In this document: positions 1-64,000 of the stretch, piece by piece
Numbering within the stretch: the first letter of the stretch is position 1
Layout: each line of letters opens with the position of its first letter
NCBI RefSeq assembly: GCF_007993755.1
Contig: NZ_CP042467.1
Span: 124,001-188,000 of the forward strand
Direction of reading: 5' to 3'
Length of the DNA stretch: 64,000 nucleotides
Source of the DNA: Microvenator marinus
GTDB taxonomy: Bacteria > Myxococcota_A > Bradymonadia > Bradymonadales > Bradymonadaceae
Notes under the pieces: model-generated
Seen by the model: the letters and a program-made list of their open reading frames with translations, nothing else
Database searches by the model: none
Told to the model about the DNA's origin: nothing
Position numbers and translations under genes: made by a program

Positions 1-2
1 CA

Positions 3-272
3 GATGGGCGCACGCTATCTGCGTTTTCGCAACGCAGAGGTTTGGTGGTTTCGCACGAAAAAGGGCGTGAGAAACTGGTGTTGCCCAGTAGCTATTCGGG
101 GCAATTCCAGGTTCGAGTGGTTTCCGAAGCCGACGGCGGAAGCGCAAAACTCAGCATCAAAGCTGGCGCGAATAAAAGGACTTACGAGATAGAGCCGAGT
201 CGAGCCCAAGGCTGGGTAGCACAGGTTGCTCACGAAGTTAAATACCGCACCAGAGCACGCCCTTTTCGTTAA
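3..272 (+). CDS. C-terminal end of an unknown protein (partial)
   Basis: The reading frame is open from the left edge of the window to a TAA, giving about 89 residues whose start lies outside. The ATG-like starts inside it are probably internal codons, because the frame continues upstream without a stop. The sequence is hydrophilic and mixed in charge, with a short basic tail ending RTRARPFR. I see no membrane segment or catalytic motif and do not recognise the family. It lies 58 bp upstream of xdhA on the same strand and need not be functionally linked. Confidence 0.5.
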   Translation, partial: DGRTLSAFSQRRGLVVSHEKGREKLVLPSSYSGQFQVRVVSEADGGSAKLSIKAGANKRTYEIEPSRAQGWVAQVAHEVKYRTRARPFR

Positions 273-330
273 GGTTTGACGCGGGAGGGGGATTTCGGCC
301 ATATTCCTCCGGTCAAACCGGAGTGTGAGC

Positions 331-1758
331 ATGGCAGTCGAATTTTGGGTCAATGATGAGTTGGTAGTCACCGAGGTGTCTGAAGGAAAGCTCCTTCTGG
401 ATTTCCTGCGAAAAGACCTCGCAAAAACAGGGACAAAAGAGGGCTGTAAAGAAGGCGATTGTGGTGCCTGCTCGGTGATGTTGGGCGAGCTCAAGGGCTC
501 GGACGTTGACTACCGCGTGATGACCTCGTGCTTGATTCCGCTTGGAGAGGTGCACGGGAAACATGTCGTTACGGTGGAAGGCGTGGCACTAAGCCTCGAC
601 CAGCTCAACCCCGTTCAAGCTGCCATGGTGGAGCGAGGTGGCTCACAATGTGGCTATTGCACGCCGGGATTCATTGTCTCGATGACGTGGTGGATGTTGG
701 GCGAAGCCGGCGCACCTACGTTGGACAGTGTTAAGCGCGCCGTCAGCGGCAATCTTTGCCGATGCACCGGCTACAACTCTATCAAACGCGCAGGTGAGGA
801 CCTGGTTGACCACTTCAGCGGTAAATACAAGGCTGCGTGGGAAAGCCCGAAGAGGCTGCAGAGTCTCGTGGAAGCGGGGCTTCTGCCGACGTACTTTTCT
901 GAGGTCGCGGCTCGACTGAAGGCGATTCAACCCCAAAAAGCCGTTGTTCCACACGGTCAAGCTGACTTCTACATTGGAGGCGGCACGGATCTTTACGTGC
1001 AGCGCGGCGAAGAGATTCCTCAGTCCACGGTCACGATCCTGAATCGATACCCGCAGATGCGAGGGATTGAGTTCAAGGACGGCTATTTTGTGTTGGGAAG
1101 TCTCACCACGTTTGAGGAGTTCGCGCAGCATCCTGAGCTTCGCCGCGTGATTCCGAGCATGGACGAGTGGATATGGCTTATCGCCTCGTTGCATCTGCGA
1201 AACAGGGCCACGATTGCCGGCAATATCGTCAATGCTTCCCCCATTGGAGACATGTCGAACTTGCTCCTTGCCCTGGATGCCGAGTTGGTGATGGTGGCGG
1301 GAGATGCGGAACGTATCGTGCCACTCAAATCCTTCTACAAAGGATATAAAGTCTACGATAAGCGCCCCCACGAGATCATCACGCAGATTCGTTTCCCTGA
1401 CCCCGATGGTGCGGTCATTCGTTTCGAAAAAGTTTCGAAGCGAAAGGCGCTCGATATCGCGTCCGTCAATTCTGGTGCCAAGCTGAAGGTGGAGAACGGT
1501 GTAGTGGTCGAGGCCAGCCTGAGTGCAGGCGGGGTGGCAGCCTATCCACTTTGGTTGAAAGATACGGGTGAGTTTTTGAGGGGTAAGGCGCTCAATCTCG
1601 AAAACGCTGCAGCCGCGCTTGAGATTGCCATGTCTGAGGTTTCGCCGATCTCCGATGTGCGTGGTTCGGCAGACTACAAACGACTCCTGACTCGCCAATT
1701 CTTAGTCGCCCACCTCGATGCACTTTCTGACGCCCCGCTCGCGGAGGAGTTGATATGA
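331..1758 (+). CDS. xdhA: Xanthine dehydrogenase-type small subunit (Fe-S/FAD)
   Basis: About 475 residues. The N-terminus carries two [2Fe-2S] clusters: a plant-ferredoxin-type motif CKEGDCGACS, then CGYCTPG and NLCRCTGYN, which bind the second cluster. The C-terminal half is an FAD-binding domain of the molybdenum hydroxylase type, with TIAGNIVNASPIGD near residue 290. In this family electrons pass from the molybdenum subunit through Fe-S to FAD and NAD+ during oxidation of hypoxanthine and xanthine. The ATG at 331 is preferred over a GTG two codons upstream because CCGGAG lies about 7 nt before it. The stop overlaps the xdhB start (ATGA), so the two are translationally coupled. Confidence 0.93.
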   Translation: MAVEFWVNDELVVTEVSEGKLLLDFLRKDLAKTGTKEGCKEGDCGACSVMLGELKGSDVDYRVMTSCLIPLGEVHGKHVVTVEGVALSLDQLNPVQAAMVERGGSQCGYCTPGFIVSMTWWMLGEAGAPTLDSVKRAVSGNLCRCTGYNSIKRAGEDLVDHFSGKYKAAWESPKRLQSLVEAGLLPTYFSEVAARLKAIQPQKAVVPHGQADFYIGGGTDLYVQRGEEIPQSTVTILNRYPQMRGIEFKDGYFVLGSLTTFEEFAQHPELRRVIPSMDEWIWLIASLHLRNRATIAGNIVNASPIGDMSNLLLALDAELVMVAGDAERIVPLKSFYKGYKVYDKRPHEIITQIRFPDPDGAVIRFEKVSKRKALDIASVNSGAKLKVENGVVVEASLSAGGVAAYPLWLKDTGEFLRGKALNLENAAAALEIAMSEVSPISDVRGSADYKRLLTRQFLVAHLDALSDAPLAEELI

Positions 1759-4034
1759 CTCATTATGACGCACGACTTCACGTTCAAGGCCTCTCCACTT
1801 ATGTGGACGATGTAGCCGCTCCACACGGCATGCTTCATGCCGCAGTCTTCTCTTCTCCAAAGGCCCACGGGAAGTTGCTGGGGGTCAACGATAGTGCCGC
1901 GAAAGAGCTTCCAGGCGTCAAGGCCATTCTCTACGCGGCGGACATCCCTGGTGAAAACCAAATCGGTGCGATTATTCCGGACGAAGTGCTTTTGGCGACG
2001 GATGAGGTGCATTTCATCGGACATCCAATTGCGTTGGTTATTGCGGACAGCCCGGAGCTTGCTCGGCATGCTTGCACGCTCATGAAGGCTGAAATCGAGG
2101 AGTTGCCGGCGGTTGTGTGCCCACGCGAGGCGTACAAAAAGGGGAATTTCATCGCGCCGCCTCGTACTTTCGCTATGGGCGATGTGGACCAGGCGTTCGC
2201 TGAATGCGACGTTGTGGTGGAAGGCGAGTGCGATATCGCGGGTCAAGAGCACCTCTATCTAGAAACTCAGCGAACGCGCGCGGTCTGGGGAGAGGGTGGA
2301 AGAATCGAAGTCTATTCGTCCACGCAGAGCCCATACGCCGTTCAGAAGGCAATCGCCAAAATCCTCGGACTACCCAACCATATGGTGGAGGTCGACGTTC
2401 GGCGCCTCGGTGGTGGGTTCGGCGGAAAAGAGGACCAGGCCACAGCGTGGGCCTGTCTGGCGGCCCTCGGTGCACAGATTCTGCGCCGTCCGGTCGAGCT
2501 TGTCTTGAACCGCGTAGATGACCTGAAGATGACCGGAAAGCGCCATCCGTATAAGGCCGATTTTAAGCTCGGGCTGAAGGCAGATGGGACGTTTATGGCC
2601 TATGAGGCGAGGCTTTACCAAAATTCTGGTGCGGCCGCCGATTTGTCGACTGCTGTGCTCGAGCGAAGCCTCTTTCACGCCACAAACTCCTACTTTTTCC
2701 CGAACACCCGAGTTGAGGCGGCCTGCTGCCGCACCAATATCCAGCCGCACACGGCGTTTAGGGGATTCGGTGGGCCACAGGGTATGTTCGTGGTTGAGGC
2801 GGCCATCGCCAAGGCTGCCGACGTGATGGGGCTTGCTCGCGAGGTTCTGCAGTATAAGAACCTTCTGAAAGAGGGCGAATCGTTGCCTTATGGTCAGAAG
2901 ACCGAGGGCTGCCGAACTCATACGTCTTGGAATCGAGCGGTCGAAAAGTTTAACTGGTCCGGCATGAGGCGTGCCGCTGATACTTTCAACTCAGAGCACA
3001 AAACCAAAAAGAAGGGCCTTGCGATCATGCCGATATGTTTCGGGATTGCGTTCACCAAGACCTTCTTCAATCAGGCTTCTGCGCTGGTTCACGTCTACGG
3101 GGACGGCAGCGTAAGCGTCTCCACAGGGGGCGTGGAGATGGGGCAGGGCGTGAACTCGAAGATGATCGACATCGCGGCAAAGGAGTTTGGAATTTCTACG
3201 AGCCGCGTCAGGCTCGAGAGTACCAATACCACTCGAATTGCGAATATGTCTCCGAGCGCAGCGAGTGCAACCGCCGACCTCAATGGAAATGCAACAATCC
3301 TCGCGACTCAGGCGATTTTGAAGCGCCTCAAGCGCCTCGTGGCTCAGGAGCTAAGTGTTTCTGATGAGGAGCTGGAGTTCAAGGACGGCAAGGTTTGGCA
3401 TCGTGAAGAGCCGACGGAATGGACGTGGGAAAAGGTGGTGGGGCACGCGTACTTCAACCGTGTTGGGCTCTCTGAACATGCGTTTTACGCGACCCCCAAC
3501 ATCTGGTTTGATGCCGAAAAAGAGAAGGGGCGGCCGTTTGCCTATCATGTCTACGGTACAGCGATCGTTGAGTCTGAAATTGACGTTTTGCGAGGCACTT
3601 ATGACTTTACGTCCGTCAAGATCGTGCACGATCTCGGGCGAACGGTGAACGAGTTAGTTGACCTCGGCCAGATCGAGGGTGGGTTTGCGCAGGGAATTGG
3701 TTGGATGACACTCGAGGAGTTGGCGTATCATGAGGATGGGCGTCTGCTATCTCACGCGCTCTCCACCTACAAGGCGCCCGACGTCTACTTCATGCCTGAC
3801 GACATGGAAATCGAGTGGCTCACGGAACCAGGGCCCACTGGTCCCTACGGCTCGAAGGCCGTTGGTGAACCCCCCTTGATGTATGGAATCGGGGCGTATT
3901 TCTCTTTGAGAGACGCCATGAGAGCGTTTCGAGAAGACGATTACGAGTTTAGGGCTCCAATGACGCCTGAACGAGTTCTTCTTGGGTTGCAGGGGCATCA
4001 TTCGGAAGAACCGGCCGAGGCAAAGAGCGCGTAG
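1755..4034 (+). CDS. xdhB: Xanthine dehydrogenase-type molybdenum-binding large subunit
   Basis: 759 residues, the size of XdhB in two-subunit bacterial xanthine dehydrogenases. Molybdopterin-contacting motifs are visible: RRLGGGFGGKE, TAFRGFGGPQG, GGVEMGQGVNSK and PYGSKAVGEPPLM. The last contains the Glu that in this family acts as general base at the Mo centre. Together with the upstream Fe-S/FAD subunit it forms the hydroxylase. The XdhC maturation factor that sulfurates the cofactor is usually adjacent but is not in this window. Xanthine is the likely substrate, though related hydroxylases use other purines or aldehydes. Confidence 0.92.
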   Translation: MTHYDARLHVQGLSTYVDDVAAPHGMLHAAVFSSPKAHGKLLGVNDSAAKELPGVKAILYAADIPGENQIGAIIPDEVLLATDEVHFIGHPIALVIADSPELARHACTLMKAEIEELPAVVCPREAYKKGNFIAPPRTFAMGDVDQAFAECDVVVEGECDIAGQEHLYLETQRTRAVWGEGGRIEVYSSTQSPYAVQKAIAKILGLPNHMVEVDVRRLGGGFGGKEDQATAWACLAALGAQILRRPVELVLNRVDDLKMTGKRHPYKADFKLGLKADGTFMAYEARLYQNSGAAADLSTAVLERSLFHATNSYFFPNTRVEAACCRTNIQPHTAFRGFGGPQGMFVVEAAIAKAADVMGLAREVLQYKNLLKEGESLPYGQKTEGCRTHTSWNRAVEKFNWSGMRRAADTFNSEHKTKKKGLAIMPICFGIAFTKTFFNQASALVHVYGDGSVSVSTGGVEMGQGVNSKMIDIAAKEFGISTSRVRLESTNTTRIANMSPSAASATADLNGNATILATQAILKRLKRLVAQELSVSDEELEFKDGKVWHREEPTEWTWEKVVGHAYFNRVGLSEHAFYATPNIWFDAEKEKGRPFAYHVYGTAIVESEIDVLRGTYDFTSVKIVHDLGRTVNELVDLGQIEGGFAQGIGWMTLEELAYHEDGRLLSHALSTYKAPDVYFMPDDMEIEWLTEPGPTGPYGSKAVGEPPLMYGIGAYFSLRDAMRAFREDDYEFRAPMTPERVLLGLQGHHSEEPAEAKSA

Positions 4035-4114
4035 GTGCGTCAATATGCCGCATTTACCTGGGTGTGGGCGTGCCTACTCTAAGAGAGTCCATCTCTCTTG
4101 CGAGGAGCGCAGCC

Positions 4115-5362
4115 ATGTCACCGATTCAAACCCCCTTCAAACTTTGTGTGTTTTCTCTCTGGTTCGTGGCGCTCTCGGTAGGGTGCTCTGGGGCTGGTGG
4201 GGCTCTACCTCTTTCTGATTCGTCAGAAGGAGAAGATGTGATGGATATCGAAGTGGACGAAAAACCTCCAAAGCAGACTTCACCTGATTCAGATAACACA
4301 TCCACGATTTTCCTACCTGAGGAACTCTACAACTATGCACTCATCGATACGCCTTCCCATTTTAACTACGAGTCAGAGCGTTTTCATCAGCAGCAGCCCC
4401 TTTCGACCGCAGATAACACTCCGGCGAACAATCCGGTCACCAACGAGGGGGCAACGCTAGGTCGTGTGCTCTTCTACGATAAGAATCTGAGTGCAAATCG
4501 TACCGTGGCTTGTGCGTCATGCCATCGGCCAGAGCTAGGTTTCTCCGACAATCGTGTGCTGAGCGTGGGGTTCGATGGGGGGCTAACGGGCAGGCATTCC
4601 ATGGGCTTGACCAATGCTCGATATTACGAGGCGGGTCAGTTCTTTTGGGACCAGCGGGCGTCTACACTTGAGGAGCAGGTTCTGATGCCATTCCAAGATC
4701 AAGTCGAAATGGGTATGACCTTGGAGACTCTGGTAGCTCGGGTCGAGGGCGGCCCTTACTATTCGCCGCTCTTCGAGGCCGCGTTTGGAGATTCTTCGGT
4801 CAGCGCGGATCGAATTTCGAAGGCTCTCGCTCAGTTCATTCGAAGTATTGTGAGCACAAAGAGTCGCTACGACGTGGGACGCGCTCAAGTTAGCGCGAGG
4901 TCCGAGGACTTTCCAAACTTCACAGCTGAAGAAAACCTCGGAAAGTTCCTTTTCTCGACCCCACCAGGCCGTGGGGGTTTCGCATGCTTTACGTGTCATC
5001 AAGGCGAAGGGATGATTCCTGTTGAAGCCACGACCAACGGCCTTGATGCCGAGATAACTGACCGTGGATACGGCGCCGTGACCGGCCTTGCGACTGACGA
5101 AGGAACGTTTAAAGCTCCATCACTTCGTAATGTGGAACTGACGGCACCCTACATGCACGACGGGCGCTTTGCGACGCTTGAGGATGTCATCGAACACTAT
5201 TCAAATGGCGTTCAGCCTGCTCAGAATCTCAATGGTCCGCTGGCTGCGTTCGAGTTCAACATGACATCGGCTGAAAAATCGGCGTTAGTGGCGTTTCTCA
5301 AGACTCTGACTGACCGAGAGCTCGTCGAGGACCCAAAATTCAGCGACCCATTCGTCGACTAG
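4115..5362 (+). CDS. Di-haem cytochrome c peroxidase-like lipoprotein
   Basis: About 415 residues of the CcpA/MauG family. Two haem c sites are visible, CASCH and CFTCH, followed by the typical C-terminal motif KAPSLRNVELTAPYMHDG. The family reduces H2O2 in the periplasm or oxidises protein-bound substrates. The ATG at 4115 follows GAGGAG and opens a lipoprotein signal ending SVGC, so the in-frame GTG at 4064 is rejected. An acidic linker (SSEGEDVMDIEVDE) follows the lipobox, as in other lipoproteins of this window. Whether it is a peroxidase or a MauG-like enzyme cannot be decided from sequence. Confidence 0.88.
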   Translation: MSPIQTPFKLCVFSLWFVALSVGCSGAGGALPLSDSSEGEDVMDIEVDEKPPKQTSPDSDNTSTIFLPEELYNYALIDTPSHFNYESERFHQQQPLSTADNTPANNPVTNEGATLGRVLFYDKNLSANRTVACASCHRPELGFSDNRVLSVGFDGGLTGRHSMGLTNARYYEAGQFFWDQRASTLEEQVLMPFQDQVEMGMTLETLVARVEGGPYYSPLFEAAFGDSSVSADRISKALAQFIRSIVSTKSRYDVGRAQVSARSEDFPNFTAEENLGKFLFSTPPGRGGFACFTCHQGEGMIPVEATTNGLDAEITDRGYGAVTGLATDEGTFKAPSLRNVELTAPYMHDGRFATLEDVIEHYSNGVQPAQNLNGPLAAFEFNMTSAEKSALVAFLKTLTDRELVEDPKFSDPFVD

Positions 5363-5438
5363 AAGCACAATTTGAAGATTTGGGTTGGAAACTCTGGGAA
5401 TACAGGTCAGAAGACACGTTGTATGCCCCGGAGAGAGT

Positions 5439-6809
5439 ATGTCGGATAAATCCTTTGCTAATTTGAACCTCGAAGCGACGTGGTTGGAGAACCTCGACCA
5501 ACTTGGTTATCTTCAGATGACGCCTATTCAGGCGGACGCGCTGCCCCATATGTTGGAAGGCAAAGACGTGATTGGCCAGGCCAGCACAGGGACCGGGAAA
5601 ACGGCTGCGTTCGGTCTTGCGTTGCTCTCAAAGATTGAGCCCGCGGGGCAAGTGCCGGGAGCGTTGGTTTTGTGTCCTACGCGCGAATTGGCAACGCAGG
5701 TCGCCGAAGAGATTCGGCGCCTCGCAAGGCCCATACCTAATACGAATGTCGTGGTGCTGACCGGGGGTACTTCGGTAAGTCGGCAGCGTACTTCCCTTGC
5801 TCATGGTGCGGACGTGGTGGTGGGAACGCCGGGACGTGTCTTAGACCATCTTCGCAGAAAATCACTGGACGTCTCCAAGGTCAGAACCCTCGTGCTCGAT
5901 GAAGCAGACCGCATGTTGGATATGGGCTTTTTGGAGGATGTGCAGACGGTCGCTGAGTTGGTGGCGCCGGAGCGCCAAACCCACCTATTCTCAGCAACAA
6001 TGTCTGAGGATGTGGAGCGCCTTAGTCAGACTTTTCAACGGGATCCAGTATGGGTTGAGGCGGATTCTGAGACGCCGGACATCACCCAAATTCTCTACGA
6101 TTTGCAGGGAATTGATAGGTTTGATGCCCTAGAGCGCGTGCTGAGCTACCACAGCCTTGAATCTGCCGTGATCTTTTGCAACGAGCGAGACACCGTGGAC
6201 GCGTGCCGTGCTGTCTTGAAACACGCCGGCTATTCGGTGGAGGGGCTGCACGGTGGAATGGAGCAGCGCGACCGTGAGGCCGTGTTGCGGCTCTTCTCGA
6301 ACCAGAGCGTGCGTTTCCTCGTGGCCACGAACGTCGCAGCGCGTGGGATCGATATCCAAGAGCTCGGTGCTGTGATCAACTTCGAGATGCCTCGAGATAT
6401 CACGGAGTTTGTGCACCGAGTCGGCAGAACAGGCAGGGCAGGGGAATCCGGCCTTGCGATTAGCCTTCTTGGGCGAAGCGATGCTCGAAAGGTCGAAGCT
6501 CTACCTGAGCTTCTCGGTGGAATTGAGCCTCGAATGGCTTCCAAACTCCCTTCCGCGAGCACAAGTCCAGAACCCGCCAAAATGCGCACGCTGATGCTCT
6601 TCGCTGGCAAGCGTGACAAACTGCGCCCAGGCGATGTTGTGGGTGCGTTCACTGGCGAGTTCGGGCTGGACGTGGACGCCCTTGGGAAGATCACGATCGA
6701 AGAGCGAGCGAGCTACGTAGCGGTCGCTAGTGAGGTGGCCGAAGCCGCCCTCGTCAAACTTCGGAAAGGGAAGATCAAGGGCAAGAACATCAAGGGACAG
6801 TTGGTGTGA
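5439..6809 (+). CDS. dbpA: DEAD-box RNA helicase, DbpA type
   Basis: About 456 residues. Helicase motifs appear in order: GQASTGTGKTAA (Walker A), PTRELA, TPGR, VLDEADRML (DEAD), LFSATM, VATNVAARGIDI and HRVGRTGRAG. The last 75 residues form a compact basic domain matching the DbpA C-terminal RNA-binding module, which in E. coli recognises hairpin 92 of 23S rRNA, and no long RGG tail is present. The likely role is 50S subunit assembly. The ATG at 5439 follows GGAGAG and starts the conserved helicase; upstream in-frame codons have no family sequence. Confidence 0.9.
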   Translation: MSDKSFANLNLEATWLENLDQLGYLQMTPIQADALPHMLEGKDVIGQASTGTGKTAAFGLALLSKIEPAGQVPGALVLCPTRELATQVAEEIRRLARPIPNTNVVVLTGGTSVSRQRTSLAHGADVVVGTPGRVLDHLRRKSLDVSKVRTLVLDEADRMLDMGFLEDVQTVAELVAPERQTHLFSATMSEDVERLSQTFQRDPVWVEADSETPDITQILYDLQGIDRFDALERVLSYHSLESAVIFCNERDTVDACRAVLKHAGYSVEGLHGGMEQRDREAVLRLFSNQSVRFLVATNVAARGIDIQELGAVINFEMPRDITEFVHRVGRTGRAGESGLAISLLGRSDARKVEALPELLGGIEPRMASKLPSASTSPEPAKMRTLMLFAGKRDKLRPGDVVGAFTGEFGLDVDALGKITIEERASYVAVASEVAEAALVKLRKGKIKGKNIKGQLV

Positions 6810-6888
6810 TCTTCTAAGTTCTGTTTGCTTTCGAGGTCTCTCTGTGTGAAGGAGCATGCGGCTTTTCTGCCCACCACAAGGACATCTC

Positions 6889-7473
6889 ATGTCACATCCC
6901 TTGCCAAAATTTGGTTTCGATACTTTTGACGACTTAGATAACTGGGCGCTGATCGTCTCAGGCCGTTTCCTCGACGAGCCACCCACTCAGGATCATGTCT
7001 ATCGGATGGAAGCTTTCGTCCGAGAATGGGCAGAAAAAACTCAGCTCCCTCTGGCGTTCGTTCATCTTGGTACCACCATCAACTGGACTGAGTTCGACGA
7101 TCACGACGAAGACTACGAGTACGCTCCGGCACTCGTTGGGCTCGTGCAGGCGTACACAGCAGGGGCGTCCCCAGTCATGGTTGAGAGGGCAAATATTTCG
7201 AGCGACGCTCACGCCCAGATTCCAAGCGAGTTTTGGAAAGCATTCGCGACCGAGTTTGAATTGGTCCCGCGCGATGAGGCGCTCTATTTGGCGGCTTCCG
7301 GGTGGACGGTCGCTGGACTCTATGCGCCTGAGGCAAAGCCCGACCCGTCGGGGGACTATTTTCAAGATTATGCCAAGCCCCTGATCACTGCATGTACAGA
7401 CGGTGTCGGGTCAAAAGTCCTCGAGCTCGAAGAGCTTCCAAAGACCTTTTGGCTCCACGCTACCTACGCGTGA
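6889..7473 (+). CDS. Hypothetical protein, about 194 aa
   Basis: I do not recognise the family. The protein is acidic, has no signal peptide or membrane helix, and is rich in aromatic residues (DHDEDYEYAPALVGLVQAYT). It is probably cytoplasmic. The ATG at 6889 is preferred because AAGGAC sits 6 nt upstream, whereas the ATG at 6856 is almost touching its GGAG. It ends 85 bp before the BlaI-type gene, in a region that has its own candidate promoter, so it may not belong to that operon. Confidence 0.6.
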   Translation: MSHPLPKFGFDTFDDLDNWALIVSGRFLDEPPTQDHVYRMEAFVREWAEKTQLPLAFVHLGTTINWTEFDDHDEDYEYAPALVGLVQAYTAGASPVMVERANISSDAHAQIPSEFWKAFATEFELVPRDEALYLAASGWTVAGLYAPEAKPDPSGDYFQDYAKPLITACTDGVGSKVLELEELPKTFWLHATYA

Positions 7474-7502
7474 ACCCACGTTTTTCTTGGCGGGCGGTAA
7501 AA

Positions 7503-7536
7503 CTCCGATTGACTCTCGGAGATTCATGGCTATTCT
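7503..7536 (+). promoter_or_regulatory. Candidate promoter with palindrome for the BlaI-efflux operon
   Basis: A hyphenated palindrome CTCCGA-N7-TCGGAG occupies 7503-7521. Its loop holds TTGACT (7509-7514), a good -35 element, followed after 16 bp by TATTCT (7531-7536) as -10. The BlaI-type ATG is at 7559. A repressor bound to the palindrome would cover the -35 element, the arrangement expected for autoregulation by the BlaI-type protein, although the sequence does not resemble the classic TACA/TGTA Bla operators. Assignment is inference. Confidence 0.45.
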
Positions 7537-7558
7537 CGAGCAGTGTGATGGAGGACCT

Positions 7559-7954
7559 ATGCTCAGAGTGCCAGAACTAGCCCTTGGAGACCTTGAACGC
7601 GATGTGCTTGATGCGCTTTGGAAAAATGGCGAGCTCTCGCCAGTTTCGGTGCATCAGCTGGTGGGAGAACCGAGAAATGTTTCGGTCAACACCGTGGCCT
7701 CCGCTCTAAAAAGGCTGCACCAAAAAGGGCTCTTGCACCGCGAAAAAGTCAGTCATTCCTACGTCTATAGCCCGGCCATATCTCGGGCTGACCTCCAAAA
7801 GCTTTTGATCGGGGAAATCGCCAACCAGTTTGATGATCAGTATAGCTCAAGCTTCTTCGCGGCCTTCTTGGACTTAGCAGAAGAGCAGGGCGAAGATTCG
7901 TTGAGAATGCTCGAAGAGATGATCGCTCAGAGATTGGAAGGGGGCGAGGAGTGA
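7559..7954 (+). CDS. BlaI/MecI-type winged-helix repressor
   Basis: About 131 residues with the BlaI/CopY layout. An N-terminal winged helix contains LERDVLDALWKNGELSPV and NTVASALKRLHQKGLLHRE, and a C-terminal helical dimerisation part follows. Members bind operator DNA as dimers and are released by proteolysis (BlaI, MecI) or by metal (CopY). The ATG at 7559 is chosen because the family begins a few residues before the first helix and GGAGG lies just upstream. Longer starts give a tail without family sequence. It overlaps the M56 gene by 4 nt (GTGA), so repressor and protease are made together. No Cys-rich metal motif is visible here, so signal input probably comes from the partner. Confidence 0.85.
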   Translation: MLRVPELALGDLERDVLDALWKNGELSPVSVHQLVGEPRNVSVNTVASALKRLHQKGLLHREKVSHSYVYSPAISRADLQKLLIGEIANQFDDQYSSSFFAAFLDLAEEQGEDSLRMLEEMIAQRLEGGEE

Positions 7955-8883
7955 GCGTGTTCCTGAAAGCGCTTTTGATTGCCATTGCGGTTGTGGCTCC
8001 GATGGTCTGGCTACTGGTTGTGCGTTTTGTGCCGAGAAACTGGGAGTCGCGAAGGGCTGACGCATTGGTGTTGCGGCTATGGCTCTACGCCCCGATCTGG
8101 GTGTCCCTCTTGGTGGTTGTTTCAGCCATGTCGCCTGCCATCGTGACTGGCCTTGTGTTCGGCGCAGAATATTGTTCGATGAACGCGCACCATCACCATC
8201 TTTGTGTTTGGCACGCCCCGTCGCATTCTCACAGATCTACGGCGTTGTTGATTCCGCTTCTGGTCGCTCTCCCGAGCCTCGTGTTGGTGAGCGCAACGGG
8301 AAGGCGGATTTGGAGAGAGCGACGCCTGGTGCGAACACTGCTTCAGACTAGCAGGCCTCACGAATCTGACGCTTCGATTCGGGTTTTGGACCAGGTCGAG
8401 CCTATCGCACTGACCGTGGGTTGGACGGAGCCGAAGATTCTGGTGAGTTCGGGATTGATTCAGGGCCTTGGCCCGGAGTCGTTCAACGCCATTCTGGCTC
8501 ATGAGCGTGCACACGCGCGCCGGCGCGATGCGCTCTTGGCCGCCCTTGACCGTTTTGCGGCTTCGATTTTACCGGAGAAGACATCGCGTCCGCTCTTAAA
8601 GCGATTGCACCTTCTTCGCGAACTCGCATGCGATTCGGAGGCAGCTCGGGATGCCCATCCCGTTCACGTAGCGAAGGCATTGACCGAAGTCGCGCGGATG
8701 CGAGGTTTGGAACTCCAGACGCTCGGCACCATTGGTCCGAGGGTAAGAAGTCTTCTCGATGGTCCCGAAGAAGGTCATTCACATGCGGTGCCTGTGGCCT
8801 TGGCGCTGCCTTGTTTTGCCATCTTGGGCGCTTGGCCGGTGCACAACGCTATTGAGCTCTTGCTCTCGATTTTGCTTCATTGA
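7951..8883 (+). CDS. M56 (BlaR1/MecR1-type) membrane metalloprotease with His-rich loop
   Basis: 310 residues. Hydrophobic segments lie near residues 5-25, 50-70 and 95-115, with another at the C-terminus. The zinc protease motif is LAHERAH (HExxH), followed by an ERAHARRRD helix. The C-terminal penicillin-binding sensor of BlaR1 is absent. Instead the loop between the second and third helices reads EYCSMNAHHHHLCVW followed by HAPSHSHRS, with nine His and two Cys, which suggests a metal-sensing site outside the membrane. By analogy to BlaR1 it would cleave or inactivate the BlaI-type repressor. The start is a GTG overlapping the repressor stop. Confidence 0.8.
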   Translation: MSVFLKALLIAIAVVAPMVWLLVVRFVPRNWESRRADALVLRLWLYAPIWVSLLVVVSAMSPAIVTGLVFGAEYCSMNAHHHHLCVWHAPSHSHRSTALLIPLLVALPSLVLVSATGRRIWRERRLVRTLLQTSRPHESDASIRVLDQVEPIALTVGWTEPKILVSSGLIQGLGPESFNAILAHERAHARRRDALLAALDRFAASILPEKTSRPLLKRLHLLRELACDSEAARDAHPVHVAKALTEVARMRGLELQTLGTIGPRVRSLLDGPEEGHSHAVPVALALPCFAILGAWPVHNAIELLLSILLH

Positions 8884-8890
8884 GTTAGCT

Positions 8891-10114
8891 ATGTTTCTTG
8901 CGATCTTCAGTATGCCTATACTTAAAAGTCCGATGGTTGCTCGCATTTTTTGCGTCTTCTTGATGGTTGTTCCTTCGAGTCTCTTCGCCGAGTCATGGGA
9001 TGAGGAGACATTCGTCACTTTGGCGAAGGAGCTCAATTCCAAAGAGAGATTAGCAGCGGAGCTTGACTTAGAACGCGCCGAGGTAAGTGAGCGGACAGCC
9101 TATGAGTTGCCGAGTTTGAGTCTTGAATACGAGCCTCTTTGGGGACCCGAGCTGCGTCGTGATGAGATCGTTGTTGGGATATCTCAGAGCGTCGATCTAA
9201 GTGGTTGGCGAGGTGCGTTGCGAGAAGCGTCGTCGTTAAGAGAGCAGAAGGCCAAGGCTCGAGCGGCATTGTTGGAGTCAGAGATTGAGGCTGCGGTTCG
9301 CCACGCGTTCTGGCGAGTGCGATTCTTGGAAGAGAAGACCCAGCTCATAAAGGGGGTTGAGGCGCGCCTCAAAGATACCCTCGGGATGATTAAGGCCCGC
9401 GCAAATGCGGGGGACGCAGCTGGTTTGGATGTTGTGCGGGTTCATCGGCAGATTGCGCTCGTCGCAGCCGAGCAGGCCCGCGCCACGATTGAGCTCGAAG
9501 AGGCGTGGGGTGATTTAACGGCGTGGACCGGTGTTCAAGAGCGTCAATCTACTCAAGGCAACTTGCTTCCGGACGCGACGTTGGAAACGACCGCTGAGCA
9601 TCCATCCGAGCAAATTCTACGTATCGAAGAGCAGGCGCTTGAACTCGAGGCTTCGGGGTGGGGAAGTCCTGGCTTTCGAAACTGGGAAATTGGCGCGGGA
9701 TATCGCTTTGAGCGCGAAGCCGAGGCGGCTCACGGCGTTTTGGTTTCGCTCACCATCCCGCTTGCGCTCTGGAATATTGATGCTCCTCTCAAGGAGTCTC
9801 TTGAGGCGAAAGCCACTTTGGTTCAAGTGGAGGCCGACGAGTTGGGACGAAGGCTCATGGCGGCACGGGATTCGGCTTCGCGGCGGCTTCAAGTCACGCG
9901 TGACGCGCTCGCGGCGATGCCCCCCGCCACAGAGGACGTGTTGCTAAGTGATGGTGTCCGAAAGGCTTACGGAGCCGATGAGGCGAACCTCTTTGACGTC
10001 ATAGAGGCCATGAGAAGTGAGCTCGAGCTTGGACTCACCCGTATCGAGCTCGAATGGGAGGCCCGTCGGGCCTTTGTCGATCTGCAATTTCTGAACACGG
10101 CGGTCGTGAAATGA
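8891..10114 (+). CDS. TolC/CzcC-type outer membrane efflux protein
   Basis: About 407 residues with two repeats of long amphipathic helices typical of outer membrane efflux channels, for example around LREQKAKARAALLESEIEAA and the LEAKATLVQVEADEL region. A signal peptide (IFCVFLMVVPSSLFAES) precedes the mature part. Start choice is uncertain: ATGs at 8891, 8912 and 8933 are in frame and none has a strong Shine-Dalgarno, and 8933 gives the cleanest signal peptide. The gene begins 7 bp after the M56 gene and overlaps the adaptor gene by 4 nt, so it belongs to the operon and should form the outer membrane part of the pump. Confidence 0.82.
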   Translation: MFLAIFSMPILKSPMVARIFCVFLMVVPSSLFAESWDEETFVTLAKELNSKERLAAELDLERAEVSERTAYELPSLSLEYEPLWGPELRRDEIVVGISQSVDLSGWRGALREASSLREQKAKARAALLESEIEAAVRHAFWRVRFLEEKTQLIKGVEARLKDTLGMIKARANAGDAAGLDVVRVHRQIALVAAEQARATIELEEAWGDLTAWTGVQERQSTQGNLLPDATLETTAEHPSEQILRIEEQALELEASGWGSPGFRNWEIGAGYRFEREAEAAHGVLVSLTIPLALWNIDAPLKESLEAKATLVQVEADELGRRLMAARDSASRRLQVTRDALAAMPPATEDVLLSDGVRKAYGADEANLFDVIEAMRSELELGLTRIELEWEARRAFVDLQFLNTAVVK

Positions 10115-11676
10115 GAGTAATCGTATTGATATCGCTGCTTTTGACCATCATGGGTTGCCATGACCATGCGCACGATGACCATGCGCACGATGACCATGCC
10201 GAAGAGGCTGGCCACGGTCATGGCCACGATGAAGAAGGTATGTCCCATCAGGTCACCCGTTGGGGGGCCAAAACTCAGCTCTTTGTCGAGTTTCCGGTGC
10301 TTGTGAAGGGAGAAGAGAGTGCCTTTGCAGTCCATTTGACGGGCCTTGATGACCATCAACCTGTCGCGCAAGGAAAGGTCACTGTCATCTTGACCGCCGG
10401 GGACGCCACTCCCGAGCAGTTTGTTGTGGAAAAGGCTTCAGTTCCGGGGATTTTCCGCCCGCTCGTGACACCCAAAGCAGCTGGAAAGCGCCAAGTTGTG
10501 GTGCGCCTAGAGACTGAAGAAGGGCCTCAGGCCTTTGACCTCGGATACTTTCAAGTTTGGGAGTCAGAGGCTTTGGCGAAGAAGAACTTCCATGAACACC
10601 CACCAGAAGGAATCTCCTTTACGCTCGAAAACCAGTGGAAGATGGATTTCTCAACGAGTGCCGTGACCAACCGTGAGCTTCGCCCGTCCCTCGAAGCTTT
10701 TGCGCGGCTCACCCTTCCTTCTGACGCCGAGGCCCTCATTACGGCGCCTCGGAGCGGGCGGGTTGGAGCTCCGGGCGATTATCCGATGGTGGGTAAGTCG
10801 GTCGAGTTGGGAGAACAGCTCTTTGTCTTGAGCGTTGGGCCACAAGAGGACGCGGACTTTGCTGGGCTCGAATTTGCTCTGGAAGCCGCCCGAATTCGTG
10901 TCTCGTCCGCAGATAGGGAAGTCAAGCGTCTGGGCCCCCTCGTTGAGCAGGGAATCGTACCTCAGAAGCGACTTGATGATGCGATGAGTACGCTCGCTGA
11001 AGCCCGAGCCGCATTGCAGTCTGCACAGCGTCGGCAAGGCAATATTGGCGGCTCCCAACGTGTATCAGGGGGGCGCGACGGTCTTCGTATCCCGTCGCCG
11101 CTCAGTGGCCAGGTGGCCGAACTCTTTGTGGCTAGCGGTGAATGGGTTCAGGCCGGTCAACCCATCGCGCGCGTGGTGAACTCAAGGAGGCTGTGGCTGG
11201 ATGCCGCGATACCGCAGGCGTATTTAAGCAAGGTCCGAAACATCCAAGGGGTTTGGTTTGAACTACCTGGATACACCGATGTTTTTGAACTGGATGCCTC
11301 CACGTTGATGTCTGTGGCGGCCGAGGTAGACATCAAAAGTCGAACGTTGCCGGCCAGATTTCGAGTCGATAATCCTGATGGTCGACTCTTTGCCGGTATG
11401 ACCACCAATTCGAGAGTCGTTGTGGATAAGCCCCTGAAAACGCTAGCGGTGCCTCGCTCAGCTCTGGTCTTCGACGCCGGTATGGACGTGGTCTTTGTCC
11501 AGATAGCAGGGGAAGTGTTTGAGAGGCGCCCGGTCGTCAGAGGCATCGAAGACGGCGATTGGATAGCGATCACCCGCGGTCTGGAAGAGGGCGAACGTGT
11601 GGTAGCGGTTGGGGCCCACACGGTCAAGTTGGCAAGCATTTCCTCCGATGAAATCGGTCACGGCCACGCGCACTGA
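10111..11676 (+). CDS. RND efflux periplasmic adaptor lipoprotein (CzcB/CusB type) with His-rich N-terminus
   Basis: About 521 residues. A lipoprotein signal ends TIMGC and is followed at once by a repeated HDHAHDDHAHDDH segment and GHGHGHDEE, a likely metal-binding tail. The core has the adaptor order: an N-terminal beta region, a lipoyl-like half (GRVGAPGDYP), a helical hairpin (about residues 250-310), the second lipoyl half (IPSPLSGQVAELFVASGEWVQ is typical), then beta-barrel and membrane-proximal domains. It ends with another HGHAH. The ATG overlaps the TolC-type stop. It should link the RND pump to the outer membrane channel, and the His clusters point to divalent metal as substrate or signal. 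Confidence 0.88.
   Translation: MRVIVLISLLLTIMGCHDHAHDDHAHDDHAEEAGHGHGHDEEGMSHQVTRWGAKTQLFVEFPVLVKGEESAFAVHLTGLDDHQPVAQGKVTVILTAGDATPEQFVVEKASVPGIFRPLVTPKAAGKRQVVVRLETEEGPQAFDLGYFQVWESEALAKKNFHEHPPEGISFTLENQWKMDFSTSAVTNRELRPSLEAFARLTLPSDAEALITAPRSGRVGAPGDYPMVGKSVELGEQLFVLSVGPQEDADFAGLEFALEAARIRVSSADREVKRLGPLVEQGIVPQKRLDDAMSTLAEARAALQSAQRRQGNIGGSQRVSGGRDGLRIPSPLSGQVAELFVASGEWVQAGQPIARVVNSRRLWLDAAIPQAYLSKVRNIQGVWFELPGYTDVFELDASTLMSVAAEVDIKSRTLPARFRVDNPDGRLFAGMTTNSRVVVDKPLKTLAVPRSALVFDAGMDVVFVQIAGEVFERRPVVRGIEDGDWIAITRGLEEGERVVAVGAHTVKLASISSDEIGHGHAH
10154..10200 (+). repeat. 15-bp tandem repeat encoding a His/Asp tract
   Basis: About three copies of the unit GATGACCATGCGCAC run in frame just after the lipobox of the adaptor gene, encoding the repeated HDDHA motif. 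The first copy begins CATGACC and the last ends in GCCGAA. Because the unit is a multiple of three, gain or loss of copies would change the length of the metal-binding tail without breaking the frame. Confidence 0.7.
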
Positions 11677-11685
11677 GGGTTATCC

Positions 11686-14600
11686 ATGATCGACTCAATC
11701 ATTAAATGGTCCCTTGAGAATCGTCTATTCGTCCTTGTCTTAGCTGCGGCGATGATGGTCTGGGGATTCTTGATTGCGCGAGAGATGCCTCTCGATGTTT
11801 TCCCCGACCTGTCTTCGCCAACGGTGACCGTGGTGACCGACGCACACGGTATGGCGCCGGAAGAAATGGAGAGACTAGTCACCTTTCCGATCGAAACTGG
11901 AATGAATGGCGCCACGGGTGTTCGCCGTGTGCGTTCTTCGACGTCGGTCGGCATCAGTGTGGTTTGGGTCGAATTCGACTGGGGCACAGACATCTTCCGG
12001 GCGCGCCAGACCGTCGCGGAGAAGCTGCAGCTCGTTCAAGCTTCGCTCCCGCCTGATATTGCGCCACCGGTACTTGCGCCAACATCGTCCATCATGGGTG
12101 AAATTCTCTTCATTGGGCTCAGCTCAGAGACTGTTTCGCCAGCTTCGGTTCGCACCTTCGCCGAATGGGAATTGCGCCGCCGCCTACTCGCCATTCCGGG
12201 CGTCTCACAGGTGGTTCCGATCGGTGGTGCCCTCCAACAAGTCCAAGTGATCATTAGGCCTGCGGACCTACAAGCTTACGATGTCTCACTCGATGAAGTC
12301 GTTGAGTCGGTGGCTGAGGCGAGTGATAATAGTTCGGCCGGATTCTACGAGGAAGGTGGGGAAGAGGTCTTGTTGTTGGGCCTGGGACGGGCAACGACGA
12401 TCGAGGATCTAAAAAACTCGGTTGTGACAGCGCGTGAGGGCCTCCCTATTCGTTTGGGCGACCTCGCCCACGTGGAGGTAGCCGGAGGGCTAAAACGTGG
12501 CGATGCGGCCGTTTCAGGGCGTCCTGGAGTCATCATGGGGATTCAGAAGCAACCCGGCGTGAATACCCTTGAACTCACTCGACGCATTGAGGAGGTGCTC
12601 GACAGCGTCGAGGCTGATTTGGAAGAAGGCGTCAAACTCGACCGCGCCCTCTTGCGGCAGGCCGACTTCATCGAAAATGCGGTCAATAATGTCACCGAAG
12701 CCCTGCGAGATGGTGCTCTCCTCGTAATCCTGATCATCGGCTTCTTCCTCATGAGCGGCCGTGCAACCATCATCACCGCACTTGCGATTCCGCTCTCCCT
12801 TTTGGCTACTGTCTTGGTTCTCTCGGCCATGGGTGCAGGAATCAACACGATGACTCTTGGCGGCATGGCGATCGCAGTCGGGGCGCTCGTAGACGACGCC
12901 ATCATCGATGTTGAAAACATCGTGCGACGTCTGCGTCAAAGGGCTGCGGGAGAGCTTTTTACCGAAGTTTCGATCCCTGAGCTCGTGTTCCTCGCGAGCA
13001 AGGAGATTCGAGGATCGATCGTCTTTGCGACTCTCATCATTATGCTCGTATTCACGCCGATTTTCTTCCTCGAGGGTGTGGAGGGAAGGCTCCTCGAGCC
13101 ACTCGGTGTGGCATATATCGTCTCTTTGGGAGCATCGCTCGTGGTGGCCCTCACGGTCACGCCAGTCCTAAGTTTGTTGCTTCTGCCAAATAGTAAGGCT
13201 GTTCGAGAGGGGCTGGAGCCCAAGGGGGTCAAGTGGTTGAGGGGCCGCTACGAATCTATGTTGCAAAAGACGGTGGGTTCATGGAAGACGCTTGCCTCAA
13301 TCGCTCTCATTGCCGTTCTACTCGCTGGGGCCGCCGCGTTGGTGGCGGGGCGATCGTTCTTACCGGAGTTCAACGAAGGCGCACTGACCATCTCCGTGGT
13401 GAGTCCTCCCGGAACCTCACTCACTCGTTCCAACGAGATTGCCGGCCGCGTTGAACGCATTCTTCTCTCTCATGAAGAAGTCGTCTCAACCGCGAGACGT
13501 ACGGGTAGGGCAGAGCTTGACGAGCACGCAATGGGGACCAATGCCTCGGAAATTGATGTGCGTTTGCAGATGAACGAACGATCCGAAGCTGCACTTTTGG
13601 CGGCGTTGCGCGAAGAGTTTAAGCAGATTCCCGGCACAAATATCGTGATTGGGCAGCCAATATCGCACCGGATTGACCACATGCTTTCCGGAACACGAGC
13701 GAATATCGCCGTGAAGATCTTTGGGCCTGACCTCAACGAGCTGAAGCAACTGGCTGGCCTCGCTGAAGCGGAAATGATGTCCGTACCGGGGCTTGTCGAT
13801 CTTGCTATCGAAGAGCAGAGCCATCTGCCGGTACTCTCAATGAAGTTGGATCGAGATGCCGTAGCGATGCATGGGCTCAAGGTGCACGATGTCACTGAAG
13901 CACTGGAGACCGCGTTCTATGGGCGAACTGTGTCACAGCTACTTATGGGGCCGTATTCTCTAGATCTCGTTGTGCGTTACCCGGATTCAGCTCGCGAGAC
14001 CCAAGCTAAGATTCGGTCAACACGTATCAAGGCTCCAGACGGTTCTTGGGTACCGTTAGAAGCACTCACCACAGTTTCGAGGGACGGTACTCCAAATCAG
14101 ATTAGTCGTGAGAACGGACAGCGAAAAATCGTGGTGATGGCTAACGTTGCGAGCGGTTCAGACCTTGGGACAGCAGTCGATCAGATTGCCGAACGCCTAG
14201 GTAAGATGACGCTTCCGAGCGGCTATCATATTGAGTACGGGGGGCAGTTTGAGGCCGCCGAAAAGGCTGCGAATGCGCTCTTTTGGCTGAGTCTGCTGGT
14301 CATTCTGGGCATCTTTCTGCTGCTTTTTGTGGCCTTGGGTTCAGGCCGAGACGCGAGCCTCGTCATGTTGAACCTACCCCTTGCCTTGATTGGTGGGGTG
14401 GGCGGCGTTTGGGTGGGGGGTGGTGTGATATCCATCGCCTCAATCATCGGGTTTATTACGCTCTTTGGGGTGGCCACACGAAACGGCATCATGATGGTCA
14501 CGCACATCAAACACCTGCAGCGAGAAGAAGGTGTGGTGAGTCCAAGAGATGCCGTGATTCAAGGAGCATCTGAGCGCCTATCGCCAATCCTGATGACGGC

Positions 14601-14796
14601 ACTCGCCTCGGGCTTTGGACTTCTCCCGTTAGCGTTGGCGTTGGGCGAGCCTGGAAGTGAGATCCAGGCCCCGATGGCACTTGTGATTCTCTTCGGTCTC
14701 TTTTCATCCACTTTGTTGAACATGGTTGTTGTGCCGGCCATGGTCCTTCGCTTTGGCTCGATCACCCATGAATCAAGTGAGCAACGCGCGGCGTAA
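11686..14796 (+). CDS. RND efflux pump inner-membrane transporter (CzcA/CusA-type HME family)
   Basis: 1036 residues, full length for the RND family. The first helix lies within residues 10-30, two large periplasmic loops separate the TM1 and TM7 groups, and TM4 carries VGALVDDAIIDVENIVRRL, the site of the proton-relay acids. In the HME branch this segment usually reads VDGA; here it is VDDA, so the precise metal cannot be assigned. The ATG is 9 bp after the adaptor gene, and the 3' end overlaps the following MFS gene by 29 nt. The pump uses proton influx to export substrate through the adaptor and TolC-type channel. Confidence 0.9.
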   Translation: MIDSIIKWSLENRLFVLVLAAAMMVWGFLIAREMPLDVFPDLSSPTVTVVTDAHGMAPEEMERLVTFPIETGMNGATGVRRVRSSTSVGISVVWVEFDWGTDIFRARQTVAEKLQLVQASLPPDIAPPVLAPTSSIMGEILFIGLSSETVSPASVRTFAEWELRRRLLAIPGVSQVVPIGGALQQVQVIIRPADLQAYDVSLDEVVESVAEASDNSSAGFYEEGGEEVLLLGLGRATTIEDLKNSVVTAREGLPIRLGDLAHVEVAGGLKRGDAAVSGRPGVIMGIQKQPGVNTLELTRRIEEVLDSVEADLEEGVKLDRALLRQADFIENAVNNVTEALRDGALLVILIIGFFLMSGRATIITALAIPLSLLATVLVLSAMGAGINTMTLGGMAIAVGALVDDAIIDVENIVRRLRQRAAGELFTEVSIPELVFLASKEIRGSIVFATLIIMLVFTPIFFLEGVEGRLLEPLGVAYIVSLGASLVVALTVTPVLSLLLLPNSKAVREGLEPKGVKWLRGRYESMLQKTVGSWKTLASIALIAVLLAGAAALVAGRSFLPEFNEGALTISVVSPPGTSLTRSNEIAGRVERILLSHEEVVSTARRTGRAELDEHAMGTNASEIDVRLQMNERSEAALLAALREEFKQIPGTNIVIGQPISHRIDHMLSGTRANIAVKIFGPDLNELKQLAGLAEAEMMSVPGLVDLAIEEQSHLPVLSMKLDRDAVAMHGLKVHDVTEALETAFYGRTVSQLLMGPYSLDLVVRYPDSARETQAKIRSTRIKAPDGSWVPLEALTTVSRDGTPNQISRENGQRKIVVMANVASGSDLGTAVDQIAERLGKMTLPSGYHIEYGGQFEAAEKAANALFWLSLLVILGIFLLLFVALGSGRDASLVMLNLPLALIGGVGGVWVGGGVISIASIIGFITLFGVATRNGIMMVTHIKHLQREEGVVSPRDAVIQGASERLSPILMTALASGFGLLPLALALGEPGSEIQAPMALVILFGLFSSTLLNMVVVPAMVLRFGSITHESSEQRAA

Positions 14797-15958
14797 TCTT
14801 GCGCTTTATCCGTGGTACGTGGGGGCAGTCTCATTCTTCGCATGGATGCCGGTTTTCTTCCTTTTCTTTCTCTCCAAAGTCGCGTTTGACGAAGTGCTTC
14901 TCCTCGGCTCCGTTTACTATCTGGGCGTGGTGTTTTTTGAGGTGCCAAGCGGGTACTTTTCGGATCGGTTTGGACGTCGAAGAACGCTTGTCTACGCCGC
15001 ATCATCTCTTGCTTTGGCATACGCAGTTTTCGTGTTGGCGTCGACCTTTTGGCAGTTTGTGATTGCCCAACTTTTGCTCGCCTTGGGATTGGCGCTAAAT
15101 TCAGGAACTGATACGTCTTTTCACCTCGCAAATCTCAAGGCACTCGATTTGGTCAAAGAGTATTCGTCGCGAGAAGCGCGAATCTCAAGCGTGACTTTCG
15201 CCTCAACGGCTCTCGCTGCTCTTTGTGGAGGAGGTTTGGCGAGCGTTGAATTGGTGTACCCTTACGTGCTTTCAGGGGCGGCTGGTTGTCTGGCGCTCGC
15301 AGTGACGCTTGCGTTTAAGCCCGTTCTGGAAACCGATGAACCGAGCTCAATGAACATCAAGGAGTCTGTGAGGCTATCGTTGGCCGAAACTCGCAACGCA
15401 CCACTGGGTTGGCTTTTTTTCGCCTTCGTTGTCGCGACCATTGTGAATCATATCCCCTACGAGTTCTATCAAGCCTATCTCAGCGAACTAGAACCGAGCC
15501 ACTTTGCGGATGGGATGACTCCGTTGATGGCCGGTGTTCACATGGCACTTGTTATGCTGGTCGCTGTGCCATTTGCACGTCTGAGCGGTAGTCTTGCAGA
15601 GCGTTTGGGGCTGAAGAAGGTCATTCTAGTCTCGATTGCGGCTCAGCTTCTTTTGGTGGGTCTGATGGCCTTCTTAGAGAACTGGCTGGTGGTCTTCTTT
15701 CTCTTGTTGCGTTCTGTTCCGAGGGCCCTCCAAGATGCCCCGTTAAGGGCCGCTGTAGCGCCCCGTCTTTCTAGTGAGATTCGGGTTACTTATCTTTCAC
15801 TACAAAGTCTGGCGGGGCGTCTGGGCTTTGCAGCACTCCTGGCTGTCTTCTCTCTTCCTTATTTCGAAGGGTTGGCGCAAGTGCTAGAGGCCGCACTCTT
15901 TTGCGGTATCGTACTTCTGGCAATCCTTGCGACCAGGGCTTCAAAGGTGTCGGTCTAA
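14768..15958 (+). CDS. MFS transporter
   Basis: About 396 residues with some 12 hydrophobic segments and the MFS motif-A-like SGYFSDRFGRRRTLVYA after TM2. The start is the ATG at 14768, inside the end of the RND pump gene, so the two are probably translationally coupled. Its position as last gene of the BlaI-M56-efflux operon suggests a role in exporting the same compound or a related metal complex. Substrate cannot be deduced. Confidence 0.82.
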   Translation: MNQVSNARRNLALYPWYVGAVSFFAWMPVFFLFFLSKVAFDEVLLLGSVYYLGVVFFEVPSGYFSDRFGRRRTLVYAASSLALAYAVFVLASTFWQFVIAQLLLALGLALNSGTDTSFHLANLKALDLVKEYSSREARISSVTFASTALAALCGGGLASVELVYPYVLSGAAGCLALAVTLAFKPVLETDEPSSMNIKESVRLSLAETRNAPLGWLFFAFVVATIVNHIPYEFYQAYLSELEPSHFADGMTPLMAGVHMALVMLVAVPFARLSGSLAERLGLKKVILVSIAAQLLLVGLMAFLENWLVVFFLLLRSVPRALQDAPLRAAVAPRLSSEIRVTYLSLQSLAGRLGFAALLAVFSLPYFEGLAQVLEAALFCGIVLLAILATRASKVSV

Positions 15959-15971
15959 CCCCGTTGTTTAT

Positions 15972-16658
15972 TTATCTCTGGCAGCTTGGGCATAGGTAGA
16001 CTCGGCGGCTTGCGTGGTCCTCTCGGATGATGGCCTCATCACAGGTTGGACACGGCTTGGATTCGTGTCCAAAGACAAAGTGACGGTAATCTCGTCGGCG
16101 AATTCCATTCGCTTTCATCTTCGCTACCCGGTCGGGTTCATTGGTTACGCCCCCCGTTTCATAGGCACGCTGCATTAGGAGATAGGTGCCTTGTGCCAGG
16201 AGTTCCAGGCGTGTCTGTTCGAGTTCGGCGAGTTTTGCCTTTGGATGTACCCCTGCGTACCAGAGTATCTCGCTCCTCAAGTAGTTTCCGATGCCGCCCA
16301 CGAATCCCTGGTCAAGAAGCAGGGTCCCAAGTTGGCGTCGAGAAAACTTTGGGTCCTTAAAGCGCTGAAGAATTTCGGCTTCAGACACTTCTTCAAGAAG
16401 AGGATCCGGGCCGAGCTTTTGCAGATAGGGGTGCGTGTTTACGTCTTCTTGTGCAAGGATTTCAATATCCGATGCACTGTATAGAAACGCAGAATGCTTG
16501 GCGTTGTGAACGGCAAACCGCAATGACCGATTAGTTTCTGGAACACCCCCGCGTCTTCGGGTTATCCAGCGTCCATACAGTTGGTTGTGGGAGTATACCG
16601 TCGTTCCGTCTTCAAAGCACGTGAGAATGGCTTTGCCTCGGGATTGAACGGAGACCAC
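15972..16658 (-). pseudogene. nei: Endonuclease VIII (Nei/Fpg) lacking its catalytic N-terminus
   Basis: The 228 residues match endonuclease VIII from just before its Lys53 region onward: RGKAIL, TVYSHNQLYGRW, LYSASDIE, the helix-two-turn-helix LLLDQGFVGGIGNYLRSEIL, and an intact C4 zinc finger (CPTCDEA to CPSC). What is missing is the first 40-45 residues. These include the family's initiator-adjacent Pro-Glu, which performs Schiff-base chemistry at the damaged base. The frame can be read back only about 13 codons past the GTG at 16658 before a TGA, and none of the three upstream frames encodes MPEGPE. The divergent lipoprotein gene starts 61 bp away. It is most simply a 5'-truncated, catalytically dead remnant. 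Confidence 0.75.
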
Positions 16659-16718
16659 CGCTACTTGCGCGCGCTGGCCGTGCGCGAATAAGATGTGTCA
16701 ACTCAACCTCGGAACATA

Positions 16719-17615
16719 ATGCAGTACTTGAAATTCGCCGCGGTCGGTCTGATGCCCCTCGGAATCCTTTTGACCACGGCTTGCTCCCATATGAGCTACT
16801 CGCGTGCATTGGAAACCGAGGCCATCACTCCCAACAATAATTCCAATACACTTACCGAAGGCTACGATCTTGAGCATCAGACCAACGAGATTGCCTTGCT
16901 CGATCGCTCAGGAATTGTCTGTGGCTCTTTGATGACCACCACGGAAGCCTTAGGAAACGCCACTTCGGCGAGGAACAAAGCCATTGAAGAAGGAAAAACC
17001 ACGTATGAGTATGAGTACCGTCAGCACAGTCCTGCCGAATATTCGGGACTCGATTGCGGGATGTATTACCGATGGGGAGGCGGGACAGACAATCGCCTAA
17101 ACATCTCCGACGCCAACCCGATTCGGGAATATGCGATCGATAGTGAGGTGGGCGAGGGTGGCCTGCATATCGGATTCACCGACTTTATGTTCGACCAAGC
17201 TTGGCTGCGATATGGGTTTCTGTTTCGCCTCGGAATGGGGCGCTACACTTTCCTCCATGAGTATCCGAACACCGGGTTTCCCGAGACACTTTTGGACAAC
17301 GACGATAGCGAGTGGTTCTTCCGAATGCCTTTTGTTTACACGCAAAAGGTCTACCCCTGGTTTCTCTTTGGTTTCGGTGTGGAGGGTTTCCTTGGAATCG
17401 ACCCCGTGATGCTGAGTTTTGCTGGAAAGTGGTCAGAGACACACAAATACTTAGATTATGGTGGCCGAGCGGGCTACGCCTACGCCTTCGAATACGGAGC
17501 GATTGGGGCATGGATTGGATATGAGAGAAGGAATATTGCCTGGGGCGACTACATCTCTCAGGGAGATATCTGGAAGGGGACGATTAGTTTAGACATCAAC
17601 TACGAGGCTCTTTAG
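16719..17615 (+). CDS. Outer-surface lipoprotein of unknown function
   Basis: About 298 residues. The N-terminus (MQYLKFAAVGLMPLGILLTTAC) is a lipoprotein signal. The mature part is rich in aromatic and Gly residues with alternating beta-like strands, for example WLRYGFLFRLGMGRYTF and YGAIGAWIGYERRNIAWGDY, which could be a small beta-barrel or beta-sandwich. The ATG at 16719 with GGAAC upstream is chosen over the GTG at 16695, which would put charged residues before the signal. I do not recognise a named family. It is divergent from the truncated nei gene. Confidence 0.65.
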   Translation: MQYLKFAAVGLMPLGILLTTACSHMSYSRALETEAITPNNNSNTLTEGYDLEHQTNEIALLDRSGIVCGSLMTTTEALGNATSARNKAIEEGKTTYEYEYRQHSPAEYSGLDCGMYYRWGGGTDNRLNISDANPIREYAIDSEVGEGGLHIGFTDFMFDQAWLRYGFLFRLGMGRYTFLHEYPNTGFPETLLDNDDSEWFFRMPFVYTQKVYPWFLFGFGVEGFLGIDPVMLSFAGKWSETHKYLDYGGRAGYAYAFEYGAIGAWIGYERRNIAWGDYISQGDIWKGTISLDINYEAL

Positions 17616-17655
17616 GCTGCCCACTTAGCCCTGCTTACGACTTCCCTGCGGAGAT

Positions 17656-19185
17656 ATGATGAGATTGCGAAACTTGGTTATGGCTTTACTCGCGGGTTCG
17701 TTGACTTGGGGATGTGAAGGGACAACGCAAATAGAAACTGGAGCCGATGCTACACCCGACTCTTCTTCATCTGACTTCGGTCCTTCAGTTGTCGACTTAG
17801 GCCAAGTGGAGGATCTTGACTGGGGGGGTGATGATCGACTGCCCGACGTAGGTGTCGATCTTGAAGATATGGGCACTGGCATTGAGCCAAGATGTAGAGA
17901 TTTTGGTCCTCTTCGTGCGTTTCCGGGAGCGCTTGGGTTTGGAGCGGCTTCGGTAGGTGGGCGAGGAGGGCAGGTTCTGGTTGTGAGCAACTTGAATGAT
18001 AGCGGCGCCGGCTCATTGCGTGAGGCTATCGAAGCCGAGGGGCCGCGAATTGTGGTGTTCGAGGTTGCCGGAACCATTGAGCTTCAGTCGACATTGAGCA
18101 TTCAGAATCCCAACATCACGATCGCTGGCCAGAGCGCTCCAGGCGGTGGGATTGCCATAAGAACAGCTGAATCGGTGAGATCGCCCGCCATCACGACAAA
18201 TGCCGACGATATCGTCATTCAACACATTCGGGTCAGGCCAGGGCCATCGACTCTGCTGTCGAACAGTGTGGATGCACTTACGGTGGCAGGGGGCGAAAGG
18301 CTGATATTTGCAAACATGTCGTTTAGCTGGGCGACAGACGAAAACGTAAATTTCTGGTACGACGCTAGAGACATTACAATACAAGATAGCATCATTTCCG
18401 AGGCTCTTTTTGACTCTACCCATGAGTATCAAGAGCCTCATTCCAAGGGGCTCATCGCTGGCCCGGACAACGCTAGGATGTCCATCCTAAGGAATCTTTT
18501 TGCGCACAACGATGACAGAAGTCCGCTCGTTCAATCTGCCCACCCCTTCGAGGTTGTGAATAATGTTGTTTACAACGGGTATCAGGTGGGAACTACTCTT
18601 GGAATGCCCGAGGGCGCTCGTGCAAACCTCGTGGGCAACGTCTATTTGCCTGGCCTGAACTACCGACCGTCCCGGTATCAAATCATCGTATCGAACCCAC
18701 TGCCAGGCTCTTTGTTCGTGGATGACAACATTAGCCCGCGTTCGGATATCAATGACCCTTGGGCCGCTATCGGTTGGGGGGGAATTCACGGTGGAGATTA
18801 TAATGGCTCGCCGTTGCCCCCCGAGGCGCGGTCTCTCACACCGTTCCCAATGAGTTCAGCCCCGATAGCTCCCGTAGCAGCGTCTGCTCTTCAAGACTCG
18901 CTTTTGCCTACTGTGGGCGCGTCCCTGCCGCTACGTGATTCGGTCGATACCCGGGTGGTGGCTGATGTCATCAACAAGACCGGTCAACTCATCGACCATC
19001 CGGACGAAGTAGGCGGTTGGCCAACTCTTGTAGCCGGCACTCCAACTACGGACTCCGACGCAGACGGCATGCCAGACGCCTGGGAAACCGCTCGAGGACT
19101 CGATCCAATGGATCCCTCGGATTCCGCCACGGATCGCGATTCAGATGGCTATACAAACATCGAAGAATTCTTGGCGTGTATCTGA
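17656..19185 (+). CDS. Secreted pectate-lyase-like lipoprotein
   Basis: 509 residues. A lipoprotein signal (LLAGSLTWGC) is followed by an Asp/Ser-rich linker of about 70 residues. The catalytic-type domain then starts with AFPGALGFGAASVGGRGG, VSNLNDSGAGSLREAI and NITIAGQSAPGGGIAI, the hallmarks of the pectate lyase superfamily (PL1-like right-handed beta helix). The tail contains DSDADGMPDAWE and DRDSDGYTNIEEFL, calcium-binding thrombospondin-type-3-like repeats. In the family the enzyme cleaves polygalacturonate by beta-elimination with Ca2+. Substrate here is inferred. Start ATG follows GCGGAG. Confidence 0.8.
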   Translation: MMRLRNLVMALLAGSLTWGCEGTTQIETGADATPDSSSSDFGPSVVDLGQVEDLDWGGDDRLPDVGVDLEDMGTGIEPRCRDFGPLRAFPGALGFGAASVGGRGGQVLVVSNLNDSGAGSLREAIEAEGPRIVVFEVAGTIELQSTLSIQNPNITIAGQSAPGGGIAIRTAESVRSPAITTNADDIVIQHIRVRPGPSTLLSNSVDALTVAGGERLIFANMSFSWATDENVNFWYDARDITIQDSIISEALFDSTHEYQEPHSKGLIAGPDNARMSILRNLFAHNDDRSPLVQSAHPFEVVNNVVYNGYQVGTTLGMPEGARANLVGNVYLPGLNYRPSRYQIIVSNPLPGSLFVDDNISPRSDINDPWAAIGWGGIHGGDYNGSPLPPEARSLTPFPMSSAPIAPVAASALQDSLLPTVGASLPLRDSVDTRVVADVINKTGQLIDHPDEVGGWPTLVAGTPTTDSDADGMPDAWETARGLDPMDPSDSATDRDSDGYTNIEEFLACI

Positions 19186-19263
19186 CTTTGACTTGGTACT
19201 CTCTTGTGTCTACCTTCCGCTGCCACAGGACGGCGTTCGTCCAAGCAGCACAAGGGAGGCCAG

Positions 19264-20574
19264 ATGGCCCGCGAAACGGTAGAAGCATTCCAAGAAGGGG
19301 TCGCCTGGTTTGAAGGTGGTCGTGCGTTCCTGCTCATCATGGATGAGGAGGAACGTGTTGACGGCGAGCTAAGCCGACTTGCGGACACGCTTGGTATCGA
19401 AGTCGTGGGCGTGGAGCTGATTAAGCGGCCACGACGGACCGAGTCGTCTTTTCTAGGAGCCGGAAGGATTGAGGAACTCGTGGAACTCCTTCAGACCCGT
19501 CCACCACAACTGGAGGAAGATGAGGAAGAGCCGGAAAATGAGGTCAAGCCAATTGCGGACCTAGTTTTGGTTGACGCGCAACTTAGCCCCCGACAGCAAA
19601 TCAATCTTGAGAATGACTTAAACATTCCGGTTTTGGACCGAACGGCAGTCATTCTTCAGATTTTCGAAAAACGCGCTCAGACCCGGGAATCACGACTCGA
19701 AGTTGAGCTTGCTCGACTCAGATACGACCTGCCGAGGTTACGCCAGCGAGGGACTGGCAATGACCGACGCGGTGGTGGTGGCCGGGGCGGTCGAGGGCAC
19801 ACAAACATTGAGCTCGAAAAGATGCGGATTCGCGACCGCGTGGCCCAGCTCACGCACGAGCTCGAAGACCTCCACAAACTGGATCAGACCAGGCGCGACC
19901 AGCGTACCGATGTCTCGGTGCTGGCATTGGTGGGCTATACGAATGCCGGCAAGTCCACCCTGATGAGAGCTCTGACTGGCGCCGATGTCCTGGCCGAAGA
20001 CAAGTTGTTCGCGACGCTCGGAACCACGGTGAGGCAGATGCAGCCCGCCGTGACTCCCACCGTTTTGGTGAGTGATACAGTTGGCTTCATTCAGGATCTA
20101 CCACACGAACTTGTGGCTTCCTTCAGAAGCACTCTCGATCAAGCTCGCGACGCGACTCTCCTTCTAGTGGTTGTAGATGCATCAGACCCCGCATGGCGCA
20201 ACCAGATGAAGGTAGTCTATCAAACGCTGACCGAGACGATGGGCGAGCGCGAAGATGAAGTGCTGGTTCTAAACAAGATCGACGCGGTGGATGAGGAAAC
20301 GCAGGATAGGCTTATTGAGGAGTTCCCCGAGGCCCTCCAGGTAAGTGCGATGGACCCGACTTCTGTAGCCCTGCTCAAGGAGAATCTGGTGCGCCTGCGG
20401 GACAGCCTTTTGAAACCTGCAAGCCTCTTTGTCCCCTATTCCAAGGGGGCAGTGGTAGGACAGATTCGCCATCAGGCTAGCGTGCTTAGCGAGACACACG
20501 ACGAAATGGGGACAACCTTTAAGCTTAGAGCTCCGGCCGCGGACCTCGCCCGCTGGAAAGCAATGATTGGCTAA
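19264..20574 (+). CDS. hflX: GTPase HflX
   Basis: About 436 residues. The N-terminal HflX domain includes KRPRRTESSFLGAGRIEEL and DAQLSPRQQINLE. The Gly-rich linker GTGNDRRGGGGRGGRGHTNIE precedes the G domain, with G1 GYTNAGKST, G3 DTVGF and G4 NKID. HflX binds stalled 70S ribosomes and splits them under stress. The ATG at 19264 follows GGGAGG by about 5 nt. The gene stands alone, convergent with the HAD phosphatase gene that ends 2 bp further. Confidence 0.93.
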   Translation: MARETVEAFQEGVAWFEGGRAFLLIMDEEERVDGELSRLADTLGIEVVGVELIKRPRRTESSFLGAGRIEELVELLQTRPPQLEEDEEEPENEVKPIADLVLVDAQLSPRQQINLENDLNIPVLDRTAVILQIFEKRAQTRESRLEVELARLRYDLPRLRQRGTGNDRRGGGGRGGRGHTNIELEKMRIRDRVAQLTHELEDLHKLDQTRRDQRTDVSVLALVGYTNAGKSTLMRALTGADVLAEDKLFATLGTTVRQMQPAVTPTVLVSDTVGFIQDLPHELVASFRSTLDQARDATLLLVVVDASDPAWRNQMKVVYQTLTETMGEREDEVLVLNKIDAVDEETQDRLIEEFPEALQVSAMDPTSVALLKENLVRLRDSLLKPASLFVPYSKGAVVGQIRHQASVLSETHDEMGTTFKLRAPAADLARWKAMIG

Positions 20575-20575
20575 A

Positions 20576-21277
20576 TCACTCGTTAGGGTTTGCGAGGCCC
20601 AAAAGAATGTGAAGTGCGTCGGGTTCTTCGAGGGTATGGAAGAACCATTCGGCACCGGCATGCTCAAACTCGGTGCGGGAAACTCCACCTGTACCTACTG
20701 CCATGCACGTGGCTCCAATGGCGTGCGCAGCACTCACATCGCGTAGGGTGTCGCCGATGACGATTACACGACAGGAGTCCAACGGGCGATTCAGGCGATG
20801 TGCCCCTCTTTTGGCTCCTGCAAGAAGGAGTTCGGCGCGATCCTCTGCGTCGCATCCAAAGCCACCGAACCCAAACCATCGGTTAAGGTCTGCTCGCTCA
20901 AGTTTGACTCGGGCGCCTTTTTCCACATTACCTGTTCCGATTCCTAGCGAGGCATTACGGCTTGCAAGTGCTTCGATAGCCGTGTGTACGCCAGGCAATA
21001 CTGCGAATTCAGGCGAGTCAGCTAAAGTGATTTCGAGCCGCAACAGGTACTGGCTTAGAATGCCATCGATGGCATCTTCGGAGTCGACCAGCTGGGCCGC
21101 TTGAAGTCCAGCTCTGGCAATCGCACGGTCGGTGCGTCCACCAAAACTGTAGCCACCAAAAGCGTCGGCGACTCCGGTGAGTTCGTGAAAGGCTTCGATG
21201 AACGCTCTTCTACCAACCTCGCCGGTAGTGATGAGGGTACCGTCAATATCGAAAAGGAAGATGGTGTCAGTGTTCAT
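20576..21277 (-). CDS. HAD-family phosphatase (phosphoglycolate phosphatase-like)
   Basis: 233 residues. HAD motif I is FDIDGTLITTG, motif II is near GIGTGN, and motif IV reads VIVIGDTLRDVSAAHAIG. An alpha-helical cap lies between motifs I and II, as in subfamily I phosphoglycolate phosphatases. It is cytoplasmic and Mg2+ dependent; substrate is not determinable. The start is the ATG at 21277, which overlaps the stop of the upstream membrane protein gene by 4 nt. The longer frame to 21565 is antisense to that gene and is discarded. Confidence 0.85.
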   Translation of the reverse strand: MNTDTIFLFDIDGTLITTGEVGRRAFIEAFHELTGVADAFGGYSFGGRTDRAIARAGLQAAQLVDSEDAIDGILSQYLLRLEITLADSPEFAVLPGVHTAIEALASRNASLGIGTGNVEKGARVKLERADLNRWFGFGGFGCDAEDRAELLLAGAKRGAHRLNRPLDSCRVIVIGDTLRDVSAAHAIGATCMAVGTGGVSRTEFEHAGAEWFFHTLEEPDALHILLGLANPNE

Positions 21278-21621
21278 TTGTTGCGCCGAGCCTGTACGAA
21301 AGAACGTATGTAGATTGCGAGGGTGCCGAATAGCGCAAGCTGCATGATGGAAACCCTGGTAAACGCTACGTAATCGCCGCGCCCGAAAGAGCCTTTCAGC
21401 GGCATAAAAAGTGCGAGTGCTAGAATCACCACAAGTACCACCGCGATATGAGCCACGATCTTGTTTTCCTTCTTTACGCCGATAGAACAAAGCGCAAGCA
21501 TGACGCCCCAGCCCATCGGAAGGAGCGCTGTGGTTGATGGAGTGGCTGAACCAAAGTACCCCCATGCCGACATAGCGATGAGAATGACTGAGAGGATTAT
21601 TGTTGCAATGTGCGGCTTCAT
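21274..21621 (-). CDS. Small membrane protein between CrtI-like and HAD genes
   Basis: About 115 residues with four hydrophobic segments (ATIILSVILIAMSAWGYF; TALLPMGWGVMLALCSIGV; VAHIAVVLVVILALALFM; IMQLALFGTLAIYIRSFV) and a basic C-terminus. The likely start is the ATG at 21621, which overlaps the CrtI-like stop as ATGA; an alternative ATG lies four codons upstream. It has no recognised domain. Both its neighbours overlap it by 4 nt, so the three proteins are made together. Confidence 0.75.
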   Translation of the reverse strand: MKPHIATIILSVILIAMSAWGYFGSATPSTTALLPMGWGVMLALCSIGVKKENKIVAHIAVVLVVILALALFMPLKGSFGRGDYVAFTRVSIMQLALFGTLAIYIRSFVQARRNK

Positions 21622-23099
21622 GTTGTTCTCCAAAGATCGTCGATCAGCACCTTCGCGCTGAGTTCTCCTGACACAAGGCTGGGCGGCATGCCTGGTCCCG
21701 GTACGGTTAGCTGTCCAGCATAATAGAGGCCACGAACCTTGTTAGAGCGCAACGTCGGTTTAAGCGGCCCCGTCTGGCGCAGCGTATTGGCCATTCCATA
21801 CGCGTTGCCTTTGAAAGCTCCGTAATCGGCTTCAAAGTCTCTCATTGCGTACGAACGTTTCACCAAAAGCCGCTCCCTAAGTGGTCGACCTGTATGTCTC
21901 TCAAGCCGGTCCATGACCATGTCGAAGAGTTTCTCGCGTTTCCCGTCGTCGTCACGAAGTCCTGCCGCCAGTGGGATTAGCAGGAAAAGGTTTGAGCACC
22001 CTTCTGGAGCGACGGTGGGGTCGGTCACCGAGGGGGCACACGCGTAGAAAAGAGGTGCCTCGGGCCACCTGGCCTGGTCATAAACAGCGTCCATATGGGT
22101 ATCGAGGTCTTCGTCGAAGAAGAGCGTGTGATGAGGTAGCTCGCCCAAATCGCCCTCGACTCCGAGGTAGTAGAGAAGGCTTGACGGGCTCATCGTTCGG
22201 CTTTCCCAGTAGGTTTCATCATACTGGCGATGTTCCGGCGCCAGCAGCTTGGTCTCTACGAAGTGATAATCCGCGCTGGCGAGGACCGCATCCGCACGCT
22301 GGGTGCCTTCGTGTGTTTTGACGCCGACTGCCCGTCCATTCTCCACAATAATCTCTTCTACGGCTTCGCCGAGACGAAACTCTACGCCAAGCTCCTCGGC
22401 GACCTTCACCATTGCCTCGATGATTCGGTGCATGCCGCCCGGAGGGTACCAGGTTCCGAGCGCCATATCAGCATAACTCATCAAACTGTACATGGCCGAC
22501 GTCTCGCGAGCCGAGGCCCCCAAAAAGAGTACAGGCCACTCAACAAGCCGCGCCAGACGCTCATTCTTAAAGAAGCCCCGTGCATAGCGATGCATGGAGC
22601 GAAGCATGCGCAGTTTGAAGAGCTCGCCGACCAAACGCGGGTCGACAAACTCGAAGAAGGATAGGGAAGGGCGAAAGAGGTAGTCTTCATACGCCGCCTC
22701 GTAAATGTACTTTGTCTGGCTGAGGAACTCGTCGAGTTTGCGGCCTGCGCCTGGCTCGTGCGCTTCGAAGAACGCGCGCAAGGCGTCAACGCCAGCCGGA
22801 ACATCCGAGTGGTCGCCTTCAGGCCAAACCACACGGTAGCTCGGGTCAAGGCGCTTGAGTTCGTAGAGGTCCTTTACGTCGTAGCCGAAATGAGAGAAGT
22901 AGCGCTCGAAAAGGTCGGGCATCCAGTACCAGCTCGGCCCCATGTCAAAGCAGAATCCATCTTGGGACCATGTGCGCGCTCGGCCACCAGCCTGCTCGTG
23001 CATTTCAAACACGGTAACTTTGACGCCCGCGGCGGCGAGGTGAGAGGCGGCGGAGAGGCCCGAAAATCCTGCCCCTATGACGATTGCATTCTTGCTCAT
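21618..23099 (-). CDS. CrtI-type carotenoid desaturase / FAD oxidoreductase
   Basis: About 493 residues. The N-terminal dinucleotide-binding motif is VIGAGFSGLSAASHLAAAG, followed by MHEQAGGRARTW and FDMGPSWYWMP. The C-terminus has the family signature GLYYAGQLTVPGPGMPPSLVSGELSA. CrtI-type enzymes desaturate or isomerise phytoene and related carotenoids at the membrane using FAD. No phytoene synthase or cyclase gene is visible nearby, so the exact substrate is open. The ATG at 23099 is chosen because family similarity begins right there. It is the first gene of an overlapping three-gene operon. Confidence 0.85.
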   Translation of the reverse strand: MSKNAIVIGAGFSGLSAASHLAAAGVKVTVFEMHEQAGGRARTWSQDGFCFDMGPSWYWMPDLFERYFSHFGYDVKDLYELKRLDPSYRVVWPEGDHSDVPAGVDALRAFFEAHEPGAGRKLDEFLSQTKYIYEAAYEDYLFRPSLSFFEFVDPRLVGELFKLRMLRSMHRYARGFFKNERLARLVEWPVLFLGASARETSAMYSLMSYADMALGTWYPPGGMHRIIEAMVKVAEELGVEFRLGEAVEEIIVENGRAVGVKTHEGTQRADAVLASADYHFVETKLLAPEHRQYDETYWESRTMSPSSLLYYLGVEGDLGELPHHTLFFDEDLDTHMDAVYDQARWPEAPLFYACAPSVTDPTVAPEGCSNLFLLIPLAAGLRDDDGKREKLFDMVMDRLERHTGRPLRERLLVKRSYAMRDFEADYGAFKGNAYGMANTLRQTGPLKPTLRSNKVRGLYYAGQLTVPGPGMPPSLVSGELSAKVLIDDLWRTT

Positions 23100-23289
23100 T
23101 AGACTTGCCTCCATACGAGTACATTCGGTTGGATGCACGCCTCGTTCTTCCGGTCCAAGAGTGATTGCTTTGCACCGAGGGCAATCCTAGTTGCATCAGC
23201 ATTTGGAGTATCTCGGTGGTTCGTACAACGTCCGTCAGGCCTTTGATGACGTGGTGAATGTGTACGGCGCCGGTGGGTAGAGGTCCTTT

Positions 23290-23691
23290 ATGGCATCTGT
23301 GCGAATTGAGCGAATGCGAATTGTTTTGAGAGCTCTTGTCGGCCTCGGATTCATCGGTATCGGCGTGATTCATTTTGTGTCCCCTGAACCGTTCTTGAAG
23401 ATGATGCCTGGCGTTTTGCCGTGGCATCTGGGCCTAGTCTATCTTTCTGGCGCGGCCGAAATCCTGGGAGGTGTAGGGCTTTTGGTGCCAAAGACACGGC
23501 GAGTGGCGACCTGGGGGCTCTTGCTCCTGCTCCTCGCGGTTTTTCCCGCCAATATCAATATGGCAGTCAATGAAATCTACCTCGAAGGTATGCCACGCGA
23601 ACCATGGTTACTTTGGGTGCGTCTGCCTTTCCAGCTTGTCTTCGCCGCCGTGGTGTATTGGGTCGGGTTCGCGAAACCTGAAGATTCCTGA
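23290..23691 (+). CDS. DoxX-like membrane protein
   Basis: 133 residues with four hydrophobic helices and the DoxX-like pattern RALVGLGFIGIGVIHFVSPEPFLKMMPG, LSGAAEILGGVGLLVPKTRRVA and NINMAVNEI. The family sits in the cytoplasmic membrane; functions range from quinol oxidase subunit to redox stress roles and are mostly unknown. AGAGG lies 6 nt before the ATG at 23290. It diverges from the CrtI-like operon and precedes the enoyl-CoA hydratase gene by 76 bp. Confidence 0.8.
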   Translation: MASVRIERMRIVLRALVGLGFIGIGVIHFVSPEPFLKMMPGVLPWHLGLVYLSGAAEILGGVGLLVPKTRRVATWGLLLLLLAVFPANINMAVNEIYLEGMPREPWLLWVRLPFQLVFAAVVYWVGFAKPEDS

Positions 23692-23767
23692 CTTCCGTTC
23701 AGATTACTCGGCTGTTAGATTCGCGCCCGCATTGAGCCCAAGCGCACCTTTTCACGAGCTAGAGATA

Positions 23768-24601
23768 ATGACTGAAACGAATGACCTGATTTTGTGGGAA
23801 ACAAAAGACCACGTGACGACCCTCACTTTGAACAATCCTCGAAAGCTGAATGGCTGGACGATGGATATGCTGGATGCCCTTGGGGCGGCGCTCAAGCGCG
23901 CTGCGAATGATGCCGACACCAAGGTTTTGATCCTGACCGGTGCGGACCCCTATTATTGTGCAGGCGTAAATCTTAGTGCGGTGATTTCGCCCGGCCATCC
24001 AGCTAAGCTACACGCGTTCATCGTCGAGCAAAACCAGGGCCTTTTCGAGATGTTCTTGAACTTTCCAAAGCCGATCATGGTGGCCGTAAACGGTCCTGCT
24101 ATTGGTGCGAGCGTCACTTCAGCCACCCTTTGTGACGCGATAATCGCTAGTGAAAGCGCCACCTTCTCCACTCCGTTTGCGAAGCTTGGCGTGACTCCGG
24201 AAGGATGCTCAAGCGTGCTCCTTCCAAAGCTTGTGGGCGAGGATGCTGCACGGCGAATGCTCGGACCTGAGGGTTGGCAGCCAACGGGTTCTGAGGCCGC
24301 TGAGATAGGACTTGTGGACCAGGTTGTAGCGCACGAAAATCTGCTGGAAGAAGCGAGTGAGCTTGCGAAGCAATGGATTTGTGACGGGCGTAAACGCAGC
24401 TTTAAGGCGAGTATGAGTCTTGACGAATTGCGCAAGATCAATGCCCGGGAATCCCAGGAGCTCGCCGACGCTTTCTTAGGCCCTAAGTTTTTGCGGGGTC
24501 AGTATGAATTCCTCAAATCGAAAGGCAAAACTGGTCCAGCCCTGGTCTTTCGATCCATCCTTCTCTCTCGGCCGCTTTGGAAACGCCTCTTGCCGAAATG
24601 A
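23768..24601 (+). CDS. Enoyl-CoA hydratase/isomerase family protein
   Basis: About 277 residues of the crotonase fold. Oxyanion-hole segments are ADPYYCAGVNLSA and NGPAIGASVTSATLCDAI. The catalytic region reads KLGVTPEGCSSVLLPKLVG, whose PEGCSS pattern is typical of delta3,delta2-enoyl-CoA isomerases rather than plain hydratases. It is probably part of fatty acid or related acyl-CoA breakdown in the cytoplasm. The ATG at 23768 is where family sequence begins; the longer frame runs antisense-like through the DoxX gene end and is rejected. Confidence 0.85.
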   Translation: MTETNDLILWETKDHVTTLTLNNPRKLNGWTMDMLDALGAALKRAANDADTKVLILTGADPYYCAGVNLSAVISPGHPAKLHAFIVEQNQGLFEMFLNFPKPIMVAVNGPAIGASVTSATLCDAIIASESATFSTPFAKLGVTPEGCSSVLLPKLVGEDAARRMLGPEGWQPTGSEAAEIGLVDQVVAHENLLEEASELAKQWICDGRKRSFKASMSLDELRKINARESQELADAFLGPKFLRGQYEFLKSKGKTGPALVFRSILLSRPLWKRLLPK

Positions 24602-24614
24602 GATCGACCGGCGC

Positions 24615-25529
24615 TTATCTGATGAGTTCTAGGATTTTCTCGCCCACGCCAGTCGCTGACGCGGGGTTTTGGCCGGTTACCAGTCGTTCGTCGGCGACGA
24701 CATGTGCTTCAAAATTCTCGGCAGGAACGTGGATTGCTCCGCGTTCCGTGAGTTTGTCGGCGAGCAAGAAGGGGACAACCGAGGTGAGCTCGACAGCGTC
24801 TTCCTCCGCGTTGGTAAATGCGGCGAGCTTTTTCCCCGCAACCAGATAACTCCCATCGCTCAACTTGATATCCACAAGTCCGGCCGGTCCGTGGCAAACC
24901 GCGGCAACCACACCACCATTCTCGTAGATTGTCGCGGCAGCTTGCGCGAGTTCGGCGTTGTTTGGGAAATCCCACATTGCACCATGTCCGCCCGCATAAA
25001 AAATCGCCGAGAAATCAGCGGGATTCACGTCCGATGGTTTCATGGTGTTCGTGAGTTCTTTCGCGTCTGGGGACGCGAGGAATTCAACGTTTATCGGGTC
25101 CTCGAGGTCGTTGCTCTTTGGGTCCATTTCAACCGCGCCACCATTGGGGCTCACGAATTTTACGCCGACTCCAGCTTGTGACAGAACGTGCCAAGGATGC
25201 GCCACTTCGCTCAGGAAATAGCCGGTCTTCTTCCCTGTATCACCGAGCTCTGTGTGTCCAGAAACTACGAAGAGTACAGGCTTTGTGGATGATACCGGTT
25301 GGTCGGGATTGACGGTGGCGTCGGACGTCTCGGACTCGCAACTTACTTGAGCAGGATAGGTCTCCAAAAGCACACAGTCGTCCGGGCACCCCGCGGCGGC
25401 ACAGGCTGACTTTGCCTCGGTGTAACACTGACCTTCATGTTTGATCTCACAGCTTTCGGTGACGGTTTTTCCGGCACATCCGAATGTCATTAAGACGAAG
25501 AGTACAAGCACTGACGATAGATTTTTCAT
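24615..25529 (-). CDS. DJ-1/PfpI family lipoprotein
   Basis: 304 residues. A lipoprotein signal (VLFVLMTFGC) is followed by a Cys-rich stretch (ACAAAGCPDDC). A complete DJ-1/PfpI domain of the Hsp31-like type comes next: VLFVVSGHTELG, TGYFLSEVAHPW with the conserved Glu, FYAGGHGAMWDF, and the nucleophile elbow AAVCHGPAGL. Relatives are cytoplasmic glyoxalase III, deglycase or chaperones, so export on a lipid anchor is unusual. Start ATG 25529 gives the signal peptide directly. It diverges from the GTPase gene and converges on the enoyl-CoA hydratase gene. Confidence 0.83.
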   Translation of the reverse strand: MKNLSSVLVLFVLMTFGCAGKTVTESCEIKHEGQCYTEAKSACAAAGCPDDCVLLETYPAQVSCESETSDATVNPDQPVSSTKPVLFVVSGHTELGDTGKKTGYFLSEVAHPWHVLSQAGVGVKFVSPNGGAVEMDPKSNDLEDPINVEFLASPDAKELTNTMKPSDVNPADFSAIFYAGGHGAMWDFPNNAELAQAAATIYENGGVVAAVCHGPAGLVDIKLSDGSYLVAGKKLAAFTNAEEDAVELTSVVPFLLADKLTERGAIHVPAENFEAHVVADERLVTGQNPASATGVGEKILELIR

Positions 25530-25639
25530 AAAATTCCTGTCTCTAGCCGAGTTGCCAAATGCGATACCATAAACCCCTCCAGGGGCTATACTCCGGAAAA
25601 GATGGTATACAACGACCCAAGCAAAGTCAGAGGGTGATT

Positions 25640-26869
25640 GTGAGCGAATTTGCGAATTTGGTAGCGGAACTCGAAGAGCTTCTGGAAAACATTCCGGGGA
25701 CTCAAAACCTTCGGCTGGAGTTAGGCGAATTGAGACGATTGATACTAGAACAACGTGCCCCAAGGTTTGTCCTTGTTGGACGTCGAGGCAGCGGGAAGTC
25801 GAGCCTCGTCAACGCGATTTTTGGACAGGAGGTGGCAGAAGTTGGTCACACGAAGTCTCAAACTGGCCGTGGGCGTTGGTGGACTTACGAGAGCGAGCTC
25901 GGAAATATCGAGATTCTGGATACTCGAGGACTCCAAGAGGGGAGCAAGCCCGAAGGCGAAGATGAGGAGTCTTCGCCACTAGAATCAATCGTTGCTTCTA
26001 TTGGTGAGCGCCTGCCCGATGCGGTGTTATTTTTGGTAAAGGCAAAGGAAGTGGATGCCGCGATTGACGCAGATATCGATGCGTTGCTCAACATTCGGCG
26101 CCGACTCAAAGAAGAACACATGCCGATTGTTGCCGTGATTACGCATGTGGACGAGCTCGAGCCAAAAAATGTTAGGCTGCATGAGGCTGAAGACGAGGAC
26201 CCGCACGATATTGAAGAAAAGCTCAAGCGCGTCCAAGAGGTACAGCGCCACCTCGACGATAAAATTCGTGAACACGCTGAGCTGAAAAAGGATTTGGTCG
26301 CCGTGATAGGCGTGAGCTCGTATATGTCGTGGAAGAAGGACGGCACGTTGCGTGCCGACGAGCGGTGGCGTATCGAAGACCTCGTCTTCTACCTGGCAAA
26401 AGAGCTTCCGGATGAGGCCCAGGTTACCTTTGCGCGACTGTCTCGCATGACTCGCGTTCAACGCACGATTGCACACCGCCTGACCAACGTGGTTTCGGGA
26501 CTCTGCGGTGGAATTGCTGCGACGCCTCTTCCGGTGGCTGATATAGCGCCTATAACGAGTCTTCAGGTGAGTCTTGTGGCGGGGATCGCGTACGTTTCAG
26601 GTCGAGAGATGAACGTAAAAACGGCTGCCGAGTTTATGGCAGCCATGGGACTCAATGTGGGGATTGGCTACGGACTCAGAGAAGTGGCGAGGGCGCTTTT
26701 AAAGACCCTTGCACTTGGACCCGGAACGGCTGCTTCCGCTGCGATTGCGGCAGCTGCGACTTACGGAATAGGTCGCGCCGCCACCGCCTACTTCCTGGAC
26801 GGAAAGACTATTGAAGAGGCGAAGTCCGAGTTTGAAGACGCCAAAGAAGACGGGCCAAAAACAACGTGA
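25640..26869 (+). CDS. Era/YcjF-like GTPase with C-terminal membrane-type domain
   Basis: About 409 residues. G1 is VGRRGSGKSSLVNAIFG, G3 is ILDTRGL and G4 is AVITHVDEL. The helical middle part is charged. The last 130 residues hold two hydrophobic segments (VVSGLCGGIAATPLPVADI and an Ala-rich helix near ALGPGTAASAAIAAAA) resembling the DUF697/YcjF domain. The start is a GTG at 25640 after AGAGGG; upstream codons add no family sequence. It is probably a membrane-associated stress GTPase, with no known substrate. Confidence 0.78.
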   Translation: MSEFANLVAELEELLENIPGTQNLRLELGELRRLILEQRAPRFVLVGRRGSGKSSLVNAIFGQEVAEVGHTKSQTGRGRWWTYESELGNIEILDTRGLQEGSKPEGEDEESSPLESIVASIGERLPDAVLFLVKAKEVDAAIDADIDALLNIRRRLKEEHMPIVAVITHVDELEPKNVRLHEAEDEDPHDIEEKLKRVQEVQRHLDDKIREHAELKKDLVAVIGVSSYMSWKKDGTLRADERWRIEDLVFYLAKELPDEAQVTFARLSRMTRVQRTIAHRLTNVVSGLCGGIAATPLPVADIAPITSLQVSLVAGIAYVSGREMNVKTAAEFMAAMGLNVGIGYGLREVARALLKTLALGPGTAASAAIAAAATYGIGRAATAYFLDGKTIEEAKSEFEDAKEDGPKTT

Positions 26870-26872
26870 CCC

Positions 26873-27318
26873 TTAGGTTTTTGGAAACCATTGTCCTTGA
26901 ACCGTCTTCCAGTATTTCGTGAACCTGGACACTGGGCCCTTGTAGTTCACAAACGCAGGCTCCTGCACAAACTCGACATGGTCGAGTGTGCCGAGCCACA
27001 TACCAGTGCCTCGCTTCTCCCAGACTCGGCGCCAGAAGTCTCGCCAAGCCAATTCAAACACGAATTTGTACGCACCTTCACGATACTTTCCGACGGCAAA
27101 TTCGGCGGCTTCTCGCAGTGTGAGCACTCCGTGCCGAAAATAAGGGGAGAGGCGCGTAACCTCGCCAGAGGGTCGACAGCTGCCAGCGCCTTGAGCGCCG
27201 CCTCACGCGTGCCGTCCCATTGGCTCTCGTTGCCTTGAATTTCGGGAAAGTGTTCTTTGATTTGGGCGTACCGCGTTCGTCGGTCCGAGGCCAATGTGAT
27301 TTCAACCGGCTCCTTCAC
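26873..27318 (-). pseudogene. Broken photolyase/cryptochrome-like gene
   Basis: Two frames carry one family. The first starts at the GTG at 27318 and reads EPVEITLASDRRTR through SQWDGTREAALKALAAVDPLA. Near 27160 the homology jumps to another frame: EVTRLSPYFRHGVLTLREAAEF, then FVFELAWRDFWRRVW, a strong photolyase FAD-domain signature. The residues that normally join these blocks (around RNFLDG) are missing. The frame ends about 45 residues after the ELAWRDFWRR helix, without the remaining FAD-binding helices (about 150 residues). It overlaps the DUF2256 stop (GTGA), so it was once a normal downstream operon gene. Confidence 0.7.
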
Positions 27319-27497
27319 GTAGGTTCACCTTCAGAGGCTTGTGACTTGTTGCGACGACACCTCTCCGAGCAGTACTTTACATCCTCCCAGTTCTTGGTCC
27401 ATGACTTGCGCCACGTCATTGTGAGGCCGCAGACCGTGCAGGTTTTACTTGGAAGGGCGGCCTTGTTGCCTTTGAATCCTCTTTTCTTATCTGGCAT
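27315..27497 (-). CDS. DUF2256 zinc-ribbon-like small protein
   Basis: 60 residues: KKRGFKGNKAALPSK, then CTVCG, TWRKSW and KYCSERCRRNK. The two Cys pairs and WRK motif are the DUF2256 signature, probably a small zinc-binding fold. Genes of this family are often next to cryptochrome/photolyase-like genes, and here the stop overlaps the start of the broken photolyase-like gene. The start is the ATG at 27497. Biochemical function is unknown. Confidence 0.88.
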   Translation of the reverse strand: MPDKKRGFKGNKAALPSKTCTVCGLTMTWRKSWTKNWEDVKYCSERCRRNKSQASEGEPT

Positions 27498-27554
27498 GCA
27501 CTCACTCGCTCGAAGCGAAACTTAGGATGCGGGGCCATTGGAGGAGGTGCGCTA

Positions 27555-28217
27555 TCAGAAATCACCCAACCACCCATACGCTTTATGAAGTTTGGCCGTG
27601 GCATCGTCAGCAATGATTTGACCGTGGGCGAGCACGATGGTCTCGGGGGCGTGGTCCAGCAACGTTCGGATTTCATTGCGAGCCACATCACGCTTCATTG
27701 CCAAGCGCTCGAGATTACTAGCGCTCGGGCCAGGGTACGCGCCGCCTAAACCCAAAGCCAATCGTGTTAGCAGTGGGGCGGTTTTGGGAATGTTGAAGAG
27801 TAGGTCTGTTACGATCAACGTCTTGGAAGGCTGGTGAAAGAACACTGCTTCGTTCACAAATGGCAGGCTCTCCAGCACTTTAACCTCAAGCTCGTCCGGC
27901 CAAGGTAGGTGGGCGTCTAGCAGGCCCTCAAACTGTAGGTCTTTGCGTTTTTGGGCGAGACCTGGAGACGCCCACGCGTGAGCCCCCAAGTCCATCCAGG
28001 GTTTAAGGTAGAGATGGTGGAATTTGTTCGGCCCGACCACCCACTTGACCTGGCCAAGAGCGTCCATCTCTCGCCTCAATTCGGGTGTGGGGGCGATGGG
28101 TGAATGGAGAAGAAGGTCATCACCAAAACGTACCACGCTCATCCGAGTTCCGATTTCCACGCCAAAGAATCGCAAGGGCTGGTCAAAAATCCAAAGGTTG
28201 TCATGAACTTGTCGCAT
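27555..28217 (-). CDS. DUF4336 protein (metallo-beta-lactamase-like fold)
   Basis: 220 residues. It begins RQVHDNLWIFDQPLRFFG and contains VVGPNKFHHLYLKPW, PSKTLIVTDLLFNI and ETIVLAHGQII, features of the DUF4336 family, which looks like a reduced metallo-beta-lactamase fold. The canonical HxHxDH motif is not present, so metal binding is uncertain. It begins only 3 bp after the stop of the upstream glycosidase-like lipoprotein gene and is probably co-transcribed with it. Function unknown. Confidence 0.75.
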   Translation of the reverse strand: MRQVHDNLWIFDQPLRFFGVEIGTRMSVVRFGDDLLLHSPIAPTPELRREMDALGQVKWVVGPNKFHHLYLKPWMDLGAHAWASPGLAQKRKDLQFEGLLDAHLPWPDELEVKVLESLPFVNEAVFFHQPSKTLIVTDLLFNIPKTAPLLTRLALGLGGAYPGPSASNLERLAMKRDVARNEIRTLLDHAPETIVLAHGQIIADDATAKLHKAYGWLGDF

Positions 28218-28220
28218 CGC

Positions 28221-29645
28221 CTACCTCGAGCCCGCGAGTGTCGCATTGAATTCCAGCCTTTGCCCGGGAAGCAGGCGCTCGGACTTCAGCTGGATGGCCG
28301 GGGCGTTTTGGGTTGGTGAGCCAGAATTGAATCTGAAAGTCCTGGATTCGCCAGGCAGGAGGCCGCGCAAGCTGGCGTCACTTCGCTCTTCGCCCAGCTC
28401 AACCCAGGCTTCGTAGTAGAACGGTGCCACGCCTTCATTGGTGATGTGAACCTCCGAGTATTCTTCGCAGATTTCAAAGTGCGTAACGCGGAAAGCATAT
28501 CCGGTGTTCAGCCCTGCCTCTCGAATTCTGGCGGTGCTTTGGTGCTCGGGTTGGCCATCACCAATCATGTACGTGATGTGGAACTCTTGGGATTCTTCCG
28601 AAAAAGTTCGTCCATGGATGCCGTCTGAGTTGAGAACGTTCTCCTGGTCGAATGCGGAATAGTAAGAAAACTCTCCGCCGTGAGGGGCTCGTTGATACCT
28701 TGCCGAGTGGTCGAAGAAATTCCACATGTCTGTGTTATAGCCGTCGTGCTCAGAGTGCATGAACGAGTCGTCAAAGACTCCGAATCGCAAGTCCCTCAGG
28801 GCTTGGTTAATGGAGAATGGCGAGTAGTAGGAGCTTCCAGCGTCAATGGAAACGCTCCAAATCAAATCTTCTAGATGCTGGTCAAGATGATTGAGAAAAG
28901 TCTCTTGAAATGCGTGAGACGGAAATTCTTGGCCGATTTCACGTGGCCCTTCGTATATATGGTATTCGGCCCATAACCCGAAGCCGACCTGCAAGAACGC
29001 AATTCTGGGGTCAGAGTCATACCGCTCGGCAAAGGCTTCGAAGAAGTCTAGATGAAACTGCTGAAGCGTAGCGCTGGACCAGTCTGGGAACGAGGTAGTC
29101 TGACCCTCTGTGGTACCAGTAGTTTCCTGATACGTTGCGCTATCCTTGATCCATTGAGGGACCTCTGTGGGGCGGCCGGGCCAGACGTAGTGGAACCTGA
29201 TGATGGCTTGATTTTCACGGCTCGCAATGCGGTCGAGGAGGGCGTCAAAAGCTCTCCAGTCGTAGGTTCCGGGACCGGTGGAGATTGCTCCCGGCGAGGC
29301 GTAAGCGAACTCAAGTGCGATGTTTCCAGGCTCGGTTTTTACGGCGTTCGAATTCCAACTCGATTCCCAGAGCACAATTCCTGTCATAGGCTGGACGCGA
29401 GTAATCTCGGAGTTTAGCGCGGGGAGCCAGCAGTCCGCGGATTGATCGGGCGAGGCAGTCTGGTCTGGCGAGTCTGAGTCATCGCCGTCGTCCGCTTCGT
29501 TAGTTGTACCCTGATCATCTTCGACTGGCATGTCTGAAAAGGCGGAGTCCGGCAAACCCAAGTCCGCTGTGTTTGCATTGGCAGAGTCGTTGGTGCAGCT
29601 AGGTCCTAAGGCCGCTAGAAAAAAGGCAATGATGAGTCGATTCAC
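28221..29645 (-). CDS. Secreted lipoprotein with glycosidase-like barrel (DUF4832-like)
   Basis: 474 residues. A lipoprotein signal (FFLAALGPSC) is followed by about 50 residues of Asp/Ser/Thr-rich linker. The middle resembles a glycoside hydrolase TIM barrel: TYDWRAFDALLDRI, IIRFHYVWPGRPTEVPQWI and RIAFLQVGFGLWAEYHIYEG, with candidate acidic residues. The C-terminus (HITNEGVAPFYYEAWVEL, LLPGESRTF) looks like a DUF4832 beta domain. It probably acts on an extracellular polysaccharide. The start is a GTG at 29645. Family assignment is by pattern only. Confidence 0.6.
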   Translation of the reverse strand: MNRLIIAFFLAALGPSCTNDSANANTADLGLPDSAFSDMPVEDDQGTTNEADDGDDSDSPDQTASPDQSADCWLPALNSEITRVQPMTGIVLWESSWNSNAVKTEPGNIALEFAYASPGAISTGPGTYDWRAFDALLDRIASRENQAIIRFHYVWPGRPTEVPQWIKDSATYQETTGTTEGQTTSFPDWSSATLQQFHLDFFEAFAERYDSDPRIAFLQVGFGLWAEYHIYEGPREIGQEFPSHAFQETFLNHLDQHLEDLIWSVSIDAGSSYYSPFSINQALRDLRFGVFDDSFMHSEHDGYNTDMWNFFDHSARYQRAPHGGEFSYYSAFDQENVLNSDGIHGRTFSEESQEFHITYMIGDGQPEHQSTARIREAGLNTGYAFRVTHFEICEEYSEVHITNEGVAPFYYEAWVELGEERSDASLRGLLPGESRTFRFNSGSPTQNAPAIQLKSERLLPGQRLEFNATLAGSR

Positions 29646-29754
29646 AGTGGGAGCTCGCGCGAGTGTATGGGCAGAATAGCTCTACCGACACGCATTTGAA
29701 ACCTTGCGCGAAAAATTACTCTCTAAGCAATAGTTCTCCACGCGGAGGTCAGAG

Positions 29755-30108
29755 ATGTCGATGGAAACGCTCGGTATATTGGTTGGTTTGTTCGTGGTGA
29801 TGCTCGTACTCAAGAAGGTCATGACGGGCAAAACGATTAGCGGCGCAGAGGCCCGATCCCTCGTCGAGTCGGGAGCTGTGCTCGTCGATGTGAGGACCCC
29901 TGAGGAGTTCAGTTCCGGTCATATCAAGGGAGCCAAGAATATCCCGGCCTCTGAGATCGATCAGCGTGCCTCGGAGTTGCCCAAGGACAAGCCTGTGGTG
30001 GTGTACTGCAGGTCAGGCGCTAGGAGCGGCCGCGCTCGGTCCATCTTGGTGTCCAAAGGGTATCAAGACGTGCATAACCTCGGGCCGATGGGAGCGTGGT
30101 CGAGTTAG
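29755..30108 (+). CDS. Membrane-anchored rhodanese-domain protein
   Basis: 117 residues. One N-terminal helix (TLGILVGLFVVMLVLKKV) is followed by a single rhodanese domain: LVDVRTPEEFSSGHIKGAKNIP and the active-site loop VVYCRSGARSGRA with the catalytic Cys. Such proteins transfer sulfane sulfur or act as phosphatase-like modules. The ATG at 29755 has GGAGG 6 nt upstream. Its last codons overlap the end of the convergent diguanylate cyclase gene. Confidence 0.9.
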   Translation: MSMETLGILVGLFVVMLVLKKVMTGKTISGAEARSLVESGAVLVDVRTPEEFSSGHIKGAKNIPASEIDQRASELPKDKPVVVYCRSGARSGRARSILVSKGYQDVHNLGPMGAWSS

Positions 30109-32642
30109 ATCTGCACAACCACCACGCGATTTTTGCCGGCGCGTTTTGCTTGGTAGCAGGCATCGTCCGCGGCACTCATCAGTGATTCTTGGTCAATGCC
30201 GGATTCAAAAATAGCGACGCCCACGCTCACCGAGATTGTGAGTTGGCTTTCTTCCCACGGAATTGCCATATCCTGAATCAGCGACCGGACATGTTCGGAG
30301 ATCTCGATTGCGCGGTGTTTTGGGCAGCCTGGAAGTACCAGGGCAAACTCATCACCACCGATTCTGGCAGCGACGTCATCTTTTCGTATTGCCGATTTGA
30401 GCCGCTTTGCGACTTCACGCAAAAGTGCGTCTCCTGCGGCGTGGCCGTGCGTATCATTGATTCCTTTGAACTCGTCTAGGTCTATCAGAGCGAGACTGGA
30501 GTGCTTGGAAGCTGAAGCTATCGTGTCCTCGATGGCACGCTCAAAGCCTCGACGATTGGCCAGTTCGGTCAGAGGATCAATTTGCGCGAGAAGATCGGAA
30601 TTCAAACTTCGTTGTCGCTCGGCACTCGTGTCATGAATGACCAAAAGTATATCCGGATGCTCGTCCTCGCCAAGCGGTGTTCCCATGATGGAAACAGGGA
30701 TTTGCCTACCTTGACTCTGCACGACAAGGTCCGACTTTTGACTCAACGAGCCTGCGAAAGCCGGCGATAACTTTGACATGTCAATGTTCTCACCCTTTCC
30801 GTCTTCATTGCGAAGTACCAGGACGTCGAGAATCCGCTTTTCCAAAACCTCTGCGATATCCACTCCAAGGAGAGTTAACGCAACCGAGTTCGCGTACTTG
30901 ATCTTGAGTTTTGCATCAACGAGTAGAATCGCATCTCCAACCGATTCAAGTATAGTTCTTGTGTGTTGTTCTTTCTCGATCAGTTGTGCTTTGGCGACTC
31001 GCTCCGCGGTAACGTCCTGAATCAAGGAGACGAAGTGAAGTGGGTGGCCATCGGCATCATGAACCAGCGATACAGAGAGCCGTCCCCAGAGGAAGGACCC
31101 ATCCTTGCGGAAGTATCGTTTGTCCATTTGATAAGTACTTCGAATTCCAGCGAGGACTTCTTGAAGAAGCTCAAGGTCCTTGTCCAAGTCTTCTTTGTGG
31201 GTCAGGGACTGAAAGTTCGTAACAAGAAGTTCCTTGCGAGAGTATCCAAGCATGTGACAAAGGGCCGGGTTGACATCGATCCAAGCTCCCTGCAAGGAAA
31301 CCAGGGCGAACCCGTGGGCGGCGGATTCAAAGGCTCCTGAGAATTTCTCGGTTTCCAGTCGTGCCTTTTCTTCAATGAGCTTAAGATCTGAGATGTCGAG
31401 CCGGGTTCCTGATACCGCCAAGGGTACGCCATCAGCGGTCCACTGGTGAACGCGGCCGCGGTCATGCACCCAAACCCAGTGACCGTTTTTGTGCGCCACA
31501 CGATATCTTATGTCGAAGTCTGGCATCTCGGATTCAAGGCCTTTCATGGCCGTTCTGAACTTCTCAACGTCATCGGAATGGATCAGTCTCTCCCAAAGAT
31601 CGAAACTTAAAGGTTCCAACTCTGCAAGGGTATAGCCAACAATGTCCGCCCAACGGTCGTTAACACGCGCCTCTCCGCTTTGAAGGTTCCATTCCCATGT
31701 ACCCGCATGAGTGCCCTCGATGATGGTCGCCAAACGGCGCCGTTCTTCGGCCAAGGTCCCAACTAGCGTATGCATCTGAGTGACGTCGTTCATCACCATG
31801 ACGGCACCTCGCACCATACCGTCTGGCCCTTGGATGGTGTTCGCTGAACAATTCACAACGCGCGCAGATGCGCCGGGGATTTTGAGCAGAAGCGTGCGGT
31901 TTCTAAACAATGTCCCGGAACAAGCCGCTTGAAGGGGGTGGTCATCAAGACTGAGTAGAGTTTCAGAATCAGGAAGGAGCAACTCGTGAGTGCCGTACCA
32001 TTGACTCAGCGGCATGCCTTGGTTGTTCATCCCGAACCAACTGATCGCGACATCATTGAGTTCAACGGGAACGTCCTGCCCCAGACACGTGACTACTGCT
32101 GACGGTAATGTAGCAAGGGTTTGAGCGTGAACCAAGTTGTCTACAATGCGTTGGTCCCTTTCTCGACTCGATTCAAGGACACGAAGCGCAGATTTAGCGA
32201 GTTCCCTCAGGGCGAGCTTTTGCGAGGGTTTGAGATCTCTGGGTTCAAAGTCGATGACACAAAGCGTGCCGTATCGATATCCTGCGCTCCCGACTAGCGG
32301 AACTCCAAAGTAGAATCGAATATGGGGAGGGCCAGTCACGAGGGGGTTGTTCTTGAACCGCTGATCCTCCAAGGTGTCTTGAACTTCCAGTGGCTCGTCG
32401 CTGAGAATAGCGTAGCTGCAAAGTGCAACGTCTCTCGCAGTTTCCGCAACGTCTATTCCACATTGTGATTTGAACCATTGACGATCCAAGTCAACGATGC
32501 TGACAAGCGAGACAGGCACCTCGCAGAGTGCCGCTGCAGCGCGTGTGATTCCGTCGAGGATCGGATCTGGTTCAGTATCTAAGACGCGCAGGTCCCTGAC
32601 TGCCTGCAGACGCTCCAGCTCTTTGCTATTCAAATCCTTCAT
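30105..32642 (-). CDS. GAF-PAS diguanylate cyclase
   Basis: 845 residues. A GAF domain lies at about residues 20-160 (ALCEVPVSLVSIVDLDRQWFKS). Four PAS-like segments follow to about residue 650, including GTWEWNLQSGEARVNDRWADIVGYT and PALCHMLGYSRKELL, each with a PAC-like tail. The C-terminus is a GGDEF domain with an intact active site RIGGDEFALVLPG and an inhibitory I-site RKDD five residues before it. No EAL or HD-GYP domain is present and no transmembrane helix is evident. It should make c-di-GMP in response to cytosolic signals such as ligand, redox or light; the signal is unknown. Confidence 0.9.
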   Translation of the reverse strand: MKDLNSKELERLQAVRDLRVLDTEPDPILDGITRAAAALCEVPVSLVSIVDLDRQWFKSQCGIDVAETARDVALCSYAILSDEPLEVQDTLEDQRFKNNPLVTGPPHIRFYFGVPLVGSAGYRYGTLCVIDFEPRDLKPSQKLALRELAKSALRVLESSRERDQRIVDNLVHAQTLATLPSAVVTCLGQDVPVELNDVAISWFGMNNQGMPLSQWYGTHELLLPDSETLLSLDDHPLQAACSGTLFRNRTLLLKIPGASARVVNCSANTIQGPDGMVRGAVMVMNDVTQMHTLVGTLAEERRRLATIIEGTHAGTWEWNLQSGEARVNDRWADIVGYTLAELEPLSFDLWERLIHSDDVEKFRTAMKGLESEMPDFDIRYRVAHKNGHWVWVHDRGRVHQWTADGVPLAVSGTRLDISDLKLIEEKARLETEKFSGAFESAAHGFALVSLQGAWIDVNPALCHMLGYSRKELLVTNFQSLTHKEDLDKDLELLQEVLAGIRSTYQMDKRYFRKDGSFLWGRLSVSLVHDADGHPLHFVSLIQDVTAERVAKAQLIEKEQHTRTILESVGDAILLVDAKLKIKYANSVALTLLGVDIAEVLEKRILDVLVLRNEDGKGENIDMSKLSPAFAGSLSQKSDLVVQSQGRQIPVSIMGTPLGEDEHPDILLVIHDTSAERQRSLNSDLLAQIDPLTELANRRGFERAIEDTIASASKHSSLALIDLDEFKGINDTHGHAAGDALLREVAKRLKSAIRKDDVAARIGGDEFALVLPGCPKHRAIEISEHVRSLIQDMAIPWEESQLTISVSVGVAIFESGIDQESLMSAADDACYQAKRAGKNRVVVVQI

Positions 32643-32742
32643 AACTTAACCTTGTCGGTTTCAGTCTGTTTGGGAGGACGATAGAGCGTTTGGGCTAATT
32701 CGTCGACTCTCCACTATGCATGGCGCTTCAGCTTTCTGGCGA

Positions 32743-35196
32743 CTATTTAACTCGCTGACTCAGAGGGTCATATAGGGGGCGCAAGGAAACGCGCGCCGGG
32801 ACTAGTTCGTTGGCCACCTGAACCTTCCAACTCCCAGAAGAGAGCCAATCATTCGTTATAGGTTCGTCTGATTCCAACATCGCGAGTCCAACCGCGCCTC
32901 CAAGCGTCCACCCATAAGACGCTGAGCGCACGTAACCCAAAGCTTTACCATCCCTCAAGACCGGCTCCGCATGGAAGAGCAGGGCGTCTGGGTGGTCTAG
33001 AAGCACCTGAACCATGCGTTTCTTGAGCGGCCCCTGCGCTTTCTTAGCGAGAAGTGCCTCTTTGCCCAAGAAGCCTCCGTCCTTGTTGAAGTCGGAGGCG
33101 AATCCCAGTCCAGCAGAGAGGACGTCATCCGTGTTGTCGATGTCGTGCCCCCAGTCTCGGTACCCTTTCTCCATTCGGCAGCTTGCGAGCGCCTTGAGGC
33201 CCGCGTGGACAAGCCCGAGTGGCTCACCTGCATCCACGATGCGTTCGTACACGTGAGCGGCCATCTCGGTGGGAATGAAGAGCTCGTAGCCGAGCTCGCC
33301 AAGGTACGTGATGCGTTGGCAAAGGACTTGGGCGAACCCGATATCGATGAACCGCGATGTGCGGAAGCCGAAGGCGTCATTGGAGAGGTCTTCGGAGGTA
33401 AGTTTTTGCAAGAGTTCGCGGGACTTGGGGCCTTGAATGTTGAGCTGTGTCCAGCCGCTTGTGACGTCGGTTACAAAGGCGTGTGAGCCTTCGAAATGGC
33501 GGCGCATCCAGGTTTCTACGTGGCGTAGGCACGTGTCCGAGGCGACCACAAAAAACCTCTCGTCGTCGAGCTTCGTCACGGTGAGGTCGGCCTCGATTCC
33601 ACCCGCGCCATTCAACCACTGCGTATAGGTGACGCGCTCGCGCTCGCCGTTCACATCGTTGGTGGAAAGCCAGTTTAACAGGCGCCCGGCGTCTTTCCCC
33701 TGAACTTCGAATTTGGACATAAACGACATGTCCATCACGATGACGCCTTCTCTTACTGCTTTGTGCTCGCGCTCCCAATGGCTCCACCACTCGGTTTTAG
33801 CGAATGAGAGCGGCACGGGGTCTGGGGTTTGACCAGCTCCGGCGTACCAGTCGGCGCCTTCCCAACCGCTAACGTCCTTAAAATAGGCACCTTGTGCCTT
33901 GAGTTGCTCATGCAGGACCGAACGCTTGATCCCGCGGGCGGTGCTCATTGAGCGGAAAGGGTAGTGGCACTGATAGACGAGCCCCAGGCTCTCCACGGTT
34001 CGTGTTCGCCGGTATTCTGGGGTGGATTGGTAAGTCTGCAGGCGGTCAATGTTGAAGCCCGTCATGTCGACATCTGGCTGCCCATTGATGATCCAATGGG
34101 CGAGCACCCGGCCTACGCCTCCTCCTGTGAGGATACCGATGGAATTTAGACCGGCTGCGACGAAGTAGTTGCGCAATTCGGGTGCTTCTCCGAGACACGG
34201 CTTTAGGTCGGGCGTAAAGCTCTCCGGTCCGCAGAAGAACTTTTTGATTCCGGTTTCCATGGTGATTGGCACGCGTGCCATCGCACGTTCAAGATAGGGC
34301 GTCATGCGGTCCCAATCGGGTGGGATTTCGCCAAAATGAAAGTCTTCTGGGATGCCGCCGACCTTCCAGGGGGCGCATTCGGGCTCAAAGAGCCCAAGCA
34401 TCAGTCCGCCTCCTTCTTCGCGATAGTAGCCGTGGGAGGCTGGGTCTTCGAGGACAGGCCAAGACTTTGAGACACCTTCAATGGGTGCGGTAAGCAAGTA
34501 ATAGTGCTCTGCCGCCTGTAGCGGGATGTTGACGCCGGATTTGGCCCCGAGCTGCCTGGCCCATATACCCGCGCAATTGACCACAACTTCACACGCAATA
34601 TCACCGTGTTCGGTGCGCACGCCTTTGACCGAGCGCCCGTCGTGAATCACGTCTAAGACGGCACAGTCTTCGATGATTCGCGCGCCTTGCTTCTTGGCTC
34701 CCATCCCCAAGGCCATCGTTACGTCTACTGGGTTTACGCGGCCATCGTCAGGTACGTAGAAACCCGCCAGGACATCATCCACATTGGCCAGTGGAAAGAG
34801 CTCGAGGACCTCTTGGGGTGAGATTTCCTGGACGTCGATGCCCATGAGCCGGTTGAATGCGGAGACGCGTCTATACTCTTCTAGTCGGTCCTTGTCGGAT
34901 GCAACTTCGATGAAGCCGACTTGCATCAATCCGGTAGCCTGGCCCGTTTCTTCTTCAAGGCGGGCGTAGAGGTCGCGCGTGTACTTCCGCATCTCGGTCG
35001 ATGTTTCAGACGTAGACCCGAAGGTGACCATGAGGCCGGCCGAGTGCCACGTGGTGCCTGCCGTGAGCTTGTTTCGCTCAAGGAGCACCACGTCTTTGCA
35101 CCCGCCATGAGCGAGGTGATAGGCAACCGAGGTTCCGATAACGCCGCCGCCTATGACGACGACACGAGCTTGTTTAGGAAAGTTTTGAATAGTCAT
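32743..35196 (-). CDS. Dimethylglycine/sarcosine dehydrogenase-like FAD enzyme with GcvT domain
   Basis: 817 residues. The N-terminal FAD oxidoreductase domain has VVVIGGGVIGTSVAYHLAHGG and LTAGTTWHSAGLM; the His in TTWHSAGL is the position of covalent FAD attachment in dimethylglycine dehydrogenase. The C-terminal half (from about residue 430) matches the aminomethyltransferase (GcvT) fold, for example LSTNDVNGERERVTYTQWLN and GLKALASCRMEKGYRDWGHD. The family demethylates N-methylglycines and passes the one-carbon unit to tetrahydrofolate. The gene stands alone. Choice between dimethylglycine and sarcosine is uncertain. Confidence 0.88.
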   Translation of the reverse strand: MTIQNFPKQARVVVIGGGVIGTSVAYHLAHGGCKDVVLLERNKLTAGTTWHSAGLMVTFGSTSETSTEMRKYTRDLYARLEEETGQATGLMQVGFIEVASDKDRLEEYRRVSAFNRLMGIDVQEISPQEVLELFPLANVDDVLAGFYVPDDGRVNPVDVTMALGMGAKKQGARIIEDCAVLDVIHDGRSVKGVRTEHGDIACEVVVNCAGIWARQLGAKSGVNIPLQAAEHYYLLTAPIEGVSKSWPVLEDPASHGYYREEGGGLMLGLFEPECAPWKVGGIPEDFHFGEIPPDWDRMTPYLERAMARVPITMETGIKKFFCGPESFTPDLKPCLGEAPELRNYFVAAGLNSIGILTGGGVGRVLAHWIINGQPDVDMTGFNIDRLQTYQSTPEYRRTRTVESLGLVYQCHYPFRSMSTARGIKRSVLHEQLKAQGAYFKDVSGWEGADWYAGAGQTPDPVPLSFAKTEWWSHWEREHKAVREGVIVMDMSFMSKFEVQGKDAGRLLNWLSTNDVNGERERVTYTQWLNGAGGIEADLTVTKLDDERFFVVASDTCLRHVETWMRRHFEGSHAFVTDVTSGWTQLNIQGPKSRELLQKLTSEDLSNDAFGFRTSRFIDIGFAQVLCQRITYLGELGYELFIPTEMAAHVYERIVDAGEPLGLVHAGLKALASCRMEKGYRDWGHDIDNTDDVLSAGLGFASDFNKDGGFLGKEALLAKKAQGPLKKRMVQVLLDHPDALLFHAEPVLRDGKALGYVRSASYGWTLGGAVGLAMLESDEPITNDWLSSGSWKVQVANELVPARVSLRPLYDPLSQRVK

Positions 35197-35293
35197 AGCG
35201 CCGCGGAAATTACTCCGGGCGGATGTTCTTGTCTACGCGTACTCACTCGGCGTATGCTTGCGCGGGCAAACCACTAGATTGATCCATCCTAAA

Positions 35294-36547
35294 ATGAACC
35301 AAGATACCGTTGAACTTTTGAAAAGAATTGAGATGGGCGAAGATTCAGTCTTCGAACTCAAGAGACTGGAGTTTGAGGGATCTAAGGTAAAATCTCCGCA
35401 TCGCAACTCCATGGCCGATGAGCTGGCTGCAATGGCGAACTCTTCGCACGGTACCGTGGTGCTAGGAGTCGACGACGATAGCCGTGAGATTATCGGGATT
35501 CCACTGGATAATCTAGACGCAACGGAGGCGTGGATCCGAAACATCGCCAACGACCTGATTGACCCACCGCTCGATTGTGTGATTCGAAAGGTGCTTGTCG
35601 AGATCGAGGGAGTTGAGAAGTACCTCGTCCGTGTGGACGTTCCTAGAAGCCTTTTTGTCCATAAAAGCCCGAATGGCTACTTCCGCAGAATCGGTAGTTC
35701 CAAACGAGAGCTCAAGCCGGATGCCCTCGCTCGACTTTTCCAACAGCGGAGTCAGGCGAGGATCATCAGATTTGACGAGCAGGCTGTGCCTGGAACTGGG
35801 GTAGACACACTTAAACCCGAGTTATGGCAACGATTTCGCGGGGTATTGTCGTCGAAGGATGATTTGGAATTCTTGCAGAAGATGAAGCTGATAGTTTCCA
35901 CGGACGAGGGAGTCAGTCGAGCGACCGTAAGTGGGGTTTTGATGGCTAGTGAAGAGCCTCACCAGCATCTGCCTAACGCATTCATTCAAGCTGTCCTTTA
36001 CAGAGGGACCGAAAGGCACGCTGCAAAGCAACTCGATGCCAAGGATATTGTGGGTCCTCTCGACGTTCAGATAAAGGAGGCATGCAAATTTGTTGAGCGA
36101 AACACGAGAGTTTATGCAATCAAGGCGCCGAATCGCATCGAGATTCCTCAATATTCGATGAACGCCGTTTTTGAAGCAGTTGTGAATGCCGTTGCACACC
36201 GTGATTACGCCATCTACGCATCCAAAATCAGGCTCCACGTCTTCAGTGATAGGCTGGAAATCTATTCCCCTGGTTCCATACCAAACACGATGACCATCGA
36301 GAGTCTTAGTGAACGTCAGGCTGCTCGCAATGAGCTCATCACATCGTTATTGGCGCGATGTCCGATGAACGTTGAAGTCTATGGAACGCAGCGCAGTTAC
36401 ATCATGGATAAGCGCGGGGAAGGCGTTCCCATCATCATTTCGGAGAGTGAGGCGCTATCCGGTCGTCGCCCGGTGTTCGAGCTCATTGATGACGCGGAAC
36501 TCAAGCTGACGATTTGGGGAGCGGAACCGCCGGAAGTGAATGACTAG
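35294..36547 (+). CDS. AlbA_2-domain protein with GHKL-like C-terminus
   Basis: About 417 residues. The N-terminal AlbA_2 (Schlafen-like) domain reads EDSVFELKRLEFEG, ADELAAMANSSHGTVVLGVDDD and GYFRRIGSSKREL. The C-terminal part FEAVVNAVAHRDYA and DRLEIYSPGSIPNTMTI is the HATPase_c_4 module found with AlbA_2 in putative transcriptional regulators once labelled RecG-like. No helicase motifs are present. Such genes are common in defence or mobile regions. The ATG at 35294 fits the family start; its Shine-Dalgarno is weak. Confidence 0.78.
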   Translation: MNQDTVELLKRIEMGEDSVFELKRLEFEGSKVKSPHRNSMADELAAMANSSHGTVVLGVDDDSREIIGIPLDNLDATEAWIRNIANDLIDPPLDCVIRKVLVEIEGVEKYLVRVDVPRSLFVHKSPNGYFRRIGSSKRELKPDALARLFQQRSQARIIRFDEQAVPGTGVDTLKPELWQRFRGVLSSKDDLEFLQKMKLIVSTDEGVSRATVSGVLMASEEPHQHLPNAFIQAVLYRGTERHAAKQLDAKDIVGPLDVQIKEACKFVERNTRVYAIKAPNRIEIPQYSMNAVFEAVVNAVAHRDYAIYASKIRLHVFSDRLEIYSPGSIPNTMTIESLSERQAARNELITSLLARCPMNVEVYGTQRSYIMDKRGEGVPIIISESEALSGRRPVFELIDDAELKLTIWGAEPPEVND

Positions 36548-36864
36548 AGGTCGATAACCTTGGTGGGTACTTCATCGAGGTCGATACCACCAGCTGTAGA
36601 CTTGAGTTCCTCGTCTGATTCAGTGTCTGACTCTTCAGCCTCAGCGTCCTCTGTCTTTTCGCCTTTCTTCTTAGCTTTGGCTTTTGGCTCCGCTTCCGAA
36701 TCGTCGCCTTTCTCTTCGTCAGCTGCTGCCTCTTCAGTGTCATCAGACTGCTTGTCCGCCTGATTCTCCTGATCCTGATAAACGATCTGTGTCTGAGAGA
36801 ATGAGTTGCCGCTAAATACACAAATTAAAAGAAAAATTGTCAAACACGCTGACCAGAATCGCAT
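36544..36864 (-). CDS. Small secreted acidic low-complexity protein
   Basis: 106 residues. A signal peptide (FWSACLTIFLLICVFSGNSFSQ) precedes a mature part made mostly of Glu, Asp, Lys and Ala (EEAAADEEKGDDSEAEPKAK). It ends in the more ordered TAGGIDLDEVPTKVIDL. The ATG at 36864 follows CGGAGG and is preferred over a start 20 codons upstream. No family is recognised. The conserved-looking last 17 residues might bind a partner, with the charged part serving as spacer; this is speculation. Confidence 0.65.
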   Translation of the reverse strand: MRFWSACLTIFLLICVFSGNSFSQTQIVYQDQENQADKQSDDTEEAAADEEKGDDSEAEPKAKAKKKGEKTEDAEAEESDTESDEELKSTAGGIDLDEVPTKVIDL

Positions 36865-36940
36865 ATGACCTCCGTTGATGCTCGTGTACAATAGCAGGTG
36901 CCCAAAAAACGGCAACGCTCCCATTGTTTAGAGGTTTGAC

Positions 36941-38041
36941 GTGAATCGAATCGGTATCTTCATTCTGAGTGTTTTCGTGCTGAGTTGTTCGGACGAAGCC
37001 ACGGATTCAGACCCAATTCTGGCCGATGTTGCGCCGATTCCGTCACCGGACGATGGCCCTCCCGCCGGTGGTGAGATTAGGTGTCAGGTGCCCCTTGAGG
37101 CGGGCCTAGAAGACGTTTCAAACCCGACCAGTGTGGTAGGAGACGGCACCCCGGAAAGTTGCACAGGCGAAGCATTCATTCAGGCCGTTGAAAGTGGGGG
37201 AGTCATTACCTTTGATTGCGGCCCAGACCCTCTTACGATCGAGCTCGAACGCCCGGCAAAGGTAGTTAATGATAGCTCCGAAGAGATTGTGATCGACGGC
37301 GGCGGACTCGTAAGCCTCAGCGGGCGCGGGCAAAACAGAATCCTCTACATGAACACGTGCGACGAGGCTCAGACTTGGACTACGCCGAATTGTCAAAACC
37401 AAGACCATCCGAGGCTCACGCTGCAGAACCTGACCTTCATCAATGGCAACTCGAAGGCCGAAACTGAGTATGATGGTGGCGGCGCCGTCTGGGTAAGAGG
37501 TGGACGTCTGAAGGTCATCAATTCTCGCTTCTTCAACAATGTGTGCGCGGATGAAGGGCCGGACGTGGGCGGTGGCGCGATTCGCGTGTTCTCGCAGTAC
37601 GAAGGATTGCCGGTCTACGTGGTAAACAGCACGTTTGGGGGCACGGAGGACCTTGGGAACCGCTGCTCAAACGGGGGAGGTATCAGCAGCATTGGCGTCT
37701 CGTGGTCCATCTATAACTCTGTCTTCTCCCACAACGTCGCCATCGGTAATGGAGGGAATCCTGCCCAGGCGGGAACGCCTGGAGGTGGAAGCGGCGGCGC
37801 GATATACAACGACGGCAACGAGATGACCTTGGAGCTTTGTGGCGTGGATGTCACCGAGAATGAGGTCAATGCTCATGGATCCGGTATTTTCTTCGTCACG
37901 AATAATCGAACGGGAAATATTGTTCTTCGAGACACACGTGTTTGGTCCAATCGCGGCGGCTCATGGTACGCATTGCCGGGCATCTCGATGCACGAGGACA
38001 CGGCGGTGGAACAGGACGAAGCGACGGAATTGAGCAATTAG
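36941..38041 (+). CDS. Right-handed beta-helix lipoprotein
   Basis: 366 residues. A lipoprotein signal (FILSVFVLSC) is followed by an Asp/Pro-rich linker. The main part shows repeated short Gly-rich turns with hydrophobic rungs typical of polymorphic-outer-membrane or pectate-lyase-like beta helices: LTLQNLTFINGNS, YDGGGAVWVRGG, NNVCADEGPDVGGGAIRV and TPGGGSGGAIYNDGN. No catalytic residues can be named. The start is a GTG at 36941 after GAGG. It probably acts at the cell surface. Confidence 0.75.
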   Translation: MNRIGIFILSVFVLSCSDEATDSDPILADVAPIPSPDDGPPAGGEIRCQVPLEAGLEDVSNPTSVVGDGTPESCTGEAFIQAVESGGVITFDCGPDPLTIELERPAKVVNDSSEEIVIDGGGLVSLSGRGQNRILYMNTCDEAQTWTTPNCQNQDHPRLTLQNLTFINGNSKAETEYDGGGAVWVRGGRLKVINSRFFNNVCADEGPDVGGGAIRVFSQYEGLPVYVVNSTFGGTEDLGNRCSNGGGISSIGVSWSIYNSVFSHNVAIGNGGNPAQAGTPGGGSGGAIYNDGNEMTLELCGVDVTENEVNAHGSGIFFVTNNRTGNIVLRDTRVWSNRGGSWYALPGISMHEDTAVEQDEATELSN

Positions 38042-38071
38042 AATCTTGGACTTGGATTAAGCGCAAACTGG

Positions 38072-38853
38072 TCACTTTTTCAGACGAGAAATCTCTGACT
38101 TCAGACTTTCGATCTCTTTCTCGAATTTCTCCCGCTCTTTTGCGCGCTCCGCTTCGATTTGCGCGTGCTTAGCTTCGATTTGAGCTCGCAACGCGCGTTC
38201 TTCGGCCAGTTCGGCCTTGAGTTCAATCGGCGATTTGCCATCGATAAAGAATTCCATAACGACCTTCTCCAACGTTTCTCCTTTAGTTTAGACAACTTCT
38301 GCTCGTGCATCAATCTCATCGCGGTACGAAACTCCTCGCTTGTTTCCGGTAGCCTTGTGGACACTCTCATCCAGTCATAGATTCCGTCATCTGGCAGGTG
38401 AGACGTGGCCACCAAATACATGCCTCCCAGATTTAGGGGTCTTCGTTTCCAAATTCCGGGATTTTCAGTTTCCTCAAAAAGCCCCTTTTCGCGTAAGAGT
38501 CGATCAGGACGTTGGTAGGAGAGCATAACGAGAATCGGTGCTCGAAGGTCTCCTCGCTCCTTGAGCGTGACCTTTTCGAAGGTCTGAAGCAAGTGTCCGG
38601 TTTTAGCCAGACAATTGCCATAAGCTGCTCTGCTGACCGATCCCGAAAAGTGCTCAACGATGACGTCTCGTTGAACAAGATCATGTGTGAGTTCACACCA
38701 CAGCTCGGTCGTTGGAATGACTCGAACAAGAGCATCCACTTCAAGATGTTGCCTCAACACCACCGAGGTCTTGACGTCGCATGAGAGTTGTAGGGCAAAG
38801 TTGGTACACCACCTCTCGTGGCGATTATGAATTTTTTTGTTTTTGGCTCCCAT
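38072..38853 (-). pseudogene. Coiled-coil protein gene with frameshift (Rpn-like, uncertain)
   Basis: One frame (38101-38853) encodes a plausible protein up to SEEFRTAMRLMHEQKLSKLKE and then turns into a run of Arg, Lys, Ser and Asn typical of a wrong frame. A second frame from 38272 starts TLEKVVMEFFIDGKSPIELK and ends in an Ala/Glu coiled coil (EKEIESLKSEISRLKK). A frameshift near 38275 would join them. Alternatively AAAGGAG before the TTG at 38272 could reinitiate translation. The layout recalls Rpn-like or PD-(D/E)XK proteins of myxobacteria with C-terminal coiled coils; I cannot confirm a catalytic motif. Confidence 0.5.
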
Positions 38854-38968
38854 GAATATCTCGCAACAAAGGTTACAAAGACATTTTCGGCCAAAATTCT
38901 TAAGTGTTGCGCATTTTGTTCATTTTTCTTCGGACATGCACGTCTTGTGGCGAATCACAGAAACCAAC

Positions 38969-39254
38969 TCAGGTAATTTTGTAGCGAATTTGGATCATTC
39001 CGCCCCCGATGTTGCGGCACGATTCGGGCTGAAGCTCTGCTTTCACGCCGCCGAATAACGGGATTCCATCACCCAAGAGGGTGGATACCAAAGTGAGGGT
39101 GAGCTCGTTGACGAGTCCCTCCGCAAGCGCTGCTCTGAAGAGCTGCCCTCCGTCAAGGTAAACGTCTTTTGAACCAGTCGAGTTCGTCGTTTGGACCTGC
39201 GATGAATCCGTCCAATGAGCTGGCAAGAAACGCTCTAACTTGTGGTTCTTTCAA
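38969..39254 (-). pseudogene. Dihydrofolate reductase-family gene with large internal deletion
   Basis: From a TTG at 39254 (GGAGG 6 nt upstream) one frame reads KEPQVRAFLASSLDGFIAGP then NDELDWF, the classic N-terminus of DHFR/RibD-C family proteins. Near 39177 the frame changes and the sequence continues DVYLDGGQLFRAALAEGLVNE, LTLTLVSTLLGDGIPLFGG and a normal C-terminus. The central roughly 90-110 residues expected for a full-length 180-residue protein are absent. An out-of-frame internal deletion explains this exactly. The protein would not be functional. Confidence 0.75.
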
Positions 39255-39413
39255 GATGGACCTCCCACTTAACTTGAATCGCTCGGGGCCTTATACGCGA
39301 CCTAAAGGCCACCATCAACGGAATGGCTGGTGTAAAGTCATTCTCGTGTCGAATCTTCTAGGCCTTTGTTGGTCCGTGCCTATCTTATGTTTTGCTGGCG
39401 GTTTGCCTTCATC

Positions 39414-39436
39414 CCGCTCTATCCTCGATAGAGCGG
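39414..39436. repeat. Perfect 10-bp inverted repeat
   Basis: CCGCTCTATC, loop CTC, GATAGAGCGG: ten paired bases with a three-base loop in the 235-bp gap between the divergent DHFR-family remnant and the ice-binding-like gene. No T-run follows on either strand, so it is not a typical terminator. It could be an operator or the mark of a small repeat. I see nothing else recognisable between 39255 and 39489. Confidence 0.55.
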
Positions 39437-39489
39437 TACTTCGCAGCCATCTCCGGACCAGAACCTTCAGATAAAATCTGGCAGGAAAT

Positions 39490-40291
39490 ATGTATAAAAT
39501 TATGTGGATTTCTCTCTCTGCGTTGCTCGCCGTTCTTAGCTGCTCTGACGACGACGGTTCAAACAACGTAGTGCCCCGCGACATGGGCCCCGATTCCATG
39601 GTGGTAGTCGATGAAGACACCGGCGTTTCTGGAGATGACTCAGGGGCAGATTTAGATGCTCTTGATATCAACAACCCCGTGAATCCAGATGGTCTAGGTC
39701 CGGCAATTGTGGAACTTGGCGCAAATGACGACCTCGCAAGCGCAGGTGCCTATGCGATTCATCGCGGACGCGTCCAACGAGTTTGCCACATCAGTCGCTG
39801 TCTCAATGCCATGGCGCGTCTATGCTTCCGATTACGCGTCACCAACCCCTGTCAATCTCACCACTGCTGTGCTCGCCATGGAGGCCTCATACACGGATGC
39901 TGCGGGACGCACGAACCCCGACGAGTTGAACCTCGCAGATGGCAATCTGGGAGGCTTGACATTGGCCCCAGGACTCTACCGATGGGGGACATCCGTGACC
40001 ATTCCTTCCAACGTCACAATCTCCGGAAGCGCCCAAGATGTTTGGATTTTCCAAATCTCGAACGATCTCGATGTCAGCGCGGCGCAGCGAGTCACTCTCA
40101 GTGGAGGAGCCTCCGCCGCCAATATTTTCTGGCAGGTGGCCGGAGAAGTTGTGATTCATGAGAATGCTCACTTTGAGGGGGGCATCCTCTCTCAAACGGC
40201 CGTTACCCTTCAGACGAACGCATCCATGGTCGGGCGCATCTACGCTCAGTCATTGGTAGCGCTAGACAACAATAGCATCTCAACTCCCTAG
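39490..40291 (+). pseudogene. Ice-binding-like (DUF3494) lipoprotein gene with internal deletion and frameshift
   Basis: The N-terminal frame gives a lipoprotein signal (LSALLAVLSC), an Asp-rich linker and the family start IVELGANDDLASAGAYAI. Around 39755 homology moves to another frame that continues FIADASNEFATSVAVS and VYASDYASPTP. It then covers the rest of the ice-binding fold: GGLTLAPGLYRWGTSVTIPS, DVWIFQISNDL, NIFWQVAGEVVI, HFEGGILSQTAVTLQTNAS. About 30 residues that usually join the blocks (TGISTVP...GDIGVSP type) are missing. Family members bind ice or act as adhesins. This copy cannot make the full protein without correction. Confidence 0.72.
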
Positions 40292-40301
40292 TGCCATGTT
40301 A

Positions 40302-40323
40302 CGGTACGAAACGTTGCGTACCG
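40302..40323. repeat. 22-bp palindromic repeat, copy 1
   Basis: CGGTACG, loop AAACGTTG, CGTACCG. It lies 11 bp after the ice-binding-like gene and 79 bp before the NUDIX gene. An identical copy follows the NUDIX gene at 40928. The 7-bp stem is perfect, but no T-run follows this copy on either strand. No other exact copy was noticed in the window. Confidence 0.85.
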
Positions 40324-40402
40324 CAAAGGTCTTGGGTGAAAAATGTCTTTTAAAATAGAGGTATTCGTGTAGGTTGCGCGCCGATCAAAGCGAGGCATTA
40401 TT

Positions 40403-40921
40403 ATGCGACTTCTGAAAACGATGATTCACCCCGATGTAGAGCCAGCGAGCCCTCGAGTTTTGAGGCGACAGGCTGCAAGGGGAATCGTTTTGCGTGAGGA
40501 ACAAATCCTCCTTCTCTACACCGAGCGCTACGACGACTTTAGCTTTCCTGGCGGCGGTGTGGATGATGGCGAGGAACTGCTCGATGGGTTGAGGCGCGAA
40601 GTCGAGGAGGAAACCGGAGCTCAAGATATCAAGATTTTGCGGGACTTCGGGTATATCGAAGAATACAGACCATTTTGGAAACCCGAATACGACTTGATGC
40701 ACATGACCTCCCATTTCTTTGTGTGTGACGTCGCGCATGAACTGCGTGAAGCAAAGATGGAGAGTTATGAGCATGCAAATGGGATGCGGCCTGTCTGGGT
40801 CGACCTTCGTGAGGCTCTAGCTCACAATCGTGACGTGATGCATCGCCAAGATTCGAAGATGGGACTCTCAATTCAGCGCGAAACTTTCGTGCTGGAGACC
40901 GTAGAACAAGAGTTGTTCTAA
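40403..40921 (+). CDS. NUDIX hydrolase
   Basis: 172 residues with a complete NUDIX box GGVDDGEELLDGLRREVEEETGA (Gx5Ex7REUxEExGU). The N-terminus GIVLREEQILLLYTERYDDFSFPGGG is typical of ADP-ribose or nucleoside-diphosphate-X pyrophosphatases. Substrate cannot be determined. The gene stands alone between two identical 22-bp palindromes and runs convergently toward the kelch gene. Start ATG at 40403. Confidence 0.9.
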   Translation: MRLLKTMIHPDVEPASPRVLRRQAARGIVLREEQILLLYTERYDDFSFPGGGVDDGEELLDGLRREVEEETGAQDIKILRDFGYIEEYRPFWKPEYDLMHMTSHFFVCDVAHELREAKMESYEHANGMRPVWVDLREALAHNRDVMHRQDSKMGLSIQRETFVLETVEQELF

Positions 40922-40927
40922 GTTTTG

Positions 40928-40949
40928 CGGTACGAAACGTTGCGTACCG
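40928..40949. repeat. 22-bp palindromic repeat, copy 2
   Basis: Identical to the copy at 40302, 626 bp away in the same orientation, 6 bp after the NUDIX stop. It is followed within 10 bp by GGGGCTTTTTT, so this copy may also serve as a transcription terminator between the convergent NUDIX and kelch genes. Confidence 0.85.
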
Positions 40950-40968
40950 TATTCGGGGCTTTTTTCCG

Positions 40969-42036
40969 TCAGAACTCAAACGCATCCGAGTATTCTGTAG
41001 CGCCAAAGGCTTGAACGGCTGCGCCTCCAGGCACAAAGATGAGGTCTCCAATCGAGGCCGCGCCCATCCCGTGTCTTGGATTGATCATGGGTTCGTGGAC
41101 GGACCAGGTGTCCGTAGTGGGGTCATAGCTCTCTAGAGCATCAAAGACCCCACTGGGCAACTCGGTATTCCCCTCGCCACCGATCACAAATAGTCGGCCT
41201 TTGTGGACAGTGTGTGCGACGCCCGCGCGCGACGTAGGCATTAGCGCACCGGAGCTCCACTGGTTGTTCATCGGGTCAAAGAGATGAACGGCATTGGTGT
41301 GGCTCAGAAGGCTCGTATTGCGTCCGCCTACAATTACCATCTTCCCGTCCATGAACGCGCCCGCGCCGTGGTCCATGGGGCTTGGGAGCTCAGCTAGAGT
41401 CTCGAACGTCAGAGATTGAGTATCGAACTTGTCGAACCGGTTGACGGCACCGCCATCGAGCCCACCCGCGATGTAGATATCTGTTCCGTCAACTCCCATC
41501 ACCGATGCGCCACGTTCGCGGCCTTGAGGCATAGAGCCACGGTCTATCCAGGTGTTGTCCGAAAGCTCAAAGATGCGGCCATCAGCGTTGAATCCACCCA
41601 CGAGGAACCCCACGATCCAAATGGACTCGCCGACCACCGCGGCATTCGCGTGGTGCATGCGGAGAGGTAGGTCTGGGCCGGCACGCCAGGTTTTATCGGA
41701 TGGTGAGTAGATTTCTACGGTCGAGAGCATGGTGCTTCGGTCATCAAAACCACCGATAACCCAGACTTCGTCCTGAAAGGCCAAGACAGCGGTTTCCTGA
41801 CGTGCGCCCCGAGTTATCGGGGAAATCTCGAGCCATTCACCCTCAGTCGACATGTCTGCCGCAACATCTTCTTCGAAGTCTACTTCTACTGAATCATCTC
41901 TTTGCAAATCGGGTGTGCTTAAGTCTTGGTCAGTCCAACCTGACATATCTAAGGGAGGAGGTGGATCTTGGCTTTCGGAACAACCCGCGTTCATGGAGAA
42001 AAAGAGTGCCAATCCAACCGAGACAATGAGCTTCAT
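40969..42036 (-). CDS. Kelch-repeat lipoprotein
   Basis: 355 residues. A lipoprotein signal (VGLALFFSMNAGC) and an Asp-rich linker precede about six kelch blades with the GG and Y/W pattern: VWVIGGFDDRSTMLSTVEIY, IYIAGGLDGGAVNRF, MVIVGGRNTSLLSHTN and LFVIGGEGN. A beta-propeller at the cell surface, probably for binding. Its ATG overlaps the TetR-type stop (ATGA), so regulator and lipoprotein are co-expressed, an unusual pairing. Confidence 0.88.
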   Translation of the reverse strand: MKLIVSVGLALFFSMNAGCSESQDPPPPLDMSGWTDQDLSTPDLQRDDSVEVDFEEDVAADMSTEGEWLEISPITRGARQETAVLAFQDEVWVIGGFDDRSTMLSTVEIYSPSDKTWRAGPDLPLRMHHANAAVVGESIWIVGFLVGGFNADGRIFELSDNTWIDRGSMPQGRERGASVMGVDGTDIYIAGGLDGGAVNRFDKFDTQSLTFETLAELPSPMDHGAGAFMDGKMVIVGGRNTSLLSHTNAVHLFDPMNNQWSSGALMPTSRAGVAHTVHKGRLFVIGGEGNTELPSGVFDALESYDPTTDTWSVHEPMINPRHGMGAASIGDLIFVPGGAAVQAFGATEYSDAFEF

Positions 42037-42608
42037 AGGTCACCTAAGTCTGCGGGCATCGCAGCTTTGATGATGGGTTCGACCAGCTGTTCGATCAGCC
42101 GCTTTAGCGCCGCGTCACTGGTTTTTGTCCATCGTCCCGACCAGATTTCTATACAAATTCCATGCGTAACCACGCTCGCCCGCCAGGCCAACGCATCACG
42201 CTGGCGCGCGTCTAGGCGGGCGTAACGCGCCGATGATTCGAGGTTTTTGGAAAATCCAAAACGCAGTGCCGCCCAATCCGGTGGAGTAGGGTGATTGTGC
42301 AGAAAGAGCGCCTCGTAGTAGCGCGGATGGTCCGCGGTGAAGCGTGCGATGGCGAAAGCAGCCCCATGGACCGGATCTATTTTGGCGTCCGTAGCGTCCA
42401 CTTTGGCCAGCAACTGAGCGATGATCGCGTTCACGACCGCGTCCTGCAGCGCTTGCATATTCTCAAATGCCGCGGAAACCGGAGCCGTGGAGGAACCCAA
42501 AGCACCGGCTATTGTGCGTGCGCTCATGGCCTCGAGCCCTTCCTTGTGGACGACTTCGAGGGCGGCTTCGAGTACGTGATCTTTGGTATATCTGGTCTTC
42601 GGTGGCAT
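42033..42608 (-). CDS. TetR-family regulator
   Basis: About 191 residues. The N-terminal helix-turn-helix is HVLEAALEVVHKEGLEAMSA and ALGSSTAPVSAAFENMQAL. The C-terminal ligand domain contains HHP-like ALFLHNHPTPPDW and a GICIEIWSGRW segment, as in the TetR_C_33-like group. Start ATG 42608. It is divergent from a gene of unknown function with a shared 130-bp region containing repeated GTTAT motifs, so it probably represses that gene and its own operon. Confidence 0.85.
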   Translation of the reverse strand: MPPKTRYTKDHVLEAALEVVHKEGLEAMSARTIAGALGSSTAPVSAAFENMQALQDAVVNAIIAQLLAKVDATDAKIDPVHGAAFAIARFTADHPRYYEALFLHNHPTPPDWAALRFGFSKNLESSARYARLDARQRDALAWRASVVTHGICIEIWSGRWTKTSDAALKRLIEQLVEPIIKAAMPADLGDL

Positions 42609-42644
42609 ATGGGCGAGATTAGCACAAAAAGTGCCGAGTGCCAC

Positions 42645-42708
42645 ATGTTATGTGACGGGTGTTATTTTAATGCTTGAAATCTAACGCGTGTTATATTACA
42701 GCTGTTAT
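42645..42708. promoter_or_regulatory. Array of GTTAT motifs in the TetR divergent region
   Basis: GTTAT occurs at 42647, 42661, 42690 and 42704. The spacings are 14, 29 and 14 bp, so the motifs form two pairs with the same internal spacing. An imperfect palindrome TAACGCGTGTTA lies at 42682-42693. The location between the TetR gene and the divergent gene, and the regular spacing, suggest binding sites for the TetR-type protein. Confidence 0.5.
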
Positions 42709-42738
42709 ATCAAGGCGAACGAACCCACGGAGATGCGC

Positions 42739-43752
42739 ATGACGACAGAAGTGAACCAAGCGAACACAACTCACGCACAGATTGATGCAGCCCTAAATAT
42801 ACAACGAAAGGCGGCCATTGTGGCTGGTGGTGCCGTAGATCACGCGGGACGAGTCCGGGTAGTACCGATGGAGAACTTCGACATGCAGAAGACGATCTTC
42901 GGTAGTCTGGAAGGTACGCTGCAGCGCACGGTGATGAAGGATAAACTGGCTAAGGAGCCGGTCTGGAACGATGTCGCCGCCAAGGCCATCGAGTCTTCGT
43001 ACATGGACATCGTTTCGACGGCGCCCGAGCCAGACGTGAACCCTGACTTGATTTCGTTCATGCACAAAGAGTGTGATTTTTCGATGGAGCATGCCGACGG
43101 CACGTTCCTCGAGCACCTCCTCTTTTGCCACAACTATGCGGCTCGCCATTATGCAGATCATTCCCCAAACGTGGCTTTGCTGCACTCGATCATGGGAACG
43201 GCCACCAATACGTTTGCTATGCCAGTTGGGAAGTTTGAGGCTCTGAAAGAGCGTCTTACAGACTTTGAAGCGCTACAGATCGAGGCGTTCCCGTCCATGC
43301 TGCGGCTTTTCTACGACCAGGCGTTGCTGACCGAACTCACGGCAAATATGCACCGAATCGATGAACTCCAAGAGGTCCATTGTTTTCGGGTGATGGATAA
43401 CAAGCGGATCGTTTTGAATGCCGACGACTTCTGGCACCAACTCAACTATCATCTGATGCACTTTGTGGACTTTATGCCTTCTGCGAACTGGTGGATGCGT
43501 CGAAATGACCCTTTGATGCTCATGTTCCGTCAGCTTTCCACATTCTTGGACCAGGCAGGGCAGCGTCGGGCGCACGTGGATGTAGTGTTCCCAGCCATTC
43601 CTAAAGCCCCACTGGGCGAAGAACCAACAATCGTAGGACGACTCTCATCGGCTTTGCCCGCGTCTTTGACCCTGAAGTTGGCTCAAAAAACCATCCGAGG
43701 TTACTCCGATAAGATCGGCCATAACCTCGGCTACCGTCTGGTGTGGGGATGA
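42739..43752 (+). CDS. Protein of unknown function, target of the divergent TetR gene
   Basis: About 337 residues, no signal peptide. The sequence is rich in His and aromatic residues (EHLLFCHNYAARHYADH, DDFWHQLNYHLMHFVDFMP). Those repeated HxxxH-like spacings could bind metal, but I recognise no family. ATG 42739 is chosen because GGAG lies 6 nt upstream, though an ATG two codons earlier is possible. The convergent region after the stop contains a gene fragment on the other strand. Confidence 0.6.
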   Translation: MTTEVNQANTTHAQIDAALNIQRKAAIVAGGAVDHAGRVRVVPMENFDMQKTIFGSLEGTLQRTVMKDKLAKEPVWNDVAAKAIESSYMDIVSTAPEPDVNPDLISFMHKECDFSMEHADGTFLEHLLFCHNYAARHYADHSPNVALLHSIMGTATNTFAMPVGKFEALKERLTDFEALQIEAFPSMLRLFYDQALLTELTANMHRIDELQEVHCFRVMDNKRIVLNADDFWHQLNYHLMHFVDFMPSANWWMRRNDPLMLMFRQLSTFLDQAGQRRAHVDVVFPAIPKAPLGEEPTIVGRLSSALPASLTLKLAQKTIRGYSDKIGHNLGYRLVWG

Positions 43753-43759
43753 GTGGAAG

Positions 43760-44010
43760 CGGACGTTCTGTTCTAGCGAGTCTACTGACCCGTTGTGCAG
43801 GAAGAGTCTGAGATTCTCCACGCCGGTCATCCTCGGCGCCTTAACGCCCCCGGTCACGATGTACGAGTTCTCGCCAGACTCAAATCCGCAACACAAGTCT
43901 CCGTTGGCGTCTGGATTGAAGATTTGCTTCATGGCGTCATCGGCAATGATGAGTCGGCTAGCTACCGAAAACCCGCAGTGACTGCAAGCGCGCTTATGTG
44001 TTGAGATAAA
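43760..44010 (-). pseudogene. Fragment resembling the C-terminus of a cytochrome-type lipoprotein
   Basis: An open frame reads CSHCGFSVASRL and then NPDANGDLCCGFE and GGVKAPRMTGVENLRLFLHN followed by GSVDSLEQ. The KAPRMTGV...LHNGSVDSLEQ block resembles the C-terminal haem-ligand region of di-haem cytochrome-like proteins (compare KAPSLRN...YMHDG at 5.1 kb). After LEQ the frame runs into the end of the convergent gene and loses family sequence. It has no signal peptide. It is probably a degenerate fragment; recognition is tentative. Confidence 0.35.
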
Positions 44011-44646
44011 CTATAGTTCTGGTGGTTCCGGGCAAGAGCCTAGTCCATGTGTCTGAACCTGAATCTGGTCCAGGTCACCATCGCCGTCTTCATCAGCCCT
44101 GACCGTGGTGACAAGGCCATCCGGGCTGTTCTCGTAGGTGTACGTCGTGAGTTCTGAGGACTCTGGAGTGGTCAAGAAACTAGTAAGCAAGCGCTCTTGG
44201 TCGTCATACGTTTGGGTGATTCGTTCGCTCACCAACCCATTAGCCTCTCTTCTTTCGTAGTATGAGAAGACGTAGGAATCAAAGAAGCCCACGTCCCTTA
44301 AGTGCACGTACGTTGTCTCATATTCAATGACTCCATCACCGTTATTGTCGTGATAGGCCGTCTCTTCCATCCCATCGTGTGTGAGCTCAACGCGGGATTG
44401 AAGTTCGCCGTTTCTATAGTCTTCATAGACGATGATCCGGTCGAGATCGTCATAGGTTAGGATGGACTCTGCGTACGGCATGCCGCCGTCTTCGGAAAGT
44501 TCGCTTCCCATGAATTTTCCGTCTTCCCACCGAAAATCGACCTGATAATAGGAGTCTCCGTTGACGTCGTATCGCGTTTGGATTTGGCCGACATCGTCGT
44601 AGACCGAGTACGAGACGAAGTCGAACTCGCCATCGTCGTCGCCCAT
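44011..44646 (-). CDS. YD-repeat-like protein, 5' end missing
   Basis: 211 residues of repeated Y-D motifs (VYDDVGQIQTRYDVNGD, LTYDDLDRIIVYED, QTYDDQERLLTSF), a pattern of RHS/YD proteins that are normally exported. Here there is no signal peptide: the frame starts at ATG 44646 inside a repeat, and upstream in-frame codons end at a stop about 25 bp away. Directly across, on the plus strand, another gene also begins mid-domain. The C-terminus looks natural (LGSCPEPPEL). I read it as a 5'-truncated secreted protein. Confidence 0.5.
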   Translation of the reverse strand: MGDDDGEFDFVSYSVYDDVGQIQTRYDVNGDSYYQVDFRWEDGKFMGSELSEDGGMPYAESILTYDDLDRIIVYEDYRNGELQSRVELTHDGMEETAYHDNNGDGVIEYETTYVHLRDVGFFDSYVFSYYERREANGLVSERITQTYDDQERLLTSFLTTPESSELTTYTYENSPDGLVTTVRADEDGDGDLDQIQVQTHGLGSCPEPPEL

Positions 44647-44659
44647 CCGCAGGAATCTC

Positions 44660-44974
44660 TTGGAATTCTTAATTCACGGTGTGAAGTATGCCTTCCCTGC
44701 TAAGCCAGGGGCTATGGTCCGTGGCATAGCTGCAGGCTGGCAAGCACCGGGACTTTCCGAGTTTATGATGGATGAGCCAGAGCCGTACGTTTGGCCCAAT
44801 GCGTTGGGTTCATTGCGCGGTCATGTCATTGCGCCACTTCACAAGTCGCTGCCAGTTGTGGCGTCCAATGACCCAGAACTTCATGCTCAGTTCGCACTAA
44901 TCGACTTGATTCGGGTTGGGTCCGCTCGAGAGCGTAAAGTAGCGGCCGAGGAACTGCAAAAGCAGCTTGGATAA
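44660..44974 (+). pseudogene. C-terminal part of a winged-helix-type regulator, 5' end missing
   Basis: 104 residues starting at a TTG inside NLLEFLIHGVKYAFPAKPG, then PEPYVWPNALGSLRGHVIAPL and GSARERKVAAEELQKQL. This is the C-terminal half of a family of about 200-residue proteins with an N-terminal winged helix, as far as I recall. That N-terminal half is absent. The in-frame sequence upstream (Ser-rich, antisense to the YD gene) is not family-like. No Shine-Dalgarno precedes the TTG. Confidence 0.45.
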
Positions 44975-45053
44975 AAAGCTGACCAAGCAACTGACTTGGG
45001 TGGGGCTTTCATGTACCCTTTGCCATAGTTCAAAGAAGCGCAAGGGAGACCAA

Positions 45054-45824
45054 ATGGGTGAGCAAAAGGATCAACAAGTCGGTTGTGTATCGCGTATCGT
45101 TGTAGCGCTCATGGTTCTTGGACCGTCAGTGTTGCTCTTCTTTTCAATTTTGGTAGTTCTCAACCAAGATTCGGGAAATGCGGAAACGTGGCATTTGGTT
45201 TGCGCATCCTTCATTTCGCTCTTCGCGGGTTTCGGCATCTACAAGTGGGTGGTCAACAGCAGATTCCTTTCGCGCATGATGGTTGCGCTCGCGGCACTCA
45301 TGGGGTGTTGCACTGGTGGTGCTGTCTATTTGGAGTCCACTTGGCCAGAGCATTGCGCCGAGGCAATCTATCCAACCCAATTTGAACACGCGCTGCGAAA
45401 TCTCCGGACCAAGGGAGTGAGCGATGACAACGCTTATGAAATCGCAGCGGACGCCGTAGTGGAGATTTGCGTCGATGGAGAATGGAACGAAAATCCGGCC
45501 CAGTACTTCCACGAGGCATTGAGCAAGGATATAATCGACCACTGGCGTCGAAAGGGAGTCTGTCGGCGAAGTCAGGAAAGGTTGGAGCATATCCGTCAGA
45601 ATTGGCGAGACCCTTTGTCTCCGGAGGACATCATGCTGGTAAGGAGTGTGTTATGTCGCTTGGAGCCCGACGAGCAATGGATTCTTCAGAAAGTGGTGGA
45701 GGGAAGGACCGCCCAAGAGATTGCCGATGAGTTAGGAATCAGTCTATCCGCGGCAAAACAACGAACGAAACGCGCCAAGGACGCGTGTCGGGTGATGTAT
45801 AAGATGTTGGAAAAGGGGGGCTAA
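45054..45824 (+). CDS. Sigma-70-like protein with N-terminal membrane helices
   Basis: 256 residues. Three hydrophobic segments lie at about 15-36, 46-66 and 72-92. The cytosolic-type part then looks like an ECF sigma factor: a region-2-like stretch FEHALRNLRTKGVSDDNAYE to ALSKDIIDHWRRKGVC, and a region-4 helix-turn-helix RLEPDEQWILQKVVEGRTAQ, EIADELGISLSAAKQRTKRA. ATG 45054 follows AAGGGAG. With three helices and positive residues between TM2 and TM3, the positive-inside rule would put the sigma part outside, a puzzle. A chimeric gene made by deletion is an alternative. It ends 103 bp before the viperin-kinase gene. Confidence 0.65.
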   Translation: MGEQKDQQVGCVSRIVVALMVLGPSVLLFFSILVVLNQDSGNAETWHLVCASFISLFAGFGIYKWVVNSRFLSRMMVALAALMGCCTGGAVYLESTWPEHCAEAIYPTQFEHALRNLRTKGVSDDNAYEIAADAVVEICVDGEWNENPAQYFHEALSKDIIDHWRRKGVCRRSQERLEHIRQNWRDPLSPEDIMLVRSVLCRLEPDEQWILQKVVEGRTAQEIADELGISLSAAKQRTKRAKDACRVMYKMLEKGG

Positions 45825-45864
45825 TTATTTTTTCGCACTTTCCTAAAATTATTTTGTCACTTTC
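45823..45864 (+). promoter_or_regulatory. Two direct repeats upstream of the viperin gene
   Basis: AATTATTTTTTCGCACTTTC (45823-45842) and AATTATTTTGTCACTTTC (45847-45864) are near-identical; the CACTTTC cores are 22 bp apart, about two helical turns. The AT-rich pair sits between the sigma-like gene and the viperin leader hairpin and may be a binding site for a regulator of the viperin gene or part of its promoter. Confidence 0.5.
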
Positions 45865-45878
45865 TGGCCTCCTCAAAC

Positions 45879-45927
45879 GAGGACCTCTTGAAAACGGAAG
45901 ATTTCCTTCCGCTAAAGAGGAGTCCTC
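45879..45927 (+). promoter_or_regulatory. Leader hairpin containing the viperin gene Shine-Dalgarno
   Basis: An outer stem pairs GAGGACCTCTT (45879-45889) with AAGAG (45915-45919) and GTCCTC (45922-45927), 11 base pairs with a GA bulge. Inside it, CGGAAG (45895-45900) pairs with CTTCCG (45906-45911) around an ATTTC loop. The Shine-Dalgarno AGAGGAG lies in the 3' arm and the stem ends directly at the ATG at 45928. Closed, the structure would hide the ribosome-binding site, so a switch in translation (temperature, protein or RNA ligand) is likely. No T-run follows, so it is not a terminator. Confidence 0.65.
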
Positions 45928-47343
45928 ATGGCAACCACATTACCCCCATCCGCAAACTATCACCTCACGCAGGCGTGCAACTTCGCCTGCCACTTTTGCT
46001 TCGCGACGTTCAAAGACGTTTCTGGAACGCTAAAGCGCGATGACCAGATTCGCATCATCGATGCGCTCGCAGAACACGGGGTCCAAAAGCTGACTTTCGC
46101 TGGTGGCGAACCCTTCGTTGTGAAGTGGATCGATGAGCTCATCGCACACGCCAAGAGTCTTGGACTTACCACAATGGTGGTTACCAACGGGTCCTTGCTG
46201 ACCGAAGAGAGGCTGAGGAAGCTCGCGCCCGTGTTGGATTGGCTCGTGATTTCGTTTGACAGTCAGTATCCAGAAACCAACCGAGCGATCGGTCGAGCGA
46301 CGCGCAAGGACAATAAGGCGAGCGCAACCGAGCACTATCTGGAAATTGCGCGCGTCGCCAAGGACGCGGGAATTCGGCTGAAGATCAACACGGTGGTGAC
46401 CAGCAAGAACTCTTCGGAAGACTTTTCGGACTTTCTGCGAATCTCCCGACCAGAACGTTGGAAAGTTTTGGAAGTTCGTGCCGTTGAGGGGCAAAACGAT
46501 GGTCGCGTAGAAGAGCTCTTAATCGACCCCAAAACGTTCCAAGAGTTTGTTGACCGTCATCAACCGATCTTCGAAGAACTCGACATCGCAGTTACTCCTG
46601 AATTCGACGACGATATGCGCGGAAGCTATGTGATGGTGGACCCGAAAGGTCGCTTCTTCGATAGCAGTGCTGGGCGCCATACTTACAGTGAGCCGATTCT
46701 CGATATCGGAGTGGCTGCGGCATTCCCACAGGTCAACTTCGACCACGAGAAGTACCTTTCGCGTGGCGCATCCTATCAATGGGAGCGCGGTGAGTTGCCC
46801 AGTCTGGTAGCCATTGCCGGGCATCCAGGCGCGGGAAAAGATACGCTGGGAGATATGCTCGTGGAGCAACACGGCTACGTCCGCGTGGCGATTGCTGACC
46901 CAATCAAGGATGTTGTTGGCGAACTCTTCGATTTCAACATCGACCAGCTTTACGGGGATGCGCGCAACGATTTGGATCCTCGCCTCAACAAGACCCCGCG
47001 GGAAGTCTTCCGGAAGTTCGGCGAAGTGTGTCGAGAACTCGATCCCCAGATTTGGATTCGTCAGTGGCTGAAAGTGATTGACCATCACTTGTCTGCAGGT
47101 AGGCGAGTGGTTTGCACCGATATTCGGATGTTTGCGGAGTTGGAGGCCGTCCAAAGTCGCGGGGCTCACACGGTCCTTTTGAGTCGCACTCAGTCGCTAA
47201 TCAATGCGCCAAAGGTCGAGGTTGACGAATGCGAGATTCTGCGCCGCCCAGGTCTGTTTGACGTGCGAATCGAAAACGACGGTACGCTCGATGAGCTCTT
47301 CCGAGCGTTCTACGCCACCGCGCAAATGGGAGGTGCCAAATGA
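45928..47343 (+). CDS. Prokaryotic viperin fused to a dNMP-kinase-like domain
   Basis: 471 residues. Residues 1-290 are a viperin-type radical SAM enzyme: NYHLT then CNFACHFC (Cys17, 21, 24 for the 4Fe-4S cluster), KLTFAGGEPF, VVTNGSLL, WLVISFDSQ, NRAIGRATR, KINTVVTS, WKVLEVRAVEGQN, SYVMVDPKGRFF and YLSRGASYQW, all at viperin positions. Such enzymes convert nucleoside triphosphates to 3'-deoxy-3',4'-didehydro analogues that terminate phage RNA synthesis. From residue 292 a second domain has Walker A GHPGAGKDT (298-306), VRVAIADPIK and DPRLNKTPREV, as in phage-type deoxynucleoside monophosphate kinases. A kinase normally sits next to pVip; here it is in the same chain. The stop overlaps the DUF4258 ATG. 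Confidence 0.9.
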   Translation: MATTLPPSANYHLTQACNFACHFCFATFKDVSGTLKRDDQIRIIDALAEHGVQKLTFAGGEPFVVKWIDELIAHAKSLGLTTMVVTNGSLLTEERLRKLAPVLDWLVISFDSQYPETNRAIGRATRKDNKASATEHYLEIARVAKDAGIRLKINTVVTSKNSSEDFSDFLRISRPERWKVLEVRAVEGQNDGRVEELLIDPKTFQEFVDRHQPIFEELDIAVTPEFDDDMRGSYVMVDPKGRFFDSSAGRHTYSEPILDIGVAAAFPQVNFDHEKYLSRGASYQWERGELPSLVAIAGHPGAGKDTLGDMLVEQHGYVRVAIADPIKDVVGELFDFNIDQLYGDARNDLDPRLNKTPREVFRKFGEVCRELDPQIWIRQWLKVIDHHLSAGRRVVCTDIRMFAELEAVQSRGAHTVLLSRTQSLINAPKVEVDECEILRRPGLFDVRIENDGTLDELFRAFYATAQMGGAK

Positions 47344-47612
47344 ATCACATCATCTACACAGACCATGCACTGTTGAGAATGGCTCAACGAGGCGTCTCCT
47401 ATGCCCAAGTGGAGCGAGTGCTCCAGTACGGAAGAAAGATCTATCATCGTGGCGCCCTGATCTTTCTGGTTGGAAAACGTGAGATCCGTCGGTTGGCCGG
47501 CTTCGTAAACGACATTCACGAGCTCGAAGGGCTGCACGTTGTTGTGAACAGTGAGTGCGTTGTGATCACGACTTACCGCAATCGCGCGACGGTTTTTCGG
47601 GTGCGAAGTTAG
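47340..47612 (+). CDS. DUF4258 protein coupled to the viperin gene
   Basis: 90 residues: IIYTDHALLRMAQRGVSYAQ, VERVLQYGRKIYHRGALIF, VVVNSECVVITTYRN. This is the DUF4258 pattern, a small alpha-beta fold with a conserved HA..RM.QRG motif related to RelE-like toxin folds. The ATG overlaps the viperin-kinase stop (ATGA), so it is translated with it. Possible roles are toxin, regulator or accessory RNase; none is proven. Confidence 0.82.
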   Translation: MNHIIYTDHALLRMAQRGVSYAQVERVLQYGRKIYHRGALIFLVGKREIRRLAGFVNDIHELEGLHVVVNSECVVITTYRNRATVFRVRS

Positions 47613-47689
47613 CGGGTCCGCGGTCCCAGTTTCAAACCTGAAATCGTTAGGGGTACAATAAAGGAATCACCCGGCTTGAGATTCTGATT

Positions 47690-48658
47690 TCAGATATCAC
47701 CGTATCGAGCAGCCAGTTCATTCGCCCACACTTCGAGGTTTGGTGGGACGGATTCCTTGAGGTGAATCAGGAGGCCATCAAGGTCAATAAGCGAGACCGT
47801 CTCTGGCTTCTTGAGTAGCGCCCTGAATCCTTTTAGGAACGCTCCATCGCCCAGCAACGCGATGTTCTTGGAAGATGAACAGATGGCGAAGCGCACATCA
47901 TCGGCATCACGGCGTGAAGCCTCCTCATGAGCGAGAGCGAGGTTCACCCAGAGTTGCCAACGTGGGCCGCCAAAAGGGCAGCCCAGTTCTTCGAAGGCGC
48001 TCTCGGCCAAGATGTTGTGTTCGTCTGTCCGCTGCCAATATCTGTATCCCTTGGTTCTCGAGTACAGGCATGACGTGCGATCCTCCCGCACTGGCACGTC
48101 ATTGGGGCACACAGCTTGGTCCTTGGCAGCACGCCCGGACTTCCTGAATCCGCACGTACTGAACTCGGGTTCGACAAATTTCGTTTCAATGACCTGTACG
48201 AACGAGCCAGTGTGGGTGCGACCTTCAATGAGCAAATCGCAATCCACGCCACCGCGCCCTGTTTGGTCGTTGAAAACATCGCGGTCAGGTGTGTACTCGA
48301 TATGGATTGCTGTCACTTCACTTAGACCTTCGATGAATGGCTTGAGCACCTCAGTCGCCAGATCTAGCCAAGTTGCGAGGGGGGCGAAAAGGTTGAAACA
48401 CATGGCTTGGCTAGAGAGCATATTCTCAAAAGTGCGTGGCGCCACACCTTTTCCAGATTGCTGGCGCTCTTGAGCGGCCACGAAGGCCTCTTTGATGATG
48501 AAGTTGCTGCCCTTGTTGGCAGCCGCTTCTGAAAGGATGTGGCCATACTTGCCATGACCCTCGCTGAGCGAAATACTGCGATACTCCCGTTGCCGGGCCT
48601 CTGCTCTCGCGCGGTACGACTTTCCCTTGGTGTAAACCGGGCCTACGTCAACCGTCAT
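47690..48658 (-). CDS. PD-(D/E)XK nuclease of the PGN_0703 type
   Basis: 322 residues. The catalytic core reads GGVDCDLLIEG then VQVIETKFVEPEF, the D and ExK of a PD-(D/E)XK nuclease. The region SLSEGHGKYGHILSEAAANK and LSSQAMCFNLFAPLA resembles putative restriction endonucleases named after PGN_0703. No methylase is adjacent. It runs toward the viperin cluster from the opposite side and probably belongs to the same defence island. It is cytoplasmic, and target specificity is unknown. Start ATG 48658. Confidence 0.75.
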   Translation of the reverse strand: MTVDVGPVYTKGKSYRARAEARQREYRSISLSEGHGKYGHILSEAAANKGSNFIIKEAFVAAQERQQSGKGVAPRTFENMLSSQAMCFNLFAPLATWLDLATEVLKPFIEGLSEVTAIHIEYTPDRDVFNDQTGRGGVDCDLLIEGRTHTGSFVQVIETKFVEPEFSTCGFRKSGRAAKDQAVCPNDVPVREDRTSCLYSRTKGYRYWQRTDEHNILAESAFEELGCPFGGPRWQLWVNLALAHEEASRRDADDVRFAICSSSKNIALLGDGAFLKGFRALLKKPETVSLIDLDGLLIHLKESVPPNLEVWANELAARYGDI

Positions 48659-48879
48659 ACTTTTCTCCTATTGCTGTTGTGGTTGAACCCTACGGGAAGA
48701 GTAGGCAGCGAGGAAGTCCCAATCTTTGTTTGCACTTGGAACCTTGTGCGCCTACTCGGGGCAATGGGGTGAGTATGGCAGGTCTTGCGGCACGTTGAGT
48801 GCCACGACGATGTTTTTTGAATTTGCGCGAGTGCTCGAGGGATGACCCATGCGTTGGATCTGGGGAACGAGGCGGCGTC

Positions 48880-49446
48880 TTAGGAATTTGGTGTGAGCGT
48901 CCCAAACTCATCCTCGGTTCCAAACTCCCATTCATTTGGGACAGGAATCCCCAACTGAACCAGAATCCGCTCCTGCACCGGAGCCGGCAAGGGATTGTGG
49001 CGAAGCAACTTGATGGCAGGAAGCTTGCCAGCACGCATCAGATTGGCGACTGCAGCGGAGTAATAGCGTGGCACATAACCAATGGGCGTCCCGTCAGCAG
49101 CGTAGAGCATGACCGCGTATTCGTCGAAGGCGTTATGGATGTCGGACCTGGCACTGAGTGGCCGAGGCGGAGGCTCATGCTCCCAGCGTTGTTGGACATC
49201 AACGGGTCGAAATCGAAGGCCACGTGTGAATAAAACAAAGGTCGCAGTTCCGTCCTTGATTTGTGGTGGTGCAAAGACCTCAAAATGATCCGTGAGACGC
49301 CGACCGTTGCTGCGCTCAAGTACGTCAAAGGCGTGCACCGAGTGTGCGAGTTCACCTGGAACAAAGCCCATGCGCAACAAATGCTCGGCATAATCGCCGC
49401 GTTTTCTGGAGATCACGCGATTGTGGAGGAAAGGAAAGAGGTCCAC
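48880..49446 (-). CDS. HIRAN-domain protein, probably 5'-truncated
   Basis: 188 residues. The C-terminal half has DEYAVMLYAADGTPIGYVPR and YSAAVANLMRAGKL, a HIRAN domain that binds DNA 3' ends in helicases and nucleases. The N-terminal part LFPFLHNRVISRKRGDYAEH and VLERSNGRRLTDHFEVFAPP resembles proteins that carry about 60 more residues before this point. Here the frame upstream is closed by a TAG after seven codons, and the start (GTG 49446) lies within the end of the helicase gene with no Shine-Dalgarno. The 5' end was probably lost together with the 3' end of the helicase gene. The 221 bp between this gene and the nuclease gene (48659-48879) hold nothing I recognise. Confidence 0.6.
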   Translation of the reverse strand: MDLFPFLHNRVISRKRGDYAEHLLRMGFVPGELAHSVHAFDVLERSNGRRLTDHFEVFAPPQIKDGTATFVLFTRGLRFRPVDVQQRWEHEPPPRPLSARSDIHNAFDEYAVMLYAADGTPIGYVPRYYSAAVANLMRAGKLPAIKLLRHNPLPAPVQERILVQLGIPVPNEWEFGTEDEFGTLTPNS

Positions 49447-52001
49447 GGAATGGTAGGGCCGAAACGCCTAAGCTCTTCAGGTTGGAAATTCAGAGTCTTG
49501 CGGCTCTGGTCCAAAATGCGGCCTGCACGGTCGATCTCTTTCTGCAGTTTCGCGGTACTCCGCTGCGACTCGAGTTCTCGCCGCGTTGTCTCACGCGCCT
49601 CGGAATCCGCGGAGATACGCTGGATCATGTCCAGGGTGCCGCGCCCAATGCCATCCTTGAGGGATTCGTCGATGCGCTCCATGACAACGTTAGAGAGCGA
49701 ACCCAGCTCTTTCTGGATGGTTTCGATCTTCTCCACCACAACTTCCAGAACTCGGTCTTCGGGGCGCTGAGGCAGCGAGAAATACATGCATCGAACCTCG
49801 GGCGAGGGCTGGAGGGTTCGGTCAATTCGGCCATTGCGCTGTTCGAGTTTGGCTGGGTTCCATGGGAGGTCGTAGTGGACCAAATCTGCACACGCTCCTT
49901 GTAGGTTCACGCCTTCACGAGCGGCATCTGTGGCCACCATGATGCGTACAGGATGCTCCACAGAGTTGAATGCGCTCTGAACTTCTTCGCGCGCTTCATC
50001 GGACATCTGACCATGAAACTGGAGGATCAGGTCTTTATCGTGACCCAATGCGTTTCTAAGGTGCTCCAAGATAAAGCGCTTCGTGTCCGCGTATTCCGTG
50101 AAGATAAGGAGTTTTCGCTGGTTCCACACACCATCGGTCTTGAGCTCGGCCTGAATCCATTGAATCAGCGCCTGAATCTTGGCGTCGGGCGCCATTCTTC
50201 GGTGCAAAGCTAGGTCCATCAGCTCGCGTCGAATCTCCTCGAGTCGCTCTGACGTGCTCAACTCATCGCTGTATTCGGCGACCTTCTTGGCATCTTCGAG
50301 CTCATCAGCCTCATCGGACTGGCCATAGACTTCTGGATTGAGTTTGCCCGCACTCGCTGAAGACTCAGATTCGTCCACGTGCCTTTTCAGGTGCGCTTGG
50401 AGGGTTCGGTAGAAGGCCTCTGGGCTTGAAAGCAGGCGCTTTTGGAGATTGAGGAAGACGAATTTGGCCCGCTGAGTGGTGGGGTTCATGAGCTCAGTGT
50501 ATTCGGCCAAAAGCTCTGCCATCCGTAATTCATCGGCATGTTTGAGTTTGAGGCCAGGGCGCGCATTTGTTTGGGTCTCCTCAATCTCCTTAAAGGCCCA
50601 GTCGGTGCTACTGAATGTGAGTTCCCAGCGGATAACACGCCGCTTCGGGAATGAGATCCCCGCATCACGCAAATCGCTCTTCAGGCGCCGAACCATCACG
50701 GGTTTTAGTTGTTTTTCGGAGTCGATGGGCACGCCGCGAGTGAAGCGTTGTCCGTCCAGAATCTCCAAGAGTGCAGCAAAGGAGTTCGAGTGGCCGTTGT
50801 GCGGCGTGGCGCTCAAGAAGAGGCGGTTTTCAAAGCGCGGGGCTACATCGCGGATCACATGGGTGAAACGTGAGTCTACCGCGTACTTAGAGGCGGTAGC
50901 TGGTGCGGCGGCGTGGGCTTCGTCGAGTATTAAGATGCTCTTGCGGACACGATTGCCGAGGAAGTGGAGCAGGGGGTCGCGGTGCTCTGGGCGACTCAAC
51001 ATGGAGTGGGAGATAATGAAGCGTGTGTGGGTGCTCCACGGGTTGACTCGGAAGCCACGTTCTTTTCTCCTACGGCCGATGAAGTCACGGTCGTAGATTT
51101 CAAAGTGAAGGCCAAAACGCTTCTTCATCTCGTCACGCCACTGCAGCACAACAGAGGCAGGGCAGCAGATGAGTGAAAAATCAACGCGCTGTCTGAGTCG
51201 TAGCTCTTGGAGAACGAGGCCCGCTTCAATGGTCTTCCCGAGGCCCACATCATCGGCGATGAAGAGGTTGGCTCGCGGCAGTGAGAGGGCCTTCAAGAGC
51301 GGCGTGAGCTGGTGATTTAGCAGTCTGATTCCTGCCCGAAACGGGGACTGAAAGAGCTGGGCGTTTGTTGCGGTGACGCAGCTCCACTTCAAGGCGTTGA
51401 GATAGCCTGCAAACATTTCGGGCGAGTCGAGACCGGTGACGTTGCCAAGCCCGTGTGCGCTCGGCTGGATGAGTTGGGCTCCGAGTTCTAGTTCCCAAAT
51501 CACCGAAAGTGGGCGGCCTGGCGCGTCATCGTCTAGACACACCATATGGACCAGGGTCATCTCTTTCGAGTCGAGTTCCCCAGCTTCGACGCGATCCACG
51601 AGATACTGCCGCTGGCGGCATCTGACGATCGCGCCTGGCGTTGGCAGATTGCGAGCCGCTAAGGAAACGTCGCTAGGTTCTTGGTCAAGTGACGAGAACT
51701 CGTCGAGCGAAGAGGTGAGCTGCCGTGCAAGGGCCATGCGGGCTCTTGGCGATGTGTCCAAACCGTGAAGCTCGCAAGCCTTTCTCAACTCATCGCGAGT
51801 AAAATGGCGGACCGCTGCGTCAAAACGGAAGTTTCTAGCGTTGGCGATTCGCTCAATCTGTTGGTCTTTGTTGAGCGAAGTCGGCACTTGTACACCGACA
51901 AGATGTGCCAGTTCGAGTAGGCGCTCGCGGGTGAGAGCAGAAAGTGTGGTCGTGATGTCTTGCATGCGCTCGTTTGTAAGGCGTTGAGCCCGGTTTGTCA
52001 C
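49413..52001 (-). CDS. SNF2-type helicase resembling DrmD of DISARM, C-terminus shortened
   Basis: 862 residues. After an N-terminal SAP-like helical part, SNF2 motifs follow: FIADDVGLGKTIEAGL (I), ILDEAHAA (II), LFLSATPHNG (III), LIFTEYADT (IV), VATDAAREGVNLQ (V) and EQRNGRIDR (VI). The PGAIVRCRQRQYLVDRV opening of the core and overall order match DrmD of class 1 DISARM, which is about 1000 residues. After TLNFQPEELRR the sequence changes to a short tail (FGPTIPWTSFLSSTIA) and stops, so about 150 C-terminal residues appear missing. No DrmA, DrmB, DrmC or methylase gene is here. Start GTG 52001 or ATG 51965. Confidence 0.75.
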   Translation of the reverse strand: MTNRAQRLTNERMQDITTTLSALTRERLLELAHLVGVQVPTSLNKDQQIERIANARNFRFDAAVRHFTRDELRKACELHGLDTSPRARMALARQLTSSLDEFSSLDQEPSDVSLAARNLPTPGAIVRCRQRQYLVDRVEAGELDSKEMTLVHMVCLDDDAPGRPLSVIWELELGAQLIQPSAHGLGNVTGLDSPEMFAGYLNALKWSCVTATNAQLFQSPFRAGIRLLNHQLTPLLKALSLPRANLFIADDVGLGKTIEAGLVLQELRLRQRVDFSLICCPASVVLQWRDEMKKRFGLHFEIYDRDFIGRRRKERGFRVNPWSTHTRFIISHSMLSRPEHRDPLLHFLGNRVRKSILILDEAHAAAPATASKYAVDSRFTHVIRDVAPRFENRLFLSATPHNGHSNSFAALLEILDGQRFTRGVPIDSEKQLKPVMVRRLKSDLRDAGISFPKRRVIRWELTFSSTDWAFKEIEETQTNARPGLKLKHADELRMAELLAEYTELMNPTTQRAKFVFLNLQKRLLSSPEAFYRTLQAHLKRHVDESESSASAGKLNPEVYGQSDEADELEDAKKVAEYSDELSTSERLEEIRRELMDLALHRRMAPDAKIQALIQWIQAELKTDGVWNQRKLLIFTEYADTKRFILEHLRNALGHDKDLILQFHGQMSDEAREEVQSAFNSVEHPVRIMVATDAAREGVNLQGACADLVHYDLPWNPAKLEQRNGRIDRTLQPSPEVRCMYFSLPQRPEDRVLEVVVEKIETIQKELGSLSNVVMERIDESLKDGIGRGTLDMIQRISADSEARETTRRELESQRSTAKLQKEIDRAGRILDQSRKTLNFQPEELRRFGPTIPWTSFLSSTIA

Positions 52002-52134
52002 CCACCTAAGTTGGCAGCGGATGTGGCTGTTTTGACAAGAAGCGGAACGGGCAGATATGCTGTTTTGTGCGTTTTTTAGATGAGTTATTGCCTTTTGGGC
52101 GATTTGACTTTCGTTGAATCAGGGGACCGTATTG

Positions 52135-53019
52135 ATGAAATCGTTTTGCCAAGCCAATTGTAGTTTTAGGTTTCGCGTAGTTCAGTTTTCGGTGGTTATT
52201 GGAGTTGGATCGCTTCTTCTTGGCTGTGAAGCGAAACCGAAGGCTGAGTTGGAGCCTCAAGAGAAAGTGCACACTCCAGAAGTTTCACCAGCCGTTCCAG
52301 TCGAGGAGATCCTTGAGGCTGCTCCACGGGCTTCGACGGAGAAGGATTTGGATCCGCGGGCGAAGTTCCCAGAGGAGGATGGGGTCTATCTGCTCTACAT
52401 TCACGGATGCTTGACGGGACGCAGTCTTAGAGATGTGATCATTGAGATGAAATCGAGGACGCCTTCTTTGCCGATAGATTGGTTGGACTGGGGAAAAATG
52501 AGCGGTGACGTGAAGTCTCGATTTGAAGTGGCCGGAGGGACCCCGTGGATGGTTGCGATCAAAGGGGGGCGAGTACAAGAGGCCCATTTTGGTGCGCAAC
52601 TCAACATCAATCCAAATGGAGAGGAGCGCAACCAAGACTTAGTGCTGCATATGCTCCGCAGAAACGGGCTTCAGTCTGGAGATTTGGCTTCACTGCTTTT
52701 CACGCCTCCTGGTGTTGAATCTGGCGATCTTTATGGGATGAAGAACCTGGATGGAGAGATTTTTAGTGTGATGGACCTGTCCGGAATCGAATGGTCCAAC
52801 CGTATACTTGAGCGTGTTCATTTCAACGGTAGTGACCTTCAGAATGCGGACTTGAGTGGCGCAATCTTGGACGGCTCCAACTTTTCCCACGCGAATCTCA
52901 AAGGCGCCAAAATGACGGGGGCAAGCGTGAAACGCGTGAATTGGAGTTTTGCGACGTGTCCCGATGGATGGAAGGCACCATTCGGCGGGAGTTGCGAAGA
53001 CCATCTCGACGTGCGCTAG
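52135..53019 (+). CDS. Lipoprotein with thioredoxin-like and pentapeptide-repeat parts
   Basis: About 294 residues. A lipoprotein signal (FSVVIGVGSLLLGC) is followed by a linker. A stretch with thioredoxin-like features comes next: VYLLYIHGCLTGRS where the CxxC would be but with one Cys, and VAGGTPWMVAIKGGRVQEAHFG with a cis-Pro-like TP. The C-terminal third is a short pentapeptide-repeat helix: FNGSDLQNADLSGAILDG, SNFSHANLKGAKMTG, ending in two more Cys. ATG 52135 follows GGGGA. The combination is unusual; a disulfide or substrate-binding role is a guess. Confidence 0.6.
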   Translation: MKSFCQANCSFRFRVVQFSVVIGVGSLLLGCEAKPKAELEPQEKVHTPEVSPAVPVEEILEAAPRASTEKDLDPRAKFPEEDGVYLLYIHGCLTGRSLRDVIIEMKSRTPSLPIDWLDWGKMSGDVKSRFEVAGGTPWMVAIKGGRVQEAHFGAQLNINPNGEERNQDLVLHMLRRNGLQSGDLASLLFTPPGVESGDLYGMKNLDGEIFSVMDLSGIEWSNRILERVHFNGSDLQNADLSGAILDGSNFSHANLKGAKMTGASVKRVNWSFATCPDGWKAPFGGSCEDHLDVR

Positions 53020-53079
53020 AGTTGTGCGGTCGAACACAGGTGTGTAGGTGATTGGGGTGCGTAGGTTTGTAAATTGGGT

Positions 53080-53580
53080 GTGTGCTTGAAAGTCTTGCTG
53101 ACTGGAATGTCTGGAGTTGGGAAATCGACGCTAATCGGCGAGTTTCGAGCGCTTGGTTGTCACGCGGTTGATTTGGATAGCCCTGAGTGGTCCCATTATT
53201 CGGCGGTGAAGCCCGGCGAGGCTGTGGAATGGATTTGGCGGATCGAACGAGTCAGCGAGCTCCTGGGTGACTCGACGGGAGACGCGTTGTTTGTCGGGGG
53301 ATGTGCAGCAAATCAAGGTCAAGTCTATGGCCTCCTAGACTGTGTTGTATTGCTCAAAGCGCCTGAAGAAGTCATGCGAGAGAGGTTGGCTACGCGACAG
53401 GGAAATGAGTTTGGAAAGAAGCCCGAGGAACTGGAGAAGATATTTCGAGACAAGGCTGAGTTTGAAGGGCTCTTGGAAGCTGGAGCAGACCTGGTTGTGG
53501 ACACGTCAAAGCCCTTGGATGAGGTGATTTTCGAGATCGCAAACTACGTAGGTATCCGTCTGCAAGATGATGTAGAATGA
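53080..53580 (+). CDS. Small P-loop kinase (shikimate/adenylate kinase-like)
   Basis: About 166 residues. Walker A is LTGMSGVGKSTLIGEF, then HAVDLDSPEWSHY, a DALFVGGCAANQG strand, a lid-like RLATRQGNEFGKKPEEL and a C-terminal VVDTSKPLDEV as in AAA_18/AAA_33-type small-molecule kinases. Substrate unknown. Start is uncertain: TTG 53074, GTG 53080 and TTG 53086 are all possible and none has a good Shine-Dalgarno. It stops 4 bp before the SGNH hydrolase gene, so they are co-transcribed. Confidence 0.75.
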   Translation: MCLKVLLTGMSGVGKSTLIGEFRALGCHAVDLDSPEWSHYSAVKPGEAVEWIWRIERVSELLGDSTGDALFVGGCAANQGQVYGLLDCVVLLKAPEEVMRERLATRQGNEFGKKPEELEKIFRDKAEFEGLLEAGADLVVDTSKPLDEVIFEIANYVGIRLQDDVE

Positions 53581-53584
53581 TAGC

Positions 53585-54361
53585 ATGTATCAAAGAATCC
53601 TGAGCATAGTTCTTGCCATTTGCCTCGTCGGATGTGCACCCAAAGTTGAGGAAAAGGAGCCGACTGTAGAGGCGATTCGGGTGCTCTTTGTGGGCAATAG
53701 TCACACATCCAGAAATAATGTCCCGCTCCTGGTCAAACGTATCAATGATGCCCAAACTGGTTCGCCGGCTATCGAGGCGAGCGCCGTGATGTGGGGTGGG
53801 TTCAAGCTTTCCGACCACGTTCAGAATGGCGGCGCGGTGCAGGCGATATCGCGCAAACACTGGGATTTTGTGGTGATGCAGCCGGCGAGTACTGAGGCGT
53901 TTGTGAATCCGGATGGACAGGTGGCGAGCTTTCGACAGCTTGTAGAGTCGGTGGGGCCAAAAACCACTCCGATTCTCTATGGAGTTTGGCATCGTGAGGC
54001 CGGTGATAAACTTCACCAATCGTTTGGGACCACTCCGGCGGGAGCTGCTCGTGCTATTCGCGAAACCAATCTTGCGACTATCCGCGGCACGCGTGCACGC
54101 CTGGCTCCGGTAGGTGATGCGTGGGTAACGGCGGAGTTGAAGCACAGCGAGATTCCGCTCTATACCGATGGGAATCACGCCACTTTGGAGGGCTCGTACA
54201 TGGCGGCGGCTGTGATTTTGCGGGCGATACTGCAGAAACCGTTGAGCACTGAGAAGGTGTGGAGGCCTTGGAATATCTCGGAGGATGACGCCAAAACTCT
54301 CCTGGAGGTGGCGAACACTGTGACCCTGGTGTCTCCGGAAGAGAATCTCGCTCCGCACTAA
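53585..54361 (+). CDS. SGNH-hydrolase-like lipoprotein
   Basis: 258 residues. A lipoprotein signal (LSIVLAICLVGC) precedes an SGNH fold: block I VLFVGNSHTSRNNVP with the nucleophilic Ser in GNSHT, a WDFVVMQPAS strand, and the catalytic Asp-His in YTDGNHATLEGSYMAA. Such enzymes cleave esters, for example acetyl groups on polysaccharides. It is outside the cell or in the periplasm, near a GH43 lipoprotein gene, suggesting a joint role in polysaccharide use. Confidence 0.78.
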   Translation: MYQRILSIVLAICLVGCAPKVEEKEPTVEAIRVLFVGNSHTSRNNVPLLVKRINDAQTGSPAIEASAVMWGGFKLSDHVQNGGAVQAISRKHWDFVVMQPASTEAFVNPDGQVASFRQLVESVGPKTTPILYGVWHREAGDKLHQSFGTTPAGAARAIRETNLATIRGTRARLAPVGDAWVTAELKHSEIPLYTDGNHATLEGSYMAAAVILRAILQKPLSTEKVWRPWNISEDDAKTLLEVANTVTLVSPEENLAPH

Positions 54362-54400
54362 TTGGGTGGAAATGGGTGTTATTGGGTGGAAATGGGTGTG
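54361..54400 (+). repeat. 20-bp tandem repeat with G-quadruplex pattern
   Basis: Two copies of ATTGGGTGGAAATGGGTGTT (the second differs in its last base) follow the SGNH hydrolase stop. Four GGG runs at 54364, 54374, 54384 and 54394 are separated by loops of exactly 7, fitting the G3-N7 four-run quadruplex rule. It lies 94 bp before the GH43 start, so it may affect transcription or mRNA ends between the two genes. Confidence 0.7.
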
Positions 54401-54493
54401 TGATTGGTGAATGCGCGTCGAAATACACCCTGCGTAGCTTCATTGGAGACTTCGCCGCAATGCGTGTAAGTTCGAGGTGTGGAGGACTCTTTT

Positions 54494-56044
54494 ATGAACA
54501 ACCGTTTCTTAAATGTTTTGTGGGTGCTGATGCTGGCCGGTTGCGCTGGAGATTTGGACCAGGGCTTGACGCCAGGCTTAGAGGACATGGGCGAGCCAAT
54601 CGCCGATATGCGAGTGGATGCGGGAGATTCTGCCGATTCGGGCGCGGACCTGCCGGTCCTCGAGCCTGATATGACGCCGGATACTGCGCCAGATATGACC
54701 GAGGAACCTGAGCCGTGTTCAACCCGCATTTGGTACGGGGAGAGCTGGATTCGCCCGGAGAGACCAACCACCTACGATGATGTGCAAGGCAAGGTGACAT
54801 GGGATGGTGTCTGCCAAGTCGATGGGGCGGGAAATGGGTTTGCGGAGCTCTCGAACGGCTGGAAGCCTTATTTTGAAGGGCGAAGCTGCGTGATTGGTTT
54901 CGAGTACTCCGGGGCTTGTGAAGACGTTCCAACCTCGTGCCGAACGCGCATTGGATATGGCCCAAGCTGGATGGCGCCGGCGAATCATCCCAACAGGTTT
55001 GATGATGTTCAGGGCGTGGTGACCTGGGAAGGCACGTGCCGTGCCGCAGGTGGGGACTCTGCAGCTCGTCTATCTAACGGGTGGGACCCGCATTTTCAGG
55101 GCGGCGGGGCTTGCGATTTAGCGTTTCGATACGAGCAATGCGGCGGACTCTTTCACAACCCAGTCATTCGGGCAGATTGCCCCGACCCGGGGATCTTGAA
55201 AGATGGTGATAGGTATTACCTCACGTGTACACATACCGGTGGACCCGGCCTCTTTCCGATCTACACGTCTACTGACCTCGTGAATTGGTCGCGAGACGCC
55301 TCCATTTTGGCTGAGAGGCCCGGATGGGCGAATGACCGGTTCTGGGCGCCTGAGATTCATAAAGTCGATGAGGGGCTCTATGTGGCCTATTACACTGCGA
55401 GTACGCGGTCCAACAATCGGCTTTCCATTGGGGCCGCGACGGCGAGTTCACCGCTTGGACCTTTCACGGATATCGGCGAGCCCTTGATTTACGACCCGAA
55501 TCCCGGTGTTATTGATGCGCATTACTTTAGGGCTAGCGACGGTAAGCGGTATTTGACGTGGAAACGCGACGGCAATGCGGTCGGGGCGCGCACACCTATT
55601 TTCCTCCAAGAGGTGGCTGCAGATGGAGTCACGCTGAGTGGCCCAGTCTCTACGATTCTGACGAATGACCGTACTTGGGAAGGGGCAGTGGTTGAAGGGC
55701 AATGGATTGTGGAAAAGGACGGGTATTTCTACCTCTTCTACAGTGGCAATGGCTACGCGAGCCCAAGCTACGGGGTCGGGATAGCGCGGGCTACGTCTGT
55801 ACGCGGGCCTTACACGAAGGCCAGTAGCCCGATTTTGCGGTCAAATGGGCAGTGGGATGGTCCAGGGCATGGCGCGATTTTACCCGGACCGTCTGGGGAT
55901 TGGGTGCACGTTTACCACGCGTGGCAGAAGGGCAGGGTAGGGCAGTCGCCTGGGCGGCAGGTGCTCGTGGACCGAGTCACATGGTCCGAAGGTTGGCCTC
56001 AGATGCTTGGGGCACCTTCGAGGCGTTCGCAGCCGATGCCTTAA
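54494..56044 (+). CDS. GH43-family lipoprotein with duplicated N-terminal module
   Basis: About 516 residues. A lipoprotein signal (VLWVLMLAGC) and an Asp/Met-rich linker precede two homologous modules of about 65 residues, TRIWYGESWIRPERPTTYDD... and TRIGYGPSWMAPANHPNRFDD..., each with VQG-VTW, LSNGW and two Cys. Then a GH43 five-blade propeller: RADCPDPGILKDGDRYYLTC with catalytic Asp, GVIDAHYF, and RTWEGAVVEGQWI with the acid Glu. The family hydrolyses arabinans, xylans and similar. The duplicated modules may bind carbohydrate. ATG 54494 follows GGAGG. Confidence 0.85.
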   Translation: MNNRFLNVLWVLMLAGCAGDLDQGLTPGLEDMGEPIADMRVDAGDSADSGADLPVLEPDMTPDTAPDMTEEPEPCSTRIWYGESWIRPERPTTYDDVQGKVTWDGVCQVDGAGNGFAELSNGWKPYFEGRSCVIGFEYSGACEDVPTSCRTRIGYGPSWMAPANHPNRFDDVQGVVTWEGTCRAAGGDSAARLSNGWDPHFQGGGACDLAFRYEQCGGLFHNPVIRADCPDPGILKDGDRYYLTCTHTGGPGLFPIYTSTDLVNWSRDASILAERPGWANDRFWAPEIHKVDEGLYVAYYTASTRSNNRLSIGAATASSPLGPFTDIGEPLIYDPNPGVIDAHYFRASDGKRYLTWKRDGNAVGARTPIFLQEVAADGVTLSGPVSTILTNDRTWEGAVVEGQWIVEKDGYFYLFYSGNGYASPSYGVGIARATSVRGPYTKASSPILRSNGQWDGPGHGAILPGPSGDWVHVYHAWQKGRVGQSPGRQVLVDRVTWSEGWPQMLGAPSRRSQPMP

Positions 56045-56476
56045 CTAGTTTTCGAATTCGTCGAGGTCGAATCGGCCATAGAGGGCCTCTGGCTTGTCTT
56101 CGAGGTCAAGACGCGGTGCGTCGACCCACATGCGCTCGAGGTCGTAGTCTTCGCGGGTAGGGCCGTTGAAGATGTGCAGGATGGCGTCCCCGAAGTCGAT
56201 GAGTGCCCATTTTCCAGAGTCGACGCCTTCTCGGCCGTAAGGAACCACGCCGGTCTCTTCCTTGAGCTTGCCTTCGATATGACGTGCCAGGGCGGACATC
56301 TGTCGGTCAGACGACGCTGTGGTGACGATCACAAAATCGGTGTAGCTCACACGACCTCTGAGGTCGACGACTACGGTATTGAGTCCCTTGAGGTCCCACG
56401 TAAGCTCGGCGATAAAGCGCGCAAGTTCTTCGGTATCGAACTCTTGGTTAGGGGTGGATGCTGCCTTGGGGTCCAT
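56045..56476 (-). CDS. rsfS: Ribosomal silencing factor RsfS
   Basis: About 143 residues. The RsfS/Iojap core is NTVVVDLRGRVSYTDFVIVT, SSDRQMSALARHIEGKLKEE, SGKWALIDFGDAILHIFN and REDYDLERMW. The factor binds L14 of the 50S subunit and blocks subunit joining in starvation. The ATG at 56476 has GGAG 6 nt upstream; a start at 56515 would overlap proA. It follows proA by 13 bp. nadD, often between them, is absent here. Confidence 0.92.
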   Translation of the reverse strand: MDPKAASTPNQEFDTEELARFIAELTWDLKGLNTVVVDLRGRVSYTDFVIVTTASSDRQMSALARHIEGKLKEETGVVPYGREGVDSGKWALIDFGDAILHIFNGPTREDYDLERMWVDAPRLDLEDKPEALYGRFDLDEFEN

Positions 56477-56489
56477 TCTTCTCCGGGGG

Positions 56490-57761
56490 TTAAGTGCGGA
56501 CTTGTCCGCTTCCAAATATCACAAATTTCGTGGTCGTGAGCTCTTCAATGCCCATCGGCCCGTACGCGTGTAGGCGCGTTGTACTGATTCCAATCTCGGC
56601 ACCGAGTCCAAGTTGCCCGCCATCCGCGAATCGGGTTGAGGCGTTGATGACAACGCAAGAAGAATCCACGGCGTCCACGAAGGCTTCTGCCAGAGAATGA
56701 TTCTCTGTCAAGAGTGCCTCCGTATGGCGAGAGCCGAATTCGGCAATATGTTGGATAGCATCTTCAAGATCGTCGACGACCCTCACAGCGAGTTCCAGTG
56801 AGAGGAACTCCTTGCCATAGTCTTCCGGTTTTGCGGATTGATAGCAAGAGTTCGGAAGTCCAATTTTTTCGGCCAAAGCTAAAGATGTCTCGTCCAGATA
56901 GAGAAAGACGCCCGCTTCGGCGAGTTTTGGAAGGAGGCGCGCAAGGTGTACGTCGAGCGCGTTCTTGAGGACGACCAGACATTCGGCGGCATTACACACT
57001 GTGGGGCGCTGGGTCTTTGCGTTGAGCACGATCGAGTCGACCATCTCCGGTTTGGCGCTGCCTTCGACTACCACATGGCAAACGCCTTCGTCGTGTTTGA
57101 TGACGGGGATTCTGGAGTGTTCGTTGACGAAGCGAATCAGACCTTTTCCGCCTCTTGGGATGATCACATCTACGTAGTCTTCGAGTTCTAGAAGATAGCG
57201 AACGGATTCGCGGTCGGTGTCGTCTAGAAAGGCGATGGCATCCACGGCTCTCGGGTCGAGGCTGGAGGCCTTGAGGCCTGCTTGAAACGCCTCGAAGACG
57301 GCCTTGGAAGAGGCGTGCGCATCGCTACCGCCGCGCAAGATGACGGCGTTGCCGCTTTTTAGACAGAGGGCCGCCGCGTCACTTGTGACGTTGGGCCGAG
57401 CTTCGTAGATGATTCCGATGACGCCGAGCGGGATGCGTTGGCGTCCCACCTTTAGGCCGTTCGGTCGTCGCCACATACTATCGACGCGACCAACTGGGTC
57501 AGGCAATTGGATGACTTCCTCGATGGCGAGTGCCATATCCTCGATTCTTTGCTCGGTGAGTTTGAGCCGATCGTTGAATGCCTGATCACGTTGGCTCTTT
57601 TGGAGGTCGATTGCGTTTGCCTCAAGTATCTGTGGGGTTGCGGCACGAATCGACTCGGCGGCTCTGATAAGAGCGTCATTCTTCTGAGCGGTGGAAGCTC
57701 TTGCTAGCCAACGGCTTGCGGCTCTTATCTTCTCTGCCTGTGGGGTCAAAGGGTTCGTCAT
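56490..57761 (-). CDS. proA: Gamma-glutamyl phosphate reductase
   Basis: 423 residues with the ProA/aldehyde dehydrogenase fold: IPLGVIGIIYEARPNVTSDAA, ILRGGSDAHASSKAVF, IPRGGKGLIRFVN, and the catalytic Cys in NAKTQRPTVCNAAECLV. It reduces gamma-glutamyl phosphate with NADPH in proline synthesis. proB is not in this window. ATG 57761. The gene diverges from groESL and leads a two-gene unit with rsfS. Confidence 0.95.
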   Translation of the reverse strand: MTNPLTPQAEKIRAASRWLARASTAQKNDALIRAAESIRAATPQILEANAIDLQKSQRDQAFNDRLKLTEQRIEDMALAIEEVIQLPDPVGRVDSMWRRPNGLKVGRQRIPLGVIGIIYEARPNVTSDAAALCLKSGNAVILRGGSDAHASSKAVFEAFQAGLKASSLDPRAVDAIAFLDDTDRESVRYLLELEDYVDVIIPRGGKGLIRFVNEHSRIPVIKHDEGVCHVVVEGSAKPEMVDSIVLNAKTQRPTVCNAAECLVVLKNALDVHLARLLPKLAEAGVFLYLDETSLALAEKIGLPNSCYQSAKPEDYGKEFLSLELAVRVVDDLEDAIQHIAEFGSRHTEALLTENHSLAEAFVDAVDSSCVVINASTRFADGGQLGLGAEIGISTTRLHAYGPMGIEELTTTKFVIFGSGQVRT

Positions 57762-57833
57762 ATTGTCTGCGCGTTTTCGAGATGTTTAAGTGGTTGAACT
57801 TAAAGGTGTTTACAAAAAAATAAGATTTTTGCC

Positions 57834-57861
57834 TTGACCACCCCAAAGTGGTGACTAGCAT
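57834..57861 (+). promoter_or_regulatory. groESL promoter
   Basis: TTGACC at 57834-57839 and TAGCAT at 57856-57861 with 16 bp between them form a sigma-70-type promoter. Transcription should start just before the CIRCE element. Position, about 115 bp before groES, fits HrcA-controlled groE promoters. Confidence 0.7.
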
Positions 57862-57869
57862 CCGCGGCG

Positions 57870-57896
57870 TTAGCAGTCGTCGAGTGAGAGTGCTAA
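57870..57896 (+). promoter_or_regulatory. CIRCE element (HrcA operator)
   Basis: TTAGCAGTC, nine bases, GAGTGCTAA. The right arm is identical to the CIRCE consensus and the left arm differs at one base (TTAGCACTC). It places groESL under the heat-shock repressor HrcA, whose gene is outside this window. Confidence 0.92.
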
Positions 57897-57976
57897 AGGA
57901 GCCATCGCGAAGCGACGCTACCCTAAGTAGAGACGTAAAGAAACAGATTTTTAACCCACCTCAAGGAGGTAGTAAA

Positions 57977-58267
57977 ATGGCAGTGAAACCGTTGTATGAT
58001 CGTGTGTTGGTAGAGCGAGTTGAGAGCGAGCAGAAGACCGCATCAGGCCTCTACATTCCAGAAACCGCAAAAGAGAAGCCGCTCGAAGGCTTCGTACGTT
58101 CAGTTGGTCCGGGCAAGCGTGGCGATGATGGCAACTTCATCAAAATGCAAGTTCAGGAAGGAGACCGCATCCTCTTCGGCAAGTACTCGGGAACCGAGAT
58201 CACGATTGCCGGAAAAGAGCACCTCATCCTTGGTGAGTCCGAGATCCTTGCGGTGATTACTGAGTAA
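57977..58267 (+). CDS. groES: Co-chaperonin GroES
   Basis: 96 residues with the full GroES sequence: KPLYDRVLVERVESEQKTA, GLYIPETAKEKPLEG (mobile loop), GDRILFGKYSGTEI and ILGESEILAVI. It caps GroEL. ATG 57977 has AAGGAGG at 57963-57969. The longer frame to 57848 passes through the CIRCE element and is rejected. Confidence 0.97.
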   Translation: MAVKPLYDRVLVERVESEQKTASGLYIPETAKEKPLEGFVRSVGPGKRGDDGNFIKMQVQEGDRILFGKYSGTEITIAGKEHLILGESEILAVITE

Positions 58268-58298
58268 TCGCGGCAGACTGAAGCATTGTTTAAAGTAA

Positions 58299-59963
<1,665 letters not shown>

Positions 59964-59985
59964 GCTCGGAGCTGATTGCTTTAGA

Positions 59986-60015
59986 AAAGGCCTCGGATTT
60001 CCGGGGCCTTTTTTT
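59986..60015 (+). terminator. Intrinsic terminator of groESL
   Basis: AAAGGCCTCGG, loop ATTT, CCGGGGCCTT and then a run of seven T. The stem is GC-rich with one small mismatch, followed immediately by the T-run. It sits 22 bp after the groEL stop and separates groEL from the convergent kinase gene. Confidence 0.88.
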
Positions 60016-60022
60016 GCGTAGA

Positions 60023-61510
60023 CTAGACGATGACTTTCCCGCCAAACCATCCTGAGAGTAGATGGCCATACGCTCTTGAGAATCCGGCCATCAGGTCATG
60101 CAAGAGATTCAAGACTGGGACATCAGCCACCGGGTTTAGGAACCACGAAGGGTTTCGCAGAAGTCCGATGGCGAGCCTCTCAGGGCCCAGTAGATGAGCT
60201 ACGATAAAAATCAGGAGTGACCAGCCGAAGAGCTGTCTGAAGAGGCTCAGGTTCCAGCTAGGCGAGCGAGAGGAGAGTCCAACGCCGAGGGCAATGAAGA
60301 AGGGGATGAAGCCTACGAAAGCCCGTAGAAAATAGTCTAGCCCATCGAGCTGGGCAGTCAGGCAGATGAATCCGACGGGAAAGAGAAAAAACGCGGCGAC
60401 GGCTTCGGACCACTCGAACACGTTATGAGGCGTTCTGACGTAGAACTCTTCTCGCCGTCGCATTTCGTTGTCGTACTGCGAAGAATAGCGTTTGCGTGAA
60501 ATCGGCTTGAGCTCTTGGAGCTCCAGATGTGAAGCTGACCTCAAACTGGGAACTCTGTTGGGATCCCGACCGACATCTTTCGCTGGAGCACGAACATCGC
60601 CTAATGGAATTGTGCCAGCGAGGTCAGCCTGGTTTCGGTGCGCTTCAATATTCCTCAAATCCCTGACGATCTCATGTGCGCTTTGGTAGCGCTTGTTCAC
60701 CTTCTTCTCGATCATCTTGTAGAGCACGCCGCGAACGTATTCGGGAACTTCGTGGATCTCATCGAGTTGCAAGGGTTCAGGGGACACGTGAGCTAAAATT
60801 GCGCTCTCAATGGTGTCCGCTTTTACCGCACGTTGTGAGGTGAACATCTCGTAGAAGAGCAGGCCGAGCGCGTAGATATCACTCCAGGGCCCGACTTCTC
60901 TTCCGCGTGCTTGTTCAGGCGCAATATAGCGCGGTGTTCCAACTGCCATTCCTTCGCGGGTCAGCTGAACGGACTCATCAGACCCCGTGAGCTTCGCCAT
61001 TCCGAAGTCCAAAACTTTGGCATGGTACATGCCGTTTGGCTCGGTGATGATCATCACGTTTTGAGGTTTGAGGTCGCGATGAACCACGCCATTATCATGA
61101 GCTTGCGCAAGGCCTGACGCGATTTGAATGCAGAGTTCAATTGCAATATGAGCCGGCAATCTTTGGCGATTCACAAAATCGAAAAGCGTCTCGCCGTCAA
61201 TATACTCGACAATCATAAAGGCAAACCGTTGGTCGGTCTCGCCAAAATCATAAATGTTGATGATGTTCGGATGTCGGAGCTTTGAGATGACTTTCATCTC
61301 GCGATGAAATCGGCCCACAGCGGTGGACTTGATGCCTTCGTTTGCGGGCGGCAGCGCCTTGAGTGCTACGCGTTCCATGGTCGTCATGTCGATCGCGCTG
61401 AAAATGGCACCGTAGGCACCAGCACCGATGAACTCCTCGATCTGGTAACGGTTGGAAACCATATCACCAGGGCGCAGGTGCTCTCGCACGATTTCAGAGG
61501 GACTTGGCAT
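60023..61510 (-). CDS. Ser/Thr protein kinase with C-terminal membrane region (1)
   Basis: 495 residues. A complete Hanks-type kinase domain (residues 20-285): GAGAYGAIFSA loop, VALKAL Lys, HRDLKPQNVMII catalytic loop, DFGMAKL and GTPRYIAPEQARG. The last 130 residues hold about four hydrophobic segments (EAVAAFFLFPVGFICLTA, YFLRAFVGFIPFFIALGVG, LFGWSLLIFIVAHLL, plus a tail). It signals at the membrane. The gene immediately follows a second kinase gene (6 bp), so the two are co-transcribed. Confidence 0.92.
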   Translation of the reverse strand: MPSPSEIVREHLRPGDMVSNRYQIEEFIGAGAYGAIFSAIDMTTMERVALKALPPANEGIKSTAVGRFHREMKVISKLRHPNIINIYDFGETDQRFAFMIVEYIDGETLFDFVNRQRLPAHIAIELCIQIASGLAQAHDNGVVHRDLKPQNVMIITEPNGMYHAKVLDFGMAKLTGSDESVQLTREGMAVGTPRYIAPEQARGREVGPWSDIYALGLLFYEMFTSQRAVKADTIESAILAHVSPEPLQLDEIHEVPEYVRGVLYKMIEKKVNKRYQSAHEIVRDLRNIEAHRNQADLAGTIPLGDVRAPAKDVGRDPNRVPSLRSASHLELQELKPISRKRYSSQYDNEMRRREEFYVRTPHNVFEWSEAVAAFFLFPVGFICLTAQLDGLDYFLRAFVGFIPFFIALGVGLSSRSPSWNLSLFRQLFGWSLLIFIVAHLLGPERLAIGLLRNPSWFLNPVADVPVLNLLHDLMAGFSRAYGHLLSGWFGGKVIV

Positions 61511-61516
61511 AAGCCA

Positions 61517-63115
61517 TCACCATGGAAGCAATGAGTTTGTGAGGGCGAGTATCCAACGCAAGGGCTTAACCCACAAGTCTAAGATGATATTTAAAGACTC
61601 TCCCCCTATCGCTTCACTCAACCAATACGCGTTCTCTTCAAGTGCCGCCAACGCGTACCCGGGCATCACAAGAATCATCACGACGAGCATCAGGGCTAGC
61701 ACCGCGAGTTGGTAGCGCATCACCGGCACAACCCACTTTTCCATGGCGTTTCCGTAGATCGCCCGCACTTCCGAAAAATGCGCCCAAACAACGGCCAGGG
61801 CGGTAGGTAGAAGGCCAAGTGCACCTTTGACGACCGTGCCACCTGGAATCAATGTACCGGCGAGATGGACGCAGACGAAAACACCAAATGTACCAGCGAG
61901 AATCCAGGCAATCTGGCCGCCGGTGACAGGTGTGTGTTCAACCTTCTTTGACTCGCGGGTTGTCGGCCCACGTTTTCTATCGATCTCTTCACGTCGGACA
62001 CGGGTCACATCCAATTTCAGCTCTTCTTTTGAACTGAACTTCCGAGCTTCTCGCTGCGGTCGCACGTCAATCTTCGGGAGCTCGCGAGACCGGGAAACCG
62101 GGTCGGACACTTCCTCATCCTCTTCGGGTGGTGCCACGTAGGTTTGTCCCTTGAAGACCAACGGAACCGAATCTTCCTCTTCGCCCAACCCGACAAGCCG
62201 CTGAAATTCGCCCGTCATCTCCATATCGGCCTGCCTTGGCAGGAATTTTGCGAAATCTCTGACGGTCTGGAATCGGTCGCTTGGATACCTGGAGGTCGCC
62301 TTGCGAATTAGCTTTGCGAACGGCCGCGGCAGATCCGAAATCTTTTTGAAAGGAATCGGTTTTTCATCAATATGAATCTGAGCGACCTGGCTTACATTCA
62401 GATTGGAGTCGAGGGGCGAATCTCCCGTCAACATCTGATAGAGAATGAGGCCGAGGCTGTAGATATCGCTCGAAGGCTCGACCTTTTGCCCCAAGACCTG
62501 CTCAGGGCTCATGTAGATGGGGGTTCCCACAAACTGAGTTGAACGCCTTCCGCCCTGCGCAAGACTCTCGATCTCATCGTCAGAGTCGCCCATCAATTTG
62601 GCGACCCCGAAGTCCAAGACTTTGACCACATCGGCCTGCTCGTTCCGATTCACCAACATGATATTCGAGGGCTTCAAGTCACGGTGGACGATCCCTTGGC
62701 GGTGCGCCTCGTCCAAGCTCTTGAGCAATTGTTGTGTGATTCTAATGACACGTTGCGGACTCAAGGCGCCTTCCTGAGTCAACACGTCCTCCAGGGAAAC
62801 GCCATCCAGGTACTCCAAGACCATGAAGTAGAGTCCAGAGTTCGTCCGCCCAAAATCGTGGAGTGTGACCGTGTTCGGATGGTGGAGTCGACTAACGATA
62901 TTGACTTCGGCCACGAAGCGGTTGGCCACGTCTGGATTGCTATCCACAACCTCGGGGCGCAAAACCTTGAGTGCGACCTCGCGCTCGGTGCCGATCTGTA
63001 CGGCACGAAACACGCTCGCGAAATTCCCCGCGCCTAGTGCCTGAACGACTCGGTACTTGCCTTCAAACACAGTACCGGGCGCGAGCAGGTCCTTGATGTC
63101 TACTTTCCGTGACAT
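61517..63115 (-). CDS. Ser/Thr protein kinase with C-terminal membrane region (2)
   Basis: 532 residues. Kinase domain at residues 15-280: GAGNFASVFRA, VALKVL, HRDLKPSNIMLV, DFGVAKL, GTPIYMSPEQVLG. A charged linker (EEDSVPLVFKGQTYVAPPEE) follows, then membrane segments near the C-terminus (QIAWILAGTFGVFVCVHLAG, YQLAVLALMLVVMILVMPG). It is similar in plan to the next kinase, likely a duplication. Start ATG 63115, just after the small anchored protein gene. The partner substrate is unknown. Confidence 0.92.
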   Translation of the reverse strand: MSRKVDIKDLLAPGTVFEGKYRVVQALGAGNFASVFRAVQIGTEREVALKVLRPEVVDSNPDVANRFVAEVNIVSRLHHPNTVTLHDFGRTNSGLYFMVLEYLDGVSLEDVLTQEGALSPQRVIRITQQLLKSLDEAHRQGIVHRDLKPSNIMLVNRNEQADVVKVLDFGVAKLMGDSDDEIESLAQGGRRSTQFVGTPIYMSPEQVLGQKVEPSSDIYSLGLILYQMLTGDSPLDSNLNVSQVAQIHIDEKPIPFKKISDLPRPFAKLIRKATSRYPSDRFQTVRDFAKFLPRQADMEMTGEFQRLVGLGEEEDSVPLVFKGQTYVAPPEEDEEVSDPVSRSRELPKIDVRPQREARKFSSKEELKLDVTRVRREEIDRKRGPTTRESKKVEHTPVTGGQIAWILAGTFGVFVCVHLAGTLIPGGTVVKGALGLLPTALAVVWAHFSEVRAIYGNAMEKWVVPVMRYQLAVLALMLVVMILVMPGYALAALEENAYWLSEAIGGESLNIILDLWVKPLRWILALTNSLLPW

Positions 63116-63139
63116 GTCGCCTCATAAACTGCTGAAGGC

Positions 63140-63586
63140 TTAAGAACTCCACGCCATGGTAGACACGGAATCCTTGCCCGTCCACCCTCTACCGTCAGGC
63201 GCCCAGAGGACCACTGTGTGAGTGCGTCCAGCTTTGAGGCAATCGACCACCACAACTTGTGCGTGCGCGCGCGCCTGGATGTCCCGCGCAATTGCCTCGC
63301 AGTGCTCCGCTAGCCGTGGATCTGGGGTCGCGGCCTCTTCGAGCTCGAGCGTCAAGATTAGGCGAGTACGGCCTGGGGAGTGGAACTCTTCAAGATGTAC
63401 GGGTTGGAGATTGAGGCTCGGGACAACGACGTCTCGATTGAGGGATACGTCTTTGCCAGCGCTGATGGAATAGCCGGGCACGGGCCCCTTGCGGGTGCGA
63501 GGTGTGCCCATGGTTTGCTGCCGCTTCGCAAAGAATGCGGCGCTTGCGCCAAAGGCCCCGAGGCTAATCCAAAAGAGTAGATTCAC
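63140..63586 (-). CDS. Small membrane-anchored protein of unknown function
   Basis: 148 residues. One N-terminal helix (LLFWISLGAFGASAAFFAKR) anchors a soluble part with no recognised domain (VVVPSLNLQPVHLEEFHSP, ARAHAQVVVVDCLKAGRTH). It starts at the base next to the PpiC-type stop and precedes the two kinase genes, so all four may form one operon. The start is an ATG at 63586. Confidence 0.55.
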   Translation of the reverse strand: MNLLFWISLGAFGASAAFFAKRQQTMGTPRTRKGPVPGYSISAGKDVSLNRDVVVPSLNLQPVHLEEFHSPGRTRLILTLELEEAATPDPRLAEHCEAIARDIQARAHAQVVVVDCLKAGRTHTVVLWAPDGRGWTGKDSVSTMAWSS

Positions 63587-64000
63587 TTATTTCGGCGCAG
63601 GCATTGGCGGGTGGCCTTTTGGCATTGGCATTGGTTGGCCGCCAGCTGGGTTACCCATAGGCATCTGCATCATCGGAGGAGGGGATGCTTGATACTTTGG
63701 GTTGTCCACAATTGCGTCGGCGAACTTCTCAACTTGAACTCCGTCACGAAGTTCCTTGGTGAGCTTCTCCATAGAGACGCGAAGGTCTTGGTTTTCGAGG
63801 TTGCGCACGATGTCCGACTTAACTTCGTCAAACGTCGTGACCACTTCAGCTTCGCGGTCCACGACCTTAATGACATGGAAACCGAACTCGGTACGGACGG
63901 GACCCACGACATCGTTGACTTTGGCCGAGAATGCAGCTTCGGAAAAGCCCGGGACCATTTGCTTTCGGTGGAAGAAGCCGAGGTCTCCGCCGTTCGGGGC
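63587..64000 (-). CDS. PpiC/parvulin-type peptidyl-prolyl isomerase, C-terminal part
   Basis: The frame is open to the right edge, about 137 residues. It contains the parvulin signature NGGDLGFFHRKQMVPGFSEA then VGPVRTEFGFHVIKVVD, typical of SurA/PrsA-like enzymes that isomerise X-Pro bonds in exported proteins. The tail is rich in Met, Pro and Gly (MQMPMGNPAGGQPMPMP). The N-terminus, including any signal peptide, lies outside the window. Confidence 0.88.
   Translation of the reverse strand, partial: APNGGDLGFFHRKQMVPGFSEAAFSAKVNDVVGPVRTEFGFHVIKVVDREAEVVTTFDEVKSDIVRNLENQDLRVSMEKLTKELRDGVQVEKFADAIVDNPKYQASPPPMMQMPMGNPAGGQPMPMPKGHPPMPAPK

Follow-up and report, generated by a model that had tools for sequence, protein, structure and literature searches.

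Viperin is an antiviral enzyme that makes chain-stopping decoys out of the building blocks of RNA, and its vertebrate partner CMPK2 belongs to a kinase family other than DNMK, the family considered here. According to a review, viperin activity relies on synergy with CMPK2 and a similar kinase adjoins 15% of bacterial viperin genes (PMC11249213), in agreement with the first-pass annotation of our sequence, which had remarked that kinases often lie beside genes of prokaryotic viperins (pVips). Vertebrate viperin (RSAD2) and CMPK2 have the same division of labour, dehydratase and NMP kinase (PMC11249213), as is proposed below for Microvenator marinus (Bradymonadales, Myxococcota), but they are encoded by separate genes whereas the M. 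marinus parts form one chain. In bacteria, the pVip-kinase model of PADLOC (PDLC02905) likewise describes a viperin and a nucleotide kinase in one chain, and PADLOC also has a model for a viperin-associated kinase, VakA. Among the loci collected here, a C-terminal cytidylate-kinase-like domain is present in the pVips L054, L057, L058 and L060, and a C-terminal thymidylate-kinase-like domain is fused to pVips of other Myxococcota (L043, L046, L047 and L117), which match the PADLOC candidate PDC-M51B. Since a fusion model and other kinase-fused pVips exist, a viperin-kinase fusion as such is already known.

The window, that is, the whole stretch of 64,000 nucleotides analysed here, contains a gene in which a viperin is joined to another type of kinase. 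Its features are as follows (positions are those of the window).

45928..47343, + strand: fused viperin and dNMP-kinase-like gene, a stop-free frame, with the same fusion in L039, L040 and L041

45949..46788, + strand: viperin (radical SAM nucleotide dehydratase) domain, residues 8-287, assigned by NF038283, PADLOC pVip and comparison of the model with 6q2p_A

45976..45999, + strand: CxxxCxxC 4Fe-4S/SAM motif, residues 17-24, with C17, C21 and C24 kept in 90 of 91 pVips

46798..47322, + strand: T4-gp1-type (d)NMP kinase domain, residues 291-465, assigned by PHROG 139, Pfam DNMK, the model and 1dek_A

46819..46845, + strand: kinase P-loop GHPGAGKDT, residues 298-306, with G303, K304 and D305 in all 12 viperin-linked kinases

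47119..47139, + strand: base/phosphate-binding DIRMFAE, residues 398-404, with D398, R400 and E404 in all 12 linked kinases

The gene starts with ATG at 45928, stops with TGA at 47341-47343 and encodes 471 aa with no internal stops, and its viperin and kinase matches are far beyond chance. The source genome is a single 5.85-Mb contig, in which other matches are weak and to radical-SAM proteins only. Only a few residues separate W285 of the viperin from the kinase, whose first strand starts near residue 293, and third-position GC is similar in both halves (0.63 and 0.62). A structure prediction had been proposed by the first-pass annotation; the full-length AlphaFold2 model has a mean pLDDT of 91 and a pTM of 0.77, and both predicted folds match solved structures. 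The one-chain arrangement is kept in three other genera; the viperin-DNMK fusion of M. marinus is real and conserved.

In the PDLC02905 model the kinase is N-terminal and cytidylate-kinase-like, whereas that of M. marinus is C-terminal and of the DNMK family. True members match positions 1-473 of this profile, and the Bacteroidota protein L081 is such an end-to-end match (1-473 of 474) with its cytidylate-kinase-like domain first, while the M. marinus fusion matches 182-462 of 474 by its viperin part only (1.8e-86) and is not a member. Neither its kinase half nor the tandem DNMK genes described below matched any PADLOC model. PADLOC-DB 2.0.0 does not include the family, so DNMK-linked loci would be called plain pVip. 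The viperin-thymidylate-kinase fusions (L043, L046, L047) have the same order, with the viperin N-terminal and the kinase C-terminal, but their kinase is of another family and their viperins lie on distant branches. Judged from databases and the open literature, what is new in the M. marinus fusion is the DNMK kinase family, the C-terminal kinase and its lineage. The surprise is moderate: a pairing was to be expected, but the role of the kinase is made directly testable by its family, its place after the viperin and the existence of fused and split pairs.

For the N-terminal half, NCBIfam NF038283 matches residues 8-280 (E=8.4e-88) with 294 bits, well above its curated cut-off of 180 bits, and the PADLOC pVip profile matches at 3e-86. 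In the alignment of 91 pVips, the sole row without the CxxxCxxC cysteines is a sequence incomplete at that position. When the numbering of mouse viperin is transferred through the alignment, counterparts of R194, K220, N222, R245, K247 and Y302 are all present, at positions nearly invariant among the 91 pVips; we take K220, N222, R245, K247 and Y302 to be the catalytic set. The predicted viperin half superimposes on mouse viperin-CTP (6q2p_A) with a TM-score of 0.90-0.91 (0.91 by target length) at 2.1 A. CxxxCxxC, GGEPF, KINTVV, RWK and SY were all recovered; of the landmarks listed by the first-pass annotation, RWKVLEVRAVEGQN is not a usual motif when the 90 other pVips are compared. Beside RWK, the M. 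marinus protein has E at residue 182 and R at residue 184, where nearly all 90 others have Q, R or K and L. With described pVips (SAND; NF038283) it has in common the full domain above cut-off, all catalytic residues and the predicted fold; it differs by the C-terminal kinase and by the unusual residues 182 and 184. By profile, residues and predicted fold, this half is a complete prokaryotic viperin.

For the C-terminal half, PHROG 139 (dNMP kinase) matches residues 291-465 at E=2.1e-31, and Pfam DNMK (PF21448) gives 43.4 bits against a curated cut-off of 27.1 bits. The P-loop GHPGAGKDT had been placed from residue 292; the motif exists but sits at 298-306, and it is the domain, not the P-loop, that starts near 291. 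Its T306 is kept in 11 of the 12 viperin-linked kinases. Residues D398, R400 and E404 of DIRMFAE correspond to Asp175, Arg177 and Glu181 of the T4 dNMP kinase, for which Table 2 of PMC10653934 gives base/phosphate binding. We compared the T4 pocket residues according to the published list (PMC10653934), and Gly13, Lys14, Asp15, Lys37, Arg132, Trp152, Asp175, Arg177, Glu181, Arg197, Asn223 and Leu230 are identical in all 12 linked kinases. The M. marinus kinase departs from T4 by R11->G, M135->F, Q136->R, Q178->M and T208->V and does not keep His206/Thr208 of the pocket-locking motif; replacement of Arg11 by Gly is common to all viperin-linked kinases, and the pocket differences unique to M. 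marinus among the 12 are at residues 361, 362, 401 and 430. The M. marinus kinase is also the fastest-changing copy, departing at 11 of the 49 positions where the remaining 11 sequences agree, compared with 0-3 for each of the others. A shift of base specificity through these pocket changes was considered and is not supported: the deviations fall on 4 of 20 pocket positions and on 7 of the 29 fixed positions outside the pocket (Fisher p=1), and because they are not concentrated in the pocket we claim no change of specificity.

The kinase half is modelled with a pLDDT of 88. Its top match is the T4 dNMP kinase both by Foldseek and by Z, with a Z of 15.2 and an rmsd of 2.8 A over 173 residues against 1dek_A. 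Compared with T4 gp1 (1DEK) and the P. putida dNMPK, it shares the predicted fold and most substrate/ATP residues, but it is shorter, has Gly instead of Arg11 and belongs to a separate viperin-tied clade. By profile, Walker A and substrate residues and predicted fold, this half is a T4-type (d)NMP kinase. The NF038283, PHROG 139 and Pfam DNMK matches thus uphold the original proposal of a viperin and a phage-type dNMP kinase in one chain. Loss of either active site was looked for, and the active-site residues are present in both viperin and kinase.

A pVip occurs in 5 of the 21 genomes of the family, and four of these five, M. marinus included, carry the viperin-DNMK fusion; a DNMK kinase is found in 4 of the 21, always fused to viperin. 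The fused relatives come from Lujinxingia vulgaris (L039 = L051), a Lujinxingiaceae MAG (L040 = L052) and a sediment MAG (L041 = L053, which lacks the 5' end at a contig edge), at 46-47% identity. G008, of the same family, has an unfused pVip (L042), which the viperin tree puts inside the fused group (SH-aLRT 88 and 94), and no DNMK was found near this pVip or anywhere in the G008 genome. Because L042 nests within the fused viperins, one fusion and one loss is the simplest reading, and the presence of an unfused viperin without a nearby DNMK shows that a viperin can do without the kinase. Just downstream of this pVip, L042 7355-8266 encodes another piece of a viperin C-terminus, with odd repeats; this fits a local rearrangement that may have removed the kinase part.

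Elsewhere the two parts are encoded by consecutive genes, first the pVip and then a DNMK kinase; this is the case in eight Myxococcaceae loci (Pyxidicoccus, Corallococcus, Myxococcus and a MAG) and in one Gemmatimonadota MAG. In these tandem pairs the stop mostly overlaps the start; in the inspected Myxococcaceae loci the kinase start and viperin stop codons share the sequence ATGA, so that a small change could join the two frames. In a kinase tree of 12 linked, 7 phage and 2 unlinked Myxococcota kinases, the 12 linked ones form one clade (99/99), of single origin, apart from the phage and unlinked host enzymes. As judged from these sequences, the viperin-DNMK partnership is older than the fusion, and overlapping genes were joined in the Lujinxingia-type family. 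Compared with the fusion by itself, the tandem pairs and the single kinase clade argue much more strongly that the two parts work together.

Two other accounts of the kinase were considered. DNMK-like kinases occur in 7 of 379 genomes of the phylum, and within the family only in the four with the fusion, which excludes a general housekeeping gene of the phylum. Recent direct capture from a phage is not supported by the best phage matches, only 28-32% identical among the matches listed, or by the separate clade of the linked kinases, though the lineage may have an older phage origin. Fused relatives were not found in viral contigs by direct scan or by alignment scan; the latter detected nine pVip-like loci, all without a DNMK-type kinase. 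In none of the 14 plasmid records with a pVip was the kinase part covered.

We consider it quite probable that the fusion protein defends against phages and is inducible, its prokaryotic viperin carrying a nucleotide kinase in the same chain. Some features speak against this reading: the fast change of the M. marinus kinase, the unusual residues beside RWK, the altered pocket residues and the kinase-less viperin of G008. The N-terminal half would use SAM and the 4Fe-4S cluster to remove the 3'-OH from an NTP, and the resulting 3'-deoxy-3',4'-didehydro (ddh) NTP would halt phage RNA polymerase. The C-terminal half would turn a (d)NMP into its diphosphate, and the host's NDP kinase would add the third phosphate. 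The kinase might secure the viperin's NTP supply when nucleotides shift towards monophosphates during infection, or it might re-phosphorylate spent ddh-NMP; it probably supplies or recycles the viperin's nucleotide building blocks. As cited in PMC10653934, the T4 kinase acts on dGMP, dTMP and hm-dCMP and the T5 kinase on all four dNMPs. The kinase sequence does not fix the base, because enzymes of the T4/T5 family differ in selectivity. The first-pass annotation took the kinase type as a hint of a substrate other than CTP; the type alone does not show this.

A possible but doubtful alternative, in line with that hint, is that the kinase mainly sets the type of ddh-nucleotide, DNMK-linked viperins working on a nucleotide that T4-type kinases favour (G or U/T) and the cytidylate-kinase-like and thymidylate-kinase-like partners marking other specificities. 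In fusions or as neighbouring genes, the kinases found with viperins come from at least three families (DNMK, cytidylate-kinase-like or Cytidylate_kin2/VakA, and thymidylate-kinase-like), pVips are known to produce ddhCTP, ddhUTP and ddhGTP (as quoted in PMC10732462), and the base-contacting Asp175, Arg177 and Glu181 of T4 are retained in all linked kinases. However, base specificity varies inside the T4/T5 family itself, as described in PMC10653934, and the viperin residues beside RWK are not sorted by kinase type: LRVL is found in tandem DNMK viperins and in kinase-less pVips too, FQVL in the three fused relatives and LEVR in M. marinus. A search for such sorting among the pocket-side residues of viperin found no clear pattern.

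It is improbable that the kinase, instead of supplying substrate, senses phage nucleotide metabolism or serves as a decoy for it, binding for example phage-type dNMPs and so switching the viperin on. Such a role would suit a family that is also phage-encoded (447 phage records match) and domains joined almost without a linker, but the catalytic and substrate residues of the kinase are conserved, and catalysis appears to be the shared requirement, because other pVips have kinases from unrelated subfamilies in this position. We give very little weight to the idea that the viperin half acts on a dNTP, yielding a didehydro-dideoxy nucleotide that would end phage DNA rather than RNA synthesis, with the kinase supplying the dNMP-derived substrate; it is raised because the partner is a deoxynucleotide-type kinase, and the viperin products known to us are ribonucleotides. 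An assembly error, or a single chance fusion without function, is next to impossible: four fused cases only were found and the 5' end of L041 sits at a contig edge, but the fusion recurs in four genera from independent assemblies at 46-47% identity with both active sites retained, the M. marinus genome is a single contig with like third-position GC in both halves, and the recurrence together with the overlapping genes of the split version excludes the frame error at residue 290 that the first-pass annotation had named as a refutation.

The fusion shows that viperins have recruited kinases repeatedly, from the DNMK, cytidylate-kinase-like and thymidylate-kinase-like families and on either side of the viperin domain, which supports the kinase as a functional part of viperin immunity, like CMPK2 in vertebrates. 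The one-chain viperin-DNMK offers a direct biochemical test of whether the kinase supplies substrate or recycles ddh-NMP, and lets kinase type be tested as a predictor of the chain terminator.

Upstream of the fusion lies a candidate regulator.

44967..45824, + strand: gene with a hydrophobic N-terminal part (about 3 TM) and a sigma-70 region-4-like C-terminal part (Pfam Sigma70_r4_2, 3.9e-9)

The start of this gene, a TTG, is uncertain. Homologues are found directly upstream of a pVip on the same strand in 13 other Myxococcota loci, and divergently oriented in L042; the genes lie about 100-190 bp ahead of the viperin-domain start (for example L062 3582-4883, L056 3596-4876, L046 7235-8602 and L047 569-1879; the L042 gene is at 10147-11157). 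They occur alike with DNMK, with a thymidylate-kinase-like domain or with no kinase partner, and nine aligned proteins have four invariant cysteines in common. In a survey of the phylum, the strongest matches are mostly beside pVips and related proteins occur elsewhere too. The gene is a probable dedicated regulator of the viperin fusion, and the pattern suggests, as a lead and not as a result, a dedicated membrane-bound viperin switch in Myxococcota. Homologues outside pVip loci include L140 (G293), L141 (G019) and L144 (G176), whose neighbours, judged by eye, are B12/radical-SAM-like, dioxygenase-like and PglZ-like proteins, so this type of regulator may not be confined to viperin. Just before the start codon of the fusion, at 45879-45927, there is an inverted repeat (GAGGACCTCTT ... 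AAAGAGGAGTCCTC) whose inner stem is CGGAAG/CTTCCG and whose fold z-score is -2.0, a possible leader or operator; no Rfam family was found within 40-53 kb of the window.

Downstream of the fusion are the following genes.

47340..47612, + strand: DUF4258 gene, 90 aa (Pfam DUF4258, 1.4e-8), overlapping the fusion stop by 4 bp

47690-48658, - strand: PDDEXK_13/REase-ARP type nuclease (Pfam)

49413-52001, - strand: DrmD-like helicase (PADLOC)

The DUF4258 gene is a possible operon partner of the fusion. In L. vulgaris, a DUF4258 gene (L039, 8676-9134) lies on the upstream side of the fused gene and overlaps it, and DUF4258-like small genes also lie beside the pVips of L023/L065 (L023 2310-2879) and L098 (4665-4961). 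In L040, a gene with a weak similarity to NYN/Zc3h12a RNases (E 0.003, below the cut-off) overlaps the kinase end in place of DUF4258. Genes of the HicA and RelE toxins have been reported beside pVips (PMC10865869). Since the nuclease and the DrmD-like helicase follow on the other strand, the site looks like a defence region; no other DISARM genes were noticed. A nuclease of the same type is near the fused viperin of a second genome (L040 214-852), and in G184 a PglZ-domain gene (BREX-type) lies downstream of the fused viperin (L041 2806-5643). Another unusual viperin partner was seen in Bacteroidota, where a viperin carries a C-terminal TauD/TfdA-type dioxygenase domain (L094 4914-6422; Pfam 9.9e-21).
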